A DNA stretch of 62,820 nucleotides from Verrucomicrobiota bacterium (GTDB lineage: Bacteria > Verrucomicrobiota > Verrucomicrobiia > Opitutales > Puniceicoccaceae), in the NCBI GenBank assembly GCA_038744685.1, contig JBCDMB010000019.1:1-62820 (forward strand), written 5' to 3'. This document shows positions 1 through 62,820 of the stretch, piece by piece. The notes beneath the pieces are model-generated. The model was given only the letters and a program-made list of their open reading frames with translations. It had not been told where the DNA came from and did no database searches. The translations under genes and the position numbers were made by a program. Numbering within the stretch: the stretch's first letter is position 1; every line of letters begins with the position of its first letter.

Positions 1-589
1 GACGACCAGTGAATTCGAAGAAATCGCACGAGAGTGGATTCAAACGGCGAGAAATCCTGAAACCGGGCTTTTGTTTACCGAAATGGTTTACCAGCCCATG
101 CTCGAACTACTCGACTACCTGAGAGAAAACGATTTCGAGACGTGGATCGTATCCGGTGGCGGAATTGATTTCCTGAGACCGTGGTCGGCGGAAATTTACG
201 GTATCCCTCCGCAGCAGGTAATCGGTAGTTCCGTGAGAACTTCTTTTGCAGAAGAAGACGGAGAACCGATTCTGTTAAGGGAGGCCGAAATTGATTTCGT
301 GAATGACAAAGAAGGGAAACCGGTCGGCATTCAGCGACACATTGGAAAAAAACCGATCTTCGCTTCCGGTAATTCGGATGGGGACTTTCAGATGCTCCAG
401 TATACAACATCCGGTGACAGCCCGAGCTTCGGAATTCTCCTTCACCACACAGACGCTGAGCGAGAATGGGCCTACGATCGGAACTCAGAGGTCGGAAAGC
501 TCGACCGAGGCTTGGATGAAGCAGGCGAACGCGGATGGATGGTTATAGATATGGCAGAGGACTGGAATACTGTCTTCCCAAGAGATTAA
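1..589 (+). CDS. HAD-family phosphatase, 5' truncated by window edge
   Basis: The reading frame is open from base 2, so the start lies upstream of the window and only about the last 195 residues are visible. The visible part carries HAD motif II (WIVSGGG), then a lysine in GKKPIFASGNSDGD, where GNSDGD is the HAD motif IV metal-binding segment. This matches the phosphoserine-phosphatase-like branch of the HAD superfamily, which hydrolyses phosphomonoesters through an aspartyl-phosphate intermediate. The nucleophile motif (DxD) must lie upstream and cannot be checked. A TTG at 71 is an internal codon rather than a convincing start. The gene converges on the thioesterase, with 4 bases of 3' overlap. 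The substrate cannot be told from the sequence. Confidence 0.8.
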   Translation, partial: TTSEFEEIAREWIQTARNPETGLLFTEMVYQPMLELLDYLRENDFETWIVSGGGIDFLRPWSAEIYGIPPQQVIGSSVRTSFAEEDGEPILLREAEIDFVNDKEGKPVGIQRHIGKKPIFASGNSDGDFQMLQYTTSGDSPSFGILLHHTDAEREWAYDRNSEVGKLDRGLDEAGERGWMVIDMAEDWNTVFPRD

Positions 590-1029
590 TCGACCCACTC
601 GGCTAAAGTCTTTTGGAAATCCTCAGGAATGGCGAGCGCCTCCATCTCGTGAACTGCTTCGCCCGTTCTACGGACAACGTGAACCGTAGTCATTCTTCCA
701 CGGGCAATCTTTTTCCCTCTCAGACCGTCCTCAACACGGTAAAGTGCAAACGCAAATTCAATTGCCCGCACCTTCACCTCACTTACGAACAAAACAATTT
801 CAACTTCTTCTCCGAAGCTAATCGGCGCTTTAAAGTCGCACGAAGCACGCACTCGAGGCCAACCGTGAACCTCTCCTTCTTCCCTGCGGATTAGGCTTTG
901 ACCATGTTCACGGAAAAAGGCGTCCTCGGCGATTTCCATGTACCTAAAGTAATTCGAGAAATGGACGATACCTGCCATATCCGTTTCCGAGAAGGCAACC
1001 CGATGGCGAACGACAAACTCTTTTTTCAT
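586..1029 (-). CDS. YbgC/FadM-like hotdog-fold acyl-CoA thioesterase
   Basis: A 147-residue protein starting MKKEFVVRHRV. The SETDMAGIVHFSNYFRYME segment near the N-terminus matches the 4-hydroxybenzoyl-CoA thioesterase/YbgC family, in which the aspartate of D-x-x-G-(I/H)-V-x-(F/Y) is catalytic. Such enzymes hydrolyse acyl-CoA thioesters in the cytoplasm. The frame is open further upstream to 1137, but the ATG at 1029 is preferred because GGAG sits five bases before it and the family normally begins a few residues before the catalytic strand. It is transcribed divergently from ruvC. The substrate chain is unknown. Confidence 0.8.
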   Translation of the reverse strand: MKKEFVVRHRVAFSETDMAGIVHFSNYFRYMEIAEDAFFREHGQSLIRREEGEVHGWPRVRASCDFKAPISFGEEVEIVLFVSEVKVRAIEFAFALYRVEDGLRGKKIARGRMTTVHVVRRTGEAVHEMEALAIPEDFQKTLAEWVD

Positions 1030-1160
1030 AGAAACTCCAAACCAGTAAACGTAAACAGACCCCTCGACAGCGGCACTCTCAACAGAATCGTAAACACCCC
1101 GACACGAAAGGTTGAGACATTCTTTCAGAAGATCCACTCCGATCCGTAGTTTCTTCGGAT

Positions 1161-1796
1161 TTGCAGAGTGATCTTCGGTTCGATTACCTCTCTATCGTGG
1201 CAAGAAAAACGAACCAGTCGCTTTGGGGCGAATTTGTAAGAAACGGGGGCGTAGCCAATAAAACCTCAAAAGACATTCGAGCACGAGTCGACCGCACGCC
1301 GGTAGAAGGGTTAATTCTCGGGGTTGATCCCAGTCTACGAGGAACAGGCATTGCCGTCATCGAAGCGACTCGAAAGAGAGCCACGCTTCTACACTCCGAA
1401 GTTTTTCGATTTCCTTCCTCGTGGAAAACTGAGGGTTGTATCGGGGAGATTTCGCGAAGAATTGACCGCACCGTTCAAGACTACCCAATCCGGGCTGCTG
1501 CAGTCGAAGAGGCTATTTACGTCCAAAACTTTCGAACTGCGCTCACGCTTGGCGCGGCCAGAGGTTCCGCTATCGCCGCTCTGGTTCTGCGGGGAGTCGC
1601 TATCCACGAATACCCTCCACTTCGCATTAAACAGGCTCTGGTAGGCTACGGGCGTGCAAGCAAAGAGCAGGTACGCAGCACGCTAGCGCAGATGGTTGCA
1701 GGAGCAACCGACGAACTGACTCTGGATGAGTCTGACGCAGCCGCTACTGCGATATGCCACTGGCTCACCTTCCGAAAACCGATTGCAGGCGAGTGA
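1161..1796 (+). CDS. ruvC: Crossover junction endodeoxyribonuclease RuvC
   Basis: Holliday-junction resolvase of the RNase H fold, working with RuvAB in recombinational repair. In the longest frame the first catalytic Asp is D56 (GVDPSLRGTG), the Glu is E116 or E117 (VEEAIYVQNF), and the last acidic residues lie in LDESDAAATAICHW (D189, D192). That is the normal RuvC order and spacing. The 5' end is uncertain. The frame can start at TTG 1161 or GTG 1197, either of which gives an unusual N-terminal extension of about 40-50 residues before the catalytic strand, and there is no ATG in between. ruvA and ruvB are not next to it. The 3' end abuts the crtI-like gene. Confidence 0.9.
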   Translation: MQSDLRFDYLSIVARKTNQSLWGEFVRNGGVANKTSKDIRARVDRTPVEGLILGVDPSLRGTGIAVIEATRKRATLLHSEVFRFPSSWKTEGCIGEISRRIDRTVQDYPIRAAAVEEAIYVQNFRTALTLGAARGSAIAALVLRGVAIHEYPPLRIKQALVGYGRASKEQVRSTLAQMVAGATDELTLDESDAAATAICHWLTFRKPIAGE

Positions 1797-3298
1797 ACCG
1801 GAACAGTAAGACCTCCCGGGACTGTATCGTCATTGGGGGCGGAATTGGAGGTCTCGCGGCCGCCATCCGCCTTGCTTCCGAAGGAAAGAAGGTGACCATT
1901 ATAGAAAAAAACGCTCACCTTGGTGGTAAGTGCGACTACCTTGTTCGTGATGGCTTCCATTTTGACCTCGGACCGTCAGTACTCACTCTCCCCTTCCTTC
2001 TCGACGAGCTTTTTGCAGCCGCAGGTCGCCTCCGTGAAGACTATCTGGCAATCGAGCCGGTAGAACCAGGATGCAGCTACTTCTTCGCTGACGGAACGCG
2101 TTTCGATGCTCCTGGAACTATGGACGACTTCCAAAAGGCAATTGCGGAAGCCTTCCCTTCCGAGATCGACGGCTTTCGTAAATTTAGAGAACATCTCCAG
2201 CGTCTTTGGGAAGTAAGTGGCCCCGCCTATCTCTTTAACCCTCTCGGAATAAAGACCCTTCAATCGATTCCATTGAGAAAAGCGATCCGCGCTCTGCCCG
2301 ACCTGATTCCTGCAAAGATGGAGAACCGGTTGCAAAAGTTCTTTAAGGATCCCCGTCTCATCCAACTCTTTTCCCGCTTTGCCACCTACAACGGTTCTGA
2401 TCCGAAACGAACCCCTGCTACTTTTAACGTTGTTGCTCACGCGGAGCTCGCATTTGGCTCATGGCGCTGTGCGGGAGGCATGTACGCGCTCATCCGTGCA
2501 CTGACGAAGCTGGCTAAAGAGTTAGGGGTTGAGGTAATGACGAATACCGAAGTTGATCGGATCGACTTTAGGCCCGATGGAAGCCTAGATGGAGTACTCA
2601 CTAGGGAAGGATCTAAGATCAAGAGTCCCTTTGTCGTGTGTAATCAAGACGCAGCCACTGCTTGGTCAGGATCTCTTCTTTCTCAAAGTCGGTTCTCCCC
2701 AAGAAAGAGCCACAGAGCGGCAAAGATTGAATCTTCCAGCAGCGGCTTTGTGTTTCTGGCTGCACTCAACCGAAAACACGAAGAACTCGCCTGTCACAAC
2801 GTATTCTTCTCCTCCGACTACGACCGTGAATTTCGCGACCTTTTCGGACCGGGACAGCCCCTGCAGAATCCAACCATCTACGTTTCCCGACCTTCCTGCA
2901 AAGACCCATCACTTGCTCCCGAGGGTAAGGAAGGCTGGTTTGTCTTGATAAACGCACCTAGCTTACAAGCCTTCGAACATTGGGATGAACGGGAGTATGC
3001 GAAAGCAGTGACGTCTCAGTTGGTAGAGAGGTGTGGACTTGCGGAAGAAGAGATTGAGTGGATCCATTTTCACGGTCCTCGATTTTACCACGAACAATAC
3101 TCGGCGTGGAATGGATCACTCTACGGCCCGAGTTCAAACACCATGCGCCAGGGATTTTTGAGATTCCCCAACTCATCGCGAAGAATCGACGGCCTCGCTT
3201 TTTGTGGGGGTTCGGCTCACCCGGGCGGTGGCATACCATTGGTCCTCCTCAGCGGAAAGTTCGCTGCAACCGCTTGCTCCTCCTATCTAGAAGGATGA
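1793..3298 (+). CDS. CrtI-type phytoene desaturase/carotenoid oxidoreductase
   Basis: FAD-dependent amine-oxidase-fold enzyme of about 501 residues. The N-terminus has the dinucleotide-binding motif VIGGGIGGLAAAIRLASEGK followed by an acidic strand end (IIEKN) and GGKCDYLVRDGFHFDLGPS. The C-terminus has the CrtI signature FCGGSAHPGGGIPLVLLSGK. Family members desaturate or isomerise C30/C40 carotenoid backbones at the membrane, which suggests pigment synthesis. GTG at 1793 overlaps the ruvC stop (GTGA) and puts the Rossmann motif about ten residues in, so I prefer it. An ATG at 1754 in the same frame would overlap ruvC by 43 bases. No phytoene synthase is visible nearby, so the exact substrate is unresolved. 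Confidence 0.85.
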   Translation: MNRNSKTSRDCIVIGGGIGGLAAAIRLASEGKKVTIIEKNAHLGGKCDYLVRDGFHFDLGPSVLTLPFLLDELFAAAGRLREDYLAIEPVEPGCSYFFADGTRFDAPGTMDDFQKAIAEAFPSEIDGFRKFREHLQRLWEVSGPAYLFNPLGIKTLQSIPLRKAIRALPDLIPAKMENRLQKFFKDPRLIQLFSRFATYNGSDPKRTPATFNVVAHAELAFGSWRCAGGMYALIRALTKLAKELGVEVMTNTEVDRIDFRPDGSLDGVLTREGSKIKSPFVVCNQDAATAWSGSLLSQSRFSPRKSHRAAKIESSSSGFVFLAALNRKHEELACHNVFFSSDYDREFRDLFGPGQPLQNPTIYVSRPSCKDPSLAPEGKEGWFVLINAPSLQAFEHWDEREYAKAVTSQLVERCGLAEEEIEWIHFHGPRFYHEQYSAWNGSLYGPSSNTMRQGFLRFPNSSRRIDGLAFCGGSAHPGGGIPLVLLSGKFAATACSSYLEG

Positions 3299-4320
3299 CG
3301 AGAGCCTGGGTTTTCCTTTGCCTATTAGCTCATGCCAACGGGCTTCTCATTGCCCAGATCACACCACGAGTTACCAGCCGAGCACCTGAGCAGGGTAACG
3401 TAACCGATGAAACAGAATACGCTATACTTCGGGGCTCCTCCTACAACTTTCTCGATAGTGCGAAGAACTACGTCTACCTCTTTTTCAATGAAAACCTCCA
3501 GATAATTGATAGCGAGCTTTCCGACGGCGAAGAGATTCAAGACAACACCTTCGCGAACAGAATGCGTTTCAGCCCCTACGCGATCTATCAACCGAACTCT
3601 TCCAGTAAATTTAGTCTCGATCTCGATTACTCAGCATCCATTCGTTTACCGAGACTGGAAAAACGTTTGAGGCTCATAATTGACACAGGTGACATAGCGC
3701 CCCTTCCAGCCACCCAACCAGACGAAGAGGAAAACGAACCATTGGTCGGCCTTCAGCGGAATATTCGCAGGTACGGATCGGCCCGCCTCGGAGTAAAACT
3801 AGGTCTCCCGGTAGTTGGTTATGCAATCGCGTCATGGCAGCGCAACTACCGGGCCGACGCCTGGCATATCCGCCCCAGTGGTGACGTTTTCTACCAGACC
3901 GATGACGAAGGATTCGGAACGGGAACAAACCTCCTCTTCGGTCGATGGTGGGGTAGATTCACAGGAAAGAGTTCTTCGGGGATCAGGATTACTGAGGCAA
4001 CAGAAGGATTTGAGTGGGCATCGGCGATCGATTTTATGCACGCAGCGCGCCTGATCGAGCCATCGGATGACCCACCTCTCATCTCTTCATCCGCGCTGAA
4101 CCGCGGACTTGCCCTAACTTATAGGATCTCGGGTCATATCAGTGGTAGCAAGACGATCGACGAGCATCGGGTATCGCTCACTTATCGTTACCCTCTCCGC
4201 AAAAACTGGATGTTTCTTGTTATCAGCCCTGAGATCCGATGGGAGCGCGACAACGACTGGGGACCTGATGAACGAATTCGGGTCGGGATCGATATGCTAT
4301 TCTGGGGAATTACCCGTTAG
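3295..4320 (+). CDS. Exported outer-membrane-like protein of unknown function
   Basis: The ATG at 3295 overlaps the stop of the desaturase (ATGA), so the two are translationally coupled. The 341-residue product begins MTRAWVFLCLLAHANGLLIAQ, a plausible signal peptide. The rest alternates short amphipathic strands with aromatic-rich turns (SLDLDYSASIRL, ALTYRISGHI, VSLTYRYPL) and ends in an aromatic strand (IDMLFWGITR). This resembles an outer-membrane beta-barrel. No catalytic motif is recognised. Coupling to a carotenoid gene suggests an envelope role, but that is inference. The frame is open back to 3058, but the upstream part only shadows the desaturase. Confidence 0.65.
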   Translation: MTRAWVFLCLLAHANGLLIAQITPRVTSRAPEQGNVTDETEYAILRGSSYNFLDSAKNYVYLFFNENLQIIDSELSDGEEIQDNTFANRMRFSPYAIYQPNSSSKFSLDLDYSASIRLPRLEKRLRLIIDTGDIAPLPATQPDEEENEPLVGLQRNIRRYGSARLGVKLGLPVVGYAIASWQRNYRADAWHIRPSGDVFYQTDDEGFGTGTNLLFGRWWGRFTGKSSSGIRITEATEGFEWASAIDFMHAARLIEPSDDPPLISSSALNRGLALTYRISGHISGSKTIDEHRVSLTYRYPLRKNWMFLVISPEIRWERDNDWGPDERIRVGIDMLFWGITR

Positions 4321-4342
4321 AGCAGAGCACACCACCCTCCTC

Positions 4343-5530
4343 TTACACCAATACCGTCGACTCTTCGACCGGCTCTTCTACGATAGTTTGAGTCAGACTC
4401 GGCTTTAGTGGATAACGGAAAATCCGCCCTTCGTAATTTCGCAAAACGATTTCTTCAGCGGTTACTTTCTCCACGTAATCAGGATTGATTGGAATCTTTC
4501 CGCCCCCGCCGGGCGCGTCGATGACAAACTGAGGGATCGCATACCCCGTAGTAGAGCCTCGAAGCGATCGAATAATTTCAACACCCTTTTCAACACTAGT
4601 CCGAAAATGAGCGCTGCCGGTGATCAGGTCACACTGATACAAGTAGTAGGGTCTCACCCTCATCATCAACAGGCGGTGGATCAAAGAACGGTAGGTGTCG
4701 GGATCATCATTCACTCCTCGCAAGAGAACTGATTGGTTGCCAATTGGAGTCCCTGAAAAGGATAGTCTTTCGCAAGCCTGAAACAATTCTTCCGTGCACT
4801 CTTTCGGGTGGTTCACATGAATACTTATCCAGACCGGACCATGCCTACGAAGGACCTCGCAGAACTTGTCGTTAATTCTTTGCGGCAGGAAAACGGGGAT
4901 TCTGCTTCCAATCCGAATGAACTCGACATGAGGAATTGCCCGCAGCCGACCGAGGAGATAGTCGAGCTTTGTATCGTTCAGAAGCAATGGGTCTCCACCA
5001 CTCAGAAGAACGTCGCGCACTTCTGAATGTTGCTCGATGTAGGACAGTCCTTCTTCAAAGCTCGGGTGGAAATTATAGTCCTGGGCGTTCGAAACCAAAC
5101 GACTCCTGGTGCAGTAACGGCAGTAGGACGCACACTGGTCAGTTACAAGAAACAGGACTCGATCAGGGTAGCGATGGACCAGACCTTTGACCGGCATAGT
5201 AGACTCTTCGCCAACAGGATCCAGTAGTTCTTCCGGGGCTCTCTGTGTCTCTCCGGCCCGTGGAATCATCTGCAGCCGCACCGGGCACCGAGGATCTTTC
5301 GGATCGATCAGGTTAAAAAAGTAGGGAGTGATCGCGAGAGAAAGTTTGAATTCCGCAAACTTAGTTCCTGCCTTTTCTTCAGGAGTGAGGTCGATGTACC
5401 TCTCAAGCTGCTCGACGGTCGAAATGCGATTCTGCATCTGCCATCGCCAACTTTTCCATTTTTGTTCGGGAACATCGGACCAGTAGCCCTGGCCCTTGAA
5501 CCAATCCTCACGACGGTCGTCGGGATACAT
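4343..5530 (-). CDS. kamA: L-lysine 2,3-aminomutase (radical SAM, PLP)
   Basis: A 395-residue KamA-family protein. The radical-SAM cluster motif is C133-A-S-Y-C137-R-Y-C140. The PLP lysine is K345 in DAPGGGGKIPI. The two aspartates that bind the substrate lysine amino group in the clostridial enzyme are both present (D301 in QCDLITG, D338 in VIDAPGG), which favours lysine over glutamate specificity. The length and the N-terminal WRWQMQNRIS segment fit KamA rather than the shorter EpmB. The product beta-lysine is the precursor of the osmolyte N-epsilon-acetyl-beta-lysine, but no acetyltransferase (ablB) lies beside it. It is convergent with the outer-membrane gene and divergent from carA. Confidence 0.88.
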   Translation of the reverse strand: MYPDDRREDWFKGQGYWSDVPEQKWKSWRWQMQNRISTVEQLERYIDLTPEEKAGTKFAEFKLSLAITPYFFNLIDPKDPRCPVRLQMIPRAGETQRAPEELLDPVGEESTMPVKGLVHRYPDRVLFLVTDQCASYCRYCTRSRLVSNAQDYNFHPSFEEGLSYIEQHSEVRDVLLSGGDPLLLNDTKLDYLLGRLRAIPHVEFIRIGSRIPVFLPQRINDKFCEVLRRHGPVWISIHVNHPKECTEELFQACERLSFSGTPIGNQSVLLRGVNDDPDTYRSLIHRLLMMRVRPYYLYQCDLITGSAHFRTSVEKGVEIIRSLRGSTTGYAIPQFVIDAPGGGGKIPINPDYVEKVTAEEIVLRNYEGRIFRYPLKPSLTQTIVEEPVEESTVLV

Positions 5531-5745
5531 ACGATCTTTCTACGTTGTCCAAAATTACTTCAGAAACCGCCGAAAATAGCCACAGATATTCAGAATGTCA
5601 AAGAGAGGCACACTCTTGCGGTTTAAGTATTTGTCGACATTTCCAGGTCACCAAGAGGAAAGATCCTGAGTATCCCCTTTCTATTCGCCTCGTAACTAAA
5701 GATTTTCTTTGCGCCAACCCTCTGCAACCTCAAGAACAGGATGCC

Positions 5746-6909
5746 ATGGAAAACAGGCCGGCGGTTTTTGCTCTCGAAGATGGAAGTTGTTTTTTCGGAT
5801 CAGTCTTTGGTGCGGTGAGAACCGTTGTTGGCGAAGCCGTTTTCAATACCAGCATGACCGGGTATCAGGAAATACTGACGGACCCATCGTACTTTGGGCA
5901 GATCGTTACGATGACCACTCCCCAAATCGGCAATTACGGAGTCAATTTCTCCGACCCCGAATCTGCAAAACCACAGGTGAGTGGATTCGTCGTCAGAGAG
6001 ATCAGCCCTGTCGCAAGTAATTGGCGCTCCCGGATGGCTCTTCCCGAATATCTGAAAGAGAACGGCATTCCTGGTATCAGCGGTGTCGATACTAGAGCGA
6101 TTACAAAGAAAACCCGAACGGCTGGAGCAATGAAGAGTTGCCTTTCCACTGAAGGTATCTCTGGGGAAGAAGCCGTGAAACGGGCGCGTGAATGGACTGG
6201 GTTGGACGGAGTGGACTTCGTAAAGGAAGTCTCACGCAAAACCTCTGAATCGTTCAACGGAAGCACCGCAGACTGCCTTCCATTTACTGTCCCAGGAACC
6301 CAACTTAAGCAAAAACGGGATAGGCGAAAACGCTTCAAGATAGCCGCGATCGATTTTGGTGCGAAAGACTCTATTCTCAAACGGTTGAGCGAGCACAGCT
6401 TTGACGTCACCGTGTTCCCAGCCAACGTTTCGGCGGAAGAAATTAACAAATTTGATCCCGATGGTGTATTTTTATCCAACGGTCCGGGAGATCCGAGTGC
6501 TGTCACCTACGCCCATAAAACCGTATCGAATCTAATTGATCGCTACCCGACTTTCGGCATTTGCTTTGGACACCAAGTGATCACCCATGCGGTTGGTGGT
6601 AGCACTTTCAAATTGAAGTTTGGTCATCGAGGAGGCAATCAACCGGTGAAGGATCTTGAAACAGGCCAAGTGATGATCACCGCGCAAAACCATGGTTTCG
6701 CCTCTGACCCAGACTCGTTGACCAACAAAGCGACCGTCACGGAGATCAACCTAAACGATAAGACCGTCGCCGGAATCCGTCTGAAGAATAGACCGGTGTT
6801 TTCCGTTCAATACCACCCGGAGGCGGGTCCGGGTCCGAACGACGGGACTGCTAATTTCGAGAAGTTCTACGATATGATCGCAAACTTCCAGAAAGACCGG
6901 GTTCAGTAA
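5746..6909 (+). CDS. carA: Carbamoyl-phosphate synthase small subunit
   Basis: Glutamine amidotransferase subunit of 387 residues that supplies ammonia to CarB for pyrimidine and arginine synthesis. The N-terminal CPSase domain has VFNTSMTGYQEILTDPSY. The class I amidotransferase domain has the nucleophile in GICFGHQ and the His/Glu of the triad in YHPEAGPGP. ATG 5746 has AGGA about four bases upstream and begins MENRPAVFALEDG, as expected. The frame is open to 5545 but that stretch is leader. carB is not adjacent. The 3' end overlaps the convergent lipoprotein gene by 7 bases. Confidence 0.95.
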   Translation: MENRPAVFALEDGSCFFGSVFGAVRTVVGEAVFNTSMTGYQEILTDPSYFGQIVTMTTPQIGNYGVNFSDPESAKPQVSGFVVREISPVASNWRSRMALPEYLKENGIPGISGVDTRAITKKTRTAGAMKSCLSTEGISGEEAVKRAREWTGLDGVDFVKEVSRKTSESFNGSTADCLPFTVPGTQLKQKRDRRKRFKIAAIDFGAKDSILKRLSEHSFDVTVFPANVSAEEINKFDPDGVFLSNGPGDPSAVTYAHKTVSNLIDRYPTFGICFGHQVITHAVGGSTFKLKFGHRGGNQPVKDLETGQVMITAQNHGFASDPDSLTNKATVTEINLNDKTVAGIRLKNRPVFSVQYHPEAGPGPNDGTANFEKFYDMIANFQKDRVQ

Positions 6910-7172
6910 TCCTGAAGGGTGATGAGACCCCACAAGAGGGTGACCGAATCGCCGCTGTAGTTATCACGAGCAGTCACCTCATTTACACTCACTGCCGAAG
7001 TGGTCCTACCAGCCTCCTTGAAAGATCCTTTCTGAGAGTTTACGATGCCGAAAAAGTTGTAGTTATTGTTGGGCTTCAGCATGTTCTCACGCTGAGCAGT
7101 CGTTGGACCCGTATTGCATCCAGAAAGAGCAAGAAGGCAGAAAGCGGATAAGAGCAGGGCAAATTTCTTCAT
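6903..7172 (-). CDS. Small lipoprotein of unknown function
   Basis: An 89-residue protein starting MKKFALLLSAFCLLALSGC, a textbook lipoprotein signal with lipobox LSGC. The mature part is short and polar (NTGPTTAQREN...), with a region that could form a few beta strands (NNYNFFGIVNSQKGSF, NYSGDSVTLLWG). I do not recognise a family. The frame is open 12 codons further upstream, but the Lys-Lys-hydrophobic-Cys arrangement sets ATG 7172 as the start. It converges on carA. Confidence 0.7.
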   Translation of the reverse strand: MKKFALLLSAFCLLALSGCNTGPTTAQRENMLKPNNNYNFFGIVNSQKGSFKEAGRTTSAVSVNEVTARDNYSGDSVTLLWGLITLQDY

Positions 7173-7433
7173 CAACACAAAAGTCGTTGAGATTCTTTGG
7201 CTTTGCAACGCAAATTTTAATCCAAAGAAAAGACCAACCCGAGCTCTTTGGTCTTGTCATTGAGACCGTGAATCAAATTCTTGATCCGTCCTCGAACGTT
7301 CCTACAGTCTACTTCTCAAGGCCAATCTTTCGCAGCTACACTTCACCGACTTCTGCAGCTACGCCAGAGCGCCCATTCTACTTTCTACTCAACCAATCTC
7401 CGACAATCTAAAGAACCGCGAACAATTATTACC

Positions 7434-7934
7434 ATGTTGACCGACGAAACCGTAATCAAGCTGCTCAATGAGCAAATCATCAACGAGTTTGAATCCTCTC
7501 AAATCTACTTGGCAATGTCCGGATGGTTTGAAACAACTCCCTACAAAGGTTTTGCCGCGAAATACCGGGCGGCCGGGTTAGAAGAACATGGCCATGGGAT
7601 GAAGTTTTTCGACTTCCTCTGCGACCGCGATGGTCCGATCTCAATTCAGGCAGTTCCGACCCCCCCGGGCGAATACGACTCCGTTCTGGCAGCCGCAAAG
7701 AACGCTTTGGCCCAGGAGCGAAAAGTCTCCGGACAAATCCGGCGGATCTACGAAGCAGCTGAAGAAGCAGAGGATTACGAGACCAAAGAGTTTCTCCACT
7801 TTTTCCTCGCTGAGCAAGTGCAGGAGGAGAAGGAAGCGAAGGACTTTATGGAATACGTGGAAAGCGCAGAAGGGGATCCAAGTGCTCTCCTTACCCTAGA
7901 TGAGCAAGCTGGCTCTGAATCATCTTCGGCGTAA
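7434..7934 (+). CDS. ftn: Bacterial non-heme ferritin
   Basis: Iron-storage protein of 166 residues, forming a 24-subunit cage in the family. Ferroxidase ligands are in place: E18 (INEFESSQIYLAMSGW), E51 and H54 (EEHGHGMKFF, matching the family E-x-x-H), and the later LAEQVQEEKEA helix with Glu/Gln. The start is ATG 7434; the frame extends upstream to 7281, but that part has no ferritin similarity. It faces the FTR1 permease-flavodoxin pair, so uptake and storage of iron are grouped here. No clear Fur box was recognised upstream. Confidence 0.93.
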   Translation: MLTDETVIKLLNEQIINEFESSQIYLAMSGWFETTPYKGFAAKYRAAGLEEHGHGMKFFDFLCDRDGPISIQAVPTPPGEYDSVLAAAKNALAQERKVSGQIRRIYEAAEEAEDYETKEFLHFFLAEQVQEEKEAKDFMEYVESAEGDPSALLTLDEQAGSESSSA

Positions 7935-7940
7935 GCGAAG

Positions 7941-7975
7941 GCAGCCGTTTACTCCGGCGAGGCTTTAACGGCTGC
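7941..7975. terminator. Hairpin between convergent ferritin and flavodoxin genes
   Basis: Perfect 9-base inverted repeat GCAGCCGTT / AACGGCTGC with a 17-base loop, just past the ferritin stop and before the flavodoxin stop. Its position suits a bidirectional transcription stop, but neither side has a run of T, so this is a weak terminator call. Confidence 0.35.
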
Positions 7976-8044
7976 AGTCTAGGACTCCCAGGTAGAAAAC
8001 CAGCTGGTAGCAGATTCAGGAAATTCTCCTGCAACAGATCTCTG

Positions 8045-8488
8045 TCAGTGGGTGGGAAGATGGGCACTAATCGCCTCTGCCCACGCCGGTAGGCGCTCTG
8101 CTTGGTCTAGGTTGCACTCTTCTACCTCCATCAGCTGGTTCGCGCCAGCTTCGCTCAAAAGGTAGTCGCAGGAATTACCGAATCCACAGAAAATTGTGTA
8201 GTCGATGTCGCCCAAGGCGAAGACGGCATACTGAAGATGTGTAAGCGAATCCTTGGGCAAACCCTCAAGACTTTGGTGAAACTCTTCTGCGTCATCCGGA
8301 GGATCACCCTCTCCATAGGTGCTGACCACAAACACGGCAAACTCTTCAGACTTTAGGTCTTCAGCGGTGACATCAACCAGATTCCTTAACCGGACTGGGT
8401 GATTTCTCCCTTCAAGGTCTTTCTGTAGCCATTCTGCACACGCCTCAGCGTTTCCCGTTTGTGTCGCGAAGAAGATCGTCGTCATCAT
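8045..8488 (-). CDS. Flavodoxin/MioC-like FMN protein
   Basis: A 147-residue single-domain flavodoxin. The FMN phosphate loop is FFATQTGNAEACAEWL near the N-terminus. The other isoalloxazine-side loops are VSTYGEGDPPDDAEEF and FALGDIDYTIFCGFG, the latter like MioC and the FMN domain of cytochrome P450 reductase/sulfite reductase. It should carry electrons in the cytoplasm. The start overlaps the stop of the FTR1 gene (ATGA), so it is co-translated with an iron permease. A role in reducing iron after import is plausible but is inference. Confidence 0.85.
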   Translation of the reverse strand: MMTTIFFATQTGNAEACAEWLQKDLEGRNHPVRLRNLVDVTAEDLKSEEFAVFVVSTYGEGDPPDDAEEFHQSLEGLPKDSLTHLQYAVFALGDIDYTIFCGFGNSCDYLLSEAGANQLMEVEECNLDQAERLPAWAEAISAHLPTH

Positions 8489-9495
8489 TCAGGCTTCATC
8501 GGGGGTGCCGCGACTTTTTGCTTCTCAGTCCGTTTCTTTGCCACAAGGAAAGATCCTATGACAAGAGCCGCGGCTATCAACTGCGAGATGAGAATTGCCC
8601 AGTCTGGGAAAATCGAGAACCAGAGTCCCAACCATGCCGGAAGCCAGCTTAACCATGAAATCGGCATCGCTGGAATCCAGCCGGCCTGCTGCATTTCCTG
8701 CGTTTGCTCACCGACCATCACCAGAAGAACCACACCTAACAAAATCCCTGTAAGCTCCAGCATTTTCCGATAGGGAAGCTTGTGGTGGGCGACAAATGTA
8801 AGCGCCGCTACTATTCCGGCAAAAAAGACTCCCAACAATGCTCCCATGTAAACGATGTGAGAACCCAATGTCATGTTGTAACTCTGGAGGAAAAGAACCA
8901 CCTCAAATCCCTCACGGTAGAAGGAGGCAAACCCGAGCAAGCCAAACCCATAAAAAAGTTTGGCGGACGTGATCTCGTCCCGCTTCTCGCTAGTCAGAAG
9001 CTCTTTCTCCTTCTTCTTATGCATCGAGATCCATCCACCCCAATACAGCTTGTGGAAAAACCAGTTCATCACGATGAGAAGAACCACGATCGCAAGAAGA
9101 CCAGTCCATGCCTGTACTTGAAGAGCGTTTGCGCTCGTCGTGAGGTCGTCAACGATTCGGATGGCAATAAACCAAGTAATGATCGTTGCGATAGCGCCTA
9201 CACCGGCGCCCCAGAAAACAGCTTTTCGATGGCGCATGTTCTTGCCCATCATACTCGCTGTTATCGCTGAGAGAACGAGGATGCACTCGAGCCCTTCGCG
9301 AAAGACTAGTATAGCCGTATCAACGATAGCCGCCGGACCACCCGTGCCTCGCGTGGTGGGGTCTGGGTTACCCTCCGAAGTAAGAAAGGTCCACGCAACG
9401 GCCGTAACGACCGCCAAACTGCCAATCATTAAAACCGCCTTCGCGATCGGTGAAAGTGACTTTTGGGTAACTTCTGTGCTCTCGGATTTTTCCAT
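8485..9495 (-). CDS. FTR1-family high-affinity iron permease
   Basis: A 336-residue polytopic inner-membrane protein with seven or so hydrophobic segments. It carries the paired FTR1 iron-binding motifs: REGLE (in ILVFREGLECILVLSA) and REGFE (in FASFYREGFEVVLFL). FTR1 proteins import ferric iron. No EfeO/EfeB or multicopper oxidase gene flanks it; the partner is the flavodoxin, whose start overlaps its stop. An N-terminal membrane anchor (residues about 20-40) precedes a Gly/Thr-rich linker. About 180 bases separate its start from the end of the mrp operon. Confidence 0.9.
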   Translation of the reverse strand: MEKSESTEVTQKSLSPIAKAVLMIGSLAVVTAVAWTFLTSEGNPDPTTRGTGGPAAIVDTAILVFREGLECILVLSAITASMMGKNMRHRKAVFWGAGVGAIATIITWFIAIRIVDDLTTSANALQVQAWTGLLAIVVLLIVMNWFFHKLYWGGWISMHKKKEKELLTSEKRDEITSAKLFYGFGLLGFASFYREGFEVVLFLQSYNMTLGSHIVYMGALLGVFFAGIVAALTFVAHHKLPYRKMLELTGILLGVVLLVMVGEQTQEMQQAGWIPAMPISWLSWLPAWLGLWFSIFPDWAILISQLIAAALVIGSFLVAKKRTEKQKVAAPPMKPE

Positions 9496-9554
9496 AAAAA
9501 TAGGTCCTACCGGCCGGTTGTAGTTGGTTTCAGATTCAGTGCCTTACACGTCCC

Positions 9555-9580
9555 AAACCTCCCGGAATCCCGGAAGGAGG
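9555..9580 (-). terminator. Possible weak terminator of the mrp operon
   Basis: In the minus direction CCTCC-TT-CCGG-GATT-CCGG-GAGG can fold into a bulged hairpin followed by only TTT. It lies between mrpG and the FTR1 gene. The short T run makes this tentative, and it could equally be a leader structure of the FTR1 mRNA. Confidence 0.3.
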
Positions 9581-9676
9581 GATGACTTGTTTCCATTGCC
9601 GATACATAAGAATTACTGAGACGGAGTTTCAACAGTATTTTTTAACCAGCTGCTCTCGAGAGTTCAACTCGCGACG

Positions 9677-10036
9677 TCACTCATCAAAAATTTCTTCCGA
9701 ATGAGTCTTATCTACAGTCACCTCTTTGCGGAGCTGATCCACCCTACTCTCCTTCCACAAAGGCACCCCTCTTCGATAGGCCGCCAATCCAAAAACCTGT
9801 GCCGCGATTGGTGCGGTCAGATAGAAGAAAACGATAATAAGCACAGCCATAATGCTTGCCCTCAGAGTGCCAAAATGAAGTGCAGCAGCCAAAGCCATTA
9901 AGGAACCTCCAAAAGCGCCGGCTTTCGTCGCTGCGTGCATGCGCATGTAAAGATCCGGCATGCGGTAGACTCCAACCGCTGCTACGAGGCAGAACAAGGC
10001 GCCAAGAACCATGAGAACGACCACTACTACGATCAC
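9677..10036 (-). CDS. mrpG: Mrp Na+/H+ antiporter subunit G
   Basis: A 119-residue protein with three hydrophobic helices and the MrpG/PhaG/MnhG signature VGVYRMPDLYMRMHAATKAG. It is the last gene of the mrp operon, and its start overlaps the mrpF stop by 4 bases. The hydrophilic tail (about 30 residues, EIFDE end) is longer than the helices require. In the family, MrpG is a small integral subunit of the hetero-oligomeric Na+/H+ antiporter in the cytoplasmic membrane. Confidence 0.93.
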   Translation of the reverse strand: MIVVVVVLMVLGALFCLVAAVGVYRMPDLYMRMHAATKAGAFGGSLMALAAALHFGTLRASIMAVLIIVFFYLTAPIAAQVFGLAAYRRGVPLWKESRVDQLRKEVTVDKTHSEEIFDE

Positions 10037-10323
10037 TGTTCGCCTCCTCTCTCGAGAAAGCGCGCCAAAGCCACTGTCCCAAGGAATCCAACCAGCGCGA
10101 TCACAAAAGCCACCTCAAGAAAGACGGGCTCATCAAATCGAATTGAAAGAGCGACAATGATCCCAAGACAAATACCCGCAAAAAGATCGAGAGCTACTAT
10201 CCGATCAAAGATTGTCGGCCCCCTCACAATACGGAAAACCACTGGTATAGCAGCAGCCAGGAAAATGATCGCACAGATCCACCAACCGATTTCGGTCACT
10301 AAGCTGTCTCCTTCAGAAAACAC
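10033..10323 (-). CDS. mrpF: Mrp Na+/H+ antiporter subunit F
   Basis: A 96-residue protein with three transmembrane helices and the MrpF core VRGPTIFDRIVALDLFAG. It overlaps mrpE by 11 bases at its 5' end and mrpG by 4 bases at its 3' end. It is a required small membrane subunit of the Mrp complex. Confidence 0.93.
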   Translation of the reverse strand: MFSEGDSLVTEIGWWICAIIFLAAAIPVVFRIVRGPTIFDRIVALDLFAGICLGIIVALSIRFDEPVFLEVAFVIALVGFLGTVALARFLERGGEQ

Positions 10324-10639
10324 TCTTCACTCTCCTCCCGTAATCTCTTTCCAAAGACTGGACCAACTCCTCGGTCGTCCTGTCAATATACATGGCATGG
10401 ATGTAGAACTCTTTCCGATCCTCGCTAACGGCCAAACCTAAGGTGCCCGGAGTCATCGTTATCAGGTTCGCCATAAAGAACAGCTGGCGATCCGTCAGAT
10501 CCTCGACATTCAAGCGGACGATTCCTGGCTTCATTCGGTGCCGCGGGGTAACTACATCATGCGCCACCCTCAAGTTGGAAAGGACGACCTCCTTCAAGTA
10601 AAAGAAGAAAAGGTTTATGATCGAAATCAGCCGTTTCAT
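10313..10639 (-). CDS. mrpE: Mrp Na+/H+ antiporter subunit E
   Basis: A 108-residue MrpE/PhaE/MnhE subunit. An N-terminal membrane segment (LISIINLFFFYLKEVVLSNL) is followed by the conserved ANLITMTPGTLGLAV segment and a cytosolic tail ending in EELVQSLERDYGRRV. The frame is open to 10861, but the ATG at 10639 overlaps the mrpD stop by 4 bases and gives the usual MrpE N-terminus. It is on the short side for the family (often about 160 residues), lacking much of the N-terminal membrane region. Confidence 0.9.
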   Translation of the reverse strand: MKRLISIINLFFFYLKEVVLSNLRVAHDVVTPRHRMKPGIVRLNVEDLTDRQLFFMANLITMTPGTLGLAVSEDRKEFYIHAMYIDRTTEELVQSLERDYGRRVKSVF

Positions 10640-12153
10640 GGTTGATCCATCTGCACTTTGGCAGGCAACACCGTAGAAATGTACTCCTTGTTGTTGTGGA
10701 GTTGTTCTGCCGCCCTTTCCGAGAAGGCGAAAAGACTGTTTCCGAACAAGCCTATCATAAGAGTCGTCAGTGCCAAAAGCACGACCGGAACCACCCTCCA
10801 AGATGAGGCCGGATTGTTCGTTGCAGCAAACTCGTCCTCGCCGACCGGCTGCTCTTTCCAAAACGCCTCAGCCCAGATCTTCGTCATTGAGAAAAGCGTG
10901 AGCACCCCCACCGCTAGAGCTGCGGCGACCGCGATCCAGGCTCCCACTTCGAGTCCACCTTTTACTACGGCAAACTTTGCCCAAAATCCGGAGAGAGGTG
11001 GGATCCCGCCCAGAGAAAAAGCAGGGATAAAAAAGAGGAGCGCTAACCATGGCGCCGATTTGTACAACCCACCAATCTTCGCGAGATCAGCAGACCCCTT
11101 CTTCTCCACAACAATACCACTTACCAGGAAAAGGTTCGTCTTCACTATGATATGGTGGACCACATAGAAGATCGCAGCTGCGAGAGCCAAAGGAGTCATG
11201 AGTGCAAGAGCCAAAATCATGTAGCCGATCTGGCTCACGATATGAAAGGAAAGGATACGCCGCATCTCAAAGTGCCTCGCTGCCCCCAGCACTCCGGTAA
11301 TCATTGTCAGCACCGCTAGGATTATCAGAAGGGTCTGAACCTCATCAAACAGAGGACGAAAAACCAGCGTCTGAGAACGGATGAGCGCGTAGACACCGAC
11401 CTTGGTGAGCAAGCCGGCGAAAATCGCGGAAACTGCTACCGGAGGAGTATGATAAGACGCTGGAAGCCAGAAGAAGAAAGGGAAGAGCGCTGCCTTGATA
11501 CTAAAGGCGACCAGCAACAGTAGTGAGGTTGCCAGGATCAAATCGACTTTTTCGAAGCCTTCCAACTTTACGGCCAGATCGGCCATGTTCAGCGTGCCTA
11601 CCTCTCCGTAAAGGATCCCTACAGCAGTTAGAAAGAGTGCTGAGGAAAACAAGTTGAGGGAAACATACTTGATCGCACCTTCCAGCTCATCCTTCTTTCC
11701 TCCGAGAGCAATCAACACGAACGAAGCAATGAGCATTACCTCAAACCACACATACAAGTTGAAGAGATCCCCGGTCAAAAACGCCCCGTTGACCCCGAAA
11801 AGAAGAACAAAAAAGACCGGAAAAAACTTCTTACGGGCACGGTCCTCATCGATGTCTGCAATGGCAAAAATACCGACGGAGAATCCCATGAAAGCCGACA
11901 CGCAAACCATAATCGCGCTAAGTCGATCGGCAACCAGAGTAATTCCGAAAGGAGCCTCCCATTTTCCTACCTGAAGAGCGACTACTCCCTCAGCATCGAC
12001 AACAGCGACCAACCAAATCGAAGCTCCGAAAAGTACTGCAGAGATGAACAGAGTTCCCGCCCGCTGGAACAAAATCGACTTCGCACCAGCGAGAAGGAGG
12101 ATCGCTCCAATCAAGGGAACCAAGAGTGGAAGAACGAGAACCAGACCACTCAT
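10636..12153 (-). CDS. mrpD: Mrp Na+/H+ antiporter subunit D
   Basis: A 505-residue proton-translocating membrane subunit homologous to the NuoL/M/N subunits of complex I. Features include FLTGDLFNLYVWFEVMLIAS, the lysine-bearing helix around IKAALFPFFFWLPASYHTPP and the His-rich helix VVHHIIVKTNLF. About 14 hydrophobic helices are seen. It sits between mrpC (4-base overlap) and mrpE (4-base overlap). With MrpA it forms the ion-translocating core of the antiporter. Confidence 0.95.
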   Translation of the reverse strand: MSGLVLVLPLLVPLIGAILLLAGAKSILFQRAGTLFISAVLFGASIWLVAVVDAEGVVALQVGKWEAPFGITLVADRLSAIMVCVSAFMGFSVGIFAIADIDEDRARKKFFPVFFVLLFGVNGAFLTGDLFNLYVWFEVMLIASFVLIALGGKKDELEGAIKYVSLNLFSSALFLTAVGILYGEVGTLNMADLAVKLEGFEKVDLILATSLLLLVAFSIKAALFPFFFWLPASYHTPPVAVSAIFAGLLTKVGVYALIRSQTLVFRPLFDEVQTLLIILAVLTMITGVLGAARHFEMRRILSFHIVSQIGYMILALALMTPLALAAAIFYVVHHIIVKTNLFLVSGIVVEKKGSADLAKIGGLYKSAPWLALLFFIPAFSLGGIPPLSGFWAKFAVVKGGLEVGAWIAVAAALAVGVLTLFSMTKIWAEAFWKEQPVGEDEFAATNNPASSWRVVPVVLLALTTLMIGLFGNSLFAFSERAAEQLHNNKEYISTVLPAKVQMDQP

Positions 12154-12500
12154 GTATCCGTCTGGTCAAAGGCGTTGATATCATCGGCCCCCACCGCTTC
12201 ATGAGCGCGGTGAACAAGCGATACGAAAAAGGCCACCAGACCGAACCCGATGACAATTGCGGTCAGAACCATCGCCTGCGGAAGCGGATCGGCAATGGGT
12301 CCATCCGGGACTACCGCCCCTTCCGGAACAAGAGGTGGGCTTCCAGCCAAGAGACCACCTGCCGTAAACACCAGGAGATTCGCACCCTGACTCAAAAGGA
12401 TCAAACCGAACACCAGTTTTACAATGCTCCGTCTCAGCAGGCAGTAGAGACCACACCCGAAGAGCAGGCCGATAAAAAGTGCGAGCAGGATCTCAATCAT
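12150..12500 (-). CDS. mrpC: Mrp Na+/H+ antiporter subunit C
   Basis: A 116-residue NuoK-like subunit with three transmembrane helices and the conserved LLRRSIVKLVFGLILLSQGANLL segment, including the DPLPQAMVLTAIVI helix. ATG 12500 is chosen over the upstream frame start at 12566 because GGAGG precedes it at good spacing and the product then begins MIEILLAL like other MrpC proteins. It overlaps mrpB by 8 bases and mrpD by 4. Confidence 0.93.
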   Translation of the reverse strand: MIEILLALFIGLLFGCGLYCLLRRSIVKLVFGLILLSQGANLLVFTAGGLLAGSPPLVPEGAVVPDGPIADPLPQAMVLTAIVIGFGLVAFFVSLVHRAHEAVGADDINAFDQTDT

Positions 12501-12939
12501 CTGTCTCCTCCCCTCTGGGCTCTGCCAACGCAGATAGACTGAAAACAGACTGCAAGGTGAATCCAATCACCACGAAATACACTCCAACGTCGAAGAGAAC
12601 GGGAGTTCCCAGATGAACTTTGCCGACTAGAGGAAGAGAGAATTCCGGAAGCCAGAGGCCCACCATGAAACTCTCACCCGCGACAAATCCCAGAATTCCA
12701 CTAAACACGGATATGCTCAGACCGACTATGAGCAAAGTGACCGGAGAGAATTTTAGTCGCCTGGCCGCCGCTTCCATAGATTCCCCAAGTGCGAAAAGAA
12801 TGAAGGCACAGGCTGCGAGAAGACCTCCAATAAACCCTCCTCCCGGAAGATTGTGGCCGCGATAGAGTTCGATCAACGAGAGGACCAGAAGAGCCGGAAA
12901 CAGGATATGCCCGGCTTGCTTAAGAATGAACGAGTTCAT
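12493..12939 (-). CDS. mrpB: Mrp Na+/H+ antiporter subunit B
   Basis: A 148-residue MnhB/MrpB subunit with four hydrophobic helices and the family segment RGHNLPGGGFIGGLL. The C-terminal helix (VLFDVGVYFVVIGFTL) is also typical. It overlaps mrpA by 4 bases (ATGA). Together with the C-terminal MrpB-like region of MrpA it builds the membrane core. Confidence 0.94.
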   Translation of the reverse strand: MNSFILKQAGHILFPALLVLSLIELYRGHNLPGGGFIGGLLAACAFILFALGESMEAAARRLKFSPVTLLIVGLSISVFSGILGFVAGESFMVGLWLPEFSLPLVGKVHLGTPVLFDVGVYFVVIGFTLQSVFSLSALAEPRGEETDD

Positions 12940-15260
12940 CGTTCCGCCTCCTTCTTACGGAAAACCCTTCGCCCAATCATCGCGGCCACTCCCAATGCCG
13001 CTATCGAAAGCACGGTAATTTCGCCCAAGGTGTCCAAGGCACGGAAATCGACCAAGATTACGTTCACAATGTCTCTTCCATGGGCCTCCGAATAACTCAT
13101 TTCCACCAGTTCATCGGAGATTGGAGGTTCGACCTGGACGACACTGGCGGTTAACACCAGACCAGCAATCAAAACCCCGAAGACTGTAGCCAAAACAGCG
13201 TCCCGGCTCCTCGTCTTTTTGGACGCCATATGACGCATCGCGGGTAGCCGATAGATGGCAAGCATCAGGAGAACCACTGTTAGTGTTTCGACCATCAACT
13301 GGGTAATCGCCAGATCCGGCGCCCCAAAGTAAACATAGAGAAGCGCGATTCCGAATCCAACCACACCCAGGTTCACTAGAGCCGTAATCCGATTGGTCGT
13401 GAGCACAGCAACGACTGCTGAGATCATCATGAGGATAACAAGGCCTGCGAAGAGTATGTCAGGGAAAGTCAGGTCGAGTGAGAAGGTTGGTCGGGCCCCA
13501 AACGAACTGTATCCCCACAAAAGAAAACCAACCGTCGCTAAAGCAATTATGAAAACGTACCGATGAAGATACCCCGACTGCAGTGCTTTGGTCTGATACT
13601 TGGAGAACCGAATCACGCCATTGAACACAACATCATAGACAGCCTCCGCACCACGTGGGCGAAGAAACCCGTTCACTGCCTCGTGCCGACTCCAGAAAAA
13701 TCCTCTCGCCGCGTAAAGAAGCAGGCCGGAAACCAGAGTTACCGCGCTGATCGCGAGAGCCGGATTAAAACCATGCCATAGATCGACGTGGACTTCGACC
13801 GTTTCTCCCACGATTGAAGAGACTGCTGGCGAGACCAATCCATGCGCAATCAGCGAGGGAAAAACTCCCAGAACCAGCCCCAGAACCGCCAGTAGGACAG
13901 GACCTATCCACATGGGAGTGGGTGCCTCGTGCGGATGCTTGGGCAACCGGTCGGAGGGTTCTCCAAAAAACGGCGACACACCCGCTTTGAAAGCGAGGGC
14001 CATCATGATAAAGTTTCCGACGAAGGCGACCAGCAACGTGGCCAACGGAATGCCAGTCAACTCCAAGCCAGCCGTGTAGACATACTCTTTCCCAATGAAC
14101 CCAAGGAAGGGAGGAAATCCGGACATAGACAACACCGCCAAAAAAGCCGCAAGGGCAGTGATCGGCATCGCTTTGCGCAGTCCCCGCAAAATCGTTACGT
14201 CACGCGTCCCGGTCTCGTGATCGACGGCACCCGCAGTCATGAAGAGACAGGCTTTGTAAAGGGCATGAGCGAGGAGAAATAGAATCATCGCCTCGAAAGC
14301 TTTTTCGGTTCCCAACCCGATCAGCATCGTGAGCAGACCGAGGACGCCAAGGGTCGTGTAGGCGAGAATCTTTTTGAGATCGGTCTGAAAGAGCCCCAGC
14401 GCAACTGCCAACAAGAAGGTAGCTCCACCAAAGCATGTCAGAAGCGACATCCACAAAGTGGTATCTCCCAGCGAAGGGTTCAGCCGCGCCATGAGAAAAA
14501 CCCCTGCTTTTACCATAGTTGCCGAATGCAAGTAAGCACTGACAGGGGTCGGAGCCGCCATTGCATTCGGAAGCCAAAAATGAAAGGGAGTCTGCGCGCT
14601 CTTGGTAAACGCTCCCAACAACACTAAGATGACGATTCCCGTGTAATAGGGAGAATCGGCCAAGAGACCAGAAAGTCCTCCGAGTTCAGAAATCCTCATT
14701 GTTCCGGACTGCCATCCAATGAGAATAAAACCGGCGAGCATCGCCATCGCACCGGCTCCCGTGACAAGAAGAGCTTGCAGTGCTTTCTTTCGGGAGGACT
14801 CCTCCTCATGATTGAATCCAATCAGAAGGTAGGAGGTTATGCTCGTTAGCTCCCAAAACACAAAAAGCAGAATCAGGTGATCGGAGAGAACCAAACCGAG
14901 CATCGACCCCATAAATAGGAGCAGGAAAAGACCGAATCGCCCAAACTGCGGATGGCCTTTCATGTATCCGGTCGCATAGAGACATACGAGGGCTCCGATG
15001 CCAGTTACCAGCAATGCCATCAACGCAGCCAAGCCGTCCAGTCGTAGATCTAATGCGACGCCCAATGCAGGAAACCAATCCCATGAGAAAGAAATGGGAC
15101 CTCCCTGAGCTTTCCCAAACCACAACCAAGCTAGAAGTAAAAACGAAATCAATGGTGGTGCGGCCAAAAGTAGGCTCCAACCCTTCTTACCTCCCCGTCC
15201 AAAAATAGGAGCCAACAAGGCACCAAGAAAAATTACGAGGATACTAAAGAAAAGAATCAT
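12936..15260 (-). CDS. mrpA: Mrp Na+/H+ antiporter subunit A
   Basis: A 774-residue subunit, first gene of the mrpABCDEFG operon. The N-terminal two thirds is NuoL-like (VFWELTSITSYLLIGF; KSAQTPFHFWLPNAMAAPTPVSAYLHSATMVKAG with its conserved Lys and His). The C-terminal part has the MrpA-specific region AVLTTNRITALVNLGVVGF and the DLAITQLMVETLTVVLL helix (NuoJ-like), then an MbhE-like end with DFRALDTLGEI. The Mrp complex exchanges cytoplasmic Na+ for H+, supporting salt and alkali tolerance. A promoter should lie in 15261-15450, but no clear consensus was identified. Confidence 0.95.
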   Translation of the reverse strand: MILFFSILVIFLGALLAPIFGRGGKKGWSLLLAAPPLISFLLLAWLWFGKAQGGPISFSWDWFPALGVALDLRLDGLAALMALLVTGIGALVCLYATGYMKGHPQFGRFGLFLLLFMGSMLGLVLSDHLILLFVFWELTSITSYLLIGFNHEEESSRKKALQALLVTGAGAMAMLAGFILIGWQSGTMRISELGGLSGLLADSPYYTGIVILVLLGAFTKSAQTPFHFWLPNAMAAPTPVSAYLHSATMVKAGVFLMARLNPSLGDTTLWMSLLTCFGGATFLLAVALGLFQTDLKKILAYTTLGVLGLLTMLIGLGTEKAFEAMILFLLAHALYKACLFMTAGAVDHETGTRDVTILRGLRKAMPITALAAFLAVLSMSGFPPFLGFIGKEYVYTAGLELTGIPLATLLVAFVGNFIMMALAFKAGVSPFFGEPSDRLPKHPHEAPTPMWIGPVLLAVLGLVLGVFPSLIAHGLVSPAVSSIVGETVEVHVDLWHGFNPALAISAVTLVSGLLLYAARGFFWSRHEAVNGFLRPRGAEAVYDVVFNGVIRFSKYQTKALQSGYLHRYVFIIALATVGFLLWGYSSFGARPTFSLDLTFPDILFAGLVILMMISAVVAVLTTNRITALVNLGVVGFGIALLYVYFGAPDLAITQLMVETLTVVLLMLAIYRLPAMRHMASKKTRSRDAVLATVFGVLIAGLVLTASVVQVEPPISDELVEMSYSEAHGRDIVNVILVDFRALDTLGEITVLSIAALGVAAMIGRRVFRKKEAER

Positions 15261-15452
15261 TCAGTCTGCGAATGCTGCCCATAAGAGTCGGTTCTTCCTT
15301 CCGCATCAAGAAAACCTTTCGGGAATCATGGTTTCCTACCAAAAACCATGGGACAGACAGGCTTCGAACCGTTCGCCGGATTCTCTCCCAAAACCGAAAT
15401 GATCGAAGGGCGAATCCTCTACCTTTGGAAAACGTTCGAATCGTGGATCATG

Positions 15453-15484
15453 AAAAAAGGCCGCTCCTCGAAAGGAGCGGCCTT
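15453..15484 (-). terminator. Rho-independent terminator of groESL
   Basis: In the minus direction GGCCGCTCC / GGAGCGGCC forms a perfect 9-base stem with a 6-base loop, directly followed by six T. It lies about 40 bases past the groEL stop. This is a canonical intrinsic terminator. Confidence 0.92.
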
Positions 15485-15522
15485 GAAATTAAACGCTTTA
15501 CTAGGTTCTTGAGCGCCAGGGC

Positions 15523-17169
15523 TTACATCATGCCGCCCATGCCACCCATGCCACCCATGCCGCCCATGTCACCGCCGGCTGGAGCTGGAGCTTCCTTTTC
15601 GGGAATATCGGTGATCATGCACTCAGTGGTCAGGAGTAGACCAGCGACCGAACCTGCATTTTGCAGAGCGGTCCGGGTTACCTTGGCCGGATCGACAACT
15701 CCCGCCTTGAGGAGGTCTTCGTATTCGCCGGTAGCCACATTGTAGCCCTTGGTGCTGCTACTCTTGAGCACCTGTTGGACCACGATCGACCCTTCAACGC
15801 CTGCGTTGGCACAAAGCTGGCGGAGCGGGTACTCAATCGCCTTGCGGACGATGGTGGCTCCGATCGCTTCGTCGCCTTCGAGTTCGAGCGATTCAATGCC
15901 CTTGGCTGCGTTGAGAAGAGCAACACCACCACCGGGAAGGATACCTTCCTCGACAGCCGCGCGAGTTGCGTGCAGAGCGTCTTCAACTCGTGCTTTCTTC
16001 TCCTTCATCTCTGGCTCCGTTGCGGCACCCACGTTGATGACTGCAACACCACCAGCGAGTTTAGCTAGGCGCTCCTGAAGCTTCTCACGATCGTAGTCCG
16101 AGGAGGTTTCCTCGATCTGACGACGGATTTGCTTTACGCGGCCTTGGATGTCAGAAGCTTTTCCACCACCCTCGACGATCGTTGTGTTTTCCTTGTCGAT
16201 CGTCACGCGTTTCGCACGACCGAGGTCACTCACCTGAACGTTCTCGAGCTTGATGCCGAGATCTTCCGTGATGCAACGACCTCCAGTGAGAACAGCGATG
16301 TCTTCGAGCATTGCCTTGCGACGATCACCGAAGCCAGGTGCCTTGACTGCACAGACATTAAGAGTTCCACGAAGTTTGTTGACTACGAGAGCAGCCAGTG
16401 CTTCGCCCTCCACGTCTTCTGCAATGAGAAGGAACGGCTTGCCCTGTTTGGCCACGTTCTGCAGAAGCGGCAGGATGTCGTTCAGGTTCGAGATCTTCTT
16501 CTCGTGGATCAGGATGTATGCGTCTTCAAGAACGCTCTCCATTGTCTCTTGATCGGTTGTGAAGTAAGGGCTTAGGTAACCCTTATCGAACTGCATACCT
16601 TCCACCACATCGAGGGTGGTTTCGATGGACTTCGCCTCTTCAACGGTAATCGTTCCGTCCTTGCCGACCTTGTCCATCGCATCGGCAATAATATCACCGA
16701 TTTCGAGGTCCCAGTTTGCAGAGACGGTAGCGACCTGACGAACCTCGTCACGGCTGCTTACCTTTTTGGATGCTTTCGCAAACTCTTCCACCGACGCAGC
16801 AACCGCCTTATCGATTCCTCGCTTCAGATACACTGGATTGGCCCCGGCCGCGACGTTCTTCAAACCTTCGCGGTAGACCGCCTCTGCGAGAACAGTTGCT
16901 GTCGTTGTTCCGTCACCAGCTGCGTCGGAGGTTTTGGAAGCAACTTCCTTCACCATCTGCGCACCCATGTTCTCGTAGGCATCTTCCAGCTCGATTTCTT
17001 TAGCAACGGTGACGCCATCCTTGGTCACTGTTGGAGAACCGAACTTTTTGTCGATGATCACATTGCGTCCCTTGGGCCCGAGAGTGACCTTAACAGCTTT
17101 GGAGAGAGTCTCCACGCCGCGCAGGATTTTTTTCCGGCCCGCTTCGTCAAACAGTAGTTGTTTGGCCAT
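15523..17169 (-). CDS. groEL: 60 kDa chaperonin GroEL
   Basis: A 548-residue ATP-dependent chaperonin that folds proteins inside a double heptamer ring capped by GroES. It shows [19 protein letters not shown], the ATP-site [10 protein letters not shown] (catalytic Asp) and the GGGVALL segment of the C-terminal equatorial domain. It ends in the family GGM tail ([14 protein letters not shown]), encoded by a visible 9-base DNA repeat. The start is ATG 17169, 35 bases after groES. A strong terminator follows the stop. Confidence 0.97.
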
Positions 17170-17204
17170 TTCTTATTCCTATTCTTCTATGGTTAGCGGT
17201 TGAG

Positions 17205-17498
17205 TTATCCAATGACGCCGAGGATGTCATCTTCACGCATCAGCGTGTAGGTGTCTCCATCGAGCTTCACTTCAGTTCCCCCGTATTTACTTACGAGGAC
17301 GCGGTCGCCGACCTTGACTTCAAACGAGCTTTTCTTGCCCGAGTCGTCGGTCTTACCGGTTCCGAGTGCAATGACCTCAGCTTCCTGCGGCTTTTCCTTT
17401 GCCGAATCAGGAATGATGATGCCACCGCGAACTTGTTCATCTTCTTCGACGTGTTTTACGAGAACACGATCTCCGAGCGGTTTGATCTTCACTTTCAT
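17205..17498 (-). CDS. groES: 10 kDa co-chaperonin GroES
   Basis: A 97-residue co-chaperonin starting [18 protein letters not shown]. The mobile loop is [20 protein letters not shown], and the C-terminal half has [15 protein letters not shown]. It caps the GroEL ring. It lies between dnaK and groEL on the same strand, 107 bases after dnaK. An inverted repeat that may control it is described separately at 17528-17566. Confidence 0.96.
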
Positions 17499-17527
17499 GT
17501 AGGTGGTTTTGGTTATGGGTTATAGAT

Positions 17528-17566
17528 TTGACCCTCGCTGGCGTTACCATTGCTCCTGAGGGTTAA
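17528..17566 (-). promoter_or_regulatory. Inverted repeat in groES leader, distantly CIRCE-like
   Basis: Arms TTAACCCTC and GAGGGTCAA (minus orientation; one G/T mismatch in the outer part) are separated by 21 bases, between the dnaK stop and the groES start. The arms resemble the HrcA-binding CIRCE half-sites TTAGCACTC / GAGTGCTAA, but the spacer is 21 rather than 9 bases. It could be a heat-shock operator, an mRNA hairpin in the groES leader, or a weak stop for dnaK transcription; there is no T run. Confidence 0.4.
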
Positions 17567-17605
17567 AGAGGGGGTTTAGTGCAAGATGGTTAGCGGGAAA
17601 TCGAT

Positions 17606-19552
17606 TTACTTCTCTTTCTTGTCTTCTTCTTCGACCACTTCGAAATCTGCGTCGACCACATCTTCCTTTCCGTCGGAGGAAGGTTGACCTTCAGGTGTCG
17701 GTTGACCCTCTGGCGGAGGCGCTCCCTCCGCGCCTGCTGCCTGGCTGTAGATATCCTGTCCGACCTGAGCAAGAATACCGGTAATTTTCTCCTTAGCTGA
17801 TCCTAGCTCCTCTACGGAAGCGGCTTGGTTTTCGAGCACCTTCCGGCCTTCTGCAACAGCGAGTTCAATTGCACTCTTTTTGTCTTCCGGGAGCTTGTCT
17901 CCCAGCTCGGATACCTGCTTTTCGGCCTGGTAGCAGAGGTTGTCCAGCTCATTGCGAGTCTCCACAGCCTCTTTCCGCTGCTTGTCTTCATCCGCATGAA
18001 GCTCAGCCTCCTTTTTGAGGCGTTCTATCTCGTCTTTGTCCAAGCCGGAGGATCCGGAGATTGTGATCTTTTGGTCTTTGCCGGTTCCCTGGTCTTTAGC
18101 AGTGACATGCAAAATTCCGTTCGCATCGATGTCGAAGATCACCTCAATCTGAGGAACTCCCCTAGGCGCTGTTGGGATACCTTCCAGTCGGAAATTTCCC
18201 AGCATCTTGTTGTCGTTTGCCATCGGGCGTTCTCCCTGCAGCACCTTAACATCCACAGCCGTCTGATTGTCGGCGTATGTCGAGAAAACCTGGCTCTTCT
18301 TGGTCGGAATGGTCGTATTCCGCTCGATCATTGCAGTAGAAACGCCGCCAGCTGTTTCGATTCCCAAGGTAAGCGGAGTCACGTCCAACAGAAGAACGTC
18401 CCGCATGTCTCCCTGAAGAACGGCTCCTTGGATAGCTGCGCCAATCGCAACTACTTCATCGGGATTGACCCCCTTATGAGGTTCCTTCCCTGCAAGTTCC
18501 CGAGCGATCTCGATCACCTTAGGGTTACGAGTCATTCCACCCACCAAAACGAGGTCATTGACTTCGGAAGAACTCAAGCCCGCATCCTTCATGCACGACT
18601 CAAAAGGACCCTTGATTCTCTGAAACAAAGAATCCGTAATCTGCTCCAGCTTGGAGCGACTGAGAGTAACATTCAAATGCTTCGGACCCGAAGCGTCTGC
18701 AGTGATAAAAGGTAGGTTGATGTCGGTCGATTGCGTTGAGGAGAGGGCGATTTTCGCCTTTTCAGCCTCTTCCTTCAGACGCTGCTTGGCCATTGGATCG
18801 CCAAGGAGGTCGATACCGTTTTCCTTTTTAAACTCGTCAGCCAACCACTCGATTAACGCAGTGTCCCAGTTGTCACCACCAAGATGAGTGTCGCCGTTTG
18901 TGGCCTTTACCTCGAAGACGCCGTCACCAATCTCAAGGGCAGAGACATCAAACGTTCCACCTCCGAGGTCAAAAACAGAGATCGTGTGGTCATTCTTTTT
19001 ATCGAGCCCGTAGGCAAGCGAGGCTGCCGTCGGCTCGTTGATGATCCGCTCAACCTCAAGGCCAGCAATCGTACCTGCGTCTTTGGTAGCCTGCCGCTGG
19101 GCATCGTTGAAGTAAGCTGGGACAGTCACAACTGCCTTTGTGACAGTCTCCCCGAGGTAAGCTTCTGCATCTGCCTTCAGCTTCGCCAGGATCATCGCGG
19201 AGATCTGCTCCGGGGAGAAATCCTCTTCCTTGTCCCCTACCTTGCAGCGGATGTAGGCATCGCCATTCTTTCCCTCGACCACTGTGTAAGGGAGGCTTTT
19301 CGACTCTTCCTCGACCTCAGTAAACTTTCGCCCAATAAGTCTTTTAGCGGAGAAAATGGTGTTTTGGGGATTGGTGATTGCCTGTCTTTTCGCTGCCTGA
19401 CCCACCAAACGTTCGCCTGTCTTGGAGAAAGCCACTACCGATGGTGTAGTGCGGGCACCCTCAGCGTTTTCAATCACTTTGGGCTCGCCGCCTTCCATGA
19501 TCGCTACGCAGGAATTGGTGGTTCCCAAGTCAATACCGATAATTTTGCTCAT
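17606..19552 (-). CDS. dnaK: Hsp70 chaperone DnaK
   Basis: A 648-residue Hsp70. The ATPase domain opens with [19 protein letters not shown] and contains [12 protein letters not shown]. The linker and substrate-binding domain follow ([15 protein letters not shown], then a beta-sandwich and helical lid). The C-terminal tail is Gly/Pro/Glu-rich and ends in acidic [11 protein letters not shown], like other DnaK tails. dnaJ and grpE are not adjacent; groES-groEL follow instead on the same strand. Upstream there are two interleaved inverted repeats (19684-19729) that may be control sites. Confidence 0.97.
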
Positions 19553-19683
19553 GCACCCAGGTTTGCTAGAATGGTGCCAACCGAAAAGATTTATCTTAAG
19601 TTACTTTCTTTCAATAGCTTACAGTATATTTCAATGAATCTTTCAGCCCTTTAAGGCCGGATTTAGAGTCACAATATCCCACC

Positions 19684-19729
19684 TGTGTCACACTTGAGTG
19701 GCAGTTGTGACACAAGTCTTAGTGCCACT
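19684..19729. promoter_or_regulatory. Interleaved inverted repeats upstream of dnaK
   Basis: Arm A TGTGTCACA (19684-19692) is the exact reverse complement of A' TGTGACACA (19706-19714). Arm B AGTGGCA (19697-19703) reads as the reverse complement of B' TGCCACT (19723-19729), and B' lies within the palindrome AGTGCCACT (19721-19729). The order A-B-A'-B' allows either two overlapping protein sites or a pseudoknot in RNA. The element is about 130 bases before the dnaK start and about 90 bases past the stop of the upstream paralogue gene. Its function is inferred only from position. Confidence 0.45.
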
Positions 19730-19821
19730 AGGCAATCTTGATTCGCCTTTCCCCGCTAAGACTTGCGACTGAGTTCATTCGAATCAGCGCATTCCCGGTC
19801 AAAAACTTCTGCAGGCGGGTA

Positions 19822-21204
19822 TTACTGCATGGCCTCGGAATCAATTGCTCCCAAGCCCTTCAGAATCCGATACTCTCCGTTGAAATAATCCACGAAATCG
19901 TCGGCGGCTCTGTCTTCGTCTCTCGTCCAATCTTCGTCTGCACCTTTAAATACAATGGCGTTCAAGACCGGACGCTCATCAGAGTTTTGGTCATATTCGA
20001 GACGCAATAGAGTCTCGAACACCTGATCAATTTCCCTCTCGGAATATTCAGAAAATACATGATAGTCGATCCGTCGTATCAGGGGAACGAAGTCATCGTC
20101 ATCTTTCTCAAGCTGTTCCTCAATGTCTTTCCTCAGTTGGTCACTTTCCCCCCAGGTGTAAATGCGTGGCGGTAAACCGTTTACTCGGCGCTGTTCCGTC
20201 TCGTTCCTTTTGAAATCATCGATTTTTCGCTGAATTTTCGGCTCATATGGATTTCGTTTTGCGGTGTATTCAGCCTCTGAGTCAAAACCCGCTCTTTTCA
20301 GCGCATTCCTGAACTGTTCCTCTGTATTTTCGAGGTCCTCCGGGCTACGGTAGGTTGATTTTTCCATCCCCGGTAAGTTGTCGGTGAATAGGTACACCGC
20401 ATCAGGTCTCTGTTCTAGAATACCCATTACCGCCAGATAGACATCGTTTTGTGTCATCCACGGTGTCTCTACAAGATTCTGCCCAAATTCTGAGTTCCAT
20501 GATTTCGGGATGAAGTTTTTGTTTCGCACTCCGATTTGGTTCGGTCCGCTATTTACGCCCTTTAGCCACCTGGCGGAGGACTCCTTGTTGGATGTGCTAG
20601 CTGCGACCAAAGAGGGCCTCCAAAGTTCAAGTTGTCCTCTTTGGAACAACATGATGTTGAAAAGCACCCCCGAGGGCAGATCCTCAATCAAGTTGGTGAG
20701 ATCCTCTTTAATCACGTTGTAGGTTAGGAGCCCACCTTTGGAATCTTGCATCAGGTTCCGATAGACATCGATTACGAAGAGAAATTTCTCTCCCTTTGCC
20801 CGAATGTCGAAGAGACTGACAGACACCTCACCAAGGCCTAAACCACCCCCCATATCCCCGAGCCGTTCATCGCCAAACCGGCCGATTCCTCTGTTGGTGC
20901 TGATGTCCGGGACCTGAATGTCAACGTCGGGAACATCCATTTGGCTGATCTGACGTACCTGAAGTCTCTGCTTGGGTCGCTCAGACTGTTTCTGCTTTTC
21001 CTGCATACGAACCTTGAACTCCAGTTGGACCCTTTCGATTTTTTCTACTGGAGGTGGCTCGTCAAAAGATGGGTCATCCGGCAAAATCGCTTCGTAGACA
21101 GTCATCCCGCCGAAGATAAGAAGCGCAACCAAGTGGACCGCCAGAATTCCTGCCATAATCGACCAAAGGGCTTTGTTCGGACGTTTTTTCTTGGGGTGGT
21201 ACAT
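19822..21204 (-). CDS. TonB-like/vWA-like membrane-anchored protein, paralogue 2
   Basis: A 460-residue protein of unknown function and second copy of a tandem pair. The order of parts is: basic cytoplasmic start MYHPKKKRPNK; one transmembrane helix (about 12-33); a Pro-containing acidic stretch (DEPPPVEKIE); a Gln/Lys-rich helix (FKVRMQEKQKQSERPKQ) like the periplasmic part of TonB/TolA; a Gly-rich linker (GGGLGLG); then an alpha/beta domain starting KFLFVIDVYRNLM that resembles a von Willebrand A domain. The metal-site DxSxS is absent (DVYRN). The C-terminus has long charged helices and ends ILKGLGAIDSEAMQ. It is probably anchored in the inner membrane and faces the periplasm. No ExbB/ExbD genes are in the window. 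Confidence 0.7.
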   Translation of the reverse strand: MYHPKKKRPNKALWSIMAGILAVHLVALLIFGGMTVYEAILPDDPSFDEPPPVEKIERVQLEFKVRMQEKQKQSERPKQRLQVRQISQMDVPDVDIQVPDISTNRGIGRFGDERLGDMGGGLGLGEVSVSLFDIRAKGEKFLFVIDVYRNLMQDSKGGLLTYNVIKEDLTNLIEDLPSGVLFNIMLFQRGQLELWRPSLVAASTSNKESSARWLKGVNSGPNQIGVRNKNFIPKSWNSEFGQNLVETPWMTQNDVYLAVMGILEQRPDAVYLFTDNLPGMEKSTYRSPEDLENTEEQFRNALKRAGFDSEAEYTAKRNPYEPKIQRKIDDFKRNETEQRRVNGLPPRIYTWGESDQLRKDIEEQLEKDDDDFVPLIRRIDYHVFSEYSEREIDQVFETLLRLEYDQNSDERPVLNAIVFKGADEDWTRDEDRAADDFVDYFNGEYRILKGLGAIDSEAMQ

Positions 21205-21395
21205 CGTCTAGCGTCTCACATTTCGATAGCGAGAAAACGGGTTTAATCAAGCTTCAGTTCGACCCAACAAGTCTATCTTAAGACAGATATCCTCTGAATC
21301 AAAGCCCAATCCCAAAGGCCTCGCGAGAGCCATTTGGAAAACTCCCAGCGGACTACTAAACCAATGAGCGGAGTGGGACGAACGGGCCCCTTATT

Positions 21396-22793
21396 TTACC
21401 GGACCGCGTCGGAGTCGATTGCTCCCAAACCCTTTAGGATTCGATAATTCCCGCCAAAAGTATCCACAAAGTCATCGATCACGTTTTCTTCCTCTTTCGT
21501 CACCTCTTCGTCCTTACCACGGAAAATGATCGCGTTGAACTGGGGTCTCTCGTCTCCTGACTGGTCGAATTGGAGTCGCTGGTTCTGCTCTATCCAGTCT
21601 TCAATCTCTCTTGCAGGGATCGGCTGATACTCTTGCAGACCGCGGACGTGTGGCACATATCCCTCCAATTCATCTTCGACCTCTTCCTCCATCTGTCGCC
21701 GAAGCTGAAAAAGCTCTGACATTGAATACACACGCGGAGGCACTCCCTTTCTCGCCCTTTGCTGGTTTTCCCTCTGCTGGAAAGCTCTAACCTTCTCATC
21801 TCTTTTCCCGATCACTACACTTCGAGCCCGTTGGTATTCTTCGATACTCTCCAAATCAGTAGCATCTTCGATGCGATCCAAGTATTCTTCCCGGGCCTTT
21901 TTCAAACCCTCGGAATCATGGGTGATTCGTTCCTCGACATTCTCAAAATCGGTAAGATGGTCAGAAAGATAAAAGATAGCATCCGGCTTCTGCTCAAATC
22001 CAGCAACTGCGCTCAGGAGCCAGACATTTCGCAACCCCGCACTCTGGTTCGTGCGGGATAGGAGACGCTGCGCAACAGGCTGTTGAAACGCCTGCGGCCG
22101 GAAGTTCGAGCGCCGGATTCCAGTGCTGTTAGCGTTTAGATTTACCGGTGCCAGCCAGTTTGCGAAAAGTTTCTTATTTTCTGCGCTAGCGGGAACGAGG
22201 TTGGGTCGGAACGTCTCCATGCGTTCTCGGTCGAATAAAATCATGTTGAACAAGACTCCAGACGGTAGTTCGTTTACGAGTCTGGTGATGTCCTCCTTGA
22301 TTACGTTGTAGGTGGGAATACCGCCTTTAGCGTCCTGGAGAAGCTCTGAACGCACGTCCACCACGAAGAGGAACTTTTCGCCCTTTGCCCGAATATCAAA
22401 AAGATCCACAGAAACGTCTCCCAGTCCAAGACCACCCCCCATTCCTCCAAAGTTTCCGTCTCCAAACCGTCCAATGCCTCGGCCATTGTTGATGTCCGGG
22501 ACTTGAATGTCCACGTCCGGAACTTCCATCTGGCTTATTTGCTGAACTTGTAGCTTCTGCTTGGGTCTTTGAGACTGCTTCTGCTTTTCCTGCATACGCA
22601 CCTTGAACTCAAGCTGCACACGCTCGATCTTCTCTAACGGAGGTGGATCGTCAAAAGAAGCGTCATCCGGCATGAAAGCATCGTAAACCGTAAAACCCCC
22701 AAAGATAAGAAGGGCGACAATATGAATTGCCAAAATCCCAGACATGATGGACCAAAGGATTTTGTTGGGAGACTTTTTCTTGGGGTGGTACAT
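21396..22793 (-). CDS. TonB-like/vWA-like membrane-anchored protein, paralogue 1
   Basis: A 465-residue protein and first copy of the tandem pair, closely similar to the next gene along its whole length. It has the same start MYHPKKKSPNK, the same single membrane helix, the same Gln/Lys-rich TonB-like helix, the Gly-rich GGMGGGLGLG linker, the alpha/beta domain opening KFLFVVDVRSELL, and the same end ILKGLGAIDSDAVR. The middle of the C-terminal half, including the coiled-coil-like region (REEYLDRIEDATDL...), has diverged most. ATG 22793 is chosen over an ATG at 22835 because the duplicate begins at the same residue. The vWA metal-site motif is degenerate here too (DVRSE). Function unknown. 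Confidence 0.7.
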   Translation of the reverse strand: MYHPKKKSPNKILWSIMSGILAIHIVALLIFGGFTVYDAFMPDDASFDDPPPLEKIERVQLEFKVRMQEKQKQSQRPKQKLQVQQISQMEVPDVDIQVPDINNGRGIGRFGDGNFGGMGGGLGLGDVSVDLFDIRAKGEKFLFVVDVRSELLQDAKGGIPTYNVIKEDITRLVNELPSGVLFNMILFDRERMETFRPNLVPASAENKKLFANWLAPVNLNANSTGIRRSNFRPQAFQQPVAQRLLSRTNQSAGLRNVWLLSAVAGFEQKPDAIFYLSDHLTDFENVEERITHDSEGLKKAREEYLDRIEDATDLESIEEYQRARSVVIGKRDEKVRAFQQRENQQRARKGVPPRVYSMSELFQLRRQMEEEVEDELEGYVPHVRGLQEYQPIPAREIEDWIEQNQRLQFDQSGDERPQFNAIIFRGKDEEVTKEEENVIDDFVDTFGGNYRILKGLGAIDSDAVR

Positions 22794-22831
22794 ACTGGTT
22801 TTGTCCAGATAAGATGACCAAAAAAGCACTT

Positions 22832-23569
22832 TCAATCAAGTTTCTCTTCTGCAAGGAGATCGCTCACCAAATCCGGGATCCCTATCGCGGCCGTCTTCAG
22901 CACTTTCTCGAAACCCAGCGGTAAGACGTCTGCACTCTCCTTCGGGCTGATCCAGACTTTCCTCGCCGCAGATTCCGCAAAGTCTATCAAAGAGGCAGCA
23001 GGATAAACTAGCAAAGAAGTGCCAACGACCATCAATACGTCGGCACCCCGAACGATAGGTTCCGCTACTTCCATCGCCGGAACCGATTCCCCAAACCAAA
23101 CGACATGTGGACGAAGTTGAGAACCCTTGTCACAGACATCACCCAGCCTGATTTCTTTACCGTGAAGCCGATAGAGAAGTCGATCGTCAACGGTGCTTCG
23201 CGCCACATCCAACTCCCCGTGAAGATGTAGGACAGATGATGACCCTGCCCGTTCATGGAGATCATCAACATTTTGAGTGATGACCGACACTTCGTAACCT
23301 TCTTCCAAACGCGCAAGAGCCAGATGCCCGTCGTTTGGCTCAGCCCTCATTAATTGTCGCCTCCTCTCGTTGTAAAAACGCAGAACCGCCTCGGGATTCC
23401 GTTGCCATGCTTCGGGCGTGGCTACGTCTTCGACTTTATGACCTTCCCACAACCCATCCGAGTCACGAAACGTCTTGAGTCCGCTTTCGGCACTCATTCC
23501 AGCACCAGACAAGACAACGACTGACTTGCGATCATCCACTGTGGACACCATGAACCCTGCGGTAGACAT
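22832..23569 (-). CDS. Sir2-family NAD-dependent deacylase lacking zinc cysteines
   Basis: A 245-residue sirtuin. It has the NAD-binding GAGMSAESG (22-30), TQNVDDLHERAG (99-109), catalytic H117 in HLHGEL, LRPHVVWFGE (152-161) and VVGTSLLVYPA. Family members remove acyl groups from lysines or, in some branches, ADP-ribosylate. The usual four zinc-binding cysteines between the catalytic His and LRPHVVWFGE are missing; only C146 remains in that region. The short insert there suggests a zinc-free fold. It sits 38 bases upstream of the paralogue pair on the same strand, so could be co-transcribed with it. A second possible start is Met7 (23551). Confidence 0.85.
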   Translation of the reverse strand: MSTAGFMVSTVDDRKSVVVLSGAGMSAESGLKTFRDSDGLWEGHKVEDVATPEAWQRNPEAVLRFYNERRRQLMRAEPNDGHLALARLEEGYEVSVITQNVDDLHERAGSSSVLHLHGELDVARSTVDDRLLYRLHGKEIRLGDVCDKGSQLRPHVVWFGESVPAMEVAEPIVRGADVLMVVGTSLLVYPAASLIDFAESAARKVWISPKESADVLPLGFEKVLKTAAIGIPDLVSDLLAEEKLD

Positions 23570-23659
23570 GGCAAATCCATCTACAAACCGTGCACGCCTT
23601 TCTCAAAGTTCTCCGGAAAGGTCATTGCACTCGATTCCCACTGTCATTTGCTAGCCCTG

Positions 23660-24406
23660 ATGGAAGTGTCGTTTTGGCAGTGGGTAGCCATATGCGCTGC
23701 AGCCTTTGGGACGGGTATGGGGAAAGGTGGACTTCCTGGCTTGGGTAATTTTGCGATAGCCGTTTACGCATTTTCGTTCCCCGCGAAACTATCCGTCGGC
23801 ATCCTTCTGCCCGTTCTAATCGCAGCAGACCTAGTTGCCGTGATTGTTTATCGGCGTCACGCTGATTGGAGAATCATAGCGAAACTACTTCCCTGGACTT
23901 TGCTCGGTGTTTTCGTAGGTGCACTCGTCTTTCATCGGATCGACGACCGAACGGTCGAGATTCTCATCGGAGCTATTCTCCTGATCATGACCTTGCTCCA
24001 CTTCGTTCGTTCAGCACTGAACAAGGCAGCGCAAAGCATTCCGGAAGGACGCACGGCAGCTTCACTACAAATCAGCACTGGACTCATCGGAGGTTTTGCG
24101 ACGTTTCTTGCAAACGCTGCCGGGCCCGTCGCAGCTCTGTATCTAATTTTCCTACGTCTACCCAAAATGGTTTTCGTGGGAACGCTGGCATGGTTTTTCA
24201 TGATCGTAAATTGGGCAAAGCTCCCCGTGATGATCGGAATCGGAAACGTGACTGTTACGTCCCTACAGATCTCACTTCTTCCGATGGCTTTTGCGATGAT
24301 AGGGGTGCTTGCAGCCCGGGCGGTCATCGGCTTCATCCCACAGAGGCTATTCGAGCTGCTGATTTGGCTCTTGATAACGGCAGCGGCGTTACAACTTCTT
24401 TTCTAA
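23660..24406 (+). CDS. TauE/SafE-family membrane exporter
   Basis: A 248-residue polytopic membrane protein with seven or eight helices. It has the family pattern of two related halves, each opening with a Gly-rich helix (GTGMGKGGLPGLGNFAIAVY; STGLIGGFATFLANAAGPVAAL). TauE/SafE proteins move sulfite, sulfonates or related organic anions. ATG 23660 is preferred to the in-frame TTG at 23648. It is divergent from the sirtuin and lies just upstream of the SufU-ATPase group. The substrate is unknown; sulfur-compound export would fit the neighbouring SufU, but this is speculative. Confidence 0.83.
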   Translation: MEVSFWQWVAICAAAFGTGMGKGGLPGLGNFAIAVYAFSFPAKLSVGILLPVLIAADLVAVIVYRRHADWRIIAKLLPWTLLGVFVGALVFHRIDDRTVEILIGAILLIMTLLHFVRSALNKAAQSIPEGRTAASLQISTGLIGGFATFLANAAGPVAALYLIFLRLPKMVFVGTLAWFFMIVNWAKLPVMIGIGNVTVTSLQISLLPMAFAMIGVLAARAVIGFIPQRLFELLIWLLITAAALQLLF

Positions 24407-24432
24407 TACCGAATTCAGGACTCGGATGAGAG

Positions 24433-24921
24433 TTGCCCATTTCCTCCAATCGACAAATCTTCCAGCCAGTGCCTGAACAAGAACACAGCCGGGAAGAAGT
24501 CGATAAAATCTATCGGAGTAAACTTCTAGAGCTATTTCGCAGTCCTCTGGGTTGCGAAGTTCCCCCTGAATCCGCTTCAAAAGGATGGGCGAGGAATCGA
24601 ACTTGCGGCGATGAAGTCACCTTTTTTTCAGAGGTTTCGAATGGAGTTATTCTGGGAACCTGGCAGCGAACGGAGGGCTGTGCAATCGCGACTGCCACAG
24701 CATCGCTTTTGGTCAAGGAGTTGGCCGGGAAAAACATCCATTCTGCAAAATCTCTAATGCAAAAAATTCGCCACACTGTATACAATGGAGCCCCCCCCGA
24801 CGAAGAGGCTGAGTGGAAGGTACTCGCTGCAGTTCATTCTTTGCCCGCTCGACACGAATGCGTAGGAGTTGCGCTGGATGCGGCAGAAAAATCCCTTGAA
24901 ATTACAAAGGGCGAAAAATGA
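24433..24921 (+). CDS. SufU/NifU-like sulfur-transfer or Fe-S scaffold protein
   Basis: A protein of up to 162 residues with the SufU/IscU fold signature: Cys-Gly-Asp in RNRTCGDEVTF, the second Cys in TEGCAIATATASLL, and the third in RHECVGVALDA. These match the three Cys and one Asp of the active/zinc site in SufU. An extra Cys lies in SPLGCEVP. Starts are uncertain: TTG 24433 or GTG 24469, with no ATG. The stop overlaps the ATG of a metal-transporting ATPase (ATGA). No SufS or SufB/C/D gene is nearby, which is unusual for SufU and suggests a link with metal handling. Confidence 0.8.
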   Translation: MPISSNRQIFQPVPEQEHSREEVDKIYRSKLLELFRSPLGCEVPPESASKGWARNRTCGDEVTFFSEVSNGVILGTWQRTEGCAIATATASLLVKELAGKNIHSAKSLMQKIRHTVYNGAPPDEEAEWKVLAAVHSLPARHECVGVALDAAEKSLEITKGEK

Positions 24922-26861
24922 CCTCCGGCTGCTGCGCATGCGACCCTTCGGATAGCTTCGACGCGACCGAAGATCCCGGTTTTTGGATTCGATTCGGGAT
25001 CGCTGCAGTCCTCGCCGGGCAGGGGATGGTCTTCGGCCTCGCAATCAATCTTTACAGCCCATCGTTTGGATCTGCCACCTACTGGGTACTTCATGGTGCA
25101 CTGATGGCATCCGCGCTTGCAGCAATCGCTTTGCTCGGTCCAAAGTTGATTCAGGAAACGGTGAAGGCCCTACGGGAAACAAAAGTAACCGTTGAAGCTC
25201 TTTTTCTCCTTACTTGCGCAGGTGCGTTGGTCGGCTCGCTTCTAGCAACCTTCACCGGGGTTGGATCCGTCTATTACGAAGTGGTAGCAATCGTTCTCGC
25301 AATCTACTCCATAGGAAAACGGACGAGCGCGATCTCGAAAGAAAAAGTCCTCCAAGAGATCAAGACCTACCGAGAAACGTTTGATACTGCGAGACAGGTG
25401 TATCCAAACGGTGAAGAGAGGGTGTCCAGAGCTAGCTTGATAGAACCCGGCAGCAGGGTCCGCGTTGCACCAGGCGAAGCAGTTCCGGTCGATGGAACGC
25501 TAGTCGCCGGTGAGGGGTTCATCGAACAGTCTCAACTCACTGGTGAACCAGTGCCCACGAGTGTCCGTCTGGGAGGGAACGTGTTCGCAGGATCTTGGTC
25601 TGTAGATGGAACCCTTCTCATCGAAGTCACGAAGCGCTACGGAAACCGAAGAATCGATCAAATCCTTACCTGGGTTGAGGACGCCCGGGGGAAGCCCTCT
25701 GAACTACAAAGCTGGGCGGACAAAACGATTCGTTGGTTTTTACCGGTGGTAGCAGTGGTATCTTTCGGAACCTTCCTATTTTGGTTCTGGCAATCCGGGC
25801 TATGGAACGAAGCACTTTTCAACGCGATGGCCGTCCTGTTGGTCGCCTGTCCATGCGCACTCGGTCTGGCGACCCCAATCGCGGTTTGGAAAGGACTCTT
25901 CCGATTGACGGAGCGGGGGCTTCTCTGCCGGCATGGTGACGTCCTCGATACGCTCGCGAAAACACAGCGCATCTTTTTTGACAAAACCGGGACCCTCAGC
26001 TCTGCCAGTCTAACCATTGTGTCTTTTGAAGAAACGCCTGAGAACCCGGTTTCAAAGGAAAAGTTGCAGGAATGGATTGCCGCTGCAGAGACTGGGCAGG
26101 AGCATCCCGTAGCCAAGGCGCTCTCGAAGCTCTTTGAAGATCCTAAGTCTCAAGTTACCCAAAGAACCATTCTTCCAGGCCGCGGACTCGAGTCAGTCGT
26201 GCAGGAAAATGATCTGGAGTATCACCTTCTGATCAGTCCGGCGGCGGCTGATCCTCGTGAAAGCAAAAGTAGAGATGGAAAGGTAATCCACGTTCTGGTC
26301 GATGGTATCCTCTCCGCGAAGATTCAGGTTGAAGAAAGCCTCCGCGACGAGACCTCTTCTGCGCTCGCAATGATCAAAAACAAAGACATCGCGGTTGAGA
26401 TTCTCTCCGGCGACCCGGACCCTGCGTGGACAAAAATCGAAGGGACCGAAGTAGTCGGCTCATTGTCAGCAGAGGAAAAAAAGAAGAGAGTAGAGGCGTC
26501 CAGAGAGTCCGGCGAACGGCCCGTCTTTGTTGGCGATGGAATAAACGACACGCCCGCAATGGCCGCTGCTTCAACCTCTATCGCTATCAACGAGGGAGCT
26601 TCTCTAGCACGCGGAACCTCCGACGCAGTCTTACTTGGAAACAACCTGAACCGTATTTCAGAAGGAATTGATCTATCCCGGAAAATTCACCGTGGAGTCC
26701 ACAGCAACATTCGCTTTGCGATCATCTACAACGCAATCGGTATCCTGCTTGCTGCAACCGGTATCCTCCACCCGGTCGCGGCCGCCCTCCTCATGCTCGC
26801 TTCCAGCGCAACTGTCTCCATACGGGCACTACTGAGCGCGGAACCTAGGGAAAATTCGTGA
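24918..26861 (+). CDS. P1B-type (CPC) heavy-metal translocating ATPase
   Basis: A 647-residue cation pump. It has the actuator TGEP (208-211), ion-path CPC (311-313, LLVACPCALGLATP), phosphorylation D355 in DKTGT, the HP motif GQEHPVAKAL typical of P1B pumps, and GDGIND. The CPC motif indicates Cu+ or a related soft metal. There is no N-terminal HMA domain; instead the protein starts MTSGCCACDPS, a Cys cluster that could bind metal. It sits in an overlapping run with the SufU-like gene (ATGA) and the glycosyltransferase (GTGA). Export to the periplasm is the usual role; delivery to cuproenzymes such as oxidases is also possible. Confidence 0.9.
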   Translation: MTSGCCACDPSDSFDATEDPGFWIRFGIAAVLAGQGMVFGLAINLYSPSFGSATYWVLHGALMASALAAIALLGPKLIQETVKALRETKVTVEALFLLTCAGALVGSLLATFTGVGSVYYEVVAIVLAIYSIGKRTSAISKEKVLQEIKTYRETFDTARQVYPNGEERVSRASLIEPGSRVRVAPGEAVPVDGTLVAGEGFIEQSQLTGEPVPTSVRLGGNVFAGSWSVDGTLLIEVTKRYGNRRIDQILTWVEDARGKPSELQSWADKTIRWFLPVVAVVSFGTFLFWFWQSGLWNEALFNAMAVLLVACPCALGLATPIAVWKGLFRLTERGLLCRHGDVLDTLAKTQRIFFDKTGTLSSASLTIVSFEETPENPVSKEKLQEWIAAAETGQEHPVAKALSKLFEDPKSQVTQRTILPGRGLESVVQENDLEYHLLISPAAADPRESKSRDGKVIHVLVDGILSAKIQVEESLRDETSSALAMIKNKDIAVEILSGDPDPAWTKIEGTEVVGSLSAEEKKKRVEASRESGERPVFVGDGINDTPAMAAASTSIAINEGASLARGTSDAVLLGNNLNRISEGIDLSRKIHRGVHSNIRFAIIYNAIGILLAATGILHPVAAALLMLASSATVSIRALLSAEPRENS

Positions 26862-28009
26862 GAATCACACTCGTCACCGAAACCTTTCCTCCCGAAATCA
26901 ATGGGGTCGCTATGACTCTAGAAAAGCTTGCCCTTGGCCTGTCCTCCCTTGGCCACTCGGTAGATGTGATCCGTCCCCGCCAGGAAACTGAAGTCCCACT
27001 TAGAGACGAATTCACCCAGTTCGCAGTTCCAGGTGTTTCCTTACCCGGCTATTCGGAGTTGAATATGGGACTCCCCGTTTTGCGCAGCATCGATCAACGT
27101 TGGTCCAATACTCCCCCAGACGCGGTTTATCTGGCAACCGAAGGTCCCCTCGGGATAGCTGCTCTCTCGGCAGCACTGATCCGCGGCTTTTTAACCATAT
27201 CCGGATTCCACACCAACTTCCACGAATACATGCGGCATTACCGGTTGGATTGGCTCGAACAGATTGCCGAGCAATACCTGAAAACCATCCATAACTCCAC
27301 TTGGAGGACCTTTGGACCCTCCCGCGATCTCCTCGGCAAGTTGGAGCAAGCCGGTTTTCGCAACCTCCGTCTTTTAGAGCGGGGCGTCGACACGGATCTC
27401 TTTTCTCCTGAACGCCGTTCCAAAAAACTCCGCAGCTCTTGGGAAGCGACCGATCACACTCCCGTCTACCTCTACGTGGGTCGGGTCGCTTCCGAAAAAA
27501 ACATGCAGCTCCTCTTCCGCGCATGGGAGCAGATCCGCAGTCACCAACAGGCAGCAAAGATGATCATCGTTGGTGATGGCCCAGAGAGACCTGCCCTGGA
27601 GGCTCAGTGGAAAGATGTGATCTTCACTGGAGCCAAACGATCGACCGACCTTGCAGAGCATTACGCATCCGCCGACTTTTTTATCTTTCCCAGTATTACC
27701 GAAACCTTCGGAAACGTGGTCACGGAGGCTCTCTCCAGTGGACTTGTCGTTCTGGCTTTCGATTACGCGGCCCCGAAAAAATTCATTCGAGACGCGCAAA
27801 ACGGTTTTCTCGCCCCTTTCGCAGACGAGCCCGCTTTCCTGAATGCGGTGGATAGATTCATCACCGAGGAAATTGACTGGCAGTCGATTCGAAAGGCTGC
27901 CCGGGAAACGGGTTTACAACTTTCCTGGTCAAGTGTTCTCAATCGATTCGCGAAAGACATCGAAGAAGCAATCCGTCAACGCAAAGCCGAAGACACCCAA
28001 CAAATCTAG
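26858..28009 (+). CDS. GT4-type glycosyltransferase
   Basis: A 383-residue GT-B-fold enzyme. The N-terminal acceptor domain begins RITLVTETFPPEINGVAMTLEKLA. The C-terminal donor domain has VYLYVGRVASEKN, IIVGDGPERPALE and the GT4 donor motif FIFPSITETFGNVVTEALSSG. The overall pattern resembles alpha-mannosyltransferases and sulfoquinovosyl/glucosyl diacylglycerol synthases acting on membrane lipids. GTG 26858 overlaps the ATPase stop. The precise sugar and acceptor are unknown. Confidence 0.85.
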   Translation: MRITLVTETFPPEINGVAMTLEKLALGLSSLGHSVDVIRPRQETEVPLRDEFTQFAVPGVSLPGYSELNMGLPVLRSIDQRWSNTPPDAVYLATEGPLGIAALSAALIRGFLTISGFHTNFHEYMRHYRLDWLEQIAEQYLKTIHNSTWRTFGPSRDLLGKLEQAGFRNLRLLERGVDTDLFSPERRSKKLRSSWEATDHTPVYLYVGRVASEKNMQLLFRAWEQIRSHQQAAKMIIVGDGPERPALEAQWKDVIFTGAKRSTDLAEHYASADFFIFPSITETFGNVVTEALSSGLVVLAFDYAAPKKFIRDAQNGFLAPFADEPAFLNAVDRFITEEIDWQSIRKAARETGLQLSWSSVLNRFAKDIEEAIRQRKAEDTQQI

Positions 28010-28019
28010 GGCTTATTGT

Positions 28020-28388
28020 ATGGTTGAGATCCTACTCATATTGGCAGTCGTTGGGGTCGCTTTACTCTTCCCATGGATTGGCGGGTGGGAACCAGAGCTT
28101 CTTCTGGCGGTCGTTACAGGAGTCATCAACCTGATCAACCTCGCAATGACCGCTGTCAACCTCATTCAAGCCCATCGCCAAGATCCGCGATTTATGAGAG
28201 CGGAAGTTCTTGGAAGCGTCCAAATACTGATCGGTGTTTCACTTTTAGGTGTTTTCATTCCGACTCTTGGAGAAAGAGCAGAAACCTGGCTCTGCGGAGT
28301 CCCCTTCTTGATCGGAGGGGTGATTGTGCTGGTTTACAAACAGTCTCGAACGCATGTAAAACGGCGCTCTGCAGCCAACGAAGGTTGA
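28020..28388 (+). CDS. Small membrane protein of unknown function
   Basis: A 122-residue hydrophobic protein starting MVEILLILAVVGVALLFPW, 10 bases after the glycosyltransferase. Four membrane helices are visible (about 2-20, 26-48, 63-82, 88-106), with short polar links (QAHRQDPRFMRAEV) and a basic tail (RTHVKRRSAANEG). The frame runs back to 27843 inside the upstream gene, but ATG 28020 is the sensible start. It is probably in the same operon. No family is recognised. Confidence 0.6.
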   Translation: MVEILLILAVVGVALLFPWIGGWEPELLLAVVTGVINLINLAMTAVNLIQAHRQDPRFMRAEVLGSVQILIGVSLLGVFIPTLGERAETWLCGVPFLIGGVIVLVYKQSRTHVKRRSAANEG

Positions 28389-28507
28389 ACCTTATGGTTG
28401 TAAAACCTCGAAAGAGAACGACTCTGGGCGTTGAGCCGGTGCGTGCAAATCGATCCGAACCGCCTTGACCCTCTGTTTCAGGTGAGCGATCCTGAAGGTT
28501 TTCCTTC

Positions 28508-29593
28508 ATGCACACCCAGCCGCACCAGACATCTGACGTCAACGTCGCATCCTTTGGCTCGCTGCCATCTCCCTCGGATCTTCAAAAAGAGATACCAGCG
28601 AACGACGAAACTCAGGCATTCATCCAACAAAGCCGGTATACCATTCACCGAATCATCTTTGGAGACGACCCCCGTCATCTTGCGATCGTTGGTCCTTGTT
28701 CAATTCACGATACCGATGCGGGTTTGGAGTACGCGCATCGCCTCGCCGAGCTTGCAAAGGAGGTGAACGAGACGATCCACATTGTCATGCGAGTTTATTT
28801 CGAAAAGCCACGGACGACGGTTGGATGGAAAGGCCTTCTCATGGATCCGAGACTCGACGGATCCTGCGATCTTCCCGAAGGCCTCCGTAAGGCGAGGCAG
28901 TTTCTCACAAATGTTCTTTCCGTTGGACTCCCGACCGCCACGGAATTTCTCGATCCAATCACTCCGCAGTATATCGCCGACTTGATTAGCTGGGCGGCCA
29001 TTGGGGCGCGCACCACCGAGTCGCAGACCCATCGTCAAATGGCTTCCGGTCTATCGATGCCCATTGGTTTCAAGAATACCACCTCTGGAGCAGTGCAGCC
29101 CGCGGTAAATGCCATCCGGGCTGCGAGCGAGCGTCAGACTTTTCTGGGTATCGATCCCAACGGAGATGCCTGTGCGGTGACCACCAAGGGAAATCCAAAT
29201 TGCCACGTCATCCTCCGCGGTGGATCCTCTGGACCCAATTTCGCCAAAGAGCATGTCACTTCTACCCGTTCTGCTCTGGACAAAGCCTCTCTGCTTCCGG
29301 CGATTTTAGTCGACTGCAGTCATGCCAACTCCAGCAAGGAACCGCAAAGGCAGCCAGAAGTTCTTGCGGACGTGATCCGCCAGCGGGTTTCCGGAGAGAC
29401 CGCCATCATCGGCTCCATGCTCGAAAGCAATCTCGAGGCAGGAAATCAATCGTTTCCCAGACCTTTGGAAGAACTGAAGCGAGGGGTATCCATTACCGAT
29501 GGCTGTATCGACTGGAAGACTACCGTGGATTGCATTCGCCGCAGTGCCGATCAACTTGCGGAAACGACTCCTTCGCCTGTGGCTGATTTTTAG
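28508..29593 (+). CDS. aroF/aroG-like: Class I DAHP synthase (3-deoxy-7-phosphoheptulonate synthase)
   Basis: A 361-residue enzyme that condenses phosphoenolpyruvate and erythrose 4-phosphate as the first step of the shikimate pathway. It has the metal-binding Cys in VGPCSIHD, the substrate segment FEKPRTTVGWKGL, GARTTESQTHR, CHVILRGG and DCSHANSSK, all typical of the AroF/G/H type. Aromatic amino-acid feedback is usual in this class, but the isozyme cannot be assigned from sequence alone. A 24-codon ORF upstream (28394-28468) lacks runs of Phe, Tyr or Trp, so attenuation is not supported. Confidence 0.93.
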   Translation: MHTQPHQTSDVNVASFGSLPSPSDLQKEIPANDETQAFIQQSRYTIHRIIFGDDPRHLAIVGPCSIHDTDAGLEYAHRLAELAKEVNETIHIVMRVYFEKPRTTVGWKGLLMDPRLDGSCDLPEGLRKARQFLTNVLSVGLPTATEFLDPITPQYIADLISWAAIGARTTESQTHRQMASGLSMPIGFKNTTSGAVQPAVNAIRAASERQTFLGIDPNGDACAVTTKGNPNCHVILRGGSSGPNFAKEHVTSTRSALDKASLLPAILVDCSHANSSKEPQRQPEVLADVIRQRVSGETAIIGSMLESNLEAGNQSFPRPLEELKRGVSITDGCIDWKTTVDCIRRSADQLAETTPSPVADF

Positions 29594-29652
29594 TCTCACC
29601 AGTTTGAAAGCCAGGTCTTTGCCATTCCCTTAAAGTTTCGCACCCTCCAACC

Positions 29653-30318
29653 ATGAGATTTCTATTCACCGGATTGTTCCTCTTGCCGCTCGGCCTTTTT
29701 CTTGGCTGCAGCGAGGGCGATCAGGATATCCGCGTGTATCAGCTGACCAAACCCTCCAACCAGCCGGAGCCGCCATCCGACCAAGCTCCAGTTTCACCAC
29801 CAGTGAACGCACCCTTTGCTCCACCGGCGGCACGTGGCCCTTCGGTTAACCCGTCCAGTTCCATGAACGTTCTTCCTGGAATGGAGGAAGCAGCGGCAGC
29901 TTTCGAGACTCCCGATTGGCGCGTGCCGGTAGCTTGGGAAAGCCTCCCTCCCACTCAGATCCGTAAGGGTAATTTTCGAATAGTCAATGGGTCTGACACG
30001 GTCGAGGTAACCGTAACTGCTTTCCCCGGCGATGTCGGTGGCACTGAGGCCAACGTCAATCGCTGGCGACGACAGATCGGTCTCTCACCTCTGCCGCTCG
30101 GCATCCTCGAAGGTCAAATGGAAGAGATCAGGATCGACGGGGCACCGGCCATCCTCGTGAAGTTATCCGATCCCGGAGCACCCGCAGCGATGGGTATACT
30201 GGGTGCGATTATCCCTCGTGGCGAAAACACCTGGTTCGTCAAGATGGTGGGAAACAACCGTCTGGTGACCGCTCAAGAACTAAACCTCAGGAGTTTTCTC
30301 AATTCGATCAAGTTCTAG
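29653..30318 (+). CDS. Pro-rich lipoprotein linked to cytochrome c maturation
   Basis: A 221-residue lipoprotein with signal LFTGLFLLPLGLFLGC. It then has a Pro/Ser/Ala-rich linker to about residue 75, followed by a compact domain beginning DWRVPVAWESLPP that alternates strands and helices (VNRWRRQIGLSPLP) and ends in NLRSFLNSIKF. It lies 4 bases before the ResB gene, with ccsA following, so a part in c-type cytochrome assembly or redox in the periplasm is likely but inferred. No catalytic motif is recognised. Confidence 0.6.
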   Translation: MRFLFTGLFLLPLGLFLGCSEGDQDIRVYQLTKPSNQPEPPSDQAPVSPPVNAPFAPPAARGPSVNPSSSMNVLPGMEEAAAAFETPDWRVPVAWESLPPTQIRKGNFRIVNGSDTVEVTVTAFPGDVGGTEANVNRWRRQIGLSPLPLGILEGQMEEIRIDGAPAILVKLSDPGAPAAMGILGAIIPRGENTWFVKMVGNNRLVTAQELNLRSFLNSIKF

Positions 30319-30322
30319 ACCT

Positions 30323-31528
30323 GTGATCCGTGGCCTCCTTCTCTTCTTCACCTCTCTCCGGCTGACAGTTGTCCTGCTGGGGTTCTCGATGGCGCTCGTA
30401 TTCTTCGGGACGCTCGACCAGGTGAACTATGGCATTCACGAAACCCAGAAGAGATACTTTGAGAGTTTCGTTGTCTTCTGGAATCCTCTCCCCCCCTACT
30501 CTGACTCAAATTGGGCAAGGCTAGCGCTTCCACTACCCGGAGGTTACCTGCTTGGCACTCTCCTCCTAATCAATCTCGTAGCCGCGCAAACCTACCGGTT
30601 CCGGTGGAGCTGGAAAAAGTCAGGGATTCTCCTCATCCACGTCGGTCTCGTTCTTCTCATTCTCAGTGAATTTGTAACTGATTTCTTTGCCGAAGAACGG
30701 CAAATGTGGATTGACGAAGGCGGCACCAAGAATTGGTCGGAGACTTATCTGGAAAACGAGATCGTCTTCATCGACCAGTCCGATCCAGAGGTAGACACCG
30801 TCTACGCCATCAATGCAGATCACCTTCGTGCCGGAGATTGGGTCGAGGACGAACGGCTCCCCTTCCGTTTCTTTGTCGAAGCCTACCTCCCAAATGCCAC
30901 CATTCGTCCCACCGGACCTGAAGAGAACCTACCCCGGCAGGCAACCCAAGGTCTGGCTCAGGAAATGGGCCTTTTCGCTTCATGGGTTCCCGAGACCTTT
31001 GTCGACAACGAGATTAACGCAGATACTGCTGTGATCCGGATCTTTGACCAAGAGAGAGACCTTGGATCATGGATGGTCTCAAACCTCCTCGACGAAAGGT
31101 TTCCCCCGCAGCAGATTACGATTGCCGGACGGGAATTTGAATTGGCCCTTCGGTTCAAGCGGACCTACTACCCTTTCTCAGTTACTCTGGCAGACTTTAC
31201 GCACAAAAAATATCCCGGGACGGAGATCCCCAAGGACTTCTCCAGCCGGGTCATCGTAACCGACCCGACCCAGAATATTGAGCGGGAGAGTCTTATCTAC
31301 ATGAACCATCCACTACGTTACGATGGGCATACCTTTTACCAGGCTTCGTTCGCGAACCAAGACACGTCCTCTATGCTCCAGGTGGTGAATAACCCGGGGT
31401 GGACTCTTCCTTATCTGAGCGTGTTTCTAGTCGGGCTTGGCCTCTGTGTGCAATTTGGAATCGGCCTCTCTCGGTCGCGATCCATGCGATCGACTCAGCG
31501 TGCAACACCAAAGGAAGCCCGCGCATGA
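30323..31528 (+). CDS. resB: ResB/Ccs1-like cytochrome c biogenesis protein
   Basis: A 401-residue membrane protein. Helices lie at about 5-27 (LLLFFTSLRLTVVLLGFSMALVFFGTLDQ, the ResB hallmark), 73-93 and 98-118, then a large periplasmic domain and a last helix near residue 370 (LPYLSVFLVGLGLCVQFGIGL). The segment MNHPLRYDGHTFYQASF is the conserved ResB motif near the end. With CcsA it forms the system II haem lyase that exports haem and attaches it to CxxCH apocytochromes. GTG 30323 is the start; the stop overlaps the ccsA start (ATGA). Confidence 0.9.
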   Translation: MIRGLLLFFTSLRLTVVLLGFSMALVFFGTLDQVNYGIHETQKRYFESFVVFWNPLPPYSDSNWARLALPLPGGYLLGTLLLINLVAAQTYRFRWSWKKSGILLIHVGLVLLILSEFVTDFFAEERQMWIDEGGTKNWSETYLENEIVFIDQSDPEVDTVYAINADHLRAGDWVEDERLPFRFFVEAYLPNATIRPTGPEENLPRQATQGLAQEMGLFASWVPETFVDNEINADTAVIRIFDQERDLGSWMVSNLLDERFPPQQITIAGREFELALRFKRTYYPFSVTLADFTHKKYPGTEIPKDFSSRVIVTDPTQNIERESLIYMNHPLRYDGHTFYQASFANQDTSSMLQVVNNPGWTLPYLSVFLVGLGLCVQFGIGLSRSRSMRSTQRATPKEARA

Positions 31529-33480
31529 AGGACTCACTTCTCAAATGGACACCGCGAGCGGTTTTCCTACTGGGGATCGTTTATGTTGCTGCAGGCTGGT
31601 TTCCCCGCCCACTCTCTCCAACCTATGACTACGAAGGCTTCGGCAATCTCCCGGTTCAGGTAGGCGGTCGAATCAAGCCGCTTGATTCGGTGGCTCGTAA
31701 CTCTCTCTTGATTCTCAGTGAAAAACAAAAAGCCGAGATTCCTCGAGCGGCGCTGGACGGATCGGACGAAAAGGTCCCCGCAATCATCTGGTTAGCGGAA
31801 ATGGCTACCCGCCCCGAAGTGGCCGACACGACGCGCGTCTTTCGTCTGTTGCACCCTCAGCTACGCAACTCTCTAGGCATTCCCGACAATGCCGGAAAGG
31901 TGTTTTCCTACAACGATCTTCAACCGCATTTGGGAGAGATCTCCAGACTCTTTGAACAGATCAATCCAGAGACCAGACAACGGGACAGTTTTGAAAAAGC
32001 GGTGGCCCGCATCCACAACAACCTCACTCGCTACCACCAACTGCTCCACAGCTTCCACCCGCTCGGCAACCTCGACCAAATTCCCGCTGAATACGCTGCC
32101 TACCAAACCATCATTGCGCCCGGCCTGATCCAGCTCAATCAGCAGCAAGCGGGTGAAGAATTTGATCAGGCAGTTCTCAACAACTTCATGGCGTTTGCAG
32201 ACCGCTACCTGAAACTCTCCCAACAGGCCATGCTCCGCATTATCCCTCCCGAAGGCGATGCGCCTGCCGACAGCGACTGGGAAAACGTGGGCGACAGTCT
32301 TCTCCGATCGATTCAGACCGGGACGATCGACCCTACTGTTGAAAAATACGCAGTGCTCACCGAAGCCTACCGAAATGGCGACATCCTTGGGTTCAACAAT
32401 GCTGTCGAGGAAATGCGCTCAAGCTTCCAGGTGAATTATCCAGACGAGAAATTTCGGGTAAGTTTCGAATACCTCTTCAATGCTGCTGCTCCATTTATTC
32501 GCGCCAGTGCCCTCTATGTGATCGTTCTCGTGTTGGTGCTGATCTCCTGGCTCCGCTGGAGTCCAACCCTCAACTCCTCTGCTCTCGCCTTACTCCTCGC
32601 GGCCTTTATCGTCCACACTGTGGGCTTGATTGCCCGGATGTATATCCAAGGCCGACCTCCAGTTACGAACCTTTACTCCTCAGCAGTCTTTGTCGGCTGG
32701 GGTGCAGTCTTCTTAGGGATTATCTTCGAACGCTTCTTTCGCAACGGATTTGGAAGTGCGACCGCTGCCTTAATCGGGTTCTCCACGCTCATCATCGCGC
32801 ATCACCTGAGCCTCACTGGAGACACGCTCGAGATGATGCGGGCGGTGCTCGATTCCAACTTCTGGTTGGCTACCCATGTCATCGTCATCACCATCGGGTA
32901 TTCGGCGGTTTTCCTCGCGGGCGGTCTCGCCATATTTGGAATCATTCGCGGTGTTCTGACGACCGGTTTAAATCGGCAAACCGAAAAGTCCCTTGGAACG
33001 ATGATCTACGGCATCACCTGTTTCGCCATCCTCTTTTCTTTTGTCGGAACCATGCTCGGAGGTATCTGGGCGGATCAGAGTTGGGGTCGGTTCTGGGGCT
33101 GGGATCCCAAAGAAAACGGCGCTCTCCTGATTGTCATCTGGACGGCAATTATGCTGCACGCGCGTTGGGGGGCCCTAGTAAAGACGAGGGGAATGATGGT
33201 CCTAGCTGTCTTCGGCAACATCGTCACAGCCTGGTCGTGGTTTGGCACCAATATGCTCGGCGTTGGGCTCCACTCCTACGGATTCATGGACGCAGCTTTC
33301 TTCTGGCTCTGCCTTTTCGTAGGGAGCCAGCTCGCGATCATGGGGTTGGCCGCTATACCTGTTGAATACTGGCGAAGCGCTCCGTTGCTGGTCCGAGAAA
33401 GCACCCGAAAAACCCGCCGTCTCGCGAAACCCCCTTCGACTGCAATCGTAGCAAAGACCAAGAGCCCGCAAAGATCCTAG
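31525..33480 (+). CDS. ccsA: CcsA cytochrome c haem lyase with large N-terminal extension
   Basis: A 651-residue protein. The C-terminal half is a typical CcsA with multiple helices and the WWD haem-handling motif WGRFWGWDPKENGALL, with haem-ligand His candidates in IAHHLSL and GVGLHSYGFM. The first 330 or so residues are extra: an anchor helix, then a periplasmic region opening GFGNLPVQVGGRIKPLDSVARNSLL with a long helical stretch. A standalone CcsA is usually near 300 residues. ATG 31525 overlaps the resB stop. The frame is open to 31399, but that part only shadows resB. Confidence 0.9.
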   Translation: MKDSLLKWTPRAVFLLGIVYVAAGWFPRPLSPTYDYEGFGNLPVQVGGRIKPLDSVARNSLLILSEKQKAEIPRAALDGSDEKVPAIIWLAEMATRPEVADTTRVFRLLHPQLRNSLGIPDNAGKVFSYNDLQPHLGEISRLFEQINPETRQRDSFEKAVARIHNNLTRYHQLLHSFHPLGNLDQIPAEYAAYQTIIAPGLIQLNQQQAGEEFDQAVLNNFMAFADRYLKLSQQAMLRIIPPEGDAPADSDWENVGDSLLRSIQTGTIDPTVEKYAVLTEAYRNGDILGFNNAVEEMRSSFQVNYPDEKFRVSFEYLFNAAAPFIRASALYVIVLVLVLISWLRWSPTLNSSALALLLAAFIVHTVGLIARMYIQGRPPVTNLYSSAVFVGWGAVFLGIIFERFFRNGFGSATAALIGFSTLIIAHHLSLTGDTLEMMRAVLDSNFWLATHVIVITIGYSAVFLAGGLAIFGIIRGVLTTGLNRQTEKSLGTMIYGITCFAILFSFVGTMLGGIWADQSWGRFWGWDPKENGALLIVIWTAIMLHARWGALVKTRGMMVLAVFGNIVTAWSWFGTNMLGVGLHSYGFMDAAFFWLCLFVGSQLAIMGLAAIPVEYWRSAPLLVRESTRKTRRLAKPPSTAIVAKTKSPQRS

Positions 33481-33565
33481 ACCAATGAAACCGTGGGATG
33501 GCTCCCCAGACCTTTGTCTAAACTCTGACTAGGTACAACGCTTTACGACCCAAAATCTACCCATT

Positions 33566-33600
33566 TTGACAGCATTTATTTTTAATGCTCTGATGCTGTC
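33566..33600 (+). promoter_or_regulatory. Promoter with overlapping operator for the antitoxin-like gene
   Basis: TTGACA (33566-33571) is followed after 17 bases by TCTGAT (33589-33594). The perfect 8-base inverted repeat GACAGCAT (33568-33575) / ATGCTGTC (33593-33600) overlaps both boxes and ends at the GTG start. This geometry suits self-repression by a DNA-binding antitoxin and places the expected transcript start at or next to the start codon. The -10 box matches the consensus at 4 of 6 positions. Confidence 0.5.
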
Positions 33601-33804
33601 GTGAGAGTTACCGTCACATTAGATTCAGATGTAGAGCAATTTATTCGCGAGGCCGGTCATAAGCGGAAGACCAGCTTTGAGAAGGTAGTCAACGAGGCTT
33701 TGGGAGCCTCACTCAAGCCCGAGACAGGCACTACTCCTACTTTACTTGAACCTCGTTCGATGGGTCGGACTCCTCCGGTTTTTCTTCGACCGGAAGCTTT
33801 CTAG
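33601..33804 (+). CDS. Orphan ribbon-helix-helix antitoxin-like protein
   Basis: A 67-residue protein starting (GTG) MRVTVTLDSDVEQFIREAG, then KTSFEKVVNEALGASLKP. This strand-helix-helix pattern matches VapB-type ribbon-helix-helix antitoxins. The C-terminal 25 residues would normally neutralise a toxin, yet no PIN-domain or other toxin gene follows. Instead the 3' end overlaps the convergent MFS gene by 68 bases. It may be a solo antitoxin, a toxin-loss remnant or a stand-alone regulator. There is no Shine-Dalgarno site; the promoter/operator abuts the start codon. Confidence 0.6.
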   Translation: MRVTVTLDSDVEQFIREAGHKRKTSFEKVVNEALGASLKPETGTTPTLLEPRSMGRTPPVFLRPEAF

Positions 33805-35305
33805 GAATGAAAGCGGCTATCAATACCAAGACAATAGCGGACACTGCCGCTAAAAACCACAGGACCCAACGAAGCCCATTCGAGTAGGCACCCTGCATCA
33901 TCCCGACAAGCTCTGGAAGTTTATCGAGAGTCTTTTCCGGGATCTGCTTTACGTTCTCTGCCCCAGACAAAATCCCGGTCACAATCTGCTGCTCGCTCGC
34001 GGTAAGAGTCTGATTCTTCGCACTCAAAGCGGCATCCATCGAAAACCCACTAATCACGTAAAAGAGGGCCGTTCCAATCGCCATCAACAAAGCTGCACCA
34101 GCTAACTGAACCAAAAAAACGATTCCCGAAGCCAGACTCGCCTGCTCGACCCCAGCGGTCTGCACAGCGCGCGAAGTTCCCGCAGGGAGAGATGTGCCAA
34201 CACCGATTCCGAGAAATATCAATCCGAGGTTTAACGGCACCAGCGATGCCCCCGCACCAACCCAGCCAAGGAAAACGGATGCTCCCACGCAAAAAATGAA
34301 TCCAAAGAACATCAGTCTTCTTGCCCCGATCTTCGGATAAACCAACCCGGTGATGTAGGCAGCTGTTCCATAACTAATCATGAACAGGACCACTCTTCCT
34401 CCCGCTACCGTTGGAGAATCACCCACAAACTTCATCCCGTATTGGGTAAAGTAGAGTAGAACGATGAGGAACAATCCACATATCGTGAGCGAACTGACAC
34501 AAATGGTTAAAATCTCCCGGCTGTAAAGTAGGGACTGGGGAACCAGCGGCTCTGGCACACGCTTTTCCACAAACGGAAAGAAGAAAATGAGAAGAATCCC
34601 GAAAATCCCGAGTCCAAGGGTTTTCCCTGTCACCCAGCCCCAGTTGTCTCCCTGATAGACCGCGATCATCAACGAGACCAAACCCGTGGTCAGGCAGAGA
34701 ATGCCGGCGTAGTCGTTTCGAGGTTTGGTAGCTCCCTTATCCGGTCGATCATCTTCGACAAAAAACCACGTGACCGCAAAGGTGAGCAAGGCCATGGGGA
34801 CGTTGATCCAAAGCACCCAACGCCACGAAAAGTACTCGGTAAGAGCACCTCCAACAACAGGCCCGGCCGCATTTCCAATAGACGCAGTTGCCATTACGAT
34901 CCCCAAAACCTGGGCACTCTTCACTGGCCCAACAGCGCCACAACCCATCCCAAGCATTGCGGGCCACATGACCGCCGCTCCAATACCTTGGATCACTCGT
35001 AAAGCAATCAGCACCTCACCCGACGGACTTAGCCCCCCGGCCAAAGAGGCCCCTCCAAAAACGGTCAACCCAATCAGAAAAAAGCGCCTTCTCCCATAAG
35101 CATCCGCCAAACGCCCCCCTGTCACCATGAGTACGGCAAAAGCGATCATGTAACCGTTGATCACCCATTGGATTGCTTCCAAATCAAACCCGAAAGCCCG
35201 TTCGAGAGCGGGAAGTGCAAGGTCGATCGAGGCGAAATCAATCGAGACCGCTAACGTCCCTACGACTAGAGTTAAGTAGATGGGACCAAGTTTCGATCTC
35301 GCCAC
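33737..35305 (-). CDS. DHA2-type MFS multidrug exporter
   Basis: A polytopic transporter of about 522 residues and 14 helices, EmrB/QacA-like. Motif A is GGRLADAYGRRRFFLIG after helix 2, and the motif C-like ATASIGNAAGPVVGGAL segment lies in helix 5, as in drug/H+ antiporters. Hydrophobic helices run to the C-terminus. The start is uncertain: GTG 35305 gives a normal N-terminus, whereas the longer frame to an ATG at 35467 adds 54 Arg/Ser-rich residues that look non-coding. No TetR or MarR regulator or membrane-fusion partner is adjacent. Confidence 0.82.
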   Translation of the reverse strand: MARSKLGPIYLTLVVGTLAVSIDFASIDLALPALERAFGFDLEAIQWVINGYMIAFAVLMVTGGRLADAYGRRRFFLIGLTVFGGASLAGGLSPSGEVLIALRVIQGIGAAVMWPAMLGMGCGAVGPVKSAQVLGIVMATASIGNAAGPVVGGALTEYFSWRWVLWINVPMALLTFAVTWFFVEDDRPDKGATKPRNDYAGILCLTTGLVSLMIAVYQGDNWGWVTGKTLGLGIFGILLIFFFPFVEKRVPEPLVPQSLLYSREILTICVSSLTICGLFLIVLLYFTQYGMKFVGDSPTVAGGRVVLFMISYGTAAYITGLVYPKIGARRLMFFGFIFCVGASVFLGWVGAGASLVPLNLGLIFLGIGVGTSLPAGTSRAVQTAGVEQASLASGIVFLVQLAGAALLMAIGTALFYVISGFSMDAALSAKNQTLTASEQQIVTGILSGAENVKQIPEKTLDKLPELVGMMQGAYSNGLRWVLWFLAAVSAIVLVLIAAFIPRKLPVEEKPEESDPSNEVQVK

Positions 35306-35465
35306 GCGAACCGTGATAGGGACCCGACACCTCCGAGTCAATCGGCTAGATTGCGAGGGATTGACAATCGATTCTGCGGCGACTCGGGAGGGAAAGGATT
35401 CACTCGTCGGGCGACTCCTTGTCTCTGATCCTTGACACCCACTGCCCAGAAGAAAGTATGCCGTC

Positions 35466-35945
35466 ATGGCTTCGTCATCCCCCCAAACCACTGCGCAAAG
35501 ACGACAAGCCAAACTGATTCTCGAAAGCTACGAAAGGATCCTTGGGAAACCTCTTATCCCTGAAGCTGGCTCTCAGGAAGAGGCCATTAACCTGATGTGG
35601 ACCTCCCCATTCGTCATTCTGTCCAGTGCGCCTGACGCGGAAACCACTCTGAACTACGGCAATCTCACTGCTCTAAGGCTATGGGAGATGGACTGGAACA
35701 CCCTCTGCAGGACCTCCTCGAGACATACAGCGGAACCGGAGCATCGCGACGAACGGGAGCGATACATGAAACAGGTCAGGGAGATCGGCTACATCAAAGA
35801 CTACTCCGGCATTCGCATCTCCCGCACTGGCAAACGCTTTCGAATCGAGAAAGCGACTGTCTGGAACCTGACCGACAACGAACGCAAGCATCTTGGTCAA
35901 GCAGCTACATTTTCGCGCTGGATACCGCTGAAAGACAATTCCTAG
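35466..35945 (+). CDS. MEKHLA-domain protein
   Basis: A 159-residue protein matching the MEKHLA domain through most of its length: LILESYERILGKPLIP, then SPFVILSSAP, NYGNLTALRLWEMDW, PSR-type RTSSRHTAEPEHRDERERY, GYIKDYSGIRISRTGKRFRIEKATVWNL and a C-terminal QAATFSRWIPL. The domain occurs alone in bacteria and, in plants, at the end of HD-ZIP III proteins; it is PAS-like and may bind small ligands. It is transcribed away from the MFS gene. Its job here is unknown. Confidence 0.75.
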   Translation: MASSSPQTTAQRRQAKLILESYERILGKPLIPEAGSQEEAINLMWTSPFVILSSAPDAETTLNYGNLTALRLWEMDWNTLCRTSSRHTAEPEHRDERERYMKQVREIGYIKDYSGIRISRTGKRFRIEKATVWNLTDNERKHLGQAATFSRWIPLKDNS

Positions 35946-36088
35946 GAGTGTAAACGACCCTGTATAATCATACTCGTTATCACGATCGGCCCGCATCGAT
36001 TATGATGAGCCCTAGAAGAAAGACTACGGTCCGGTGATCAAGTTGGTAAGGAAGGACCTATGGGCTGTCAGGATCGGGACATCACCGA

Positions 36089-38569
36089 TTGACATCCCTC
36101 CATCACCCCGATTGCACTTACACGGTGAGCACCGCGGAAAAGATCCTCCAAGCCTACTGGGAATCGCACCGGAGCGGCTTGGTAGTGCTTTCCCGCGATT
36201 GGGTGAGCCAAAAGGAAAAACCCCCACTCTTTTTCGGCCCTCCGATGCGTCCCTTCGACACACTCACCCGTTCGTCTCCGCTGGTCTACGGTCAGCTGGC
36301 TGGATATCTTCGTTTTCGAGGCAAACTACTTTTCACCTACGAATTTCCTGAACGCGGCCAGACTGAGCTATCCACCAACGGCGTGTTCGTAGCGGGTGAA
36401 TTCAATCATTGGAAACCACTGGAGGATCCTAGCCAGTGGCGTTTGCAGCGCACTCGGCTGCACGGAATCGAATTTGCCGTCCTTCGGATACCCGATGACC
36501 GAATCGACGTTACCCAACCCTTCAAGTTCAAGTTCCAGTCAGGCGATGGGGCATGGCTCGAAGTATCTCCAAGCTCGCCGAATGCTACGTTCGACGAAAA
36601 CGGTGCCTGCAATCACGAGTTTCATCCAGAACGCACCGGCCTACACCTATTTGAGTTTGAAGTTCCCGAGAACTATGAAACCGACGGGCAAGAACAAGTG
36701 ATTTGGTCGTCCAAGGGTGTCGAAGATGTCCGTCACCTTCCTCCCACAGAGTCTTTTCTTGAGCTTCATTCCGAAGCGCAGTTAGGAGCCATTCCGGAGG
36801 CAGGAAAGACCACATTCCGCATCTTTGCACCACGGGCATCTTCTGTAGTAGTAGAATATCAGAGGGAACCCGAGATGGACCAGCCCTATCGCCTGACCAT
36901 GCAAGGTCCAACCGAAGGAGTTTGGGAAGGCACTGCAAACCAAAATCTGGAGTCATGGTTTTACCACTACAAAGTTACCGGGACCAACCGCGATTCTTCC
37001 ACCCAATTCGATCCTGACTTTCCGATTCTCGATCCTTACGCAAAAGCCTCCTTCTTTCGAGCGGGTCCGGGAATCATACTTGGAGAGGCCTCCTTCCCAA
37101 AGCGGGGAATCGACCCCGGCTTTACTCCTCCGCGTTGGGATGACCTGGTGATATGTGAAACCCACGTGCGCGACCTTCTTGGGAGAGTTCCACCGCCCTT
37201 TCGAGATGAAGACAAGCTGGGGTTTTCGGGGTTAGCCAAATGGATTCGGTCCGGCGACTCTTACCTTCACGAACTTGGCATCAATGCGGTCGAGCTCCAG
37301 CCTGTGCAGGAGTTCGATAGCCAATCGAAGGAAGAGTACCACTGGGGCTACATGCCGGTAAACTACTTCTCCCCCGAAAGCACCTACGCACGCCATCCTG
37401 AAAAGGCCAGTCAAGTCGAGGAATTCCGCGACCTCGTCCGCGCGATGCACGAGCAGGAGTTCACGGTCATTCTGGACGTTGTCTACAACCATGTCGGAGA
37501 ACCGAACAACCTGCTTTTCCTCGATAAATATTATTATTTCCATCTAAACACTCACCACTACCTCATGAACTACAGTGGTTGTGGAAACGATCTGCGAACC
37601 GACGCACCCATGGTCCGTCGCCTGATCATCGAGAGCTTGATTCACTTGGTCGAACAGTATGGCGTCGACGGGTTCCGCTTTGACCTGGCAGATCTCGTAG
37701 GCAAGCCGACACTCGTCGAGATTGAAAAGAAGCTGAAGGAACGCTTCCCTCATCTGATTTTAATTGCCGAGCCGTGGAGCTTCCGCGGGCACATCGCAGA
37801 TGACCTAAAAGATACCGGATGGGCCTCATGGAACGACGGCTATCGCGATTTCTTGGCCGAATATGTTCGGGGCGGAAACAACCGCGATGCCGCGCAGTAT
37901 TTTCTAGCGGGCTCCCCGCACAGCCGAACGGAATGGCCCGCTCAAACCGTCAATTACTCGGAATCTCACGATGACTATTGCTGGCTGGACCGCATCACCG
38001 AGAATCCGAAACATCAAGGGTGGAACCCGACAACTGCGGACCGCCGCCGCACCCACCTGATGGTTGCTTTTCTCTTTTCATCCCTTGGTATCCCAATGGT
38101 TTCGGCGGGACAGGACGGACTTCGAACGAAACAGGGTGTCCACAACACCTACCAGCGTGGGGATCTAAACGCAATCGATTACGAACGCCGCGTCTACTAT
38201 TCCATGACTGCACAGTATTTCGAGCAGTGGATTCGCCTCCGCCTCTCTTCGGTAGGAAGACTCTTGCGCCCGGGCGTTCACCGCAACGGTTATTTATCTT
38301 TCTCCGGCCCCGATGGCTCCTCGGGCCTCGCTTGTCTGTACAACGCAGACGGGTTGTCGGAAGGAGGCCACTTGCTCTTTGCGATTAACCCTCACACCGA
38401 GCCGCAGTGCATTCCGTGGCCAGAGTCTTCGCCGCATGAAGACTGGATCCAGATCGCGGACCAGGAAAGAGTCTCCCGGGGCGGCCTAGAAACAGCCCTC
38501 CATCGTTTGGGAGACGAAGGAATCTACCTTCCGGGTCTCTCCTGCGGGTTGTGGAAGCATGGCAGGTAA
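36089..38569 (+). CDS. GH13 alpha-glucan debranching/branching-type enzyme
   Basis: A large intracellular-looking glucan enzyme of up to 826 residues with no signal peptide. It has two N-terminal Ig-like/CBM48-type segments: one around residues 70-190 (GVFVAGEFNHWKPL) and one around 240-320 (KTTFRIFAPRASSVVVEY). A GH13 barrel follows with nucleophile D532 (GFRFDLAD), acid/base E561 (LIAEPW) and third acid D628 (SESHDDY). This arrangement fits isoamylase, pullulanase or GlgX-type debranching of glycogen. The start may be TTG 36089 or GTG 36125; neither has a good Shine-Dalgarno site. Confidence 0.83.
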   Translation: MTSLHHPDCTYTVSTAEKILQAYWESHRSGLVVLSRDWVSQKEKPPLFFGPPMRPFDTLTRSSPLVYGQLAGYLRFRGKLLFTYEFPERGQTELSTNGVFVAGEFNHWKPLEDPSQWRLQRTRLHGIEFAVLRIPDDRIDVTQPFKFKFQSGDGAWLEVSPSSPNATFDENGACNHEFHPERTGLHLFEFEVPENYETDGQEQVIWSSKGVEDVRHLPPTESFLELHSEAQLGAIPEAGKTTFRIFAPRASSVVVEYQREPEMDQPYRLTMQGPTEGVWEGTANQNLESWFYHYKVTGTNRDSSTQFDPDFPILDPYAKASFFRAGPGIILGEASFPKRGIDPGFTPPRWDDLVICETHVRDLLGRVPPPFRDEDKLGFSGLAKWIRSGDSYLHELGINAVELQPVQEFDSQSKEEYHWGYMPVNYFSPESTYARHPEKASQVEEFRDLVRAMHEQEFTVILDVVYNHVGEPNNLLFLDKYYYFHLNTHHYLMNYSGCGNDLRTDAPMVRRLIIESLIHLVEQYGVDGFRFDLADLVGKPTLVEIEKKLKERFPHLILIAEPWSFRGHIADDLKDTGWASWNDGYRDFLAEYVRGGNNRDAAQYFLAGSPHSRTEWPAQTVNYSESHDDYCWLDRITENPKHQGWNPTTADRRRTHLMVAFLFSSLGIPMVSAGQDGLRTKQGVHNTYQRGDLNAIDYERRVYYSMTAQYFEQWIRLRLSSVGRLLRPGVHRNGYLSFSGPDGSSGLACLYNADGLSEGGHLLFAINPHTEPQCIPWPESSPHEDWIQIADQERVSRGGLETALHRLGDEGIYLPGLSCGLWKHGR

Positions 38570-38586
38570 GGAGAAGGCGAGAGATG

Positions 38587-38669
38587 GCGAACGCTAAACT
38601 TTTAACTTCCAACACCAAACGTCGAAGGAAGACAAAGTTAGACGTTCAATGTTTAGAGTTTAACGTTCG
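38587..38669. repeat. Imperfect inverted-repeat element, REP/MITE-like
   Basis: Arm 1 (38587-38613), starting CGAACGCTAAACTTTTAAC, and the reverse complement of arm 2 (38644-38669), starting CGAACGTTAAACTCTAAAC, match at most positions over about 26 bases. The arms surround about 30 bases. The A+T-rich, short-word repeat composition (variants of AACGTTTAAC) differs from the neighbouring genes. It lies in the intergenic gap after the GH13 gene and could be a mobile palindromic unit. No other copy was noticed in this window. Confidence 0.4.
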
Positions 38670-38756
38670 TTTTCTGAAAAACGAGCGCGCATTTAATCTC
38701 AAAGAGGAGCGGCTGCTTCAGCTGTCGAACTCAAGTGCGATAAGGACCTCCGCTTT

Positions 38757-38774
38757 CGGCGACTGAAGTCGCCG
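38757..38774 (-). terminator. Hairpin just past the DEAD-box helicase
   Basis: Perfect 8-base stem CGGCGACT / AGTCGCCG with a two-base centre, three bases beyond the helicase stop. Neither strand has a clear T run. It may act as a transcription stop or mRNA 3' end. Confidence 0.35.
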
Positions 38775-38777
38775 TTC

Positions 38778-40262
38778 CTAGCGCTTCCTTTTCTTCTTCG
38801 GAAAGTCTCCAGGATAGCTCTCTTTCATTTTATTCCCCTTCCTTTTGTAGTTCGGCTTCCCCTTTCCCTTCCCCCGCTTCCAGGGAGAAGGGCCCTTTTT
38901 CTTGCGCGGGCCTCGATCCTTTTTCGGACTTGATTCTTCGATGATGGGAATTTCCTCTCCGGGGGCCTTGGGATTTTCCATCTCACGCAGGTGCATCAGT
39001 GCAGAAATAATTTCCGTCGGCGGGTAGCCTTGGTCGAGGAGGCGGTCCGTAATGTGATCATATCGCTTGTAGGAGTTTTCCTCGAGAGTCGAGCGAAGGG
39101 TATCCAGAAAGACATTCGCCCGGCGCTCTTCGACCTGTTCCAAAGTCGGAACCCGCTCGCGGTGAATCTTCCCTTTGGTGAAGCGCATAATATTCTGCAG
39201 CTTATACACCTCACGGCCTCCAACAAAGGTGATCGCCTTGCCCTTGCTTCCCGCCCGACCGGTTCGTCCGATTCGGTGAACATAATCTTCACCGTCATTC
39301 GGTAGATCGAAGTTAAAAACAACTTCGATATCCTTTACGTCAAGACCACGTGCGGCGACATCCGTCGCCACGAGAAACTCAATGGTGCGGCGACGAAACC
39401 GATTCATCACTCTTTCCCGCATCACCTGGGTCATATCCCCGTGCAATTTGTCGGCCAGATAGCCTCGGGCAATGAGGTTCTCGACAAGCTGATCAACCAT
39501 GATCTTGGTCGCGCAGAAGATGATCGCAAACCGGACATCCTCCAAATCAATCAAGCGACAGAGGACTTCCACTTTTGTGCGCCCATGCACTTCGTACCAA
39601 ACTTGATCAATCTCAGGGACGGTTAGTGATTCGGCCTTAATCGTAATCCAAACCGGATCCTCGGTAAACGTCTTGATCAAACTTGCGACCGGCTTGGGGA
39701 CCGTAGCTGAAAAGAGAACCGTCTGGCGCGATTCCGGTGTCTCCGCGAGAATCGTCTTAATGTCGTCGAGGAAACCCATGTCGAGCATACGGTCAGCTTC
39801 GTCCATGACGATGCTCTTGATGTTCTGAAGCGTAAGGGTTCCCTTTTTGATGTGATCGAGAATTCGCCCCGGTGTCCCGATCACGATGTGAGCGCCCTTT
39901 TTCAGCCCCCGAAACTGTCGATCATAGGATTGCCCTCCGTAGATCGGCAATTCCCGCACACCTTTCTTGAAAGAGGCCAATTTGGCCGTCTCTTCCGCGA
40001 CCTGCACCGCCAACTCCCGTGTCGGGCAGAGAATCAGAACCTGGGTTTCCGAAAGCGCAGGGTCAACGGCCTCGATCGCGGGAATAGCAAAGGCGGCCGT
40101 CTTCCCCGAGCCCGTTTGAGACTGCCCAACGACATCAACTCCTGAGAGGAGAGGAGGAATTGCCCCCGTTTGTATCGGCGATGCTTCCTCGAATCCCATC
40201 GCGGCAACCGCCCTGAGGGTTTCCGCCGACAGCCCCAGTTCATTGAACAATCTCTTTTCCAT
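38778..40262 (-). CDS. DEAD-box ATP-dependent RNA helicase
   Basis: A 494-residue RNA helicase with the motif order GLSAETLRAVAAMGFEEASPIQ (Q motif), QSQTGSGKTAAF (I), PTRELAVQ (Ia), DEADRMLDMGF (II), SAT (III), ATDVAARGLD (V) and HRIGRTGRAG (VI). The C-terminus is a basic Lys/Arg/Gly tail that probably binds RNA, as in CsdA/RhlE-type proteins of ribosome assembly or cold shock. It is divergent from the ABC exporter. Confidence 0.93.
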   Translation of the reverse strand: MEKRLFNELGLSAETLRAVAAMGFEEASPIQTGAIPPLLSGVDVVGQSQTGSGKTAAFAIPAIEAVDPALSETQVLILCPTRELAVQVAEETAKLASFKKGVRELPIYGGQSYDRQFRGLKKGAHIVIGTPGRILDHIKKGTLTLQNIKSIVMDEADRMLDMGFLDDIKTILAETPESRQTVLFSATVPKPVASLIKTFTEDPVWITIKAESLTVPEIDQVWYEVHGRTKVEVLCRLIDLEDVRFAIIFCATKIMVDQLVENLIARGYLADKLHGDMTQVMRERVMNRFRRRTIEFLVATDVAARGLDVKDIEVVFNFDLPNDGEDYVHRIGRTGRAGSKGKAITFVGGREVYKLQNIMRFTKGKIHRERVPTLEQVEERRANVFLDTLRSTLEENSYKRYDHITDRLLDQGYPPTEIISALMHLREMENPKAPGEEIPIIEESSPKKDRGPRKKKGPSPWKRGKGKGKPNYKRKGNKMKESYPGDFPKKKRKR

Positions 40263-40397
40263 TGGTGATTCAAATCAGGAATGTTGACCCACCGCACTCC
40301 TTAATCTCGTCAGTTTGCGCTGCGCGCTCCGCAGTCAAAGTTCTCGGAGAGAGAATAGAATTGATGCCTCAAGCGAAGCTCTTCGTTCTAGTGGCCT

Positions 40398-42140
40398 TTG
40401 TATCGGACTCCGACATACCTAAAAGAACTGATTGCCCCCCATCGTGGAAAGATCGCTCTGGCTCTGGGACTCAGCGCGATGACCGGTGTCGTGGTGGCAT
40501 TCCAGAACATTGTCCCAAAATACATAGTGGACGATGCTCTCCTCAAACCGGATCTGGATCTGGCCGAAAGGAAGAAGCGCCTTTTGCTATTCGCCGGGCT
40601 CTACATCGTGTTGGGCATCTTCTTTCGGGCATTGGTCTGGAACTTATCGCTTCGGATTTTTGGAAGGGTTCGTGAGGAGGTTCTCTTTGGGATCCGGTCC
40701 TTGTTTTTCCGACACATTAACCGCCTTTGCCTGAATTTCCGAGCCCGACACCACAGTGGAGAACTGTTCAGTTACCTGTTGGGCTCGCCATTACAACAAA
40801 TTCAGCAATACGCCCACCAAATGGCCCTGATGGTGCCTTCCCAGGCAGTCGCTCTGATCATCACTCTGACGTTTCTCGGGGCTTGGGACCTTCCACTAAG
40901 TGCGCTTCTATTGGTGTTTCTGCTCGTCTACTTTTACGTCCTGCAACGAGCAAAACTGAGGATCAAGGACGTTCACCTTGACTATCAAAATACCGAGAGT
41001 CAGGTCAGTGGAAAGGTTGCCGATTTATTGCGCGGCCATCGTGCTGTAAAGATGCACGCCTTTGAGGATAACGCTGCCCTCGACTTCGAGGAGCGGGCCA
41101 AGCTGATCCGCAATAAATCCTATTGGCGGGATGTCACTACCCACATGCAACACGTCAAACAGGAAAGCGTGCTTTACATCGGTTATGGCGCGCTTTGCAT
41201 CGCTGCAGGGCTCCGCTTTCTCCAAGGCGATCTAACCGAAGGGCAGCTGACTGCGTACCTCACCTCTTTCATCGCCCTCCAAGGTCCGCTCAACGCCTTC
41301 TTTCAGGTCGGGTTGCTACGAGGGAGTGCGCAAGCCAGCCTGAACCGGATCGACGAGGTCATTCGCACCAGCAGCACAACCCCGGATCCCATCGACGAAA
41401 TTGCGATTCCTCCTGACGCGGACATTTCATTCCGCGACGTCTCTTTTTCCTACGATAGTCTCCAACCAGCCCTAAAGAAGATCAATCTAACCATTCTCCG
41501 CGGTCAAAATCTAGCTCTCGTCGGAAGCTCTGGTGCGGGCAAGAGTACACTAGTCCAGTTGATCCTCCGACTCTATGATCCGGATGAAGGGTCCGTGAAT
41601 CTTGGCGGGGTGGATCTACGCAAGGTTCTCGGAAAGGAACTACGACGGCAATTCGGGGTCGTCCCGCAAGATCCCTACTTTTTTACCGCGAGCATCCGGG
41701 AAAATCTCCGCGTCGCTGCACCCGCGGTAGAGGATTCAGCTCTGGTCGAAGCCTGCCGGGAAGCCAACGCGTGGGACTTTATTGAAAACATGCCCGAGCA
41801 ACTCGACGCTCTCATCGGGGAAGGAGGCGCCACCCTTTCCGGTGGGCAAAAACAACGCTTGGCAATTGCCCGCGCGCTCTTGGCCCAACCCAGATTTTTC
41901 ATCTTCGATGAAGCGACCAGTGCACTCGATACCGTAAGCGAGCGCCTCATTCGTGACGCTGTAGCGCGCATCACCAAAGGGAAGACCTCCATCTTCATCG
42001 CTCACCGATTGGTTTCCGTCACCCACTGTGAGCGCATTCTGGTCCTCGAGGATGGTAGTATCGTGCAAGACGGGAGCTATGAAGAACTCGCCCAAGTCAA
42101 TGGGCCGTTCCAACGCCTACTCGACACGCAAAGGGCTTAG
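40398..42140 (+). CDS. MsbA-like ABC exporter (fused membrane and ATPase domains)
   Basis: A 580-residue half-transporter. The six-helix membrane domain occupies about 1-320. The nucleotide-binding domain has Walker A GSSGAGKST, the signature LSGGQKQRLAIARAL, Walker B FFIFDEATSALD and the H-loop FIAHRLVS. Such proteins work as homodimers and flip lipids, peptides or drugs. The start is TTG 40398 and the product begins MYRTPTYLKEL. A weak hairpin with six T follows. The substrate is unknown. Confidence 0.88.
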   Translation: MYRTPTYLKELIAPHRGKIALALGLSAMTGVVVAFQNIVPKYIVDDALLKPDLDLAERKKRLLLFAGLYIVLGIFFRALVWNLSLRIFGRVREEVLFGIRSLFFRHINRLCLNFRARHHSGELFSYLLGSPLQQIQQYAHQMALMVPSQAVALIITLTFLGAWDLPLSALLLVFLLVYFYVLQRAKLRIKDVHLDYQNTESQVSGKVADLLRGHRAVKMHAFEDNAALDFEERAKLIRNKSYWRDVTTHMQHVKQESVLYIGYGALCIAAGLRFLQGDLTEGQLTAYLTSFIALQGPLNAFFQVGLLRGSAQASLNRIDEVIRTSSTTPDPIDEIAIPPDADISFRDVSFSYDSLQPALKKINLTILRGQNLALVGSSGAGKSTLVQLILRLYDPDEGSVNLGGVDLRKVLGKELRRQFGVVPQDPYFFTASIRENLRVAAPAVEDSALVEACREANAWDFIENMPEQLDALIGEGGATLSGGQKQRLAIARALLAQPRFFIFDEATSALDTVSERLIRDAVARITKGKTSIFIAHRLVSVTHCERILVLEDGSIVQDGSYEELAQVNGPFQRLLDTQRA

Positions 42141-42167
42141 AGTAGAGCATAAGAAGAGATAGAGATC

Positions 42168-42191
42168 CGCCGGCTGGAATACCGGTTTTTT
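42168..42191 (+). terminator. Weak intrinsic terminator after the ABC exporter
   Basis: A short stem of CCGG with CCGG (extendable by one G-T pair) and an 8-base loop is followed by six T, 30 bases past the exporter stop. The stem is short, so activity is uncertain. Confidence 0.4.
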
Positions 42192-42273
42192 CGGCAACAA
42201 CGCAAACTAAGACTCTAGCGAAAAACCCTTGTAACAAAGGGAATCTGACCGTTTTCCGCTTGCCATGGCCTAA

Positions 42274-43383
<1,110 letters not shown>

Positions 43384-43426
43384 GCCCTCGCGCTGAAGTT
43401 TCTCTACTGAAGAGCCTCTTTCCTAC

Positions 43427-43466
43427 GCCGCCGCGGAGAATCCTCTTTTCCGTGGCGGCTTTTTTC
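43427..43466 (+). terminator. Rho-independent terminator of gapA
   Basis: GCCGCCGCGGA pairs with TCCGTGGCGGC (one G-T pair) in a long GC-rich hairpin, directly followed by a run of six T, about 45 bases past the gapA stop. Canonical form. Confidence 0.9.
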
Positions 43467-43535
43467 TTTCAATCATAGCCCACCGGAGCTCTCCGGTTCT
43501 TTCCTTTTCTGACCAACCGCTTTACTTTAACTGTC

Positions 43536-44735
43536 ATGTCAAAAGCCAAAACCATCGACTCTGTAGACCTCTCCAGGAAACGGGTCTTCGTCCGGGTAGA
43601 CTTCAATGTGCCGCTCGATAGTAACGGGACGATTTCCGATGACAGCCGGATCGTCGCCGCTTTGCCGACAATCAAAAACCTGATTGAGCAGGGAGCGAAA
43701 GTCATTCTTGGAAGTCACTTGGGTCGTCCCAAAGGCAAAGTGGTTCCCGAAATGAGTCTTGCTCCAATCGCCAAAGACCTAAGCGCAAAACTCGGACAAC
43801 CGGTCGCCTTTGTCGGAGATTGCATCGGACCCGACGTAAAAGCTGCCGTTGACGCACTTGAGCCGGGATCGGTCCTTCTTCTCGAGAATTTGCGATTCCA
43901 CGAGGGTGAAGAGAAAAACGATCCTGCTTTTACTCAGGATTTGGCATCCGTTGCCGAAGCCTTCGTCAACGATGCGTTTGGGACTGCCCATCGCGCCCAC
44001 GCTTCAACTGCCGGGGTCTGTGAGTTTCTTCACCCAAAAGTGGCAGGCTACCTGATCGAGAAGGAGCTGGCCTACCTTGGCGAAAAAACCAATAACCCCG
44101 AAAAACCTTTCGTAGTCATACTCGGTGGAGCCAAGGTGAGCGACAAAATCGCAGTGATCGACTCGCTTCTCGATAAGGCAGACACGATGCTGATTGGTGG
44201 TGCCATGGCCTACACATTCGCTCTCGCAAACGGAAAGACAGTCGGTGACAGTCTCTGCGAAACCGACAAGGTCGACACCGCCAAAGCCGCTCTTAAGAAA
44301 GCAGAAGAAAAGGGCGTCCAGTTTCTTCTCCCCTCCGACAATCTCATTGCAAAAGGCCTCGACTTTAAGGCCAAGGCAGTCGCTGAGACTGAAACTGTCT
44401 CTGGCAACATACCCGACGGCTGGGAAGGAGTGGATATCGGCCCGGAAACGATCGAGACCTTCTCCAAGGCTATTGCAGGTGCGAGAACAATTCTTTGGAA
44501 CGGCCCAATGGGCATCTTTGAAATCGAAGAGTGCAGCAAAGGCACTTTCGCCATCGCCGATGCTGTCGCCTCCAGCGAGGGGACCTCAATCATTGGCGGT
44601 GGAGACTCAGTCAAAGCCATCAAAAAGAGCGGCTTCTCAGACCGGGTCACCTTCATGAGCACCGGAGGAGGAGCCAGCCTCGAATTCCTGGAAGGAAAGA
44701 CCCTTCCTGGAGTAGCAGCCCTCGACCAACAATAG
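43536..44735 (+). CDS. pgk: Phosphoglycerate kinase
   Basis: A 399-residue enzyme that makes ATP from 1,3-bisphosphoglycerate. It has the N-terminal RVFVRVDFNVPLD, the substrate segment GSHLGRPKGK, the nucleotide-domain ILGGAKVSDKI and the hinge/ATP segment WNGPMGIFE. It ends STGGGASLEFLEGKTLPGV as expected. It is separated from gapA by a terminator and followed by tpiA after 23 bases. Confidence 0.97.
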   Translation: MSKAKTIDSVDLSRKRVFVRVDFNVPLDSNGTISDDSRIVAALPTIKNLIEQGAKVILGSHLGRPKGKVVPEMSLAPIAKDLSAKLGQPVAFVGDCIGPDVKAAVDALEPGSVLLLENLRFHEGEEKNDPAFTQDLASVAEAFVNDAFGTAHRAHASTAGVCEFLHPKVAGYLIEKELAYLGEKTNNPEKPFVVILGGAKVSDKIAVIDSLLDKADTMLIGGAMAYTFALANGKTVGDSLCETDKVDTAKAALKKAEEKGVQFLLPSDNLIAKGLDFKAKAVAETETVSGNIPDGWEGVDIGPETIETFSKAIAGARTILWNGPMGIFEIEECSKGTFAIADAVASSEGTSIIGGGDSVKAIKKSGFSDRVTFMSTGGGASLEFLEGKTLPGVAALDQQ

Positions 44736-44758
44736 TTTCACCACTTTATCACACCATC

Positions 44759-45538
44759 ATGAGTCAGACCTCTCGCAAATACCTGCTCGCCGGTAACTGG
44801 AAGATGAACAAGAACGCCAGCGAAGGCGTTGAACTGACCGAGGACATCGTCTCAGAAATTGGGGATGAGAACTCGGTAGGAGTCGCGATTTGCCCACCGT
44901 TTACTGCACTGGAAAGCGTTGGTAAGACCCTCTCGGAAACCACTCTGCATCTGGGTGCGCAGAATATGAGTGAAGAAGCTGCGGGTGCATTCACCGGAGA
45001 AGTATCCGCAGAAATGCTACGAAGCCTTTTTGCGACATTTGTCATCCTTGGACACAGTGAGCGCCGCTCGCTGTACCACGAAGATGACGCGCTAGTGAAC
45101 AAGAAGGTTCTTGCCGCACTTGCCAGCAGTTTGAAGCCGATCCTCTGTGTTGGTGAATCCCTTGAAGAACGAGAAGCTGACGAGACGATCAAGATCGTTT
45201 CCAATCAGGTGCAGAAAGGTCTCCAAGGAGTCGCACCGGAACAAGCGGAAAACGTGGTGATCGCTTACGAGCCTGTCTGGGCGATCGGCACCGGAAAAAC
45301 GGCCACTCCGGCAATGGCCCAAGAGGTCCACAAGGAAATCCGCTCGGTTTTAGCTGAACTTTTCGGAACCGAAAAAGCGGACAAAATCCGCATTCTCTAT
45401 GGAGGATCGATGAAGCCTGAAAATGCGGAAGAGTTGCTGGCTCAGCCCGATATTGATGGAGGCCTAATTGGCGGTGCTTCGCTCGTCGCCCGCTCATTTG
45501 TCGGGATCGTAAAGGCTGCAGTGAAGCTGTCAGCTTGA
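44759..45538 (+). CDS. tpiA: Triose-phosphate isomerase
   Basis: A 259-residue enzyme. The start ATG 44759 gives MSQTSRKYLLAGNWKMNKN (the catalytic Lys is in NWKMNK). The catalytic His is in ILGHSERR, the catalytic Glu in AYEPVWAIGTG, and the phosphate loop in LYGGSMKPEN. The frame extends back to 44531 inside pgk, but that part is a shadow. It is coupled to the next gene through TTGA overlap. Confidence 0.96.
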   Translation: MSQTSRKYLLAGNWKMNKNASEGVELTEDIVSEIGDENSVGVAICPPFTALESVGKTLSETTLHLGAQNMSEEAAGAFTGEVSAEMLRSLFATFVILGHSERRSLYHEDDALVNKKVLAALASSLKPILCVGESLEEREADETIKIVSNQVQKGLQGVAPEQAENVVIAYEPVWAIGTGKTATPAMAQEVHKEIRSVLAELFGTEKADKIRILYGGSMKPENAEELLAQPDIDGGLIGGASLVARSFVGIVKAAVKLSA

Positions 45539-46278
45539 TTCCCCGCAGAGAACACTCACTGCGATTTCTCGCCCTTCACGGCTTCACCGGGGAAGGCGCC
45601 GATTTCGCTGAACTCTCGGCCCTAGTCGGGGGGCGATGGTCATTCCCTGACCTCCCCGGACATGGCATCAATAAGGACGCGACCGAAGAAGAGTTCTCTC
45701 TGGATGCATTGGCGGAGCACCTATGTGAGGGAGACAACGGAGAGACGATCGGAATCGGCTACTCCATGGGCGGACGGCTTCTTCTCAACGTTGCCGCTCG
45801 AAGACCCGGTTTTTTCCGAGGTCTCATTCTAATCGGAGCCAGCCCCGGCCTTGCCCAAGAACCCGAACGGGCGCAACGCCGAAAGACCGACGCGGAGTGG
45901 ATTCAAAAACTCTCGGGAGACGACATTGAAGAGTTTTTTCGCCAGTGGTGGCGCCAACCCGTCCTTTCCGATATCGAAACTCTTGTCCCGAAAGAGCGTC
46001 GGCTAAAAAACAATCCCGCCGGTTTAGCCCGCTCCCTCCGTTTCCACGGAAATGGCACTCTGCCCTCACTATGGACCGAACTCCCTAAGATAACGCTCCC
46101 TACTCTGATTTGCGTGGGGGAGAAAGACGAAAAGTTTCTGGAGATTGGCGACCGGATGACCGAACTTCTTCCGAAAGGCGATGTAGTTGCAATACCTGGC
46201 TGCCATCATGCACCTCACTGGGAAGATCCAAAATTGACAGCCAAAGCATTTCAAGAGTTTGCAGAAAAGCTGCCGTGA
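45535..46278 (+). CDS. MenH-like alpha/beta hydrolase
   Basis: A 247-residue protein with LALHGFTGEGADF (oxyanion loop), the nucleophile elbow GYSMGG, a later Asp (GEKDEKF) and the His in PGCHHAPHWE. The length and elbow are close to MenH (SHCHC synthase of menaquinone biosynthesis). No other men gene is near; it shares an overlap (TTGA start) with tpiA, so menaquinone function is only a guess. Other small esterases have the same layout. Confidence 0.75.
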   Translation: MIPRREHSLRFLALHGFTGEGADFAELSALVGGRWSFPDLPGHGINKDATEEEFSLDALAEHLCEGDNGETIGIGYSMGGRLLLNVAARRPGFFRGLILIGASPGLAQEPERAQRRKTDAEWIQKLSGDDIEEFFRQWWRQPVLSDIETLVPKERRLKNNPAGLARSLRFHGNGTLPSLWTELPKITLPTLICVGEKDEKFLEIGDRMTELLPKGDVVAIPGCHHAPHWEDPKLTAKAFQEFAEKLP

Positions 46279-46365
46279 GGGCTTGGGCGACTCCAAAAGA
46301 AAAGTCAAAAAGCGGTCGAATCAATGACTTGAAATTCCACAAAACGCGCTAAAGCCTTTCGTGGA

Positions 46366-46998
46366 ATGGAGAACAGCCGCAAACCTCTCAATCCATGGGT
46401 GTCGATGTGGACCAAACCGCGGGCCACCATGCAGCAGATCATCGACGAAAACCCTGATCGTCTTGTGATCCTTCTCGCGGTCGTTGCCGGGTTTTCTCAA
46501 GCTCTGGATCAGGCATCGGTGGACAACCGAGGGGATCATATGGAGGTACCGGTGATATTCATTATGTCTCTAGTTTTTGGCCCTGTCGGCGGATTGATCG
46601 GACTCTACCTCGGTGGCTTCCTGCTGTCTTGGACTGGCAATTGGATTGGTGGGGTTGCTTCGGCACGGTTCATCCGATCCGCGATCGCTTGGTCAAACGT
46701 CCCAATAATCTGGGCGATGCTTCTCTGGATTCCTGAGCTTCTTCTTTTTGGAGAAGAGCTATTCACAAGTGCTACTCCTTCCCTCGAAGCAAATCCGATT
46801 CTTGCAACTGCAATGTTAGGGTTTGGGCTGATTCAGGTAACCGTCGGAGTATGGACTCTGGTAGTTTTCTTCAAATGTCTCGGGCAGGTCCAAGGATTCT
46901 CAGCATGGAAGGCAGTCGGGAATTCGTTACTTGCAGGACTTGTAATCATAATCCCTGTTTTCGTCGTAGCCTTTGCCATAGGGTTGGTGACAGGATGA
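46366..46998 (+). CDS. Yip1-domain membrane protein
   Basis: A 210-residue membrane protein with five hydrophobic segments. It begins NPWVSMWTKPRATMQQIIDENP, the Yip1-family N-terminal motif, and ends with a long helix (LLAGLVIIIPVFVVAFAIGLV). The inverted repeat ATTCCAC (46334-46340) / GTGGAAT (46361-46367) would put the ribosome site and the first bases of the start codon in a stem. The role is unknown. Confidence 0.7.
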   Translation: MENSRKPLNPWVSMWTKPRATMQQIIDENPDRLVILLAVVAGFSQALDQASVDNRGDHMEVPVIFIMSLVFGPVGGLIGLYLGGFLLSWTGNWIGGVASARFIRSAIAWSNVPIIWAMLLWIPELLLFGEELFTSATPSLEANPILATAMLGFGLIQVTVGVWTLVVFFKCLGQVQGFSAWKAVGNSLLAGLVIIIPVFVVAFAIGLVTG

Positions 46999-47039
46999 TC
47001 TGACTTCAAGGAGCGGATCAACAAAATACCCGAAGCCTT

Positions 47040-47066
47040 CTTGAAAGCCTGTTCCGGCTTTTCAAG
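47040..47066 (+). terminator. Hairpin between the Yip1 gene and lemA
   Basis: CTTGAAAGCC pairs with GGCTTTTCAAG (one bulged T) around a six-base loop, about 40 bases past the Yip1-family stop. A T run is absent, so terminator function is unsure. Confidence 0.4.
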
Positions 47067-47138
47067 TTCCCGGAAACGATGTTCATCCCTCCGCATTAAC
47101 CTTGCCTCAGAAGCTCCCTTAAACCATCCATTCAAACC

Positions 47139-47741
47139 ATGGGTGGCCTCACGATTACTCTTCTCGTTATCCTTGGTGTCATTGTCCTGCTGGTGCTCGT
47201 TGTCATCAGCATTTACAACAAGCTTGTTCGGCTAAGGAACCGCTTCAAAAACGCCTTCGCCCAGATCGATGTTCAACTCAAGAGGCGGTATGATCTCATT
47301 CCGAATCTTGTGGAAACTGCAAAGGGCTACCTCCAGCACGAAAGGGAAACCCTCGAAGCCGTAATCCAAGCAAGGAATACTGCCTCGAACGCAAACGATA
47401 AGGCGGCTAAAGACCCCGGCAGCGTTTCTGCGATCAAGGGCCTCCTCGGGGCAGAGGCTGCGCTCACTGGAGCGATGGGTAAGTTCTTTGCCTTGGCAGA
47501 GGCCTACCCTGACCTCAAGGCGAACCAAAACATGATGCAGCTGACCGAGGAGCTGACCTCTACGGAGAACAAAATCGCCTTCGCCCGCCAGGCCTACAAC
47601 GACTCGGTCATGACCTACAATACCGCCCGCGAAACCTTTCCAACCGTCGTAATCGCCGGACCCTTCGGATTCACCGAGGCCCAACTCTTCGAAATCGAGA
47701 ATCAGGAAGAGCGGGAAGCGGTCAAAGTCCAGTTTTCCTGA
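47139..47741 (+). CDS. lemA: LemA family protein
   Basis: A 200-residue protein with one N-terminal membrane helix (LLVILGVIVLLVLVVISIYNKLV). It then has the LemA core RNRFKNAFAQIDVQLKRRYDLIPNLVETAKGYL and helices ending YNDSVMTYNTARETFP. LemA commonly pairs with M48 proteases, as here (33 bases apart). A role in envelope homeostasis is suspected in the family. Confidence 0.92.
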   Translation: MGGLTITLLVILGVIVLLVLVVISIYNKLVRLRNRFKNAFAQIDVQLKRRYDLIPNLVETAKGYLQHERETLEAVIQARNTASNANDKAAKDPGSVSAIKGLLGAEAALTGAMGKFFALAEAYPDLKANQNMMQLTEELTSTENKIAFARQAYNDSVMTYNTARETFPTVVIAGPFGFTEAQLFEIENQEEREAVKVQFS

Positions 47742-47774
47742 TAGGGTCACACCAGCCTGAACCTCCCGGCATCC

Positions 47775-49712
47775 GTGGATTTCTTCGGCTCGCAGGATCA
47801 GGCACGCGGCAAGACCAAGCAACTGGTCGTTCTCTACCTGGTGGCGATCATTGCTATCATTTGCTGCATCTACGTCGTGGCCGTATTCGCGGGTTTTGGC
47901 ACCCAGGCTTACCTCGACTCTCAAAGTTCAACCTCTTCTTACGGAACCGGCGCGAGTAGGCAGATCAATCTCCTCCAGCCAAAGCTCTTTCTCACCGTGG
48001 CCGGAGCCGTCATTCTGGTGATCGGCTGTGCGTCCCTCTATAAAATCAAGTCTTTAGGCGCGGGCGGAGCGGAAGTCGCCCGTTCGGTGGGTGGCAGAGA
48101 GGTCGATCTATCCACTCGGGATCCCGATGAGCGTAAACTCCTCAACATAGTGGAGGAAATGTCGATTGCCTCAGGGGTTCCCATGCCAGATGTCTTCATC
48201 CTCGATCAGGAAGCGGGTATCAATGCCTTTGCGGCTGGCTATTCGTTCGAGGATGCGGCGGTGGCTGTTACCAAAGGTGCCATCCAGCAGCTATCCCGGG
48301 ATGAACTCCAAGGAGTCATGGCCCACGAGTTTAGTCACATTCTTTCTGGAGACATGAGGCTGAATATTCGCCTGATCGGTCCTTTGTTCGGCCTGCTGGT
48401 CATCGCTTTTATCGGACGGATGCTCCTCTACTCCAGTAACGGGAGGAGCCGGAGTAAGGAAGCAGGAGCTATTGTGTTCTTTGGTCTTGCGATCATGGTA
48501 ATCGGCTACGTGGGCATGCTGTTTGGTCGATTGATTCAAGCGGCCATTTCACGGCAGCGGGAATACCTGGCCGACGCAGCCGCCGTCCAATTTACCCGAA
48601 ACCCTGCAGGAATCTCCGGTGCGCTCCGTCGCCTTGGATTTGGTGCCCATGGATCCCGGGTGCACCACGCTCACGCAGAGGACACTGCCCATATGTTTTT
48701 CGCAAAGGCGCTAGGCTCCTCCTTTGCCACACACCCTCCATTGCCAAAACGCATCCGTGCGATCGATCCAGGCTGGGACGGCACCTACCTTCCGCCCCGT
48801 CCACCAAGAGAGCGAAAGGAAAAGCTCAGCGCGTCGGATCGCCTTTCTCAATTCCAGGAACGGGGAAGAAAAATGGTGACTGCGGCCACTGCCGTGGCCG
48901 CCGTGGGTGCCCTTTCGGAAAACGGGATTCGGAAAGCCATCGAACAGCGAATCCGAATTCGCCGCACCCTTGGCGACCTACCCATCGGAACCGTCGTCGG
49001 AGCGAAAACGGTCTTCGTCGCACTGATCCTTGATCCATCGCCCACAGAGACTCAAAAACAACTCGCGGAGATTTCTTCCCGGGAAGGGGATGATTTTGCA
49101 CAAAGCGTGAACGAGGTCGCACAAAAGATGATGAACCTCTCTGCTGAAGAACGGTATGGATTGATGGAATTGTCCTTTCCAGGTCTGAGAAAGTTCTCGG
49201 AACGCGATGAAGAGGAGTTGACCGAACTCTTGGAAAAAATCGCCCATCGGGATGGAAGAATCACTCTTCGCGAGGCACTTGTCCTTTACTTTATTCACCG
49301 CAATTTCAATCCACGGCCTAAAAACGCAAGGGCTTCAAAGAGGCTAAGCAACCAAGTCGCACCACTGGCTGGGCCGATTGCTCGCCTTCTCTTCCTCGTC
49401 GCCTCCTTAGACAAAACGGATCCGTCCATCGCGACCCAGCGGTTTACCGATGCCGTCGGTGGACAACCCCTGCTGGCTCAGCACCTTTCACTACCGCCCT
49501 CAGACGTTCCCGTTTCGGCGATTACCGAAATTTTAGATCAAATAGAGTCTTCATCGTTTGCCATCCGGAAGGCGATCATTGGAGCGGCTGCGCAGATCAT
49601 ACTCGCTGACGATTCGGTCTCCGACCGGGAATGGACCTTCCTGAGGCTTGTTTCTCTGAGCCTTGAATCCCCTATGCCACCACTCGAAGGGATCCTGGAA
49701 ACTGGCTCCTAG
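47775..49712 (+). CDS. M48 (HtpX-like) membrane metalloprotease with TerB-like tail
   Basis: A 645-residue protein starting GTG. It has two membrane helices near 17-40 and 70-90, the active-site HEFSH (184-188) with further helices after it, and the downstream E in REYLADAAAV as third zinc ligand. This is an HtpX/Oma1-like membrane protease. The last 300 or so residues form an extra all-helical region resembling TerB-type domains (SAEERYGLMELSF, RKAIIGAAAQIILADD). It is paired with lemA. Confidence 0.88.
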   Translation: MDFFGSQDQARGKTKQLVVLYLVAIIAIICCIYVVAVFAGFGTQAYLDSQSSTSSYGTGASRQINLLQPKLFLTVAGAVILVIGCASLYKIKSLGAGGAEVARSVGGREVDLSTRDPDERKLLNIVEEMSIASGVPMPDVFILDQEAGINAFAAGYSFEDAAVAVTKGAIQQLSRDELQGVMAHEFSHILSGDMRLNIRLIGPLFGLLVIAFIGRMLLYSSNGRSRSKEAGAIVFFGLAIMVIGYVGMLFGRLIQAAISRQREYLADAAAVQFTRNPAGISGALRRLGFGAHGSRVHHAHAEDTAHMFFAKALGSSFATHPPLPKRIRAIDPGWDGTYLPPRPPRERKEKLSASDRLSQFQERGRKMVTAATAVAAVGALSENGIRKAIEQRIRIRRTLGDLPIGTVVGAKTVFVALILDPSPTETQKQLAEISSREGDDFAQSVNEVAQKMMNLSAEERYGLMELSFPGLRKFSERDEEELTELLEKIAHRDGRITLREALVLYFIHRNFNPRPKNARASKRLSNQVAPLAGPIARLLFLVASLDKTDPSIATQRFTDAVGGQPLLAQHLSLPPSDVPVSAITEILDQIESSSFAIRKAIIGAAAQIILADDSVSDREWTFLRLVSLSLESPMPPLEGILETGS

Positions 49713-49777
49713 AGCAAAGCCTCTTCATTACAATTCTTTGCTGGATCGTCGGTCTCACTACAGCAAGGTTTCTCTTC

Positions 49778-50386
49778 GTGGAATTTTTCTCTGGAATTAC
49801 GACGAATCGCTGGATCGAGATTATTGGGACCGTCCTTGCCATCACCTATGTCATCCTGATCGCACGCGGAAAACGAGCTGGATGGTGGTTCGGCATTTTT
49901 TCCTCCCTGCTCAGCATATGGCTGTTCATTCGGGTCAATCTCTTAGCGGAGTCTTTTCTCTACCTTTACTATGTAGTCGTGGGGTTTTATGGATACTACA
50001 GTTGGACAAAGGAAGCTGGAGCCGACGCGAGAAAAACCATTACAACACGCCCCGCCTCATTCCATATTGTCGGAGTTGCCTTGTGCTCTGCTCTGTCCGT
50101 TGGACTTGCCCAGATCCTTGACTTTCTCGGAAGCGCAATCATCTACGCAGACGCTGCAACCACCGTCTTTAGCTTTTTTGCTACGTGGATGGTCGCCAAA
50201 CGGATCCTTGAGAACTGGATCTACTGGATCGTGATCGACCTCTTCTCGGTATGGCTCTACAACGAACGCGGCCTGCCTGTTTACGCAGGTCTAATGGCCC
50301 TCTACACGATCCTCGCCACGGCCGGCTTCTTTCTTTGGCTGAAGGAATATCGCAAATCACCAGCCCAATCGAATACCGCGGAATGA
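49778..50386 (+). CDS. pnuC: PnuC-like nicotinamide riboside transporter
   Basis: A 202-residue protein of seven or so helices with the family signature FGIFSSLLSIWLF, ESFLYLYYVVVGFYGYYSW and the C-terminal WIYWIVIDLFSVWLYNERGLPVYAGLM. PnuC proteins import nicotinamide riboside by facilitated diffusion. The start is GTG 49778. Its stop overlaps the ATG of the riboside kinase (ATGA), pairing uptake with trapping by phosphorylation. Confidence 0.9.
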   Translation: MEFFSGITTNRWIEIIGTVLAITYVILIARGKRAGWWFGIFSSLLSIWLFIRVNLLAESFLYLYYVVVGFYGYYSWTKEAGADARKTITTRPASFHIVGVALCSALSVGLAQILDFLGSAIIYADAATTVFSFFATWMVAKRILENWIYWIVIDLFSVWLYNERGLPVYAGLMALYTILATAGFFLWLKEYRKSPAQSNTAE

Positions 50387-50910
50387 CTCGCCGAATTTGT
50401 ATCACGGGTCCGGAGTCGACTGGCAAAACCACTCTGTCCCAGTCACTAGCGAGAAAGTTCGGATGTCCATGGGTCCCTGAATACGCACGCTCGTTTCTCC
50501 AAGAATTACGTAGACCGTATGAGGAGGAGGACCTTCTCTTGATCCTTAAAGGACAGCTCAAATCAGAAGCAAAGCTCCTTGACCCAAACCGCCCCTTCTT
50601 GTTCGTCGATACCGGCCCCGAGGTCATTTGGGTTTGGAGTCGATACTGCTTCGGCCGAGTCGCTCCAGAGGTGGACAAAATTACCCGCAGCCACGTCTAC
50701 GATTACACTCTACTCCTCAATATCGATCTGCCATGGAGCCCGGATCCGCTACGCGAGAATCCCAAAAAAGAGGACAGGACAAAACTCCTCTTTCTCTACC
50801 AAAACCTACTCGGGACATTGGACCATCCCTATTCTCTGGTTTCTGGTTCGGGAGGGGAGCGTGAGAAAACAGCTACCCGCATCCTGAGGGCATCTTTCCC
50901 ATCCAGATAG
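50383..50910 (+). CDS. NadR-type ribosylnicotinamide kinase
   Basis: A 175-residue P-loop kinase with Walker A GPESTGKTT (8-16), EYARSFLQ, FVDTGPEVIWVW (Walker B-like) and LLLNIDLPWSPDPLRENP. This matches the C-terminal kinase part of NadR without the adenylyltransferase or repressor domains. It phosphorylates nicotinamide riboside to NMN. Coupling with PnuC by a 4-base overlap supports NAD salvage. The frame is open to 50251, but that part overlaps pnuC out of frame. Confidence 0.85.
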   Translation: MTRRICITGPESTGKTTLSQSLARKFGCPWVPEYARSFLQELRRPYEEEDLLLILKGQLKSEAKLLDPNRPFLFVDTGPEVIWVWSRYCFGRVAPEVDKITRSHVYDYTLLLNIDLPWSPDPLRENPKKEDRTKLLFLYQNLLGTLDHPYSLVSGSGGEREKTATRILRASFPSR

Positions 50911-51014
50911 AGTGCCTACACCGTTTGTCCTTCGCGCTTATTTCTGAAGTTCAGGGCGAATACACTTGTCCGAGTCGGTCTTGGCACTCATTCTCCCTCC
51001 CGACCAGAAACGAG

Positions 51015-51833
51015 ATGAAAAGCGACAAGACCAAGCGTTTCTTCCGTAAGGCTGTGTTGGTGAGCCTACTGATCGGGTTTTGGACTTTTCCTCTTTCCGC
51101 ACGCACCTTCACGGACAAGCAAGGTCGTGAAATGGAGGCCGAAATCGTCGAAATCTACGAGGATCGGGACGGAGTTTTGATGGTAGATCTCCAGCGTTCC
51201 GATCGCCGCCAGTTCACCGTCCAAGTGAGTATCTTTTCCCAACCAGACCAGCAGTTTATAAAAGACCAATGGGAGCAACAGAAAGACGCTCAGACCCTTC
51301 TCGGAGAAGACGACAGGATTGAAATCAATCTCAAGTTGAACCGAACGACCGATAACAATCGGTTCTCCGCCTATTACGGCTCCCGTTGGTCAGACAAAAC
51401 CAGAGTTTACCGACCAGAGGCAGTCATCGCGAATCAAGAGCTTTCTCAAAGCTTCTTAGGGAACACCGTTCGAATCGTCATCATAGCACGAGACAAGGGA
51501 TACTCCTCTCGCTATTTGGTCGCTTCAGCAACCAATGTTCCTATGGACTTCCCCGCCAAGCAGAGTGTTTCAGCCAATGGGGATGTTTTTGCACTTCGGG
51601 AAGAAGAATACCTGAGCTCAGCCAGCAACTATCGCTACGAGTATGGCTACGAAAAAGACGATTACGTAGTAATAATTTTCAACAGGGAGGGAGAGATCAC
51701 TCATACCCGGGCTTCCTCGAACAAGTTCCTTGATAACCTCGATAACGTGCTTCGCTGCAAAGCGGGACAAGTGTATTCGGAAGGCCTAGAAGATAAGCTG
51801 AACGTACGTCCTAACAGCTACTATCTTCGGTAG
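51015..51833 (+). CDS. Secreted SLA1-homology-like protein
   Basis: A 272-residue protein starting MKSDKTKRFFRK, followed by a signal peptide (AVLVSLLIGFWTFPLSA). The mature N-terminus RTFTDKQGREMEAEIVEIYE...VQVSIFSQPDQQFI resembles the SHD1/SLA1-homology domain common in Planctomycetes and Verrucomicrobia. The remaining 170 residues are rich in strands (RIVIIARDKGYSSRYL, YVVIIFNREGEITH) with no recognised motif. It lies just before tRNA-Tyr. The function is unknown. Confidence 0.65.
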   Translation: MKSDKTKRFFRKAVLVSLLIGFWTFPLSARTFTDKQGREMEAEIVEIYEDRDGVLMVDLQRSDRRQFTVQVSIFSQPDQQFIKDQWEQQKDAQTLLGEDDRIEINLKLNRTTDNNRFSAYYGSRWSDKTRVYRPEAVIANQELSQSFLGNTVRIVIIARDKGYSSRYLVASATNVPMDFPAKQSVSANGDVFALREEEYLSSASNYRYEYGYEKDDYVVIIFNREGEITHTRASSNKFLDNLDNVLRCKAGQVYSEGLEDKLNVRPNSYYLR

Positions 51834-51920
51834 CAGAACCCAGCTCTCTAGATCTCAGGCGGCCTCAAAAAAAGAACTTGGCAAGGCCGTTTTGGCGGTC
51901 CACTCTCCGTCTTTTTTTCG

Positions 51921-52006
51921 GTGGGGTATCCAAGTGGCTAAAGGATGCTGACTGTAAATCAGCCGGGTCTATCCCTTCACAGGTTCGAATCCTGTCCCCA
52001 CCACCA
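51921..52006 (+). tRNA. tyrT: tRNA-Tyr (GUA)
   Basis: A class II tRNA with acceptor stem GGTGGGG / CCCCACC, D-arm region, anticodon stem GCTGA / TCAGC enclosing CTGTAAA (anticodon GTA), a long variable arm (CCGGGTCTATCCCTTC) and T-arm ACAGG-TTCGAAT-CCTGT. The discriminator is A, and the 3' CCA is encoded. No integrase or repeated attachment site was seen beside it. Confidence 0.95.
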
Positions 52007-52074
52007 CCAAGCGAGTTCGTCCCAATGCCGTGGTAAGCGTTCAGACTGACGGCTTGATCCTTCAGAACGCCCTC

Positions 52075-52842
52075 ATGAACGACAACGGAAAAGACGGTCC
52101 AACCGACCAAGAACGAGGTAAAGTGTTTCTTGTCGGCGCCGGACCTGGTGATCCTGATCTAATGACTAGGAAGGGTGAACGACTTGTACGCTCCTGCGAA
52201 GCGCTGGTGTTTGATTATCTGGTGTCGGACGAGGTGATTGATTGGGCTCCTCCTGAAGCTGAGAGAATCTGCGTGGGGAAAAGGGCCGGCTACCACTCTT
52301 ACACTCAGGAACAGATTCAGGATGTTCTTGTTGAGCTAAGCAACCAGGGAAAGACTACGGTTCGGCTCAAAGGTGGAGATCCCTTCGTTTTTGGACGCGG
52401 AGGAGAAGAGGTAAATCGACTCCGTTCGGAGGGGATTCCCTTCGAAGTAATCCCAGCCGTCACGGCAGCGGTAGCCGCCGGGGCACGCGCCGAGATTCCC
52501 ATCACCCACCGTGCTTTCAACTCTTCGGTTGTCTTTCTTACCGGTCATCACGATCCCACCAAACAAGGAGAAGGAGTCGACTGGGCACAATACGCACGGC
52601 TGAAAACGACTCTTTGCCTCTATATGGCGATGAGTCGCTTGGCCTCCATTCGCGACGCTCTTCTGGAGGGAGGAGCAGATCCGGAAACCCCCTGTGCGAT
52701 CATCCAATGGGCGACTATGCCAGAGGAGAAAATTATCTACACGAATCTCCGGAATCTCGCTCTTGATTCAAAGAAGGAGGGTCTTTCGCCACCTTCGATC
52801 GTGATTATCGGTCCGAATGCCGGACTTCCTCTCTCAAGATAA
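52075..52842 (+). CDS. cobA: Uroporphyrinogen-III C-methyltransferase (SUMT)
   Basis: A 255-residue SAM-dependent enzyme converting uroporphyrinogen III to precorrin-2 for sirohaem or cobalamin. The SAM-site motifs are FLVGAGPGDPDLMTRKG near the N-terminus and RLKGGDPFVFGRGGEE. TAAVAAGARAEIPITHR and IIQWATMPEEK are also typical. ATG 52075 is preferred to the open frame from 52030. It lacks the dehydrogenase/ferrochelatase part of CysG, so is single-domain. There is no room for a cobalamin riboswitch between the tRNA and the start. Confidence 0.93.
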   Translation: MNDNGKDGPTDQERGKVFLVGAGPGDPDLMTRKGERLVRSCEALVFDYLVSDEVIDWAPPEAERICVGKRAGYHSYTQEQIQDVLVELSNQGKTTVRLKGGDPFVFGRGGEEVNRLRSEGIPFEVIPAVTAAVAAGARAEIPITHRAFNSSVVFLTGHHDPTKQGEGVDWAQYARLKTTLCLYMAMSRLASIRDALLEGGADPETPCAIIQWATMPEEKIIYTNLRNLALDSKKEGLSPPSIVIIGPNAGLPLSR

Positions 52843-52871
52843 AAGGAGCAACACACCGGGAAGGTTTCCAA

Positions 52872-53477
52872 ATGGCTCCACCGGCAGAAGAAGACGAGGG
52901 ACTTGTCCTTTCGGTTACCGAACAAGGGGAAAATTTTTGGCGGGTAGCGTTCCTCTCTCCCAAAAGCGGTTTTTACTACCTGCTTTTCCGTCGGTCGAAG
53001 CGCTCCGGTAGGCCCGATGTCTTTGACACCGCAACAATTATCAAAACCAAAGGGAAAAACGGATCCCTATACTTTGGTTCTGAATACCGATCCTCAAGAC
53101 ACCGAACTGGGCTCGCTCTCTCTTACGAACGCATCCGGATCGCGTCGCGTTTTGCCAATCTGATCAGCCGCAACGCGAAACTCCTTCCTGATCCTAGTTT
53201 TCTTTTTTCGCTGTCCGAACAATTTTTCGACTCAGTCAGTAATTCTCCTGCGCCAGAAACTGCCTATCTAAAGACCCTATACCTTCTCGCAAAAACCGAA
53301 GGACTTCCCATTCGGGAGGACTGGGTTGATCAAATGGACCCGGGACAGCGAATCCTCCTTCGAGATATTCTGCAAACCAGCTTGGCTGATCAAGGAGAAG
53401 AAAACTCTGCTGTAGCTCGATTCTGCGACTCACTGGAACGTTGGCTTGCGGCAGAAGCTCACTTTACCCTGCCCTGA
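52872..53477 (+). CDS. Hypothetical protein, possibly a divergent RecO
   Basis: A 201-residue protein. The N-terminal 80 residues could form an OB fold (GLVLSVTEQGENFWRVAFLS..., then RRSKRSGRPDVFDTATI, where RecO proteins have a basic SK/R stretch). The helical C-terminus (ETAYLKTLYLLAKTEGLPI) also recalls RecO. The RecO zinc cysteines are absent. This is a weak pattern-level suggestion. It starts 29 bases after cobA and its 3' end overlaps the convergent DUF423 gene by 14 bases. Confidence 0.45.
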   Translation: MAPPAEEDEGLVLSVTEQGENFWRVAFLSPKSGFYYLLFRRSKRSGRPDVFDTATIIKTKGKNGSLYFGSEYRSSRHRTGLALSYERIRIASRFANLISRNAKLLPDPSFLFSLSEQFFDSVSNSPAPETAYLKTLYLLAKTEGLPIREDWVDQMDPGQRILLRDILQTSLADQGEENSAVARFCDSLERWLAAEAHFTLP

Positions 53478-53853
53478 CGACTTGGAAAAAAAGTGCGGCC
53501 CAACCAAGCATGAGGATCAGTCCACCAACGGGAGTGACCGGACCGAGCCAGCTCGGTCCTCCCAACGCCAGCAGGAAGATCGAACCGGAAAACAAAAGAA
53601 TGCCAGCTATAAAAAGTTGAACCGGGAGACGGAATCTTCCGAGGGACGCCGCAGCGAGATCTGCGCAGGCAAGAACCACCAAGACGTGGAAAAGAAGAAA
53701 ATAAACTGCGGATCTCCATCCATTCCTCATTTCTTCATCCTCCAAAAATCCCTCGGGAGGATGCGCTCCAATTGCTCCGGCAATCACTCCGCCCAAGCCC
53801 AGCAAAACAGTCAGCCCTAACAATCCCCTACTCCGTTTACCAGATTCGACCAT
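53464..53853 (-). CDS. DUF423 (YgdD-like) membrane protein
   Basis: A 129-residue protein with four membrane helices and the DUF423 signature IAGAIGAHPPEGF, the W-x-x-A-V-x-F-x-L-x-H helix (WRSAVYFLLFHVLVVLA), and LLFSGSIFLLALGG...GPVTPVGGLILMLGW. The function is unknown across the family. The 3' end overlaps the hypothetical gene to its left by 14 bases. Confidence 0.85.
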   Translation of the reverse strand: MVESGKRSRGLLGLTVLLGLGGVIAGAIGAHPPEGFLEDEEMRNGWRSAVYFLLFHVLVVLACADLAAASLGRFRLPVQLFIAGILLFSGSIFLLALGGPSWLGPVTPVGGLILMLGWAALFFQVVRAG

Positions 53854-53975
53854 CGTTTCGGTTTGTCGGTGAATCCGACGGAGGTCAAGGGTGGCTCAAG
53901 CAAACGGTTCTTTCGCTCCAAAAGAAGTTTCGACCTTCTCCCTGTCGATCCCTTTTCTCGTTCACTGAAAACACT

Positions 53976-55133
53976 TTGCCAAAAAGTCCTCCAGTTTCAC
54001 CACGTCTTACCTTCGTTACACACGAGTTCCATCCCAGAATAGGCGGAGCAGCGACGGTGGTCACCGAATTGGCCGCAGCTTGCAGCAAAATAGGTTGGGA
54101 AGTGACGGTTCTTGCCCCAGGAGAAACCTCAGCCGCAGATAGTGCCTACCCATTTAAGCTTGTCAGAATGGGCCATCGAGGAAAGCAAGACTGGCTAGCC
54201 CGTTTTGCTTTACTTCGGTTTATGCGGAGACGTGGAATTGGGGATTCCGAGCATTTGGTGATCGCCGAGCCTGCCGCTCTAAGGGCCCTCCTTTACGAAC
54301 CTCTTTTTCGGATTCCAGGATTCTCAAGACCCACCGTAATCCTCCACGGAACTGAAATCCTAAGATTCTCTTTTCCTCCCTACCGAAAAGCTCTATTTCG
54401 ACGTCTTCTCGATCGGTCGGAGAAAATCCATGTTCTCTCGTCTTACAACGCCAAACTTCTGGATGAAACCTTCCCCAATCTGTCCACTCCCGTCGTGGTC
54501 GCCCCAGGTGGTCCCAGTATAGCCCAACCTCCAGATCTTTCAGTCGGCATCAAAGGGAAAGACCATCCTGATAAAGTCATTATCCTCACTGTCGGAAGAA
54601 TCCACCCCAGAAAGGGTCAGCTTGAGGCCCTCCTTGCTCTCAGTCGCCTGCCGACAGAGGACCAAAAACTGATTCATTATCGTATCGTCGGACCCAGTGT
54701 CCGCAGCAAATACCGCGAAAAGCTCCTCGACGTTGCCTCCCGCTGTCACTTCCCGGTGGAGTTCACGGGCCCTGTCTCCGAAGAGCAGATGGCAGCAGAG
54801 TATCAACAGGCAGACATTTTTGCTCTTACGAGCAAACAGTCTCGGAAGAGTATCGAGGGCTTTGGTTTAGTCTATCTTGATGCATCTGCGTCTTCTCTTC
54901 CTATCGTTGCGACTCGGTCTGGCGGCATACCAGAGGCAGTAGAGGACGAGGTAACCGGCCTTCTCGCCGCTGAAAACGATGTAGAGGGACTCACCGAGCG
55001 GTTTCGAAGGCTCATTCACTCACCTACACTGCGTCAGGAACTGGGGACAAACGGTAAACGAATGGCGTTCTCCCAATCGTGGACAAACTGTGCCCTAGCG
55101 ATCTGGGGCGAATCGACTCGTTTCTCCGATTAA
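53976..55133 (+). CDS. GT4-type glycosyltransferase
   Basis: About 385 residues with a GT-B fold. The N-terminal acceptor domain has LTFVTHEFHPRIGGAATVVTEL. The donor domain has ILTVGRIHPRKGQLEALLAL, IVGPSVRSKYREKL and the GT4 motif SRKSIEGFGLVYLDASA (the E-x-F-G-x-x-x-x-E/D region). TTG 53976 (MPKSPPVSPR...) is the preferred start; the longer frame to 53772 overlaps the DUF423 gene on the other strand. The sugar and acceptor are unknown; probably cell-envelope polysaccharide. Confidence 0.8.
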   Translation: MPKSPPVSPRLTFVTHEFHPRIGGAATVVTELAAACSKIGWEVTVLAPGETSAADSAYPFKLVRMGHRGKQDWLARFALLRFMRRRGIGDSEHLVIAEPAALRALLYEPLFRIPGFSRPTVILHGTEILRFSFPPYRKALFRRLLDRSEKIHVLSSYNAKLLDETFPNLSTPVVVAPGGPSIAQPPDLSVGIKGKDHPDKVIILTVGRIHPRKGQLEALLALSRLPTEDQKLIHYRIVGPSVRSKYREKLLDVASRCHFPVEFTGPVSEEQMAAEYQQADIFALTSKQSRKSIEGFGLVYLDASASSLPIVATRSGGIPEAVEDEVTGLLAAENDVEGLTERFRRLIHSPTLRQELGTNGKRMAFSQSWTNCALAIWGESTRFSD

Positions 55134-55190
55134 GGTGAAACGGTAATATGACATTCCAACTGGACAATTGGCATCAAAAGTGCACGCTCG

Positions 55191-55230
55191 TTGTTTCGAA
55201 CAGGGGTCGATAGACCTGAATTCGAAACAA
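55191..55230 (+). promoter_or_regulatory. Long hairpin in the porin 5' leader
   Basis: TTGTTTCGAA (55191-55200) pairs perfectly with TTCGAAACAA (55221-55230). Inside, CA/TG and GGTC/GACC pair around a GATA loop, with a GG bulge on the left and an AA bulge on the right, giving about 16 base pairs in 40 bases. It lies 24 bases before the porin ATG and is followed by an unstructured A/C-rich stretch. It is likely an mRNA leader structure; a protein operator is the alternative. Confidence 0.6.
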
Positions 55231-55254
55231 AACAACAAACACAAACCAACTGAT

Positions 55255-55941
55255 ATGAACAAACTCAGCAAAATCCTGCCGGCAGCAGCTGTCTTTGCGT
55301 GCGCTTCCCTCGTGACTGCGTCCGCTCAAGATGGGGATCTTCCCATCGACGGCAATATCGGCGTGACCAGCAACTACGTCTTCCGCGGTGTTTCCCAGAC
55401 TGGAAACGATGCGGCTGTCCAAGGTGGACTCGACTTTGCCGATGAAAGCGGCATCTACATCGGCACCTGGGTGTCCAACATCAACTTCGCGGGTGGAACA
55501 GAACTCGACGTCTACGGCGGATTTGCCGGAGAAATCGGTGACGGAATCGGCTATGACGTCGGAGTAATTGGGTATATCTACCCTGCAGCAGATGAAGACG
55601 CGAACTTTGCCGAAGTCTACCTCGGCCTGTCGTGGGATTTCCTCTCGGCCGGTGTCGCCTATACATTCATCAGTGAAATCGACGATGGCTACTTCACAGA
55701 TGGAGACGCCTTCTTCTACGTTGCAGGTGGATTTGATCTCGACGATAGCTGGTCTGTAGGCCTCACCGTCGGTTACTACCTGTTCGACTTCTCGAGCGAC
55801 GGAGACTACGTCTACGGACAGCTTGACCTCGGCAAGAGCACGGATTTCGGTGATTTCACCTTTTCCGTCTCTCTCGCTGACGAATCCGACGTAGCAGCAG
55901 ACGATCCTCTCTTCTTCGTCTCCTGGGGCATTGGATTCTGA
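55255..55941 (+). CDS. TorF-family putative outer-membrane porin
   Basis: A 228-residue protein starting MNKLSKILPAAAVFACASLVTASAQ (signal peptide), then GNIGVTSNYVFRGVSQTGND, the conserved TorF/Gcw_chp N-terminal strand. About ten amphipathic strands with Asp/Gly turns follow, ending in an aromatic residue (FFVSWGIGF). It is an acidic beta-barrel of the outer membrane. A leader hairpin precedes it and a strong terminator follows, so it is a single-gene unit probably made in quantity. Confidence 0.85.
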   Translation: MNKLSKILPAAAVFACASLVTASAQDGDLPIDGNIGVTSNYVFRGVSQTGNDAAVQGGLDFADESGIYIGTWVSNINFAGGTELDVYGGFAGEIGDGIGYDVGVIGYIYPAADEDANFAEVYLGLSWDFLSAGVAYTFISEIDDGYFTDGDAFFYVAGGFDLDDSWSVGLTVGYYLFDFSSDGDYVYGQLDLGKSTDFGDFTFSVSLADESDVAADDPLFFVSWGIGF

Positions 55942-55970
55942 TCCTCGCCTAGGAACTCATTCTTTTATCA

Positions 55971-56003
55971 AAAGGCCGCGCGGTATTCGCGCGGCCTTTT
56001 TTT
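55971..56003 (+). terminator. Rho-independent terminator of the porin gene
   Basis: GGCCGCGCG / CGCGCGGCC forms a perfect 9-base stem with a five-base loop, preceded by AAA and followed by seven T, about 30 bases beyond the stop. The AAA...T7 flanks extend the stem. Confidence 0.95.
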
Positions 56004-56079
56004 GCTCTCCAGCTACTCGGTACTCCGATTCGATCTCAGACATCCGTTCGAAAACGCTCGGGTTTTCCCGCATAATCTA

Positions 56080-56102
56080 TTGACAACCCTCCTATCCACC
56101 GT
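56080..56102 (+). promoter_or_regulatory. Possible -35 region for rplM-rpsI
   Basis: A consensus TTGACA (56080-56085) lies 40 bases before the rplM start; the expected -10 position (around 56103) reads TGTTCT, a poor match. CATAAT at 56071 with TCGAAA 17 bases earlier is an alternative. One of them probably drives the ribosomal pair. Confidence 0.3.
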
Positions 56103-56124
56103 TGTTCTCCTACGTTTTTCCACA

Positions 56125-56553
56125 ATGAAAACCACTGTAGCTAAAACCGCCGAAATAGACCGCCGCTGGTATCTGGTCGATGCCTCTGGCGAAACTCTCG
56201 GTCGCCTCGCCGTCCGAATTGCAAACGTTCTTCGGGGCCGCCACAAACCTAGCTACACTCCGCACGTGGATACGGGCGACTACGTTGTCGTGATCAATAC
56301 GGAAAAAGTTCAGCTTTCCGGAAAGAAAGAGGAGCAGAAGAAATATATGTTTTACACGGGCTACATGGGAAATGAACACTACCGCAGTGTAGCTGATTTC
56401 CGGGAAAAACGACCCGAATTTCTTGTCGAAAATGCGGTCAAAGGGATGCTTCCAAAGAATAAACTAGCCCGCGAAATGATCAAAAAGTTGAAAGTCTATT
56501 CAGGGGAAACTCACCCTCACGAAGCTCAACAACCCGCCCCCTTCACCTTTTAG
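56125..56553 (+). CDS. rplM: Ribosomal protein uL13
   Basis: A 142-residue large-subunit protein starting MKTTVAKTAEIDRRWYLVDA with the L13 core GRLAVRIANVLRGRHKPSYTPHVDTGDYVVVIN and YTGYMGNEHYRS. ATG 56125 is used; the frame is open to 56002 without coding look. It is followed by rpsI after 13 bases, the usual bacterial arrangement. Confidence 0.97.
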   Translation: MKTTVAKTAEIDRRWYLVDASGETLGRLAVRIANVLRGRHKPSYTPHVDTGDYVVVINTEKVQLSGKKEEQKKYMFYTGYMGNEHYRSVADFREKRPEFLVENAVKGMLPKNKLAREMIKKLKVYSGETHPHEAQQPAPFTF

Positions 56554-56566
56554 CATTTGATAAGTT

Positions 56567-56962
56567 ATGAGTGACGCTTCCACATTCCTCGCGACTGGCC
56601 GTCGCAAACGGGCATCAGCTCGGGTCCGGATCACAACCGGCAGTGGTAATCTCAAAATCAACGGCCGGGATTTGGCAGATTATTTTACCATTGAGCAGGA
56701 TCAGAGAGCCGTAGTCGCGCCGCTAAAAGCTACCGAAAACGAAAGTTCTTTCGACATTACTGCCCGCGTGCAGGGAGGCGGCACTACCGGTCAGGCTGGT
56801 GCGGTCTCACTGGGTATTGCCAGAGCACTTCAGAAATTTGATAGCGAGCTCCGCGCTCCACTCAAGAAAGACGGTCACCTAAGTCGTGACCCGCGGGAGA
56901 AAGAACGTAAGAAAGCCGGACAACCGGGAGCCCGGAAAAAATTCCAATTCTCCAAACGCTAG
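56567..56962 (+). CDS. rpsI: Ribosomal protein uS9
   Basis: A 131-residue small-subunit protein with FLATGRRKRASARVRI at the N-terminus, VQGGGTTGQAGAVSLGIARAL in the middle, and the basic C-terminal RDPREKERKKAGQPGARKKFQFSKR that contacts the decoding site (ends SKR). It is second gene of the rplM-rpsI pair. Confidence 0.97.
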   Translation: MSDASTFLATGRRKRASARVRITTGSGNLKINGRDLADYFTIEQDQRAVVAPLKATENESSFDITARVQGGGTTGQAGAVSLGIARALQKFDSELRAPLKKDGHLSRDPREKERKKAGQPGARKKFQFSKR

Positions 56963-57002
56963 TTCCTCGCCCTTCGTCGGGTCCGGTGCTAGTTTTCGGG
57001 AA

Positions 57003-57758
57003 ATGTTTGCGTCTAGGGCGTTCATTTTCCTCATCTCGGCCTCAGCTGTTCTTTGTGGATTCATTTCGACGGGATGTGCTCCGTCCAACCGTCCCGTTTT
57101 CGAAGAGAGGGATGAACCCGACTACCAAAAGGGAAAGAGACTCCTCCGCCAGGGAGAAGATGAACAGGCACTCCTCTCATTTTTGAGGGTGATTGATAGC
57201 CGCACGGATTCTCCAGAATCTCATCTCGAAGCAGGTCTTCTATACCTGGAAGAAATGAACGAGCCAGTTCTCTCCATTTATCACTTTATCAAGTTTCTGG
57301 AACTTCGCCCCGAGGCGCGACAAGCTCCAGAAGTGGAGAATCTGATCGACACAGCGAAGAAGGAGTTTGCCCGCACTCTCCCGGGACGACCCTTCGAAGG
57401 AGGTCTTGGGCAGACTGACCTTCTCGAAGTTCTCGAGAGAGAAAGAGAAGACGCTGAGCGATCCAAGGCTAGAATCATTCGGCTCGAGCGAGAGAATCAG
57501 GATCTGAGGCGGCGAATCGATGCGTTGACGAACCGCGGAGCTTTTCCATCCACCGATAGTTCGCGGGAAGCGGAAAACAATGAGGGTAATTCACCAGCGG
57601 TCTATGTCGTTCAACCTGGAGACACGCTTTCGTCAATCGCCCGGTCGGTTTTCGGGAGTAGCGCGCGATGGGAGGAAATTTTTCAAGCAAACCGCGATTT
57701 GCTCCGGAGTCCCAACGATCTGCGCGTCGGGCAAGAACTCCAGATTCCCCCTGAATGA
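57003..57758 (+). CDS. LysM lipoprotein with helical repeat and coiled coil
   Basis: A 251-residue envelope protein. ATG 57003 gives a lipoprotein signal with lipobox STGC. The order is TPR-like helices (YQKGKRLLRQGEDEQALLSFLRVI...), a charged coiled coil (LEREREDAERSKARIIRLERE), a Ser/Asn linker, and a C-terminal LysM domain (YVVQPGDTLSSIARSVFG...LRVGQELQIP) that binds peptidoglycan. The stop overlaps the recF start. It probably tethers the outer membrane or marks septal wall; this is inference. Confidence 0.8.
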   Translation: MFASRAFIFLISASAVLCGFISTGCAPSNRPVFEERDEPDYQKGKRLLRQGEDEQALLSFLRVIDSRTDSPESHLEAGLLYLEEMNEPVLSIYHFIKFLELRPEARQAPEVENLIDTAKKEFARTLPGRPFEGGLGQTDLLEVLEREREDAERSKARIIRLERENQDLRRRIDALTNRGAFPSTDSSREAENNEGNSPAVYVVQPGDTLSSIARSVFGSSARWEEIFQANRDLLRSPNDLRVGQELQIPPE

Positions 57759-58834
57759 AGATCACCACCTGCAATCTGGATCGCTTTCGAAATATCAAAA
57801 GCACCCGATTGCGGTTTAGCCGGAGCCGCGTCTTCTTCGTCGGGGAAAACGGTCAGGGGAAATCAAACCTTTTGGAAGCCCTGGGATTGCTCCATGCCTT
57901 TCGATCTTTCCGCACATCAGATCTGCGAAACCTTATTCAAGCCGATGAAGTGACTTCTCGTCTGTATTTTGAAATAGAGAACCAGACGGCCCAGACGGAA
58001 ACGATTCTTCTGCAAATAAACCGCTCCGGAGGTCGGGATGCCCAAATCAACGGGGAGCCTTGCTCAACTTTGGCCGATTTTCTTTCTCGCTTTCCCTCCG
58101 TCGTTTTCGGATCCGATGATATTCAACTCATCCGCGGTAGTCCCTCGGGAAGAAGAAGGTTGCTTGATTTGCATTTTGCTTCCACGCAAACAGGCTACCT
58201 CGAATCACTCAGGGAATACACCCGTGGAATCGCTGCTCGAAACCGCTTGCTCAAGAACAAATCTGATGACCGCGAAATCAAAGCGTTCGATATTCCACTC
58301 GCCCGGGCCGCTTTTTCCCTGCACCAACACCGAAAACGGGGTGTCTCGCGGCTCTCTCCTCTCTTCCGAAACACCTTTCTCCAGATTTCGGGGATGCAAG
58401 AGGATCCTATGCTCCGCTTGAACCATTCCTTTTCATTCAGTTCTCCTGAGATTCTCCAAGAGAAGTGGAACTCGTCACTCCATCGAGATCGCCTCTTGGG
58501 TGCCACCCAAACCGGCCCGCATCGAGATGATTGGGGATTTTTTAGTAATGGAGCTGTGGCACGCGATTTTTCGTCAGACGGGCAGCAAAGAAATTTCGCG
58601 ATAGCATTGAAACTGTCTTTTCTCCAGGATTTACAGTCCGTCGAAGGGAACTTCCCGATCCTCCTGGTAGACGATGTTCTGGGCGAGCTCGACTCCCGAA
58701 GACGAAAGGCTTTTTGGTCTGCCATACCCTCGGAATGCCAGCTTTTTGCAACCGGAACGGAGTTCATCCCACCCTCCGATTCTGAGCTCTGGGAGATTTT
58801 TAAGGTTGAAGGAGGCAAGTTCATCCGATCCTAG
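57755..58834 (+). CDS. recF: DNA replication/repair protein RecF
   Basis: A 359-residue SMC-like ATPase for gap repair with RecO and RecR. Walker A is GENGQGKSN, the signature is SDGQQRNFAIALKLS, and Walker B is ILLVDDVLGELD. RNIKSTRLRFSRSRVFFVG opens the protein. It is away from dnaA-dnaN-gyrB, with which it is often found. ATG 57755 overlaps the upstream stop. Confidence 0.94.
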   Translation: MKITTCNLDRFRNIKSTRLRFSRSRVFFVGENGQGKSNLLEALGLLHAFRSFRTSDLRNLIQADEVTSRLYFEIENQTAQTETILLQINRSGGRDAQINGEPCSTLADFLSRFPSVVFGSDDIQLIRGSPSGRRRLLDLHFASTQTGYLESLREYTRGIAARNRLLKNKSDDREIKAFDIPLARAAFSLHQHRKRGVSRLSPLFRNTFLQISGMQEDPMLRLNHSFSFSSPEILQEKWNSSLHRDRLLGATQTGPHRDDWGFFSNGAVARDFSSDGQQRNFAIALKLSFLQDLQSVEGNFPILLVDDVLGELDSRRRKAFWSAIPSECQLFATGTEFIPPSDSELWEIFKVEGGKFIRS

Positions 58835-58859
58835 AAATGGCTACCGATCCACCCCGGCA

Positions 58860-59333
58860 ATGAAAGAAATCTACCTCATTCGTCACGCCAAGTCTTCGTG
58901 GGACAGCGTCTACGAAACGGATTACGATAGACCGCTGAATGAACGAGGTGCCAGAGAAGGTCCTCAAGTCGCCTCTTTTCTTGCCAAAAAATGGGGAGCT
59001 CCCGGCATACTCATCTCCAGTCCAGCAATTCGTGCCTACCAGACTGCACAATTTTTTCGAAGCTCTTGGGGACTCCCGTGGAGTGAGTTTTCTCTCAGCC
59101 CCACCCTTTACGAAGCTTCAATCGAAAATCTACGATTTACGGTTTTGGACGGGCTTGAGGACCGAAAATCCGTCGCGATTGTAGGACATAACCCCGGCTT
59201 GAGTATTCTCGCCAGTGAACTTTGCAGCAAACCCTGTGAGTTGAAGACGTCGTGCGCAGTGAGAATCAGAATCGGAGGTTCTATGGACCCTGGAGACGGA
59301 ACTCTTATTGAGTTTGTCAGTCCAAGAAAATAA
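58860..59333 (+). CDS. sixA: SixA-like histidine phosphatase
   Basis: A 157-residue protein of the histidine-phosphatase family. The catalytic RHAK motif has H9 (IYLIRHAKSSWDS), with LNERGAREGPQVA, ISSPAIRAYQTAQFF and the second His in IVGHNPGLS. SixA dephosphorylates phosphohistidine in signalling proteins. ATG 58860 is preferred. It is 25 bases past recF. Confidence 0.88.
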   Translation: MKEIYLIRHAKSSWDSVYETDYDRPLNERGAREGPQVASFLAKKWGAPGILISSPAIRAYQTAQFFRSSWGLPWSEFSLSPTLYEASIENLRFTVLDGLEDRKSVAIVGHNPGLSILASELCSKPCELKTSCAVRIRIGGSMDPGDGTLIEFVSPRK

Positions 59334-59357
59334 CCGAAACGTTTTTCCCGATCATCC

Positions 59358-59678
59358 ATGTTTCGCGATCTAATCGCAGCACTCTTTGGCAAGCCACCCG
59401 GCAAAAGTCTTCAGGACGCCCTTCGCCAGCCCGATGGAATTGAAGAAGATGAAGGCCCCTTTCAATTCTACAGTACGTTTAGTATTCGTGATGGCCATAC
59501 GCTTGCTTCCGAGCTTAAGGCACTACAAGTCCCCTTTGAAGTAGAGTTGGACGATGGAATCGAATCAGTTGACGTTCGCTACGGAAGCGCAGGAGATCAG
59601 GCGACGATGACAATTTTCATCGAGGAAGAGAATCGGGATATTCTCGACGAATTAGTTGCGGCCCACTTTCACAAGTGA
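59358..59678 (+). CDS. Hypothetical acidic protein
   Basis: A 106-residue protein starting MFRDLIAALFGKPPGKSLQ. The middle (HTLASELKALQVPFEVELDDGIESVDVRYG) and end (TMTIFIEEENRDILDELVAAHF) suggest a small alpha/beta fold. No family is recognised. It follows sixA by 24 bases and converges on the methyltransferase gene. Confidence 0.55.
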   Translation: MFRDLIAALFGKPPGKSLQDALRQPDGIEEDEGPFQFYSTFSIRDGHTLASELKALQVPFEVELDDGIESVDVRYGSAGDQATMTIFIEEENRDILDELVAAHFHK

Positions 59679-59688
59679 GCAATTTCAT

Positions 59689-60441
59689 CTACCTCCTGCG
59701 CCACTTCCCCGAGTGAGCGAAAGTGAGCTGATACTTCCGCTCCGTCTCTCGTATCATGAACGGCATCGACGTCTCATCTATCAGCTCGAAATTCGGATCG
59801 AGAATCTCTTTGAGGACCTCTTCAGAGCGAGGACCAGTTGATCTGCCTCCCAGCCATTCATCAAACTGAGTATGTTCCTCCATCCAAGTGAACGGCGAGT
59901 TCAGCACCAGAATCCCTCCTTTCACTACAAGGTCAGGAAGCTGAGCCAAAAAGTCTCTAGGGCTGCGAAGCCGGCAGATTAGATTGGCTCCTAGCACCCA
60001 ATCAAATACCCCGATATCTGTTGGGAGGGCGTGGGCATCTCCCACAAGAAAATCAACCCTTTTACGATCAATACCCTCAGGGACCTCCGCTACAAACTCA
60101 CGAGCCATTTCCCCTTGAAAGGCCATGTGGTATCGACAAGCACCGCTGTTCTGAAGTGCCTTTGCACGTTCTATGAATCTGCGCGAATAGTCGATCCCCA
60201 CAACCTCCCGGCATGATCTCGCCATCTCGAAAGCGGATCGACCAACCGCGCATCCAACATCCAAACCGCGCCCTGTCGCGAGTTTTGGAAAGCGTTCCGA
60301 AACTACCCGTTGAGCATAGGAAAGAAACTGAACGCCCGCTTCACCCCAAGGGAAGAAATCGCTCCTAGCCGCGTAGTGAAAATGCAGGTACTCTGACGTC
60401 AGACGATCCGACTCATAGTCGACGCCTCCTTTCAACGCCAT
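59689..60441 (-). CDS. Putative 4-mercaptohistidine N1-methyltransferase (ovothiol type)
   Basis: A 250-residue SAM methyltransferase with the motif I LDVGCAVGRSAFEMA, VVGIDYSRRFIERA and the family-typical EYLHFHYAARSDFFPWGEAG, LGANLICRLRSPRDFLAQLP, SPFTWMEEHTQFDEWLGG and MPFMIRETERKYQLT. This set matches the stand-alone counterpart of the C-terminal domain of OvoA, which methylates 5-thiohistidine to make ovothiol A. No OvoA sulfoxide synthase or beta-lyase gene is in the window. It lies 15 bases after an M29-like peptidase on the same strand. Confidence 0.75.
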   Translation of the reverse strand: MALKGGVDYESDRLTSEYLHFHYAARSDFFPWGEAGVQFLSYAQRVVSERFPKLATGRGLDVGCAVGRSAFEMARSCREVVGIDYSRRFIERAKALQNSGACRYHMAFQGEMAREFVAEVPEGIDRKRVDFLVGDAHALPTDIGVFDWVLGANLICRLRSPRDFLAQLPDLVVKGGILVLNSPFTWMEEHTQFDEWLGGRSTGPRSEEVLKEILDPNFELIDETSMPFMIRETERKYQLTFAHSGKWRRR

Positions 60442-60456
60442 CGCAGACGCCTATTT

Positions 60457-61617
60457 CTAGGCAGTGACTGCCTGCGCCTCGAGAAGCCCCAAGAGGTAAG
60501 GTGCGGGCCTGTAGTTCTCCAAAATCACAGTTTCTTCACCATCCCTGTACATTCTCACCTGTTTCACCTTGATCTCTGGAGTCTTGTGGGGGGCGTAAAG
60601 AACGTCGTCGTGAGATGCGTTTTCGCGATGCTTGAACAAATCCGGTGTCAGGTGGCCGCCGAGATGATCATCACGACCAGTAGCGATATGGCAGGTTCCG
60701 AGTATCTTCTCGTCTTGGATGTCACGCCCCGAAAAAGGCAGGCGTTGGGTACCAAAACCCAGTTCACCAAGTGCACCCGTCATTGGGTCGTCAAGAAGCT
60801 TCGCGTTGTGCTCCTCTATAAGAGAATAGTTGCCATAAAGAAGACGCGATTTAGTAATCTTCCCATCTTCCACGGTAAGCATCCCAAGAGTCTCCTCCTC
60901 GTATTTGAAAGGGAACTTTCCACTACCTGACTCTGGCACGAAATAAACCTCTCCAGCCGGAAGGTTTGCCACGTCGGGTTTACCACGGGGGCACAGGCCG
61001 TGGCTTTTTTGCGCCTCTTGCCCGTTTGTGTAGAGGGTCAGGGTGGTCACTTGGTTCTCTACTTCAAAATCCAACTCGAAACGGTCCGCCCTAGTAAGTC
61101 CAAGGCGCAACAGCTCAGCTTCGTGACTCACGATGTCGTAGTCTACTGAAAGGCCCGTTTCAACAATGACTTGGTTGAGGCCGTGCAACGTCGCACCCCT
61201 GAAGCCAAATTTCTTCGCTTGGGCTGTGAGCGGAGCTGTCGCTGAAAAAGTCGATACCGTGAGAATAATTCCGTATTCGGGATAAATATCCTTTTCCAAG
61301 CTTAAGTGATTGCCGTCTGGATCGTAGCAGTCGTCCTCCATATCCAGGTTACTCCCACCGGACTCCTTGTAGGCAAAAATGTCCCCTCCTGTGTAGTTCA
61401 GTGCTTCGAGGTCTCCACTGGCGAATCCCTTGTAAAACACCTCGTAACCGTAGTTTTGAATAGAAAGGGATTCGTCCTTCAAAAATCGAAAATCCTCAAT
61501 GTCTTTTGGGTCTGGCAAATCGATCAAAATGCAGAGCTTCTCGCCCTGCCCTTCGCCAAAGCAAGTCGTCATGAGGCGCTGCAGGGAAAATGGGGGGAAT
61601 GTTTCGTTGTTATACAT
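60457..61617 (-). CDS. M29-like aminopeptidase family protein
   Basis: A 386-residue protein with the layout of M29 aminopeptidases: an N-terminal alpha/beta part, then metal-ligand candidates LPAGEVYFVPESGSGKF (Glu), GALGELGFGTQR (Glu), GTCHIATGRDDHLGGHL (His) and SHDDVLYAPH (Asp/His). Active M29 enzymes remove N-terminal residues using two metal ions. It is upstream of, and likely co-transcribed with, the ovothiol-type methyltransferase. Substrate unknown; a small thiol peptide would fit the partner, but this is speculation. Confidence 0.65.
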   Translation of the reverse strand: MYNNETFPPFSLQRLMTTCFGEGQGEKLCILIDLPDPKDIEDFRFLKDESLSIQNYGYEVFYKGFASGDLEALNYTGGDIFAYKESGGSNLDMEDDCYDPDGNHLSLEKDIYPEYGIILTVSTFSATAPLTAQAKKFGFRGATLHGLNQVIVETGLSVDYDIVSHEAELLRLGLTRADRFELDFEVENQVTTLTLYTNGQEAQKSHGLCPRGKPDVANLPAGEVYFVPESGSGKFPFKYEEETLGMLTVEDGKITKSRLLYGNYSLIEEHNAKLLDDPMTGALGELGFGTQRLPFSGRDIQDEKILGTCHIATGRDDHLGGHLTPDLFKHRENASHDDVLYAPHKTPEIKVKQVRMYRDGEETVILENYRPAPYLLGLLEAQAVTA

Positions 61618-61691
61618 GTTCGCTTAAAAGGCTGTAATCTGAGACCGCGAAACCCCAATGTCAAACTGGCCACCTAATAAGACTTCGTGGC

Positions 61692-62660
61692 TTGATTAGA
61701 ACCATTTTCAAAATTTCCTCGTTGTCCTTCCTTCTCCCTAACTCTACCGTCCTCGACTTGGAGAATTCACTTCAGGTACTTCTTGTAGAAGACGATCTTC
61801 TCGCAGCAAAACTCGTTCGTGTTATCTTAGGGAAAGGCGGCGTCGCTGCAGAAACGACCCATGTAACAACAATTGAGTCTGCGAAAGATAAACTAGCAAG
61901 GCGGAGGTTTGACGTCATACTTCTCGATCTAAATCTCCCAGACAGTAACACTGAAGAGACCCTTCAACACAGCGTTTCTCTTGCGGAAATGCACCCGGTA
62001 ATCGTTCTCACCGGGAACGATAGTGAAGAAGTTGGTGTAAGAGCGGTTCAACTTGGAGCTCAGGATTATCTCGTAAAAGGAGAGTACAATGATCGCATGC
62101 TTCTGCGCGCCCTTCGCTATGCCCGGGAAAGACATCGAATGAGGTCTATGTTGAGGAGACTTTCCGTAATTGACGAACTCTCGGGACTCTACAACCGCAG
62201 AGGATTTTTTGCCGTTGCAGGAAGGCAGTTTAAGGAGCAGTTGGCAACCAACGATGGGAAGAGTCACCTTTTCTTTTTTGATTTGGACCGTTTTAAAGAG
62301 GTCAACGATACCTTTGGTCATGAGCAAGGAGACGAGGCGCTTCGATCTTTCTCAGACCTATTAAAGACAGTATTCGACCGTGACGATTTAGTCGCCCGTG
62401 TGGGAGGAGACGAGTTTGTAGCTTTCGTCGCAGATTCAGCGAGTCGAAACCCCGAAGAAATCCTGAAGGAGTTTGAGACCGCGCTCTCCCGCTTTAATGC
62501 GGAGGGAAAATTCTCTTTTGCGATTCAGTCCAGCTACGGATACCGCACGGTTGTTTACGGAGAAAAAATTACCCTCGATCAAGCCTTGTGCGAGGCCGAC
62601 TCAAGACTTTACGAGCAGAAAAAAATGAAAAAAAAGGAGGGGGCCTCCCTCGGCCCGTAA
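61692..62660 (+). CDS. Receiver-GGDEF diguanylate cyclase
   Basis: A response regulator of up to 322 residues. The receiver has the acid pocket VEDD, phospho-acceptor D79 (VILLDLNLPD), T107 (VLTGND) and K129. The GGDEF domain has the active site VGGDEF (238-242), with FFDLDRFKEVND and FGHEQGDE before it. The inhibitory RxxD site is not canonical: D229-R230-D231-D232 replaces R-x-x-D. Starts are TTG 61692 or TTG 61758; the latter is close to the receiver strand. It makes cyclic-di-GMP on phosphorylation. No kinase is adjacent. Confidence 0.87.
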   Translation: MIRTIFKISSLSFLLPNSTVLDLENSLQVLLVEDDLLAAKLVRVILGKGGVAAETTHVTTIESAKDKLARRRFDVILLDLNLPDSNTEETLQHSVSLAEMHPVIVLTGNDSEEVGVRAVQLGAQDYLVKGEYNDRMLLRALRYARERHRMRSMLRRLSVIDELSGLYNRRGFFAVAGRQFKEQLATNDGKSHLFFFDLDRFKEVNDTFGHEQGDEALRSFSDLLKTVFDRDDLVARVGGDEFVAFVADSASRNPEEILKEFETALSRFNAEGKFSFAIQSSYGYRTVVYGEKITLDQALCEADSRLYEQKKMKKKEGASLGP

Positions 62661-62669
62661 GCTATTAAG

Positions 62670-62820
62670 GTGCCGTCCGCTCTTCCGATTGACGAATACC
62701 GCGGCAAGATCGAATCAGCCTTCTCGACCCCCGGTTTGACGATACTCACCGCACCGCCTGGAACGGGTAAATCAACAAGGGTTCCGGCCTATTTGTCAGA
62801 AGCATCAAGTGGGGGTCGTA
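62670..62820 (+). CDS. Start of an HrpB/DEAH-type helicase, cut by window end
   Basis: From GTG 62670 the frame stays open to the edge and begins VPSALPIDEYRGKIESAF, followed by LTILTAPPGTGKSTRVPAYL, the Walker A of HrpB-like ATP-dependent helicases. Only the first 50 residues are seen, so family assignment rests on these motifs. It lies 10 bases after the GGDEF gene. Confidence 0.7.
   Translation, partial: MPSALPIDEYRGKIESAFSTPGLTILTAPPGTGKSTRVPAYLSEASSGGR

Follow-up and report, generated by a model that had tools for sequence, protein, structure and literature searches.

Two adjacent genes in the window analysed here, a 62,820-nucleotide stretch of a Verrucomicrobiota genome, probably encode a pair of paralogues, P1 and P2, that transmit force across the envelope as transducers of the vWA class and would dock through His24 on ExbB. 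A motor operon on another contig of the same genome (C3) probably serves both proteins, and P1 appears to have been relocated from that operon to its present site. We put the probability of this reading at roughly 70%. It builds on what could be computed: the fold, the family, the operon of relatives, a gene missing from the genome's own operon, the orthology of the two genes, and a homogenised 5′ part.

P1 (19822..21204, minus strand) encodes a 460-residue, vWA-tipped, TonB-like transducer orthologous to the motor-operon copy of sister species, and P2 (21396..22793, minus strand) a paralogue of 465 residues, counted from the ATG, orthologous to the dnaK-linked copy of those species. The two are 54% identical over their full length (E 3e-158). 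All the elements listed for them in a preceding sequence-only reading are present, namely one transmembrane (TM) helix, a Gln/Lys-rich stalk, a Gly-rich hinge and a domain opening KFLFV(I/V)DV. The TM helix spans residues 11-40, with putative motor-docking positions I20-H24-F31-T35; it lies at 21085..21174 in P1, as placed by an AF2 model and alignment, and at 22674..22763 in P2, where the limits come from alignment with P1. Following it, likewise on the minus strand, are the stalk (residues 46-100; 20905..21069 in P1, 22494..22658 in P2), the hinge (residues 101-127; 20824..20904 and 22413..22493), a vWA core of strands 1-4 (20359..20796 and 21939..22385), an inserted helical stretch that separates strand 4 from strand 5 (approximate limits 20050..20358 and 21624..21938) and the C-terminal vWA part, which in P1 runs helix, strand 5, helix, strand 6 (19825..20049 and 21399..21623).

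The pair is flanked, as had been described, by dnaK (17606-19552; HSP70, E 5e-260) and a gene for a Sir2 protein (22832-23569; SIR2, E 1e-39), whose sequence holds only one Cys and which therefore lacks the zinc tetrad. Between P1 and dnaK, at 19681-19717, lies a 12-nt inverted repeat, ACCTGTGTCACA-N13-TGTGACACAAGT, which could be a dnaK operator; the 9-nt core pair of this repeat was not found in the searched loci of other genomes. Scans for sigma-70 promoters and for terminators gave signals not above chance.

Neither protein matched a Pfam or NCBIfam family above cut-off, a scan of the sequence collection with a single protein returned no match, and a search with an alignment of the genus matched only the sister Opitutia bacterium UBA4506. 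The AF2 model of full-length P1, built from a shallow alignment with the window proteins and related loci as input, was poor (pLDDT 47) and gave no more than a hint of vWA, its best Foldseek matches being vWA domains. A model of the P2 tip domain alone, from four aligned sequences, reached pLDDT 74 and pTM 0.61, and follows the vWA-like order of strands and helices with three long helices inserted before the final helix-strand-helix-strand. By VIA-align, this P2 tip matched the vWA domain of inter-alpha-trypsin inhibitor heavy chain H4 (Z 13.0, 152 residues, 2.7 Å), and the remaining top rows were also of vWA type. Profile comparison joined the P1/P2 family to shorter, often MIDAS-bearing relatives with a probability of 100 and an E of 1e-45, in an alignment spanning the TM helix to the C-terminus, and the profile of those shorter relatives matches PDB vWA chains directly (E 8e-11). 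Because the P2 model, the VIA-align matches, the profile comparison and the PDB matches concur, we conclude from sequence and modelling that the tip of P1 and P2 is a true vWA fold. A chance likeness was considered and rejected, given that profile, fold and MIDAS-bearing intermediates all agree. Family searches found no TonB_C domain in either protein.

The idea of a TonB-like stalk carrying a degenerate vWA-like domain is thus upheld by profile, structure-model and TM-motif evidence together. The long charged helices that were said to follow the domain do exist, but they make up an insertion of ~100 residues that comes after strand 4 and before strand 5, and the vWA fold itself ends in the conserved C-terminus. 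The vWA metal site DxSxS (MIDAS) is, as had been seen, lost from both proteins, reading DVYRN in P1 (residues 146-150, 20755..20769, minus strand) and DVRSE in P2 (residues 146-150, 22344..22358, minus strand); in strand 4, each still carries the Asp of the (S/T)D motif. Among operonic relatives, four have DxSGS intact and six have DVSxS intact, so that a loss in the P1/P2 branch is the simplest reading.

The case for a motor comes from these relatives. With ExbB and ExbD genes placed by PF01618 and PF02472 searches, 15 of the 40 homologues in our first set were found to lie in an ExbB-ExbD-ExbD operon. Its full order, seen in 10 of 13 further loci, is a TPR protein (~1010 aa), the protein c4 (~380 aa, weak TPR), ExbB, ExbD, ExbD and, last, the vWA protein. 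The arrangement recurs within the taxonomic order and across Verrucomicrobiota, and the subfamily profile has matches in 38 of 144 sampled Verrucomicrobiota genomes. The TM helix tracks this linkage: His occupies the TonB/TolA position in all 15 motor-linked copies versus 8 of the 25 unlinked ones, most of the others having Gln (Fisher p 1e-5, relatedness ignored), and among the eight unlinked copies with His are P1, P2 and proteins closely related to motor-linked copies. Measured against the SHLS spacing, Ser-3X-His-6X-Leu-3X-Ser (PMC12905483), His24 of P1 and P2 is correctly placed relative to Phe31 and Thr35, with Leu changed to Phe, the last Ser to Thr, and the first Ser to Ile20, a replacement found throughout the genus. 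Residues 14-37 of the helix contain no Asp.

An alternative is that P1 and P2, once separated from the motor, ceased to work with it and are passive, motor-independent scaffold or adhesion proteins of the envelope, resembling the vWA paralogues with Gln in the TM helix, none of which was found beside a motor. The loss of the SHLS Ser, the lack of an adjacent motor gene and the Gln at the His position in related unlinked copies would all fit such a role. However, His24, Phe31 and Thr35 do not vary among the seven copies from the genus, two of which are still in motor operons, and the genome's own motor operon is intact without any other transducer attached to it. We therefore consider departure from the motor unlikely.

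Several variations on this theme were noted among the other loci. Ten short vWA paralogues, one of them in the window's own genome (L053, C3:213272-214297), have Gln for the TM His, mostly an intact MIDAS and no motor alongside; several of the group adjoin an acyltransferase-like gene. One family, represented by four loci, exhibits the inverse split, in which TPR, c4 and vWA genes stand together and ExbB-ExbD-ExbD stands alone elsewhere, and here too Gln stands in the vWA protein where the docking His would be. Within vWA operons, open reading frames of 766-807 aa (L092:15002-17374, L093:428-2848 and L094:8091-10388) gave two-piece profile matches, and perhaps encode double-vWA transducers.

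The motor operon of the window's own genome, a draft of 56 contigs, lies at C3:65436-71323 and comprises genes for a TPR protein, a TPR-like protein, ExbB, ExbD and ExbD; it is intact, but without the sixth gene. The pore Thr motifs of its ExbB are conserved and both ExbDs keep the TM Asp. Only 76 bp separate the second ExbD from a convergent gene, pyrophosphatase-like by eye, and the same convergent gene follows the vWA gene in the operons of sister species. A contig break as the cause of the missing gene was rejected, the empty site being inside a 267-kb contig. In two other genomes of the genus (G001 and G002) the orthologue of P1 is the operon's sixth gene and that of P2 adjoins dnaK; in the window's genome P1 is placed between P2 and dnaK. 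The tree of full-length proteins groups P1 with the operonic copies (support 100/99), and on this phylogeny we take P1 to be the missing sixth gene of the C3 operon, relocated beside P2. The same genome has a second cluster, of TPR, unknown and ExbB genes (C18:1-4936), which runs off the start of its contig, so that its transducer is out of view.

Trees of parts of the protein are less uniform. Residues 1-127 place P1 with P2 (93/96), while residues 128-465 place it with the operonic copies at a support of only 82/81. Residues common to P1 and P2 only fall at positions 22-135 in 13 of 18 cases, whereas all 13 residues diagnostic of operon versus dnaK copies fall at 145 or beyond (Fisher p 4e-5 for the positional split). 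Because the split trees disagree and the shared residues cluster, P1 looks chimeric or gene-converted, its first ~135 codons P2-like and the remainder of operonic type, with a junction that appears to lie close to where the vWA domain begins.

Conversion of this kind would account for part of the pattern, pointed out earlier, of conserved ends around a diverged middle. The pattern itself is confirmed by identity per segment: P1 and P2 share 78% in the TM/N-terminal segment, 89% in the stalk, 70% in the hinge and 74% in the first vWA part, then 32-36% across residues 185-285, 23% in the insertion and 34% across 351-410. The C-terminus, described as near-identical, is so only in its last ~20 residues, its identity across 55 residues being 62%. 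Even among orthologues, region 286-350 is only 39-48% identical; the middle evolves fast in all copies, and its divergence is thus not peculiar to this pair. The further suggestion that one surface had changed partner is accordingly weak, since the middle is a fast-evolving insertion and the contrast stems in part from the homogenised 5′ third of the two genes.

Given the operon in relatives and an own motor operon lacking its transducer, the earlier proposal of a force-transmitting pair with an ExbBD-like motor encoded elsewhere largely holds as the best inference; docking, energisation, motor sharing and a partner for the tip are likewise inferred. One TM helix would anchor each protein, with His24 docking on the side of the ExbB pentamer. 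Proton flow via ExbB/ExbD would move the periplasmic Gln/Lys rod, and the metal-free vWA tip with its helical insertion would grip a partner, perhaps the TPR protein encoded in the operon, either at the outer membrane or at the peptidoglycan. The single C3 motor operon (65.4-71.3 kb) probably serves both P1 and P2, and would pull or turn them, each tip having a separate target. P1 would be that operon's own transducer, moved beside the dnaK-linked duplicate P2, its first ~135 codons having been made P2-like.

A broader version of this proposal, which we offer tentatively, is that one ExbB-ExbD-ExbD motor drives exchangeable vWA transducers from other loci, with gene conversion keeping rods and docking helices alike while the tips, whose insertions evolve fast, diverge to pull different targets. 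In another family (L092), two tandem vWA transducers end a motor operon, which makes an arrangement of one motor with several tips plausible. Together with the tandem arrangement of P1 and P2, the same operon might instead be taken to indicate that the two form an obligate heteromer, in which a single motor would pull on both of their differing tips at the same time; but both types occupy distant loci in sister species, adjacency is therefore not required, and we doubt that the pairing is obligate.

The notion of an envelope sensor, in which the vWA tip detects a ligand and signals inward instead of transmitting force, fares worse. vWA domains are often ligand-binding, and with dnaK and a sirtuin gene as neighbours a role in stress is conceivable. 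Yet P1 and P2 have no cytoplasmic signalling domain and have lost the metal site, and the linkage to dnaK is a genus-level feature of P2 only, the ancestral context being the motor operon. The sensor reading is not supported, and we regard it as very improbable.

If P1 and P2 are force transducers, their locus offers a natural case, within a predicted, widespread class of proteins, in which transducer and motor have come apart. This separation, the apparent chimeric junction of P1 at the boundary of rod and tip, and the loss of the metal site within one operon family hint at the parts that bind the motor and those that bind the target, and point to candidate residues.

Among known systems, TonB and TolA resemble P1 and P2 in the N-terminal TM helix, where the spacing is of SHLS type and the His is kept, the periplasmic rod, the globular C-terminus and the ExbBD/TolQR-type motor, the last seen in relatives of P1 and P2; the C-terminal domain of P1 and P2, however, is vWA and not TonB_C. 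The genome encodes two separate TonB_C proteins (C12:21748 and C3:124432), each near other ExbB/ExbD genes, and the vWA/C3 motor is therefore an additional system. From canonical metal-binding vWA domains P1 and P2 differ in the lost DxSxS. TPH-vWA proteins (PMC12204202) are similarly membrane-tethered vWA proteins that occur in pairs, but in those the SHLS residues are missing and the transpore helix, accompanied by tolQ only, bears an Asp, whereas P1 and P2 carry His and no Asp within the TM helix. The closest counterpart is the class of vWA force transducers proposed in 2025 (Mol Biol Evol, section 8; PMC12204202), and the earlier statement that no named family has this layout does not stand. 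Members of that class combine a TM SHLS motif, present in 'many' but not all of them, with a linker and a vWA tip, and in PVC bacteria their genes often follow a TPR gene, a tolQ-like gene and two that are tolR-like; MIDAS is not mentioned for them (PMC12204202). P1 and P2 share the TM helix with its putative motor-docking His, the linker and the vWA tip, and differ in the motor-distant site, the lost MIDAS and SHLS Ser, and the helices inserted between strands 4 and 5. The gene order of the class is absent at the window locus, but is found for the P1 orthologues in G001 and G002 and phylum-wide. Judged by sequence, P1 and P2 are a variant of the predicted vWA force transducers, with no adjacent motor, no MIDAS and no SHLS Ser.
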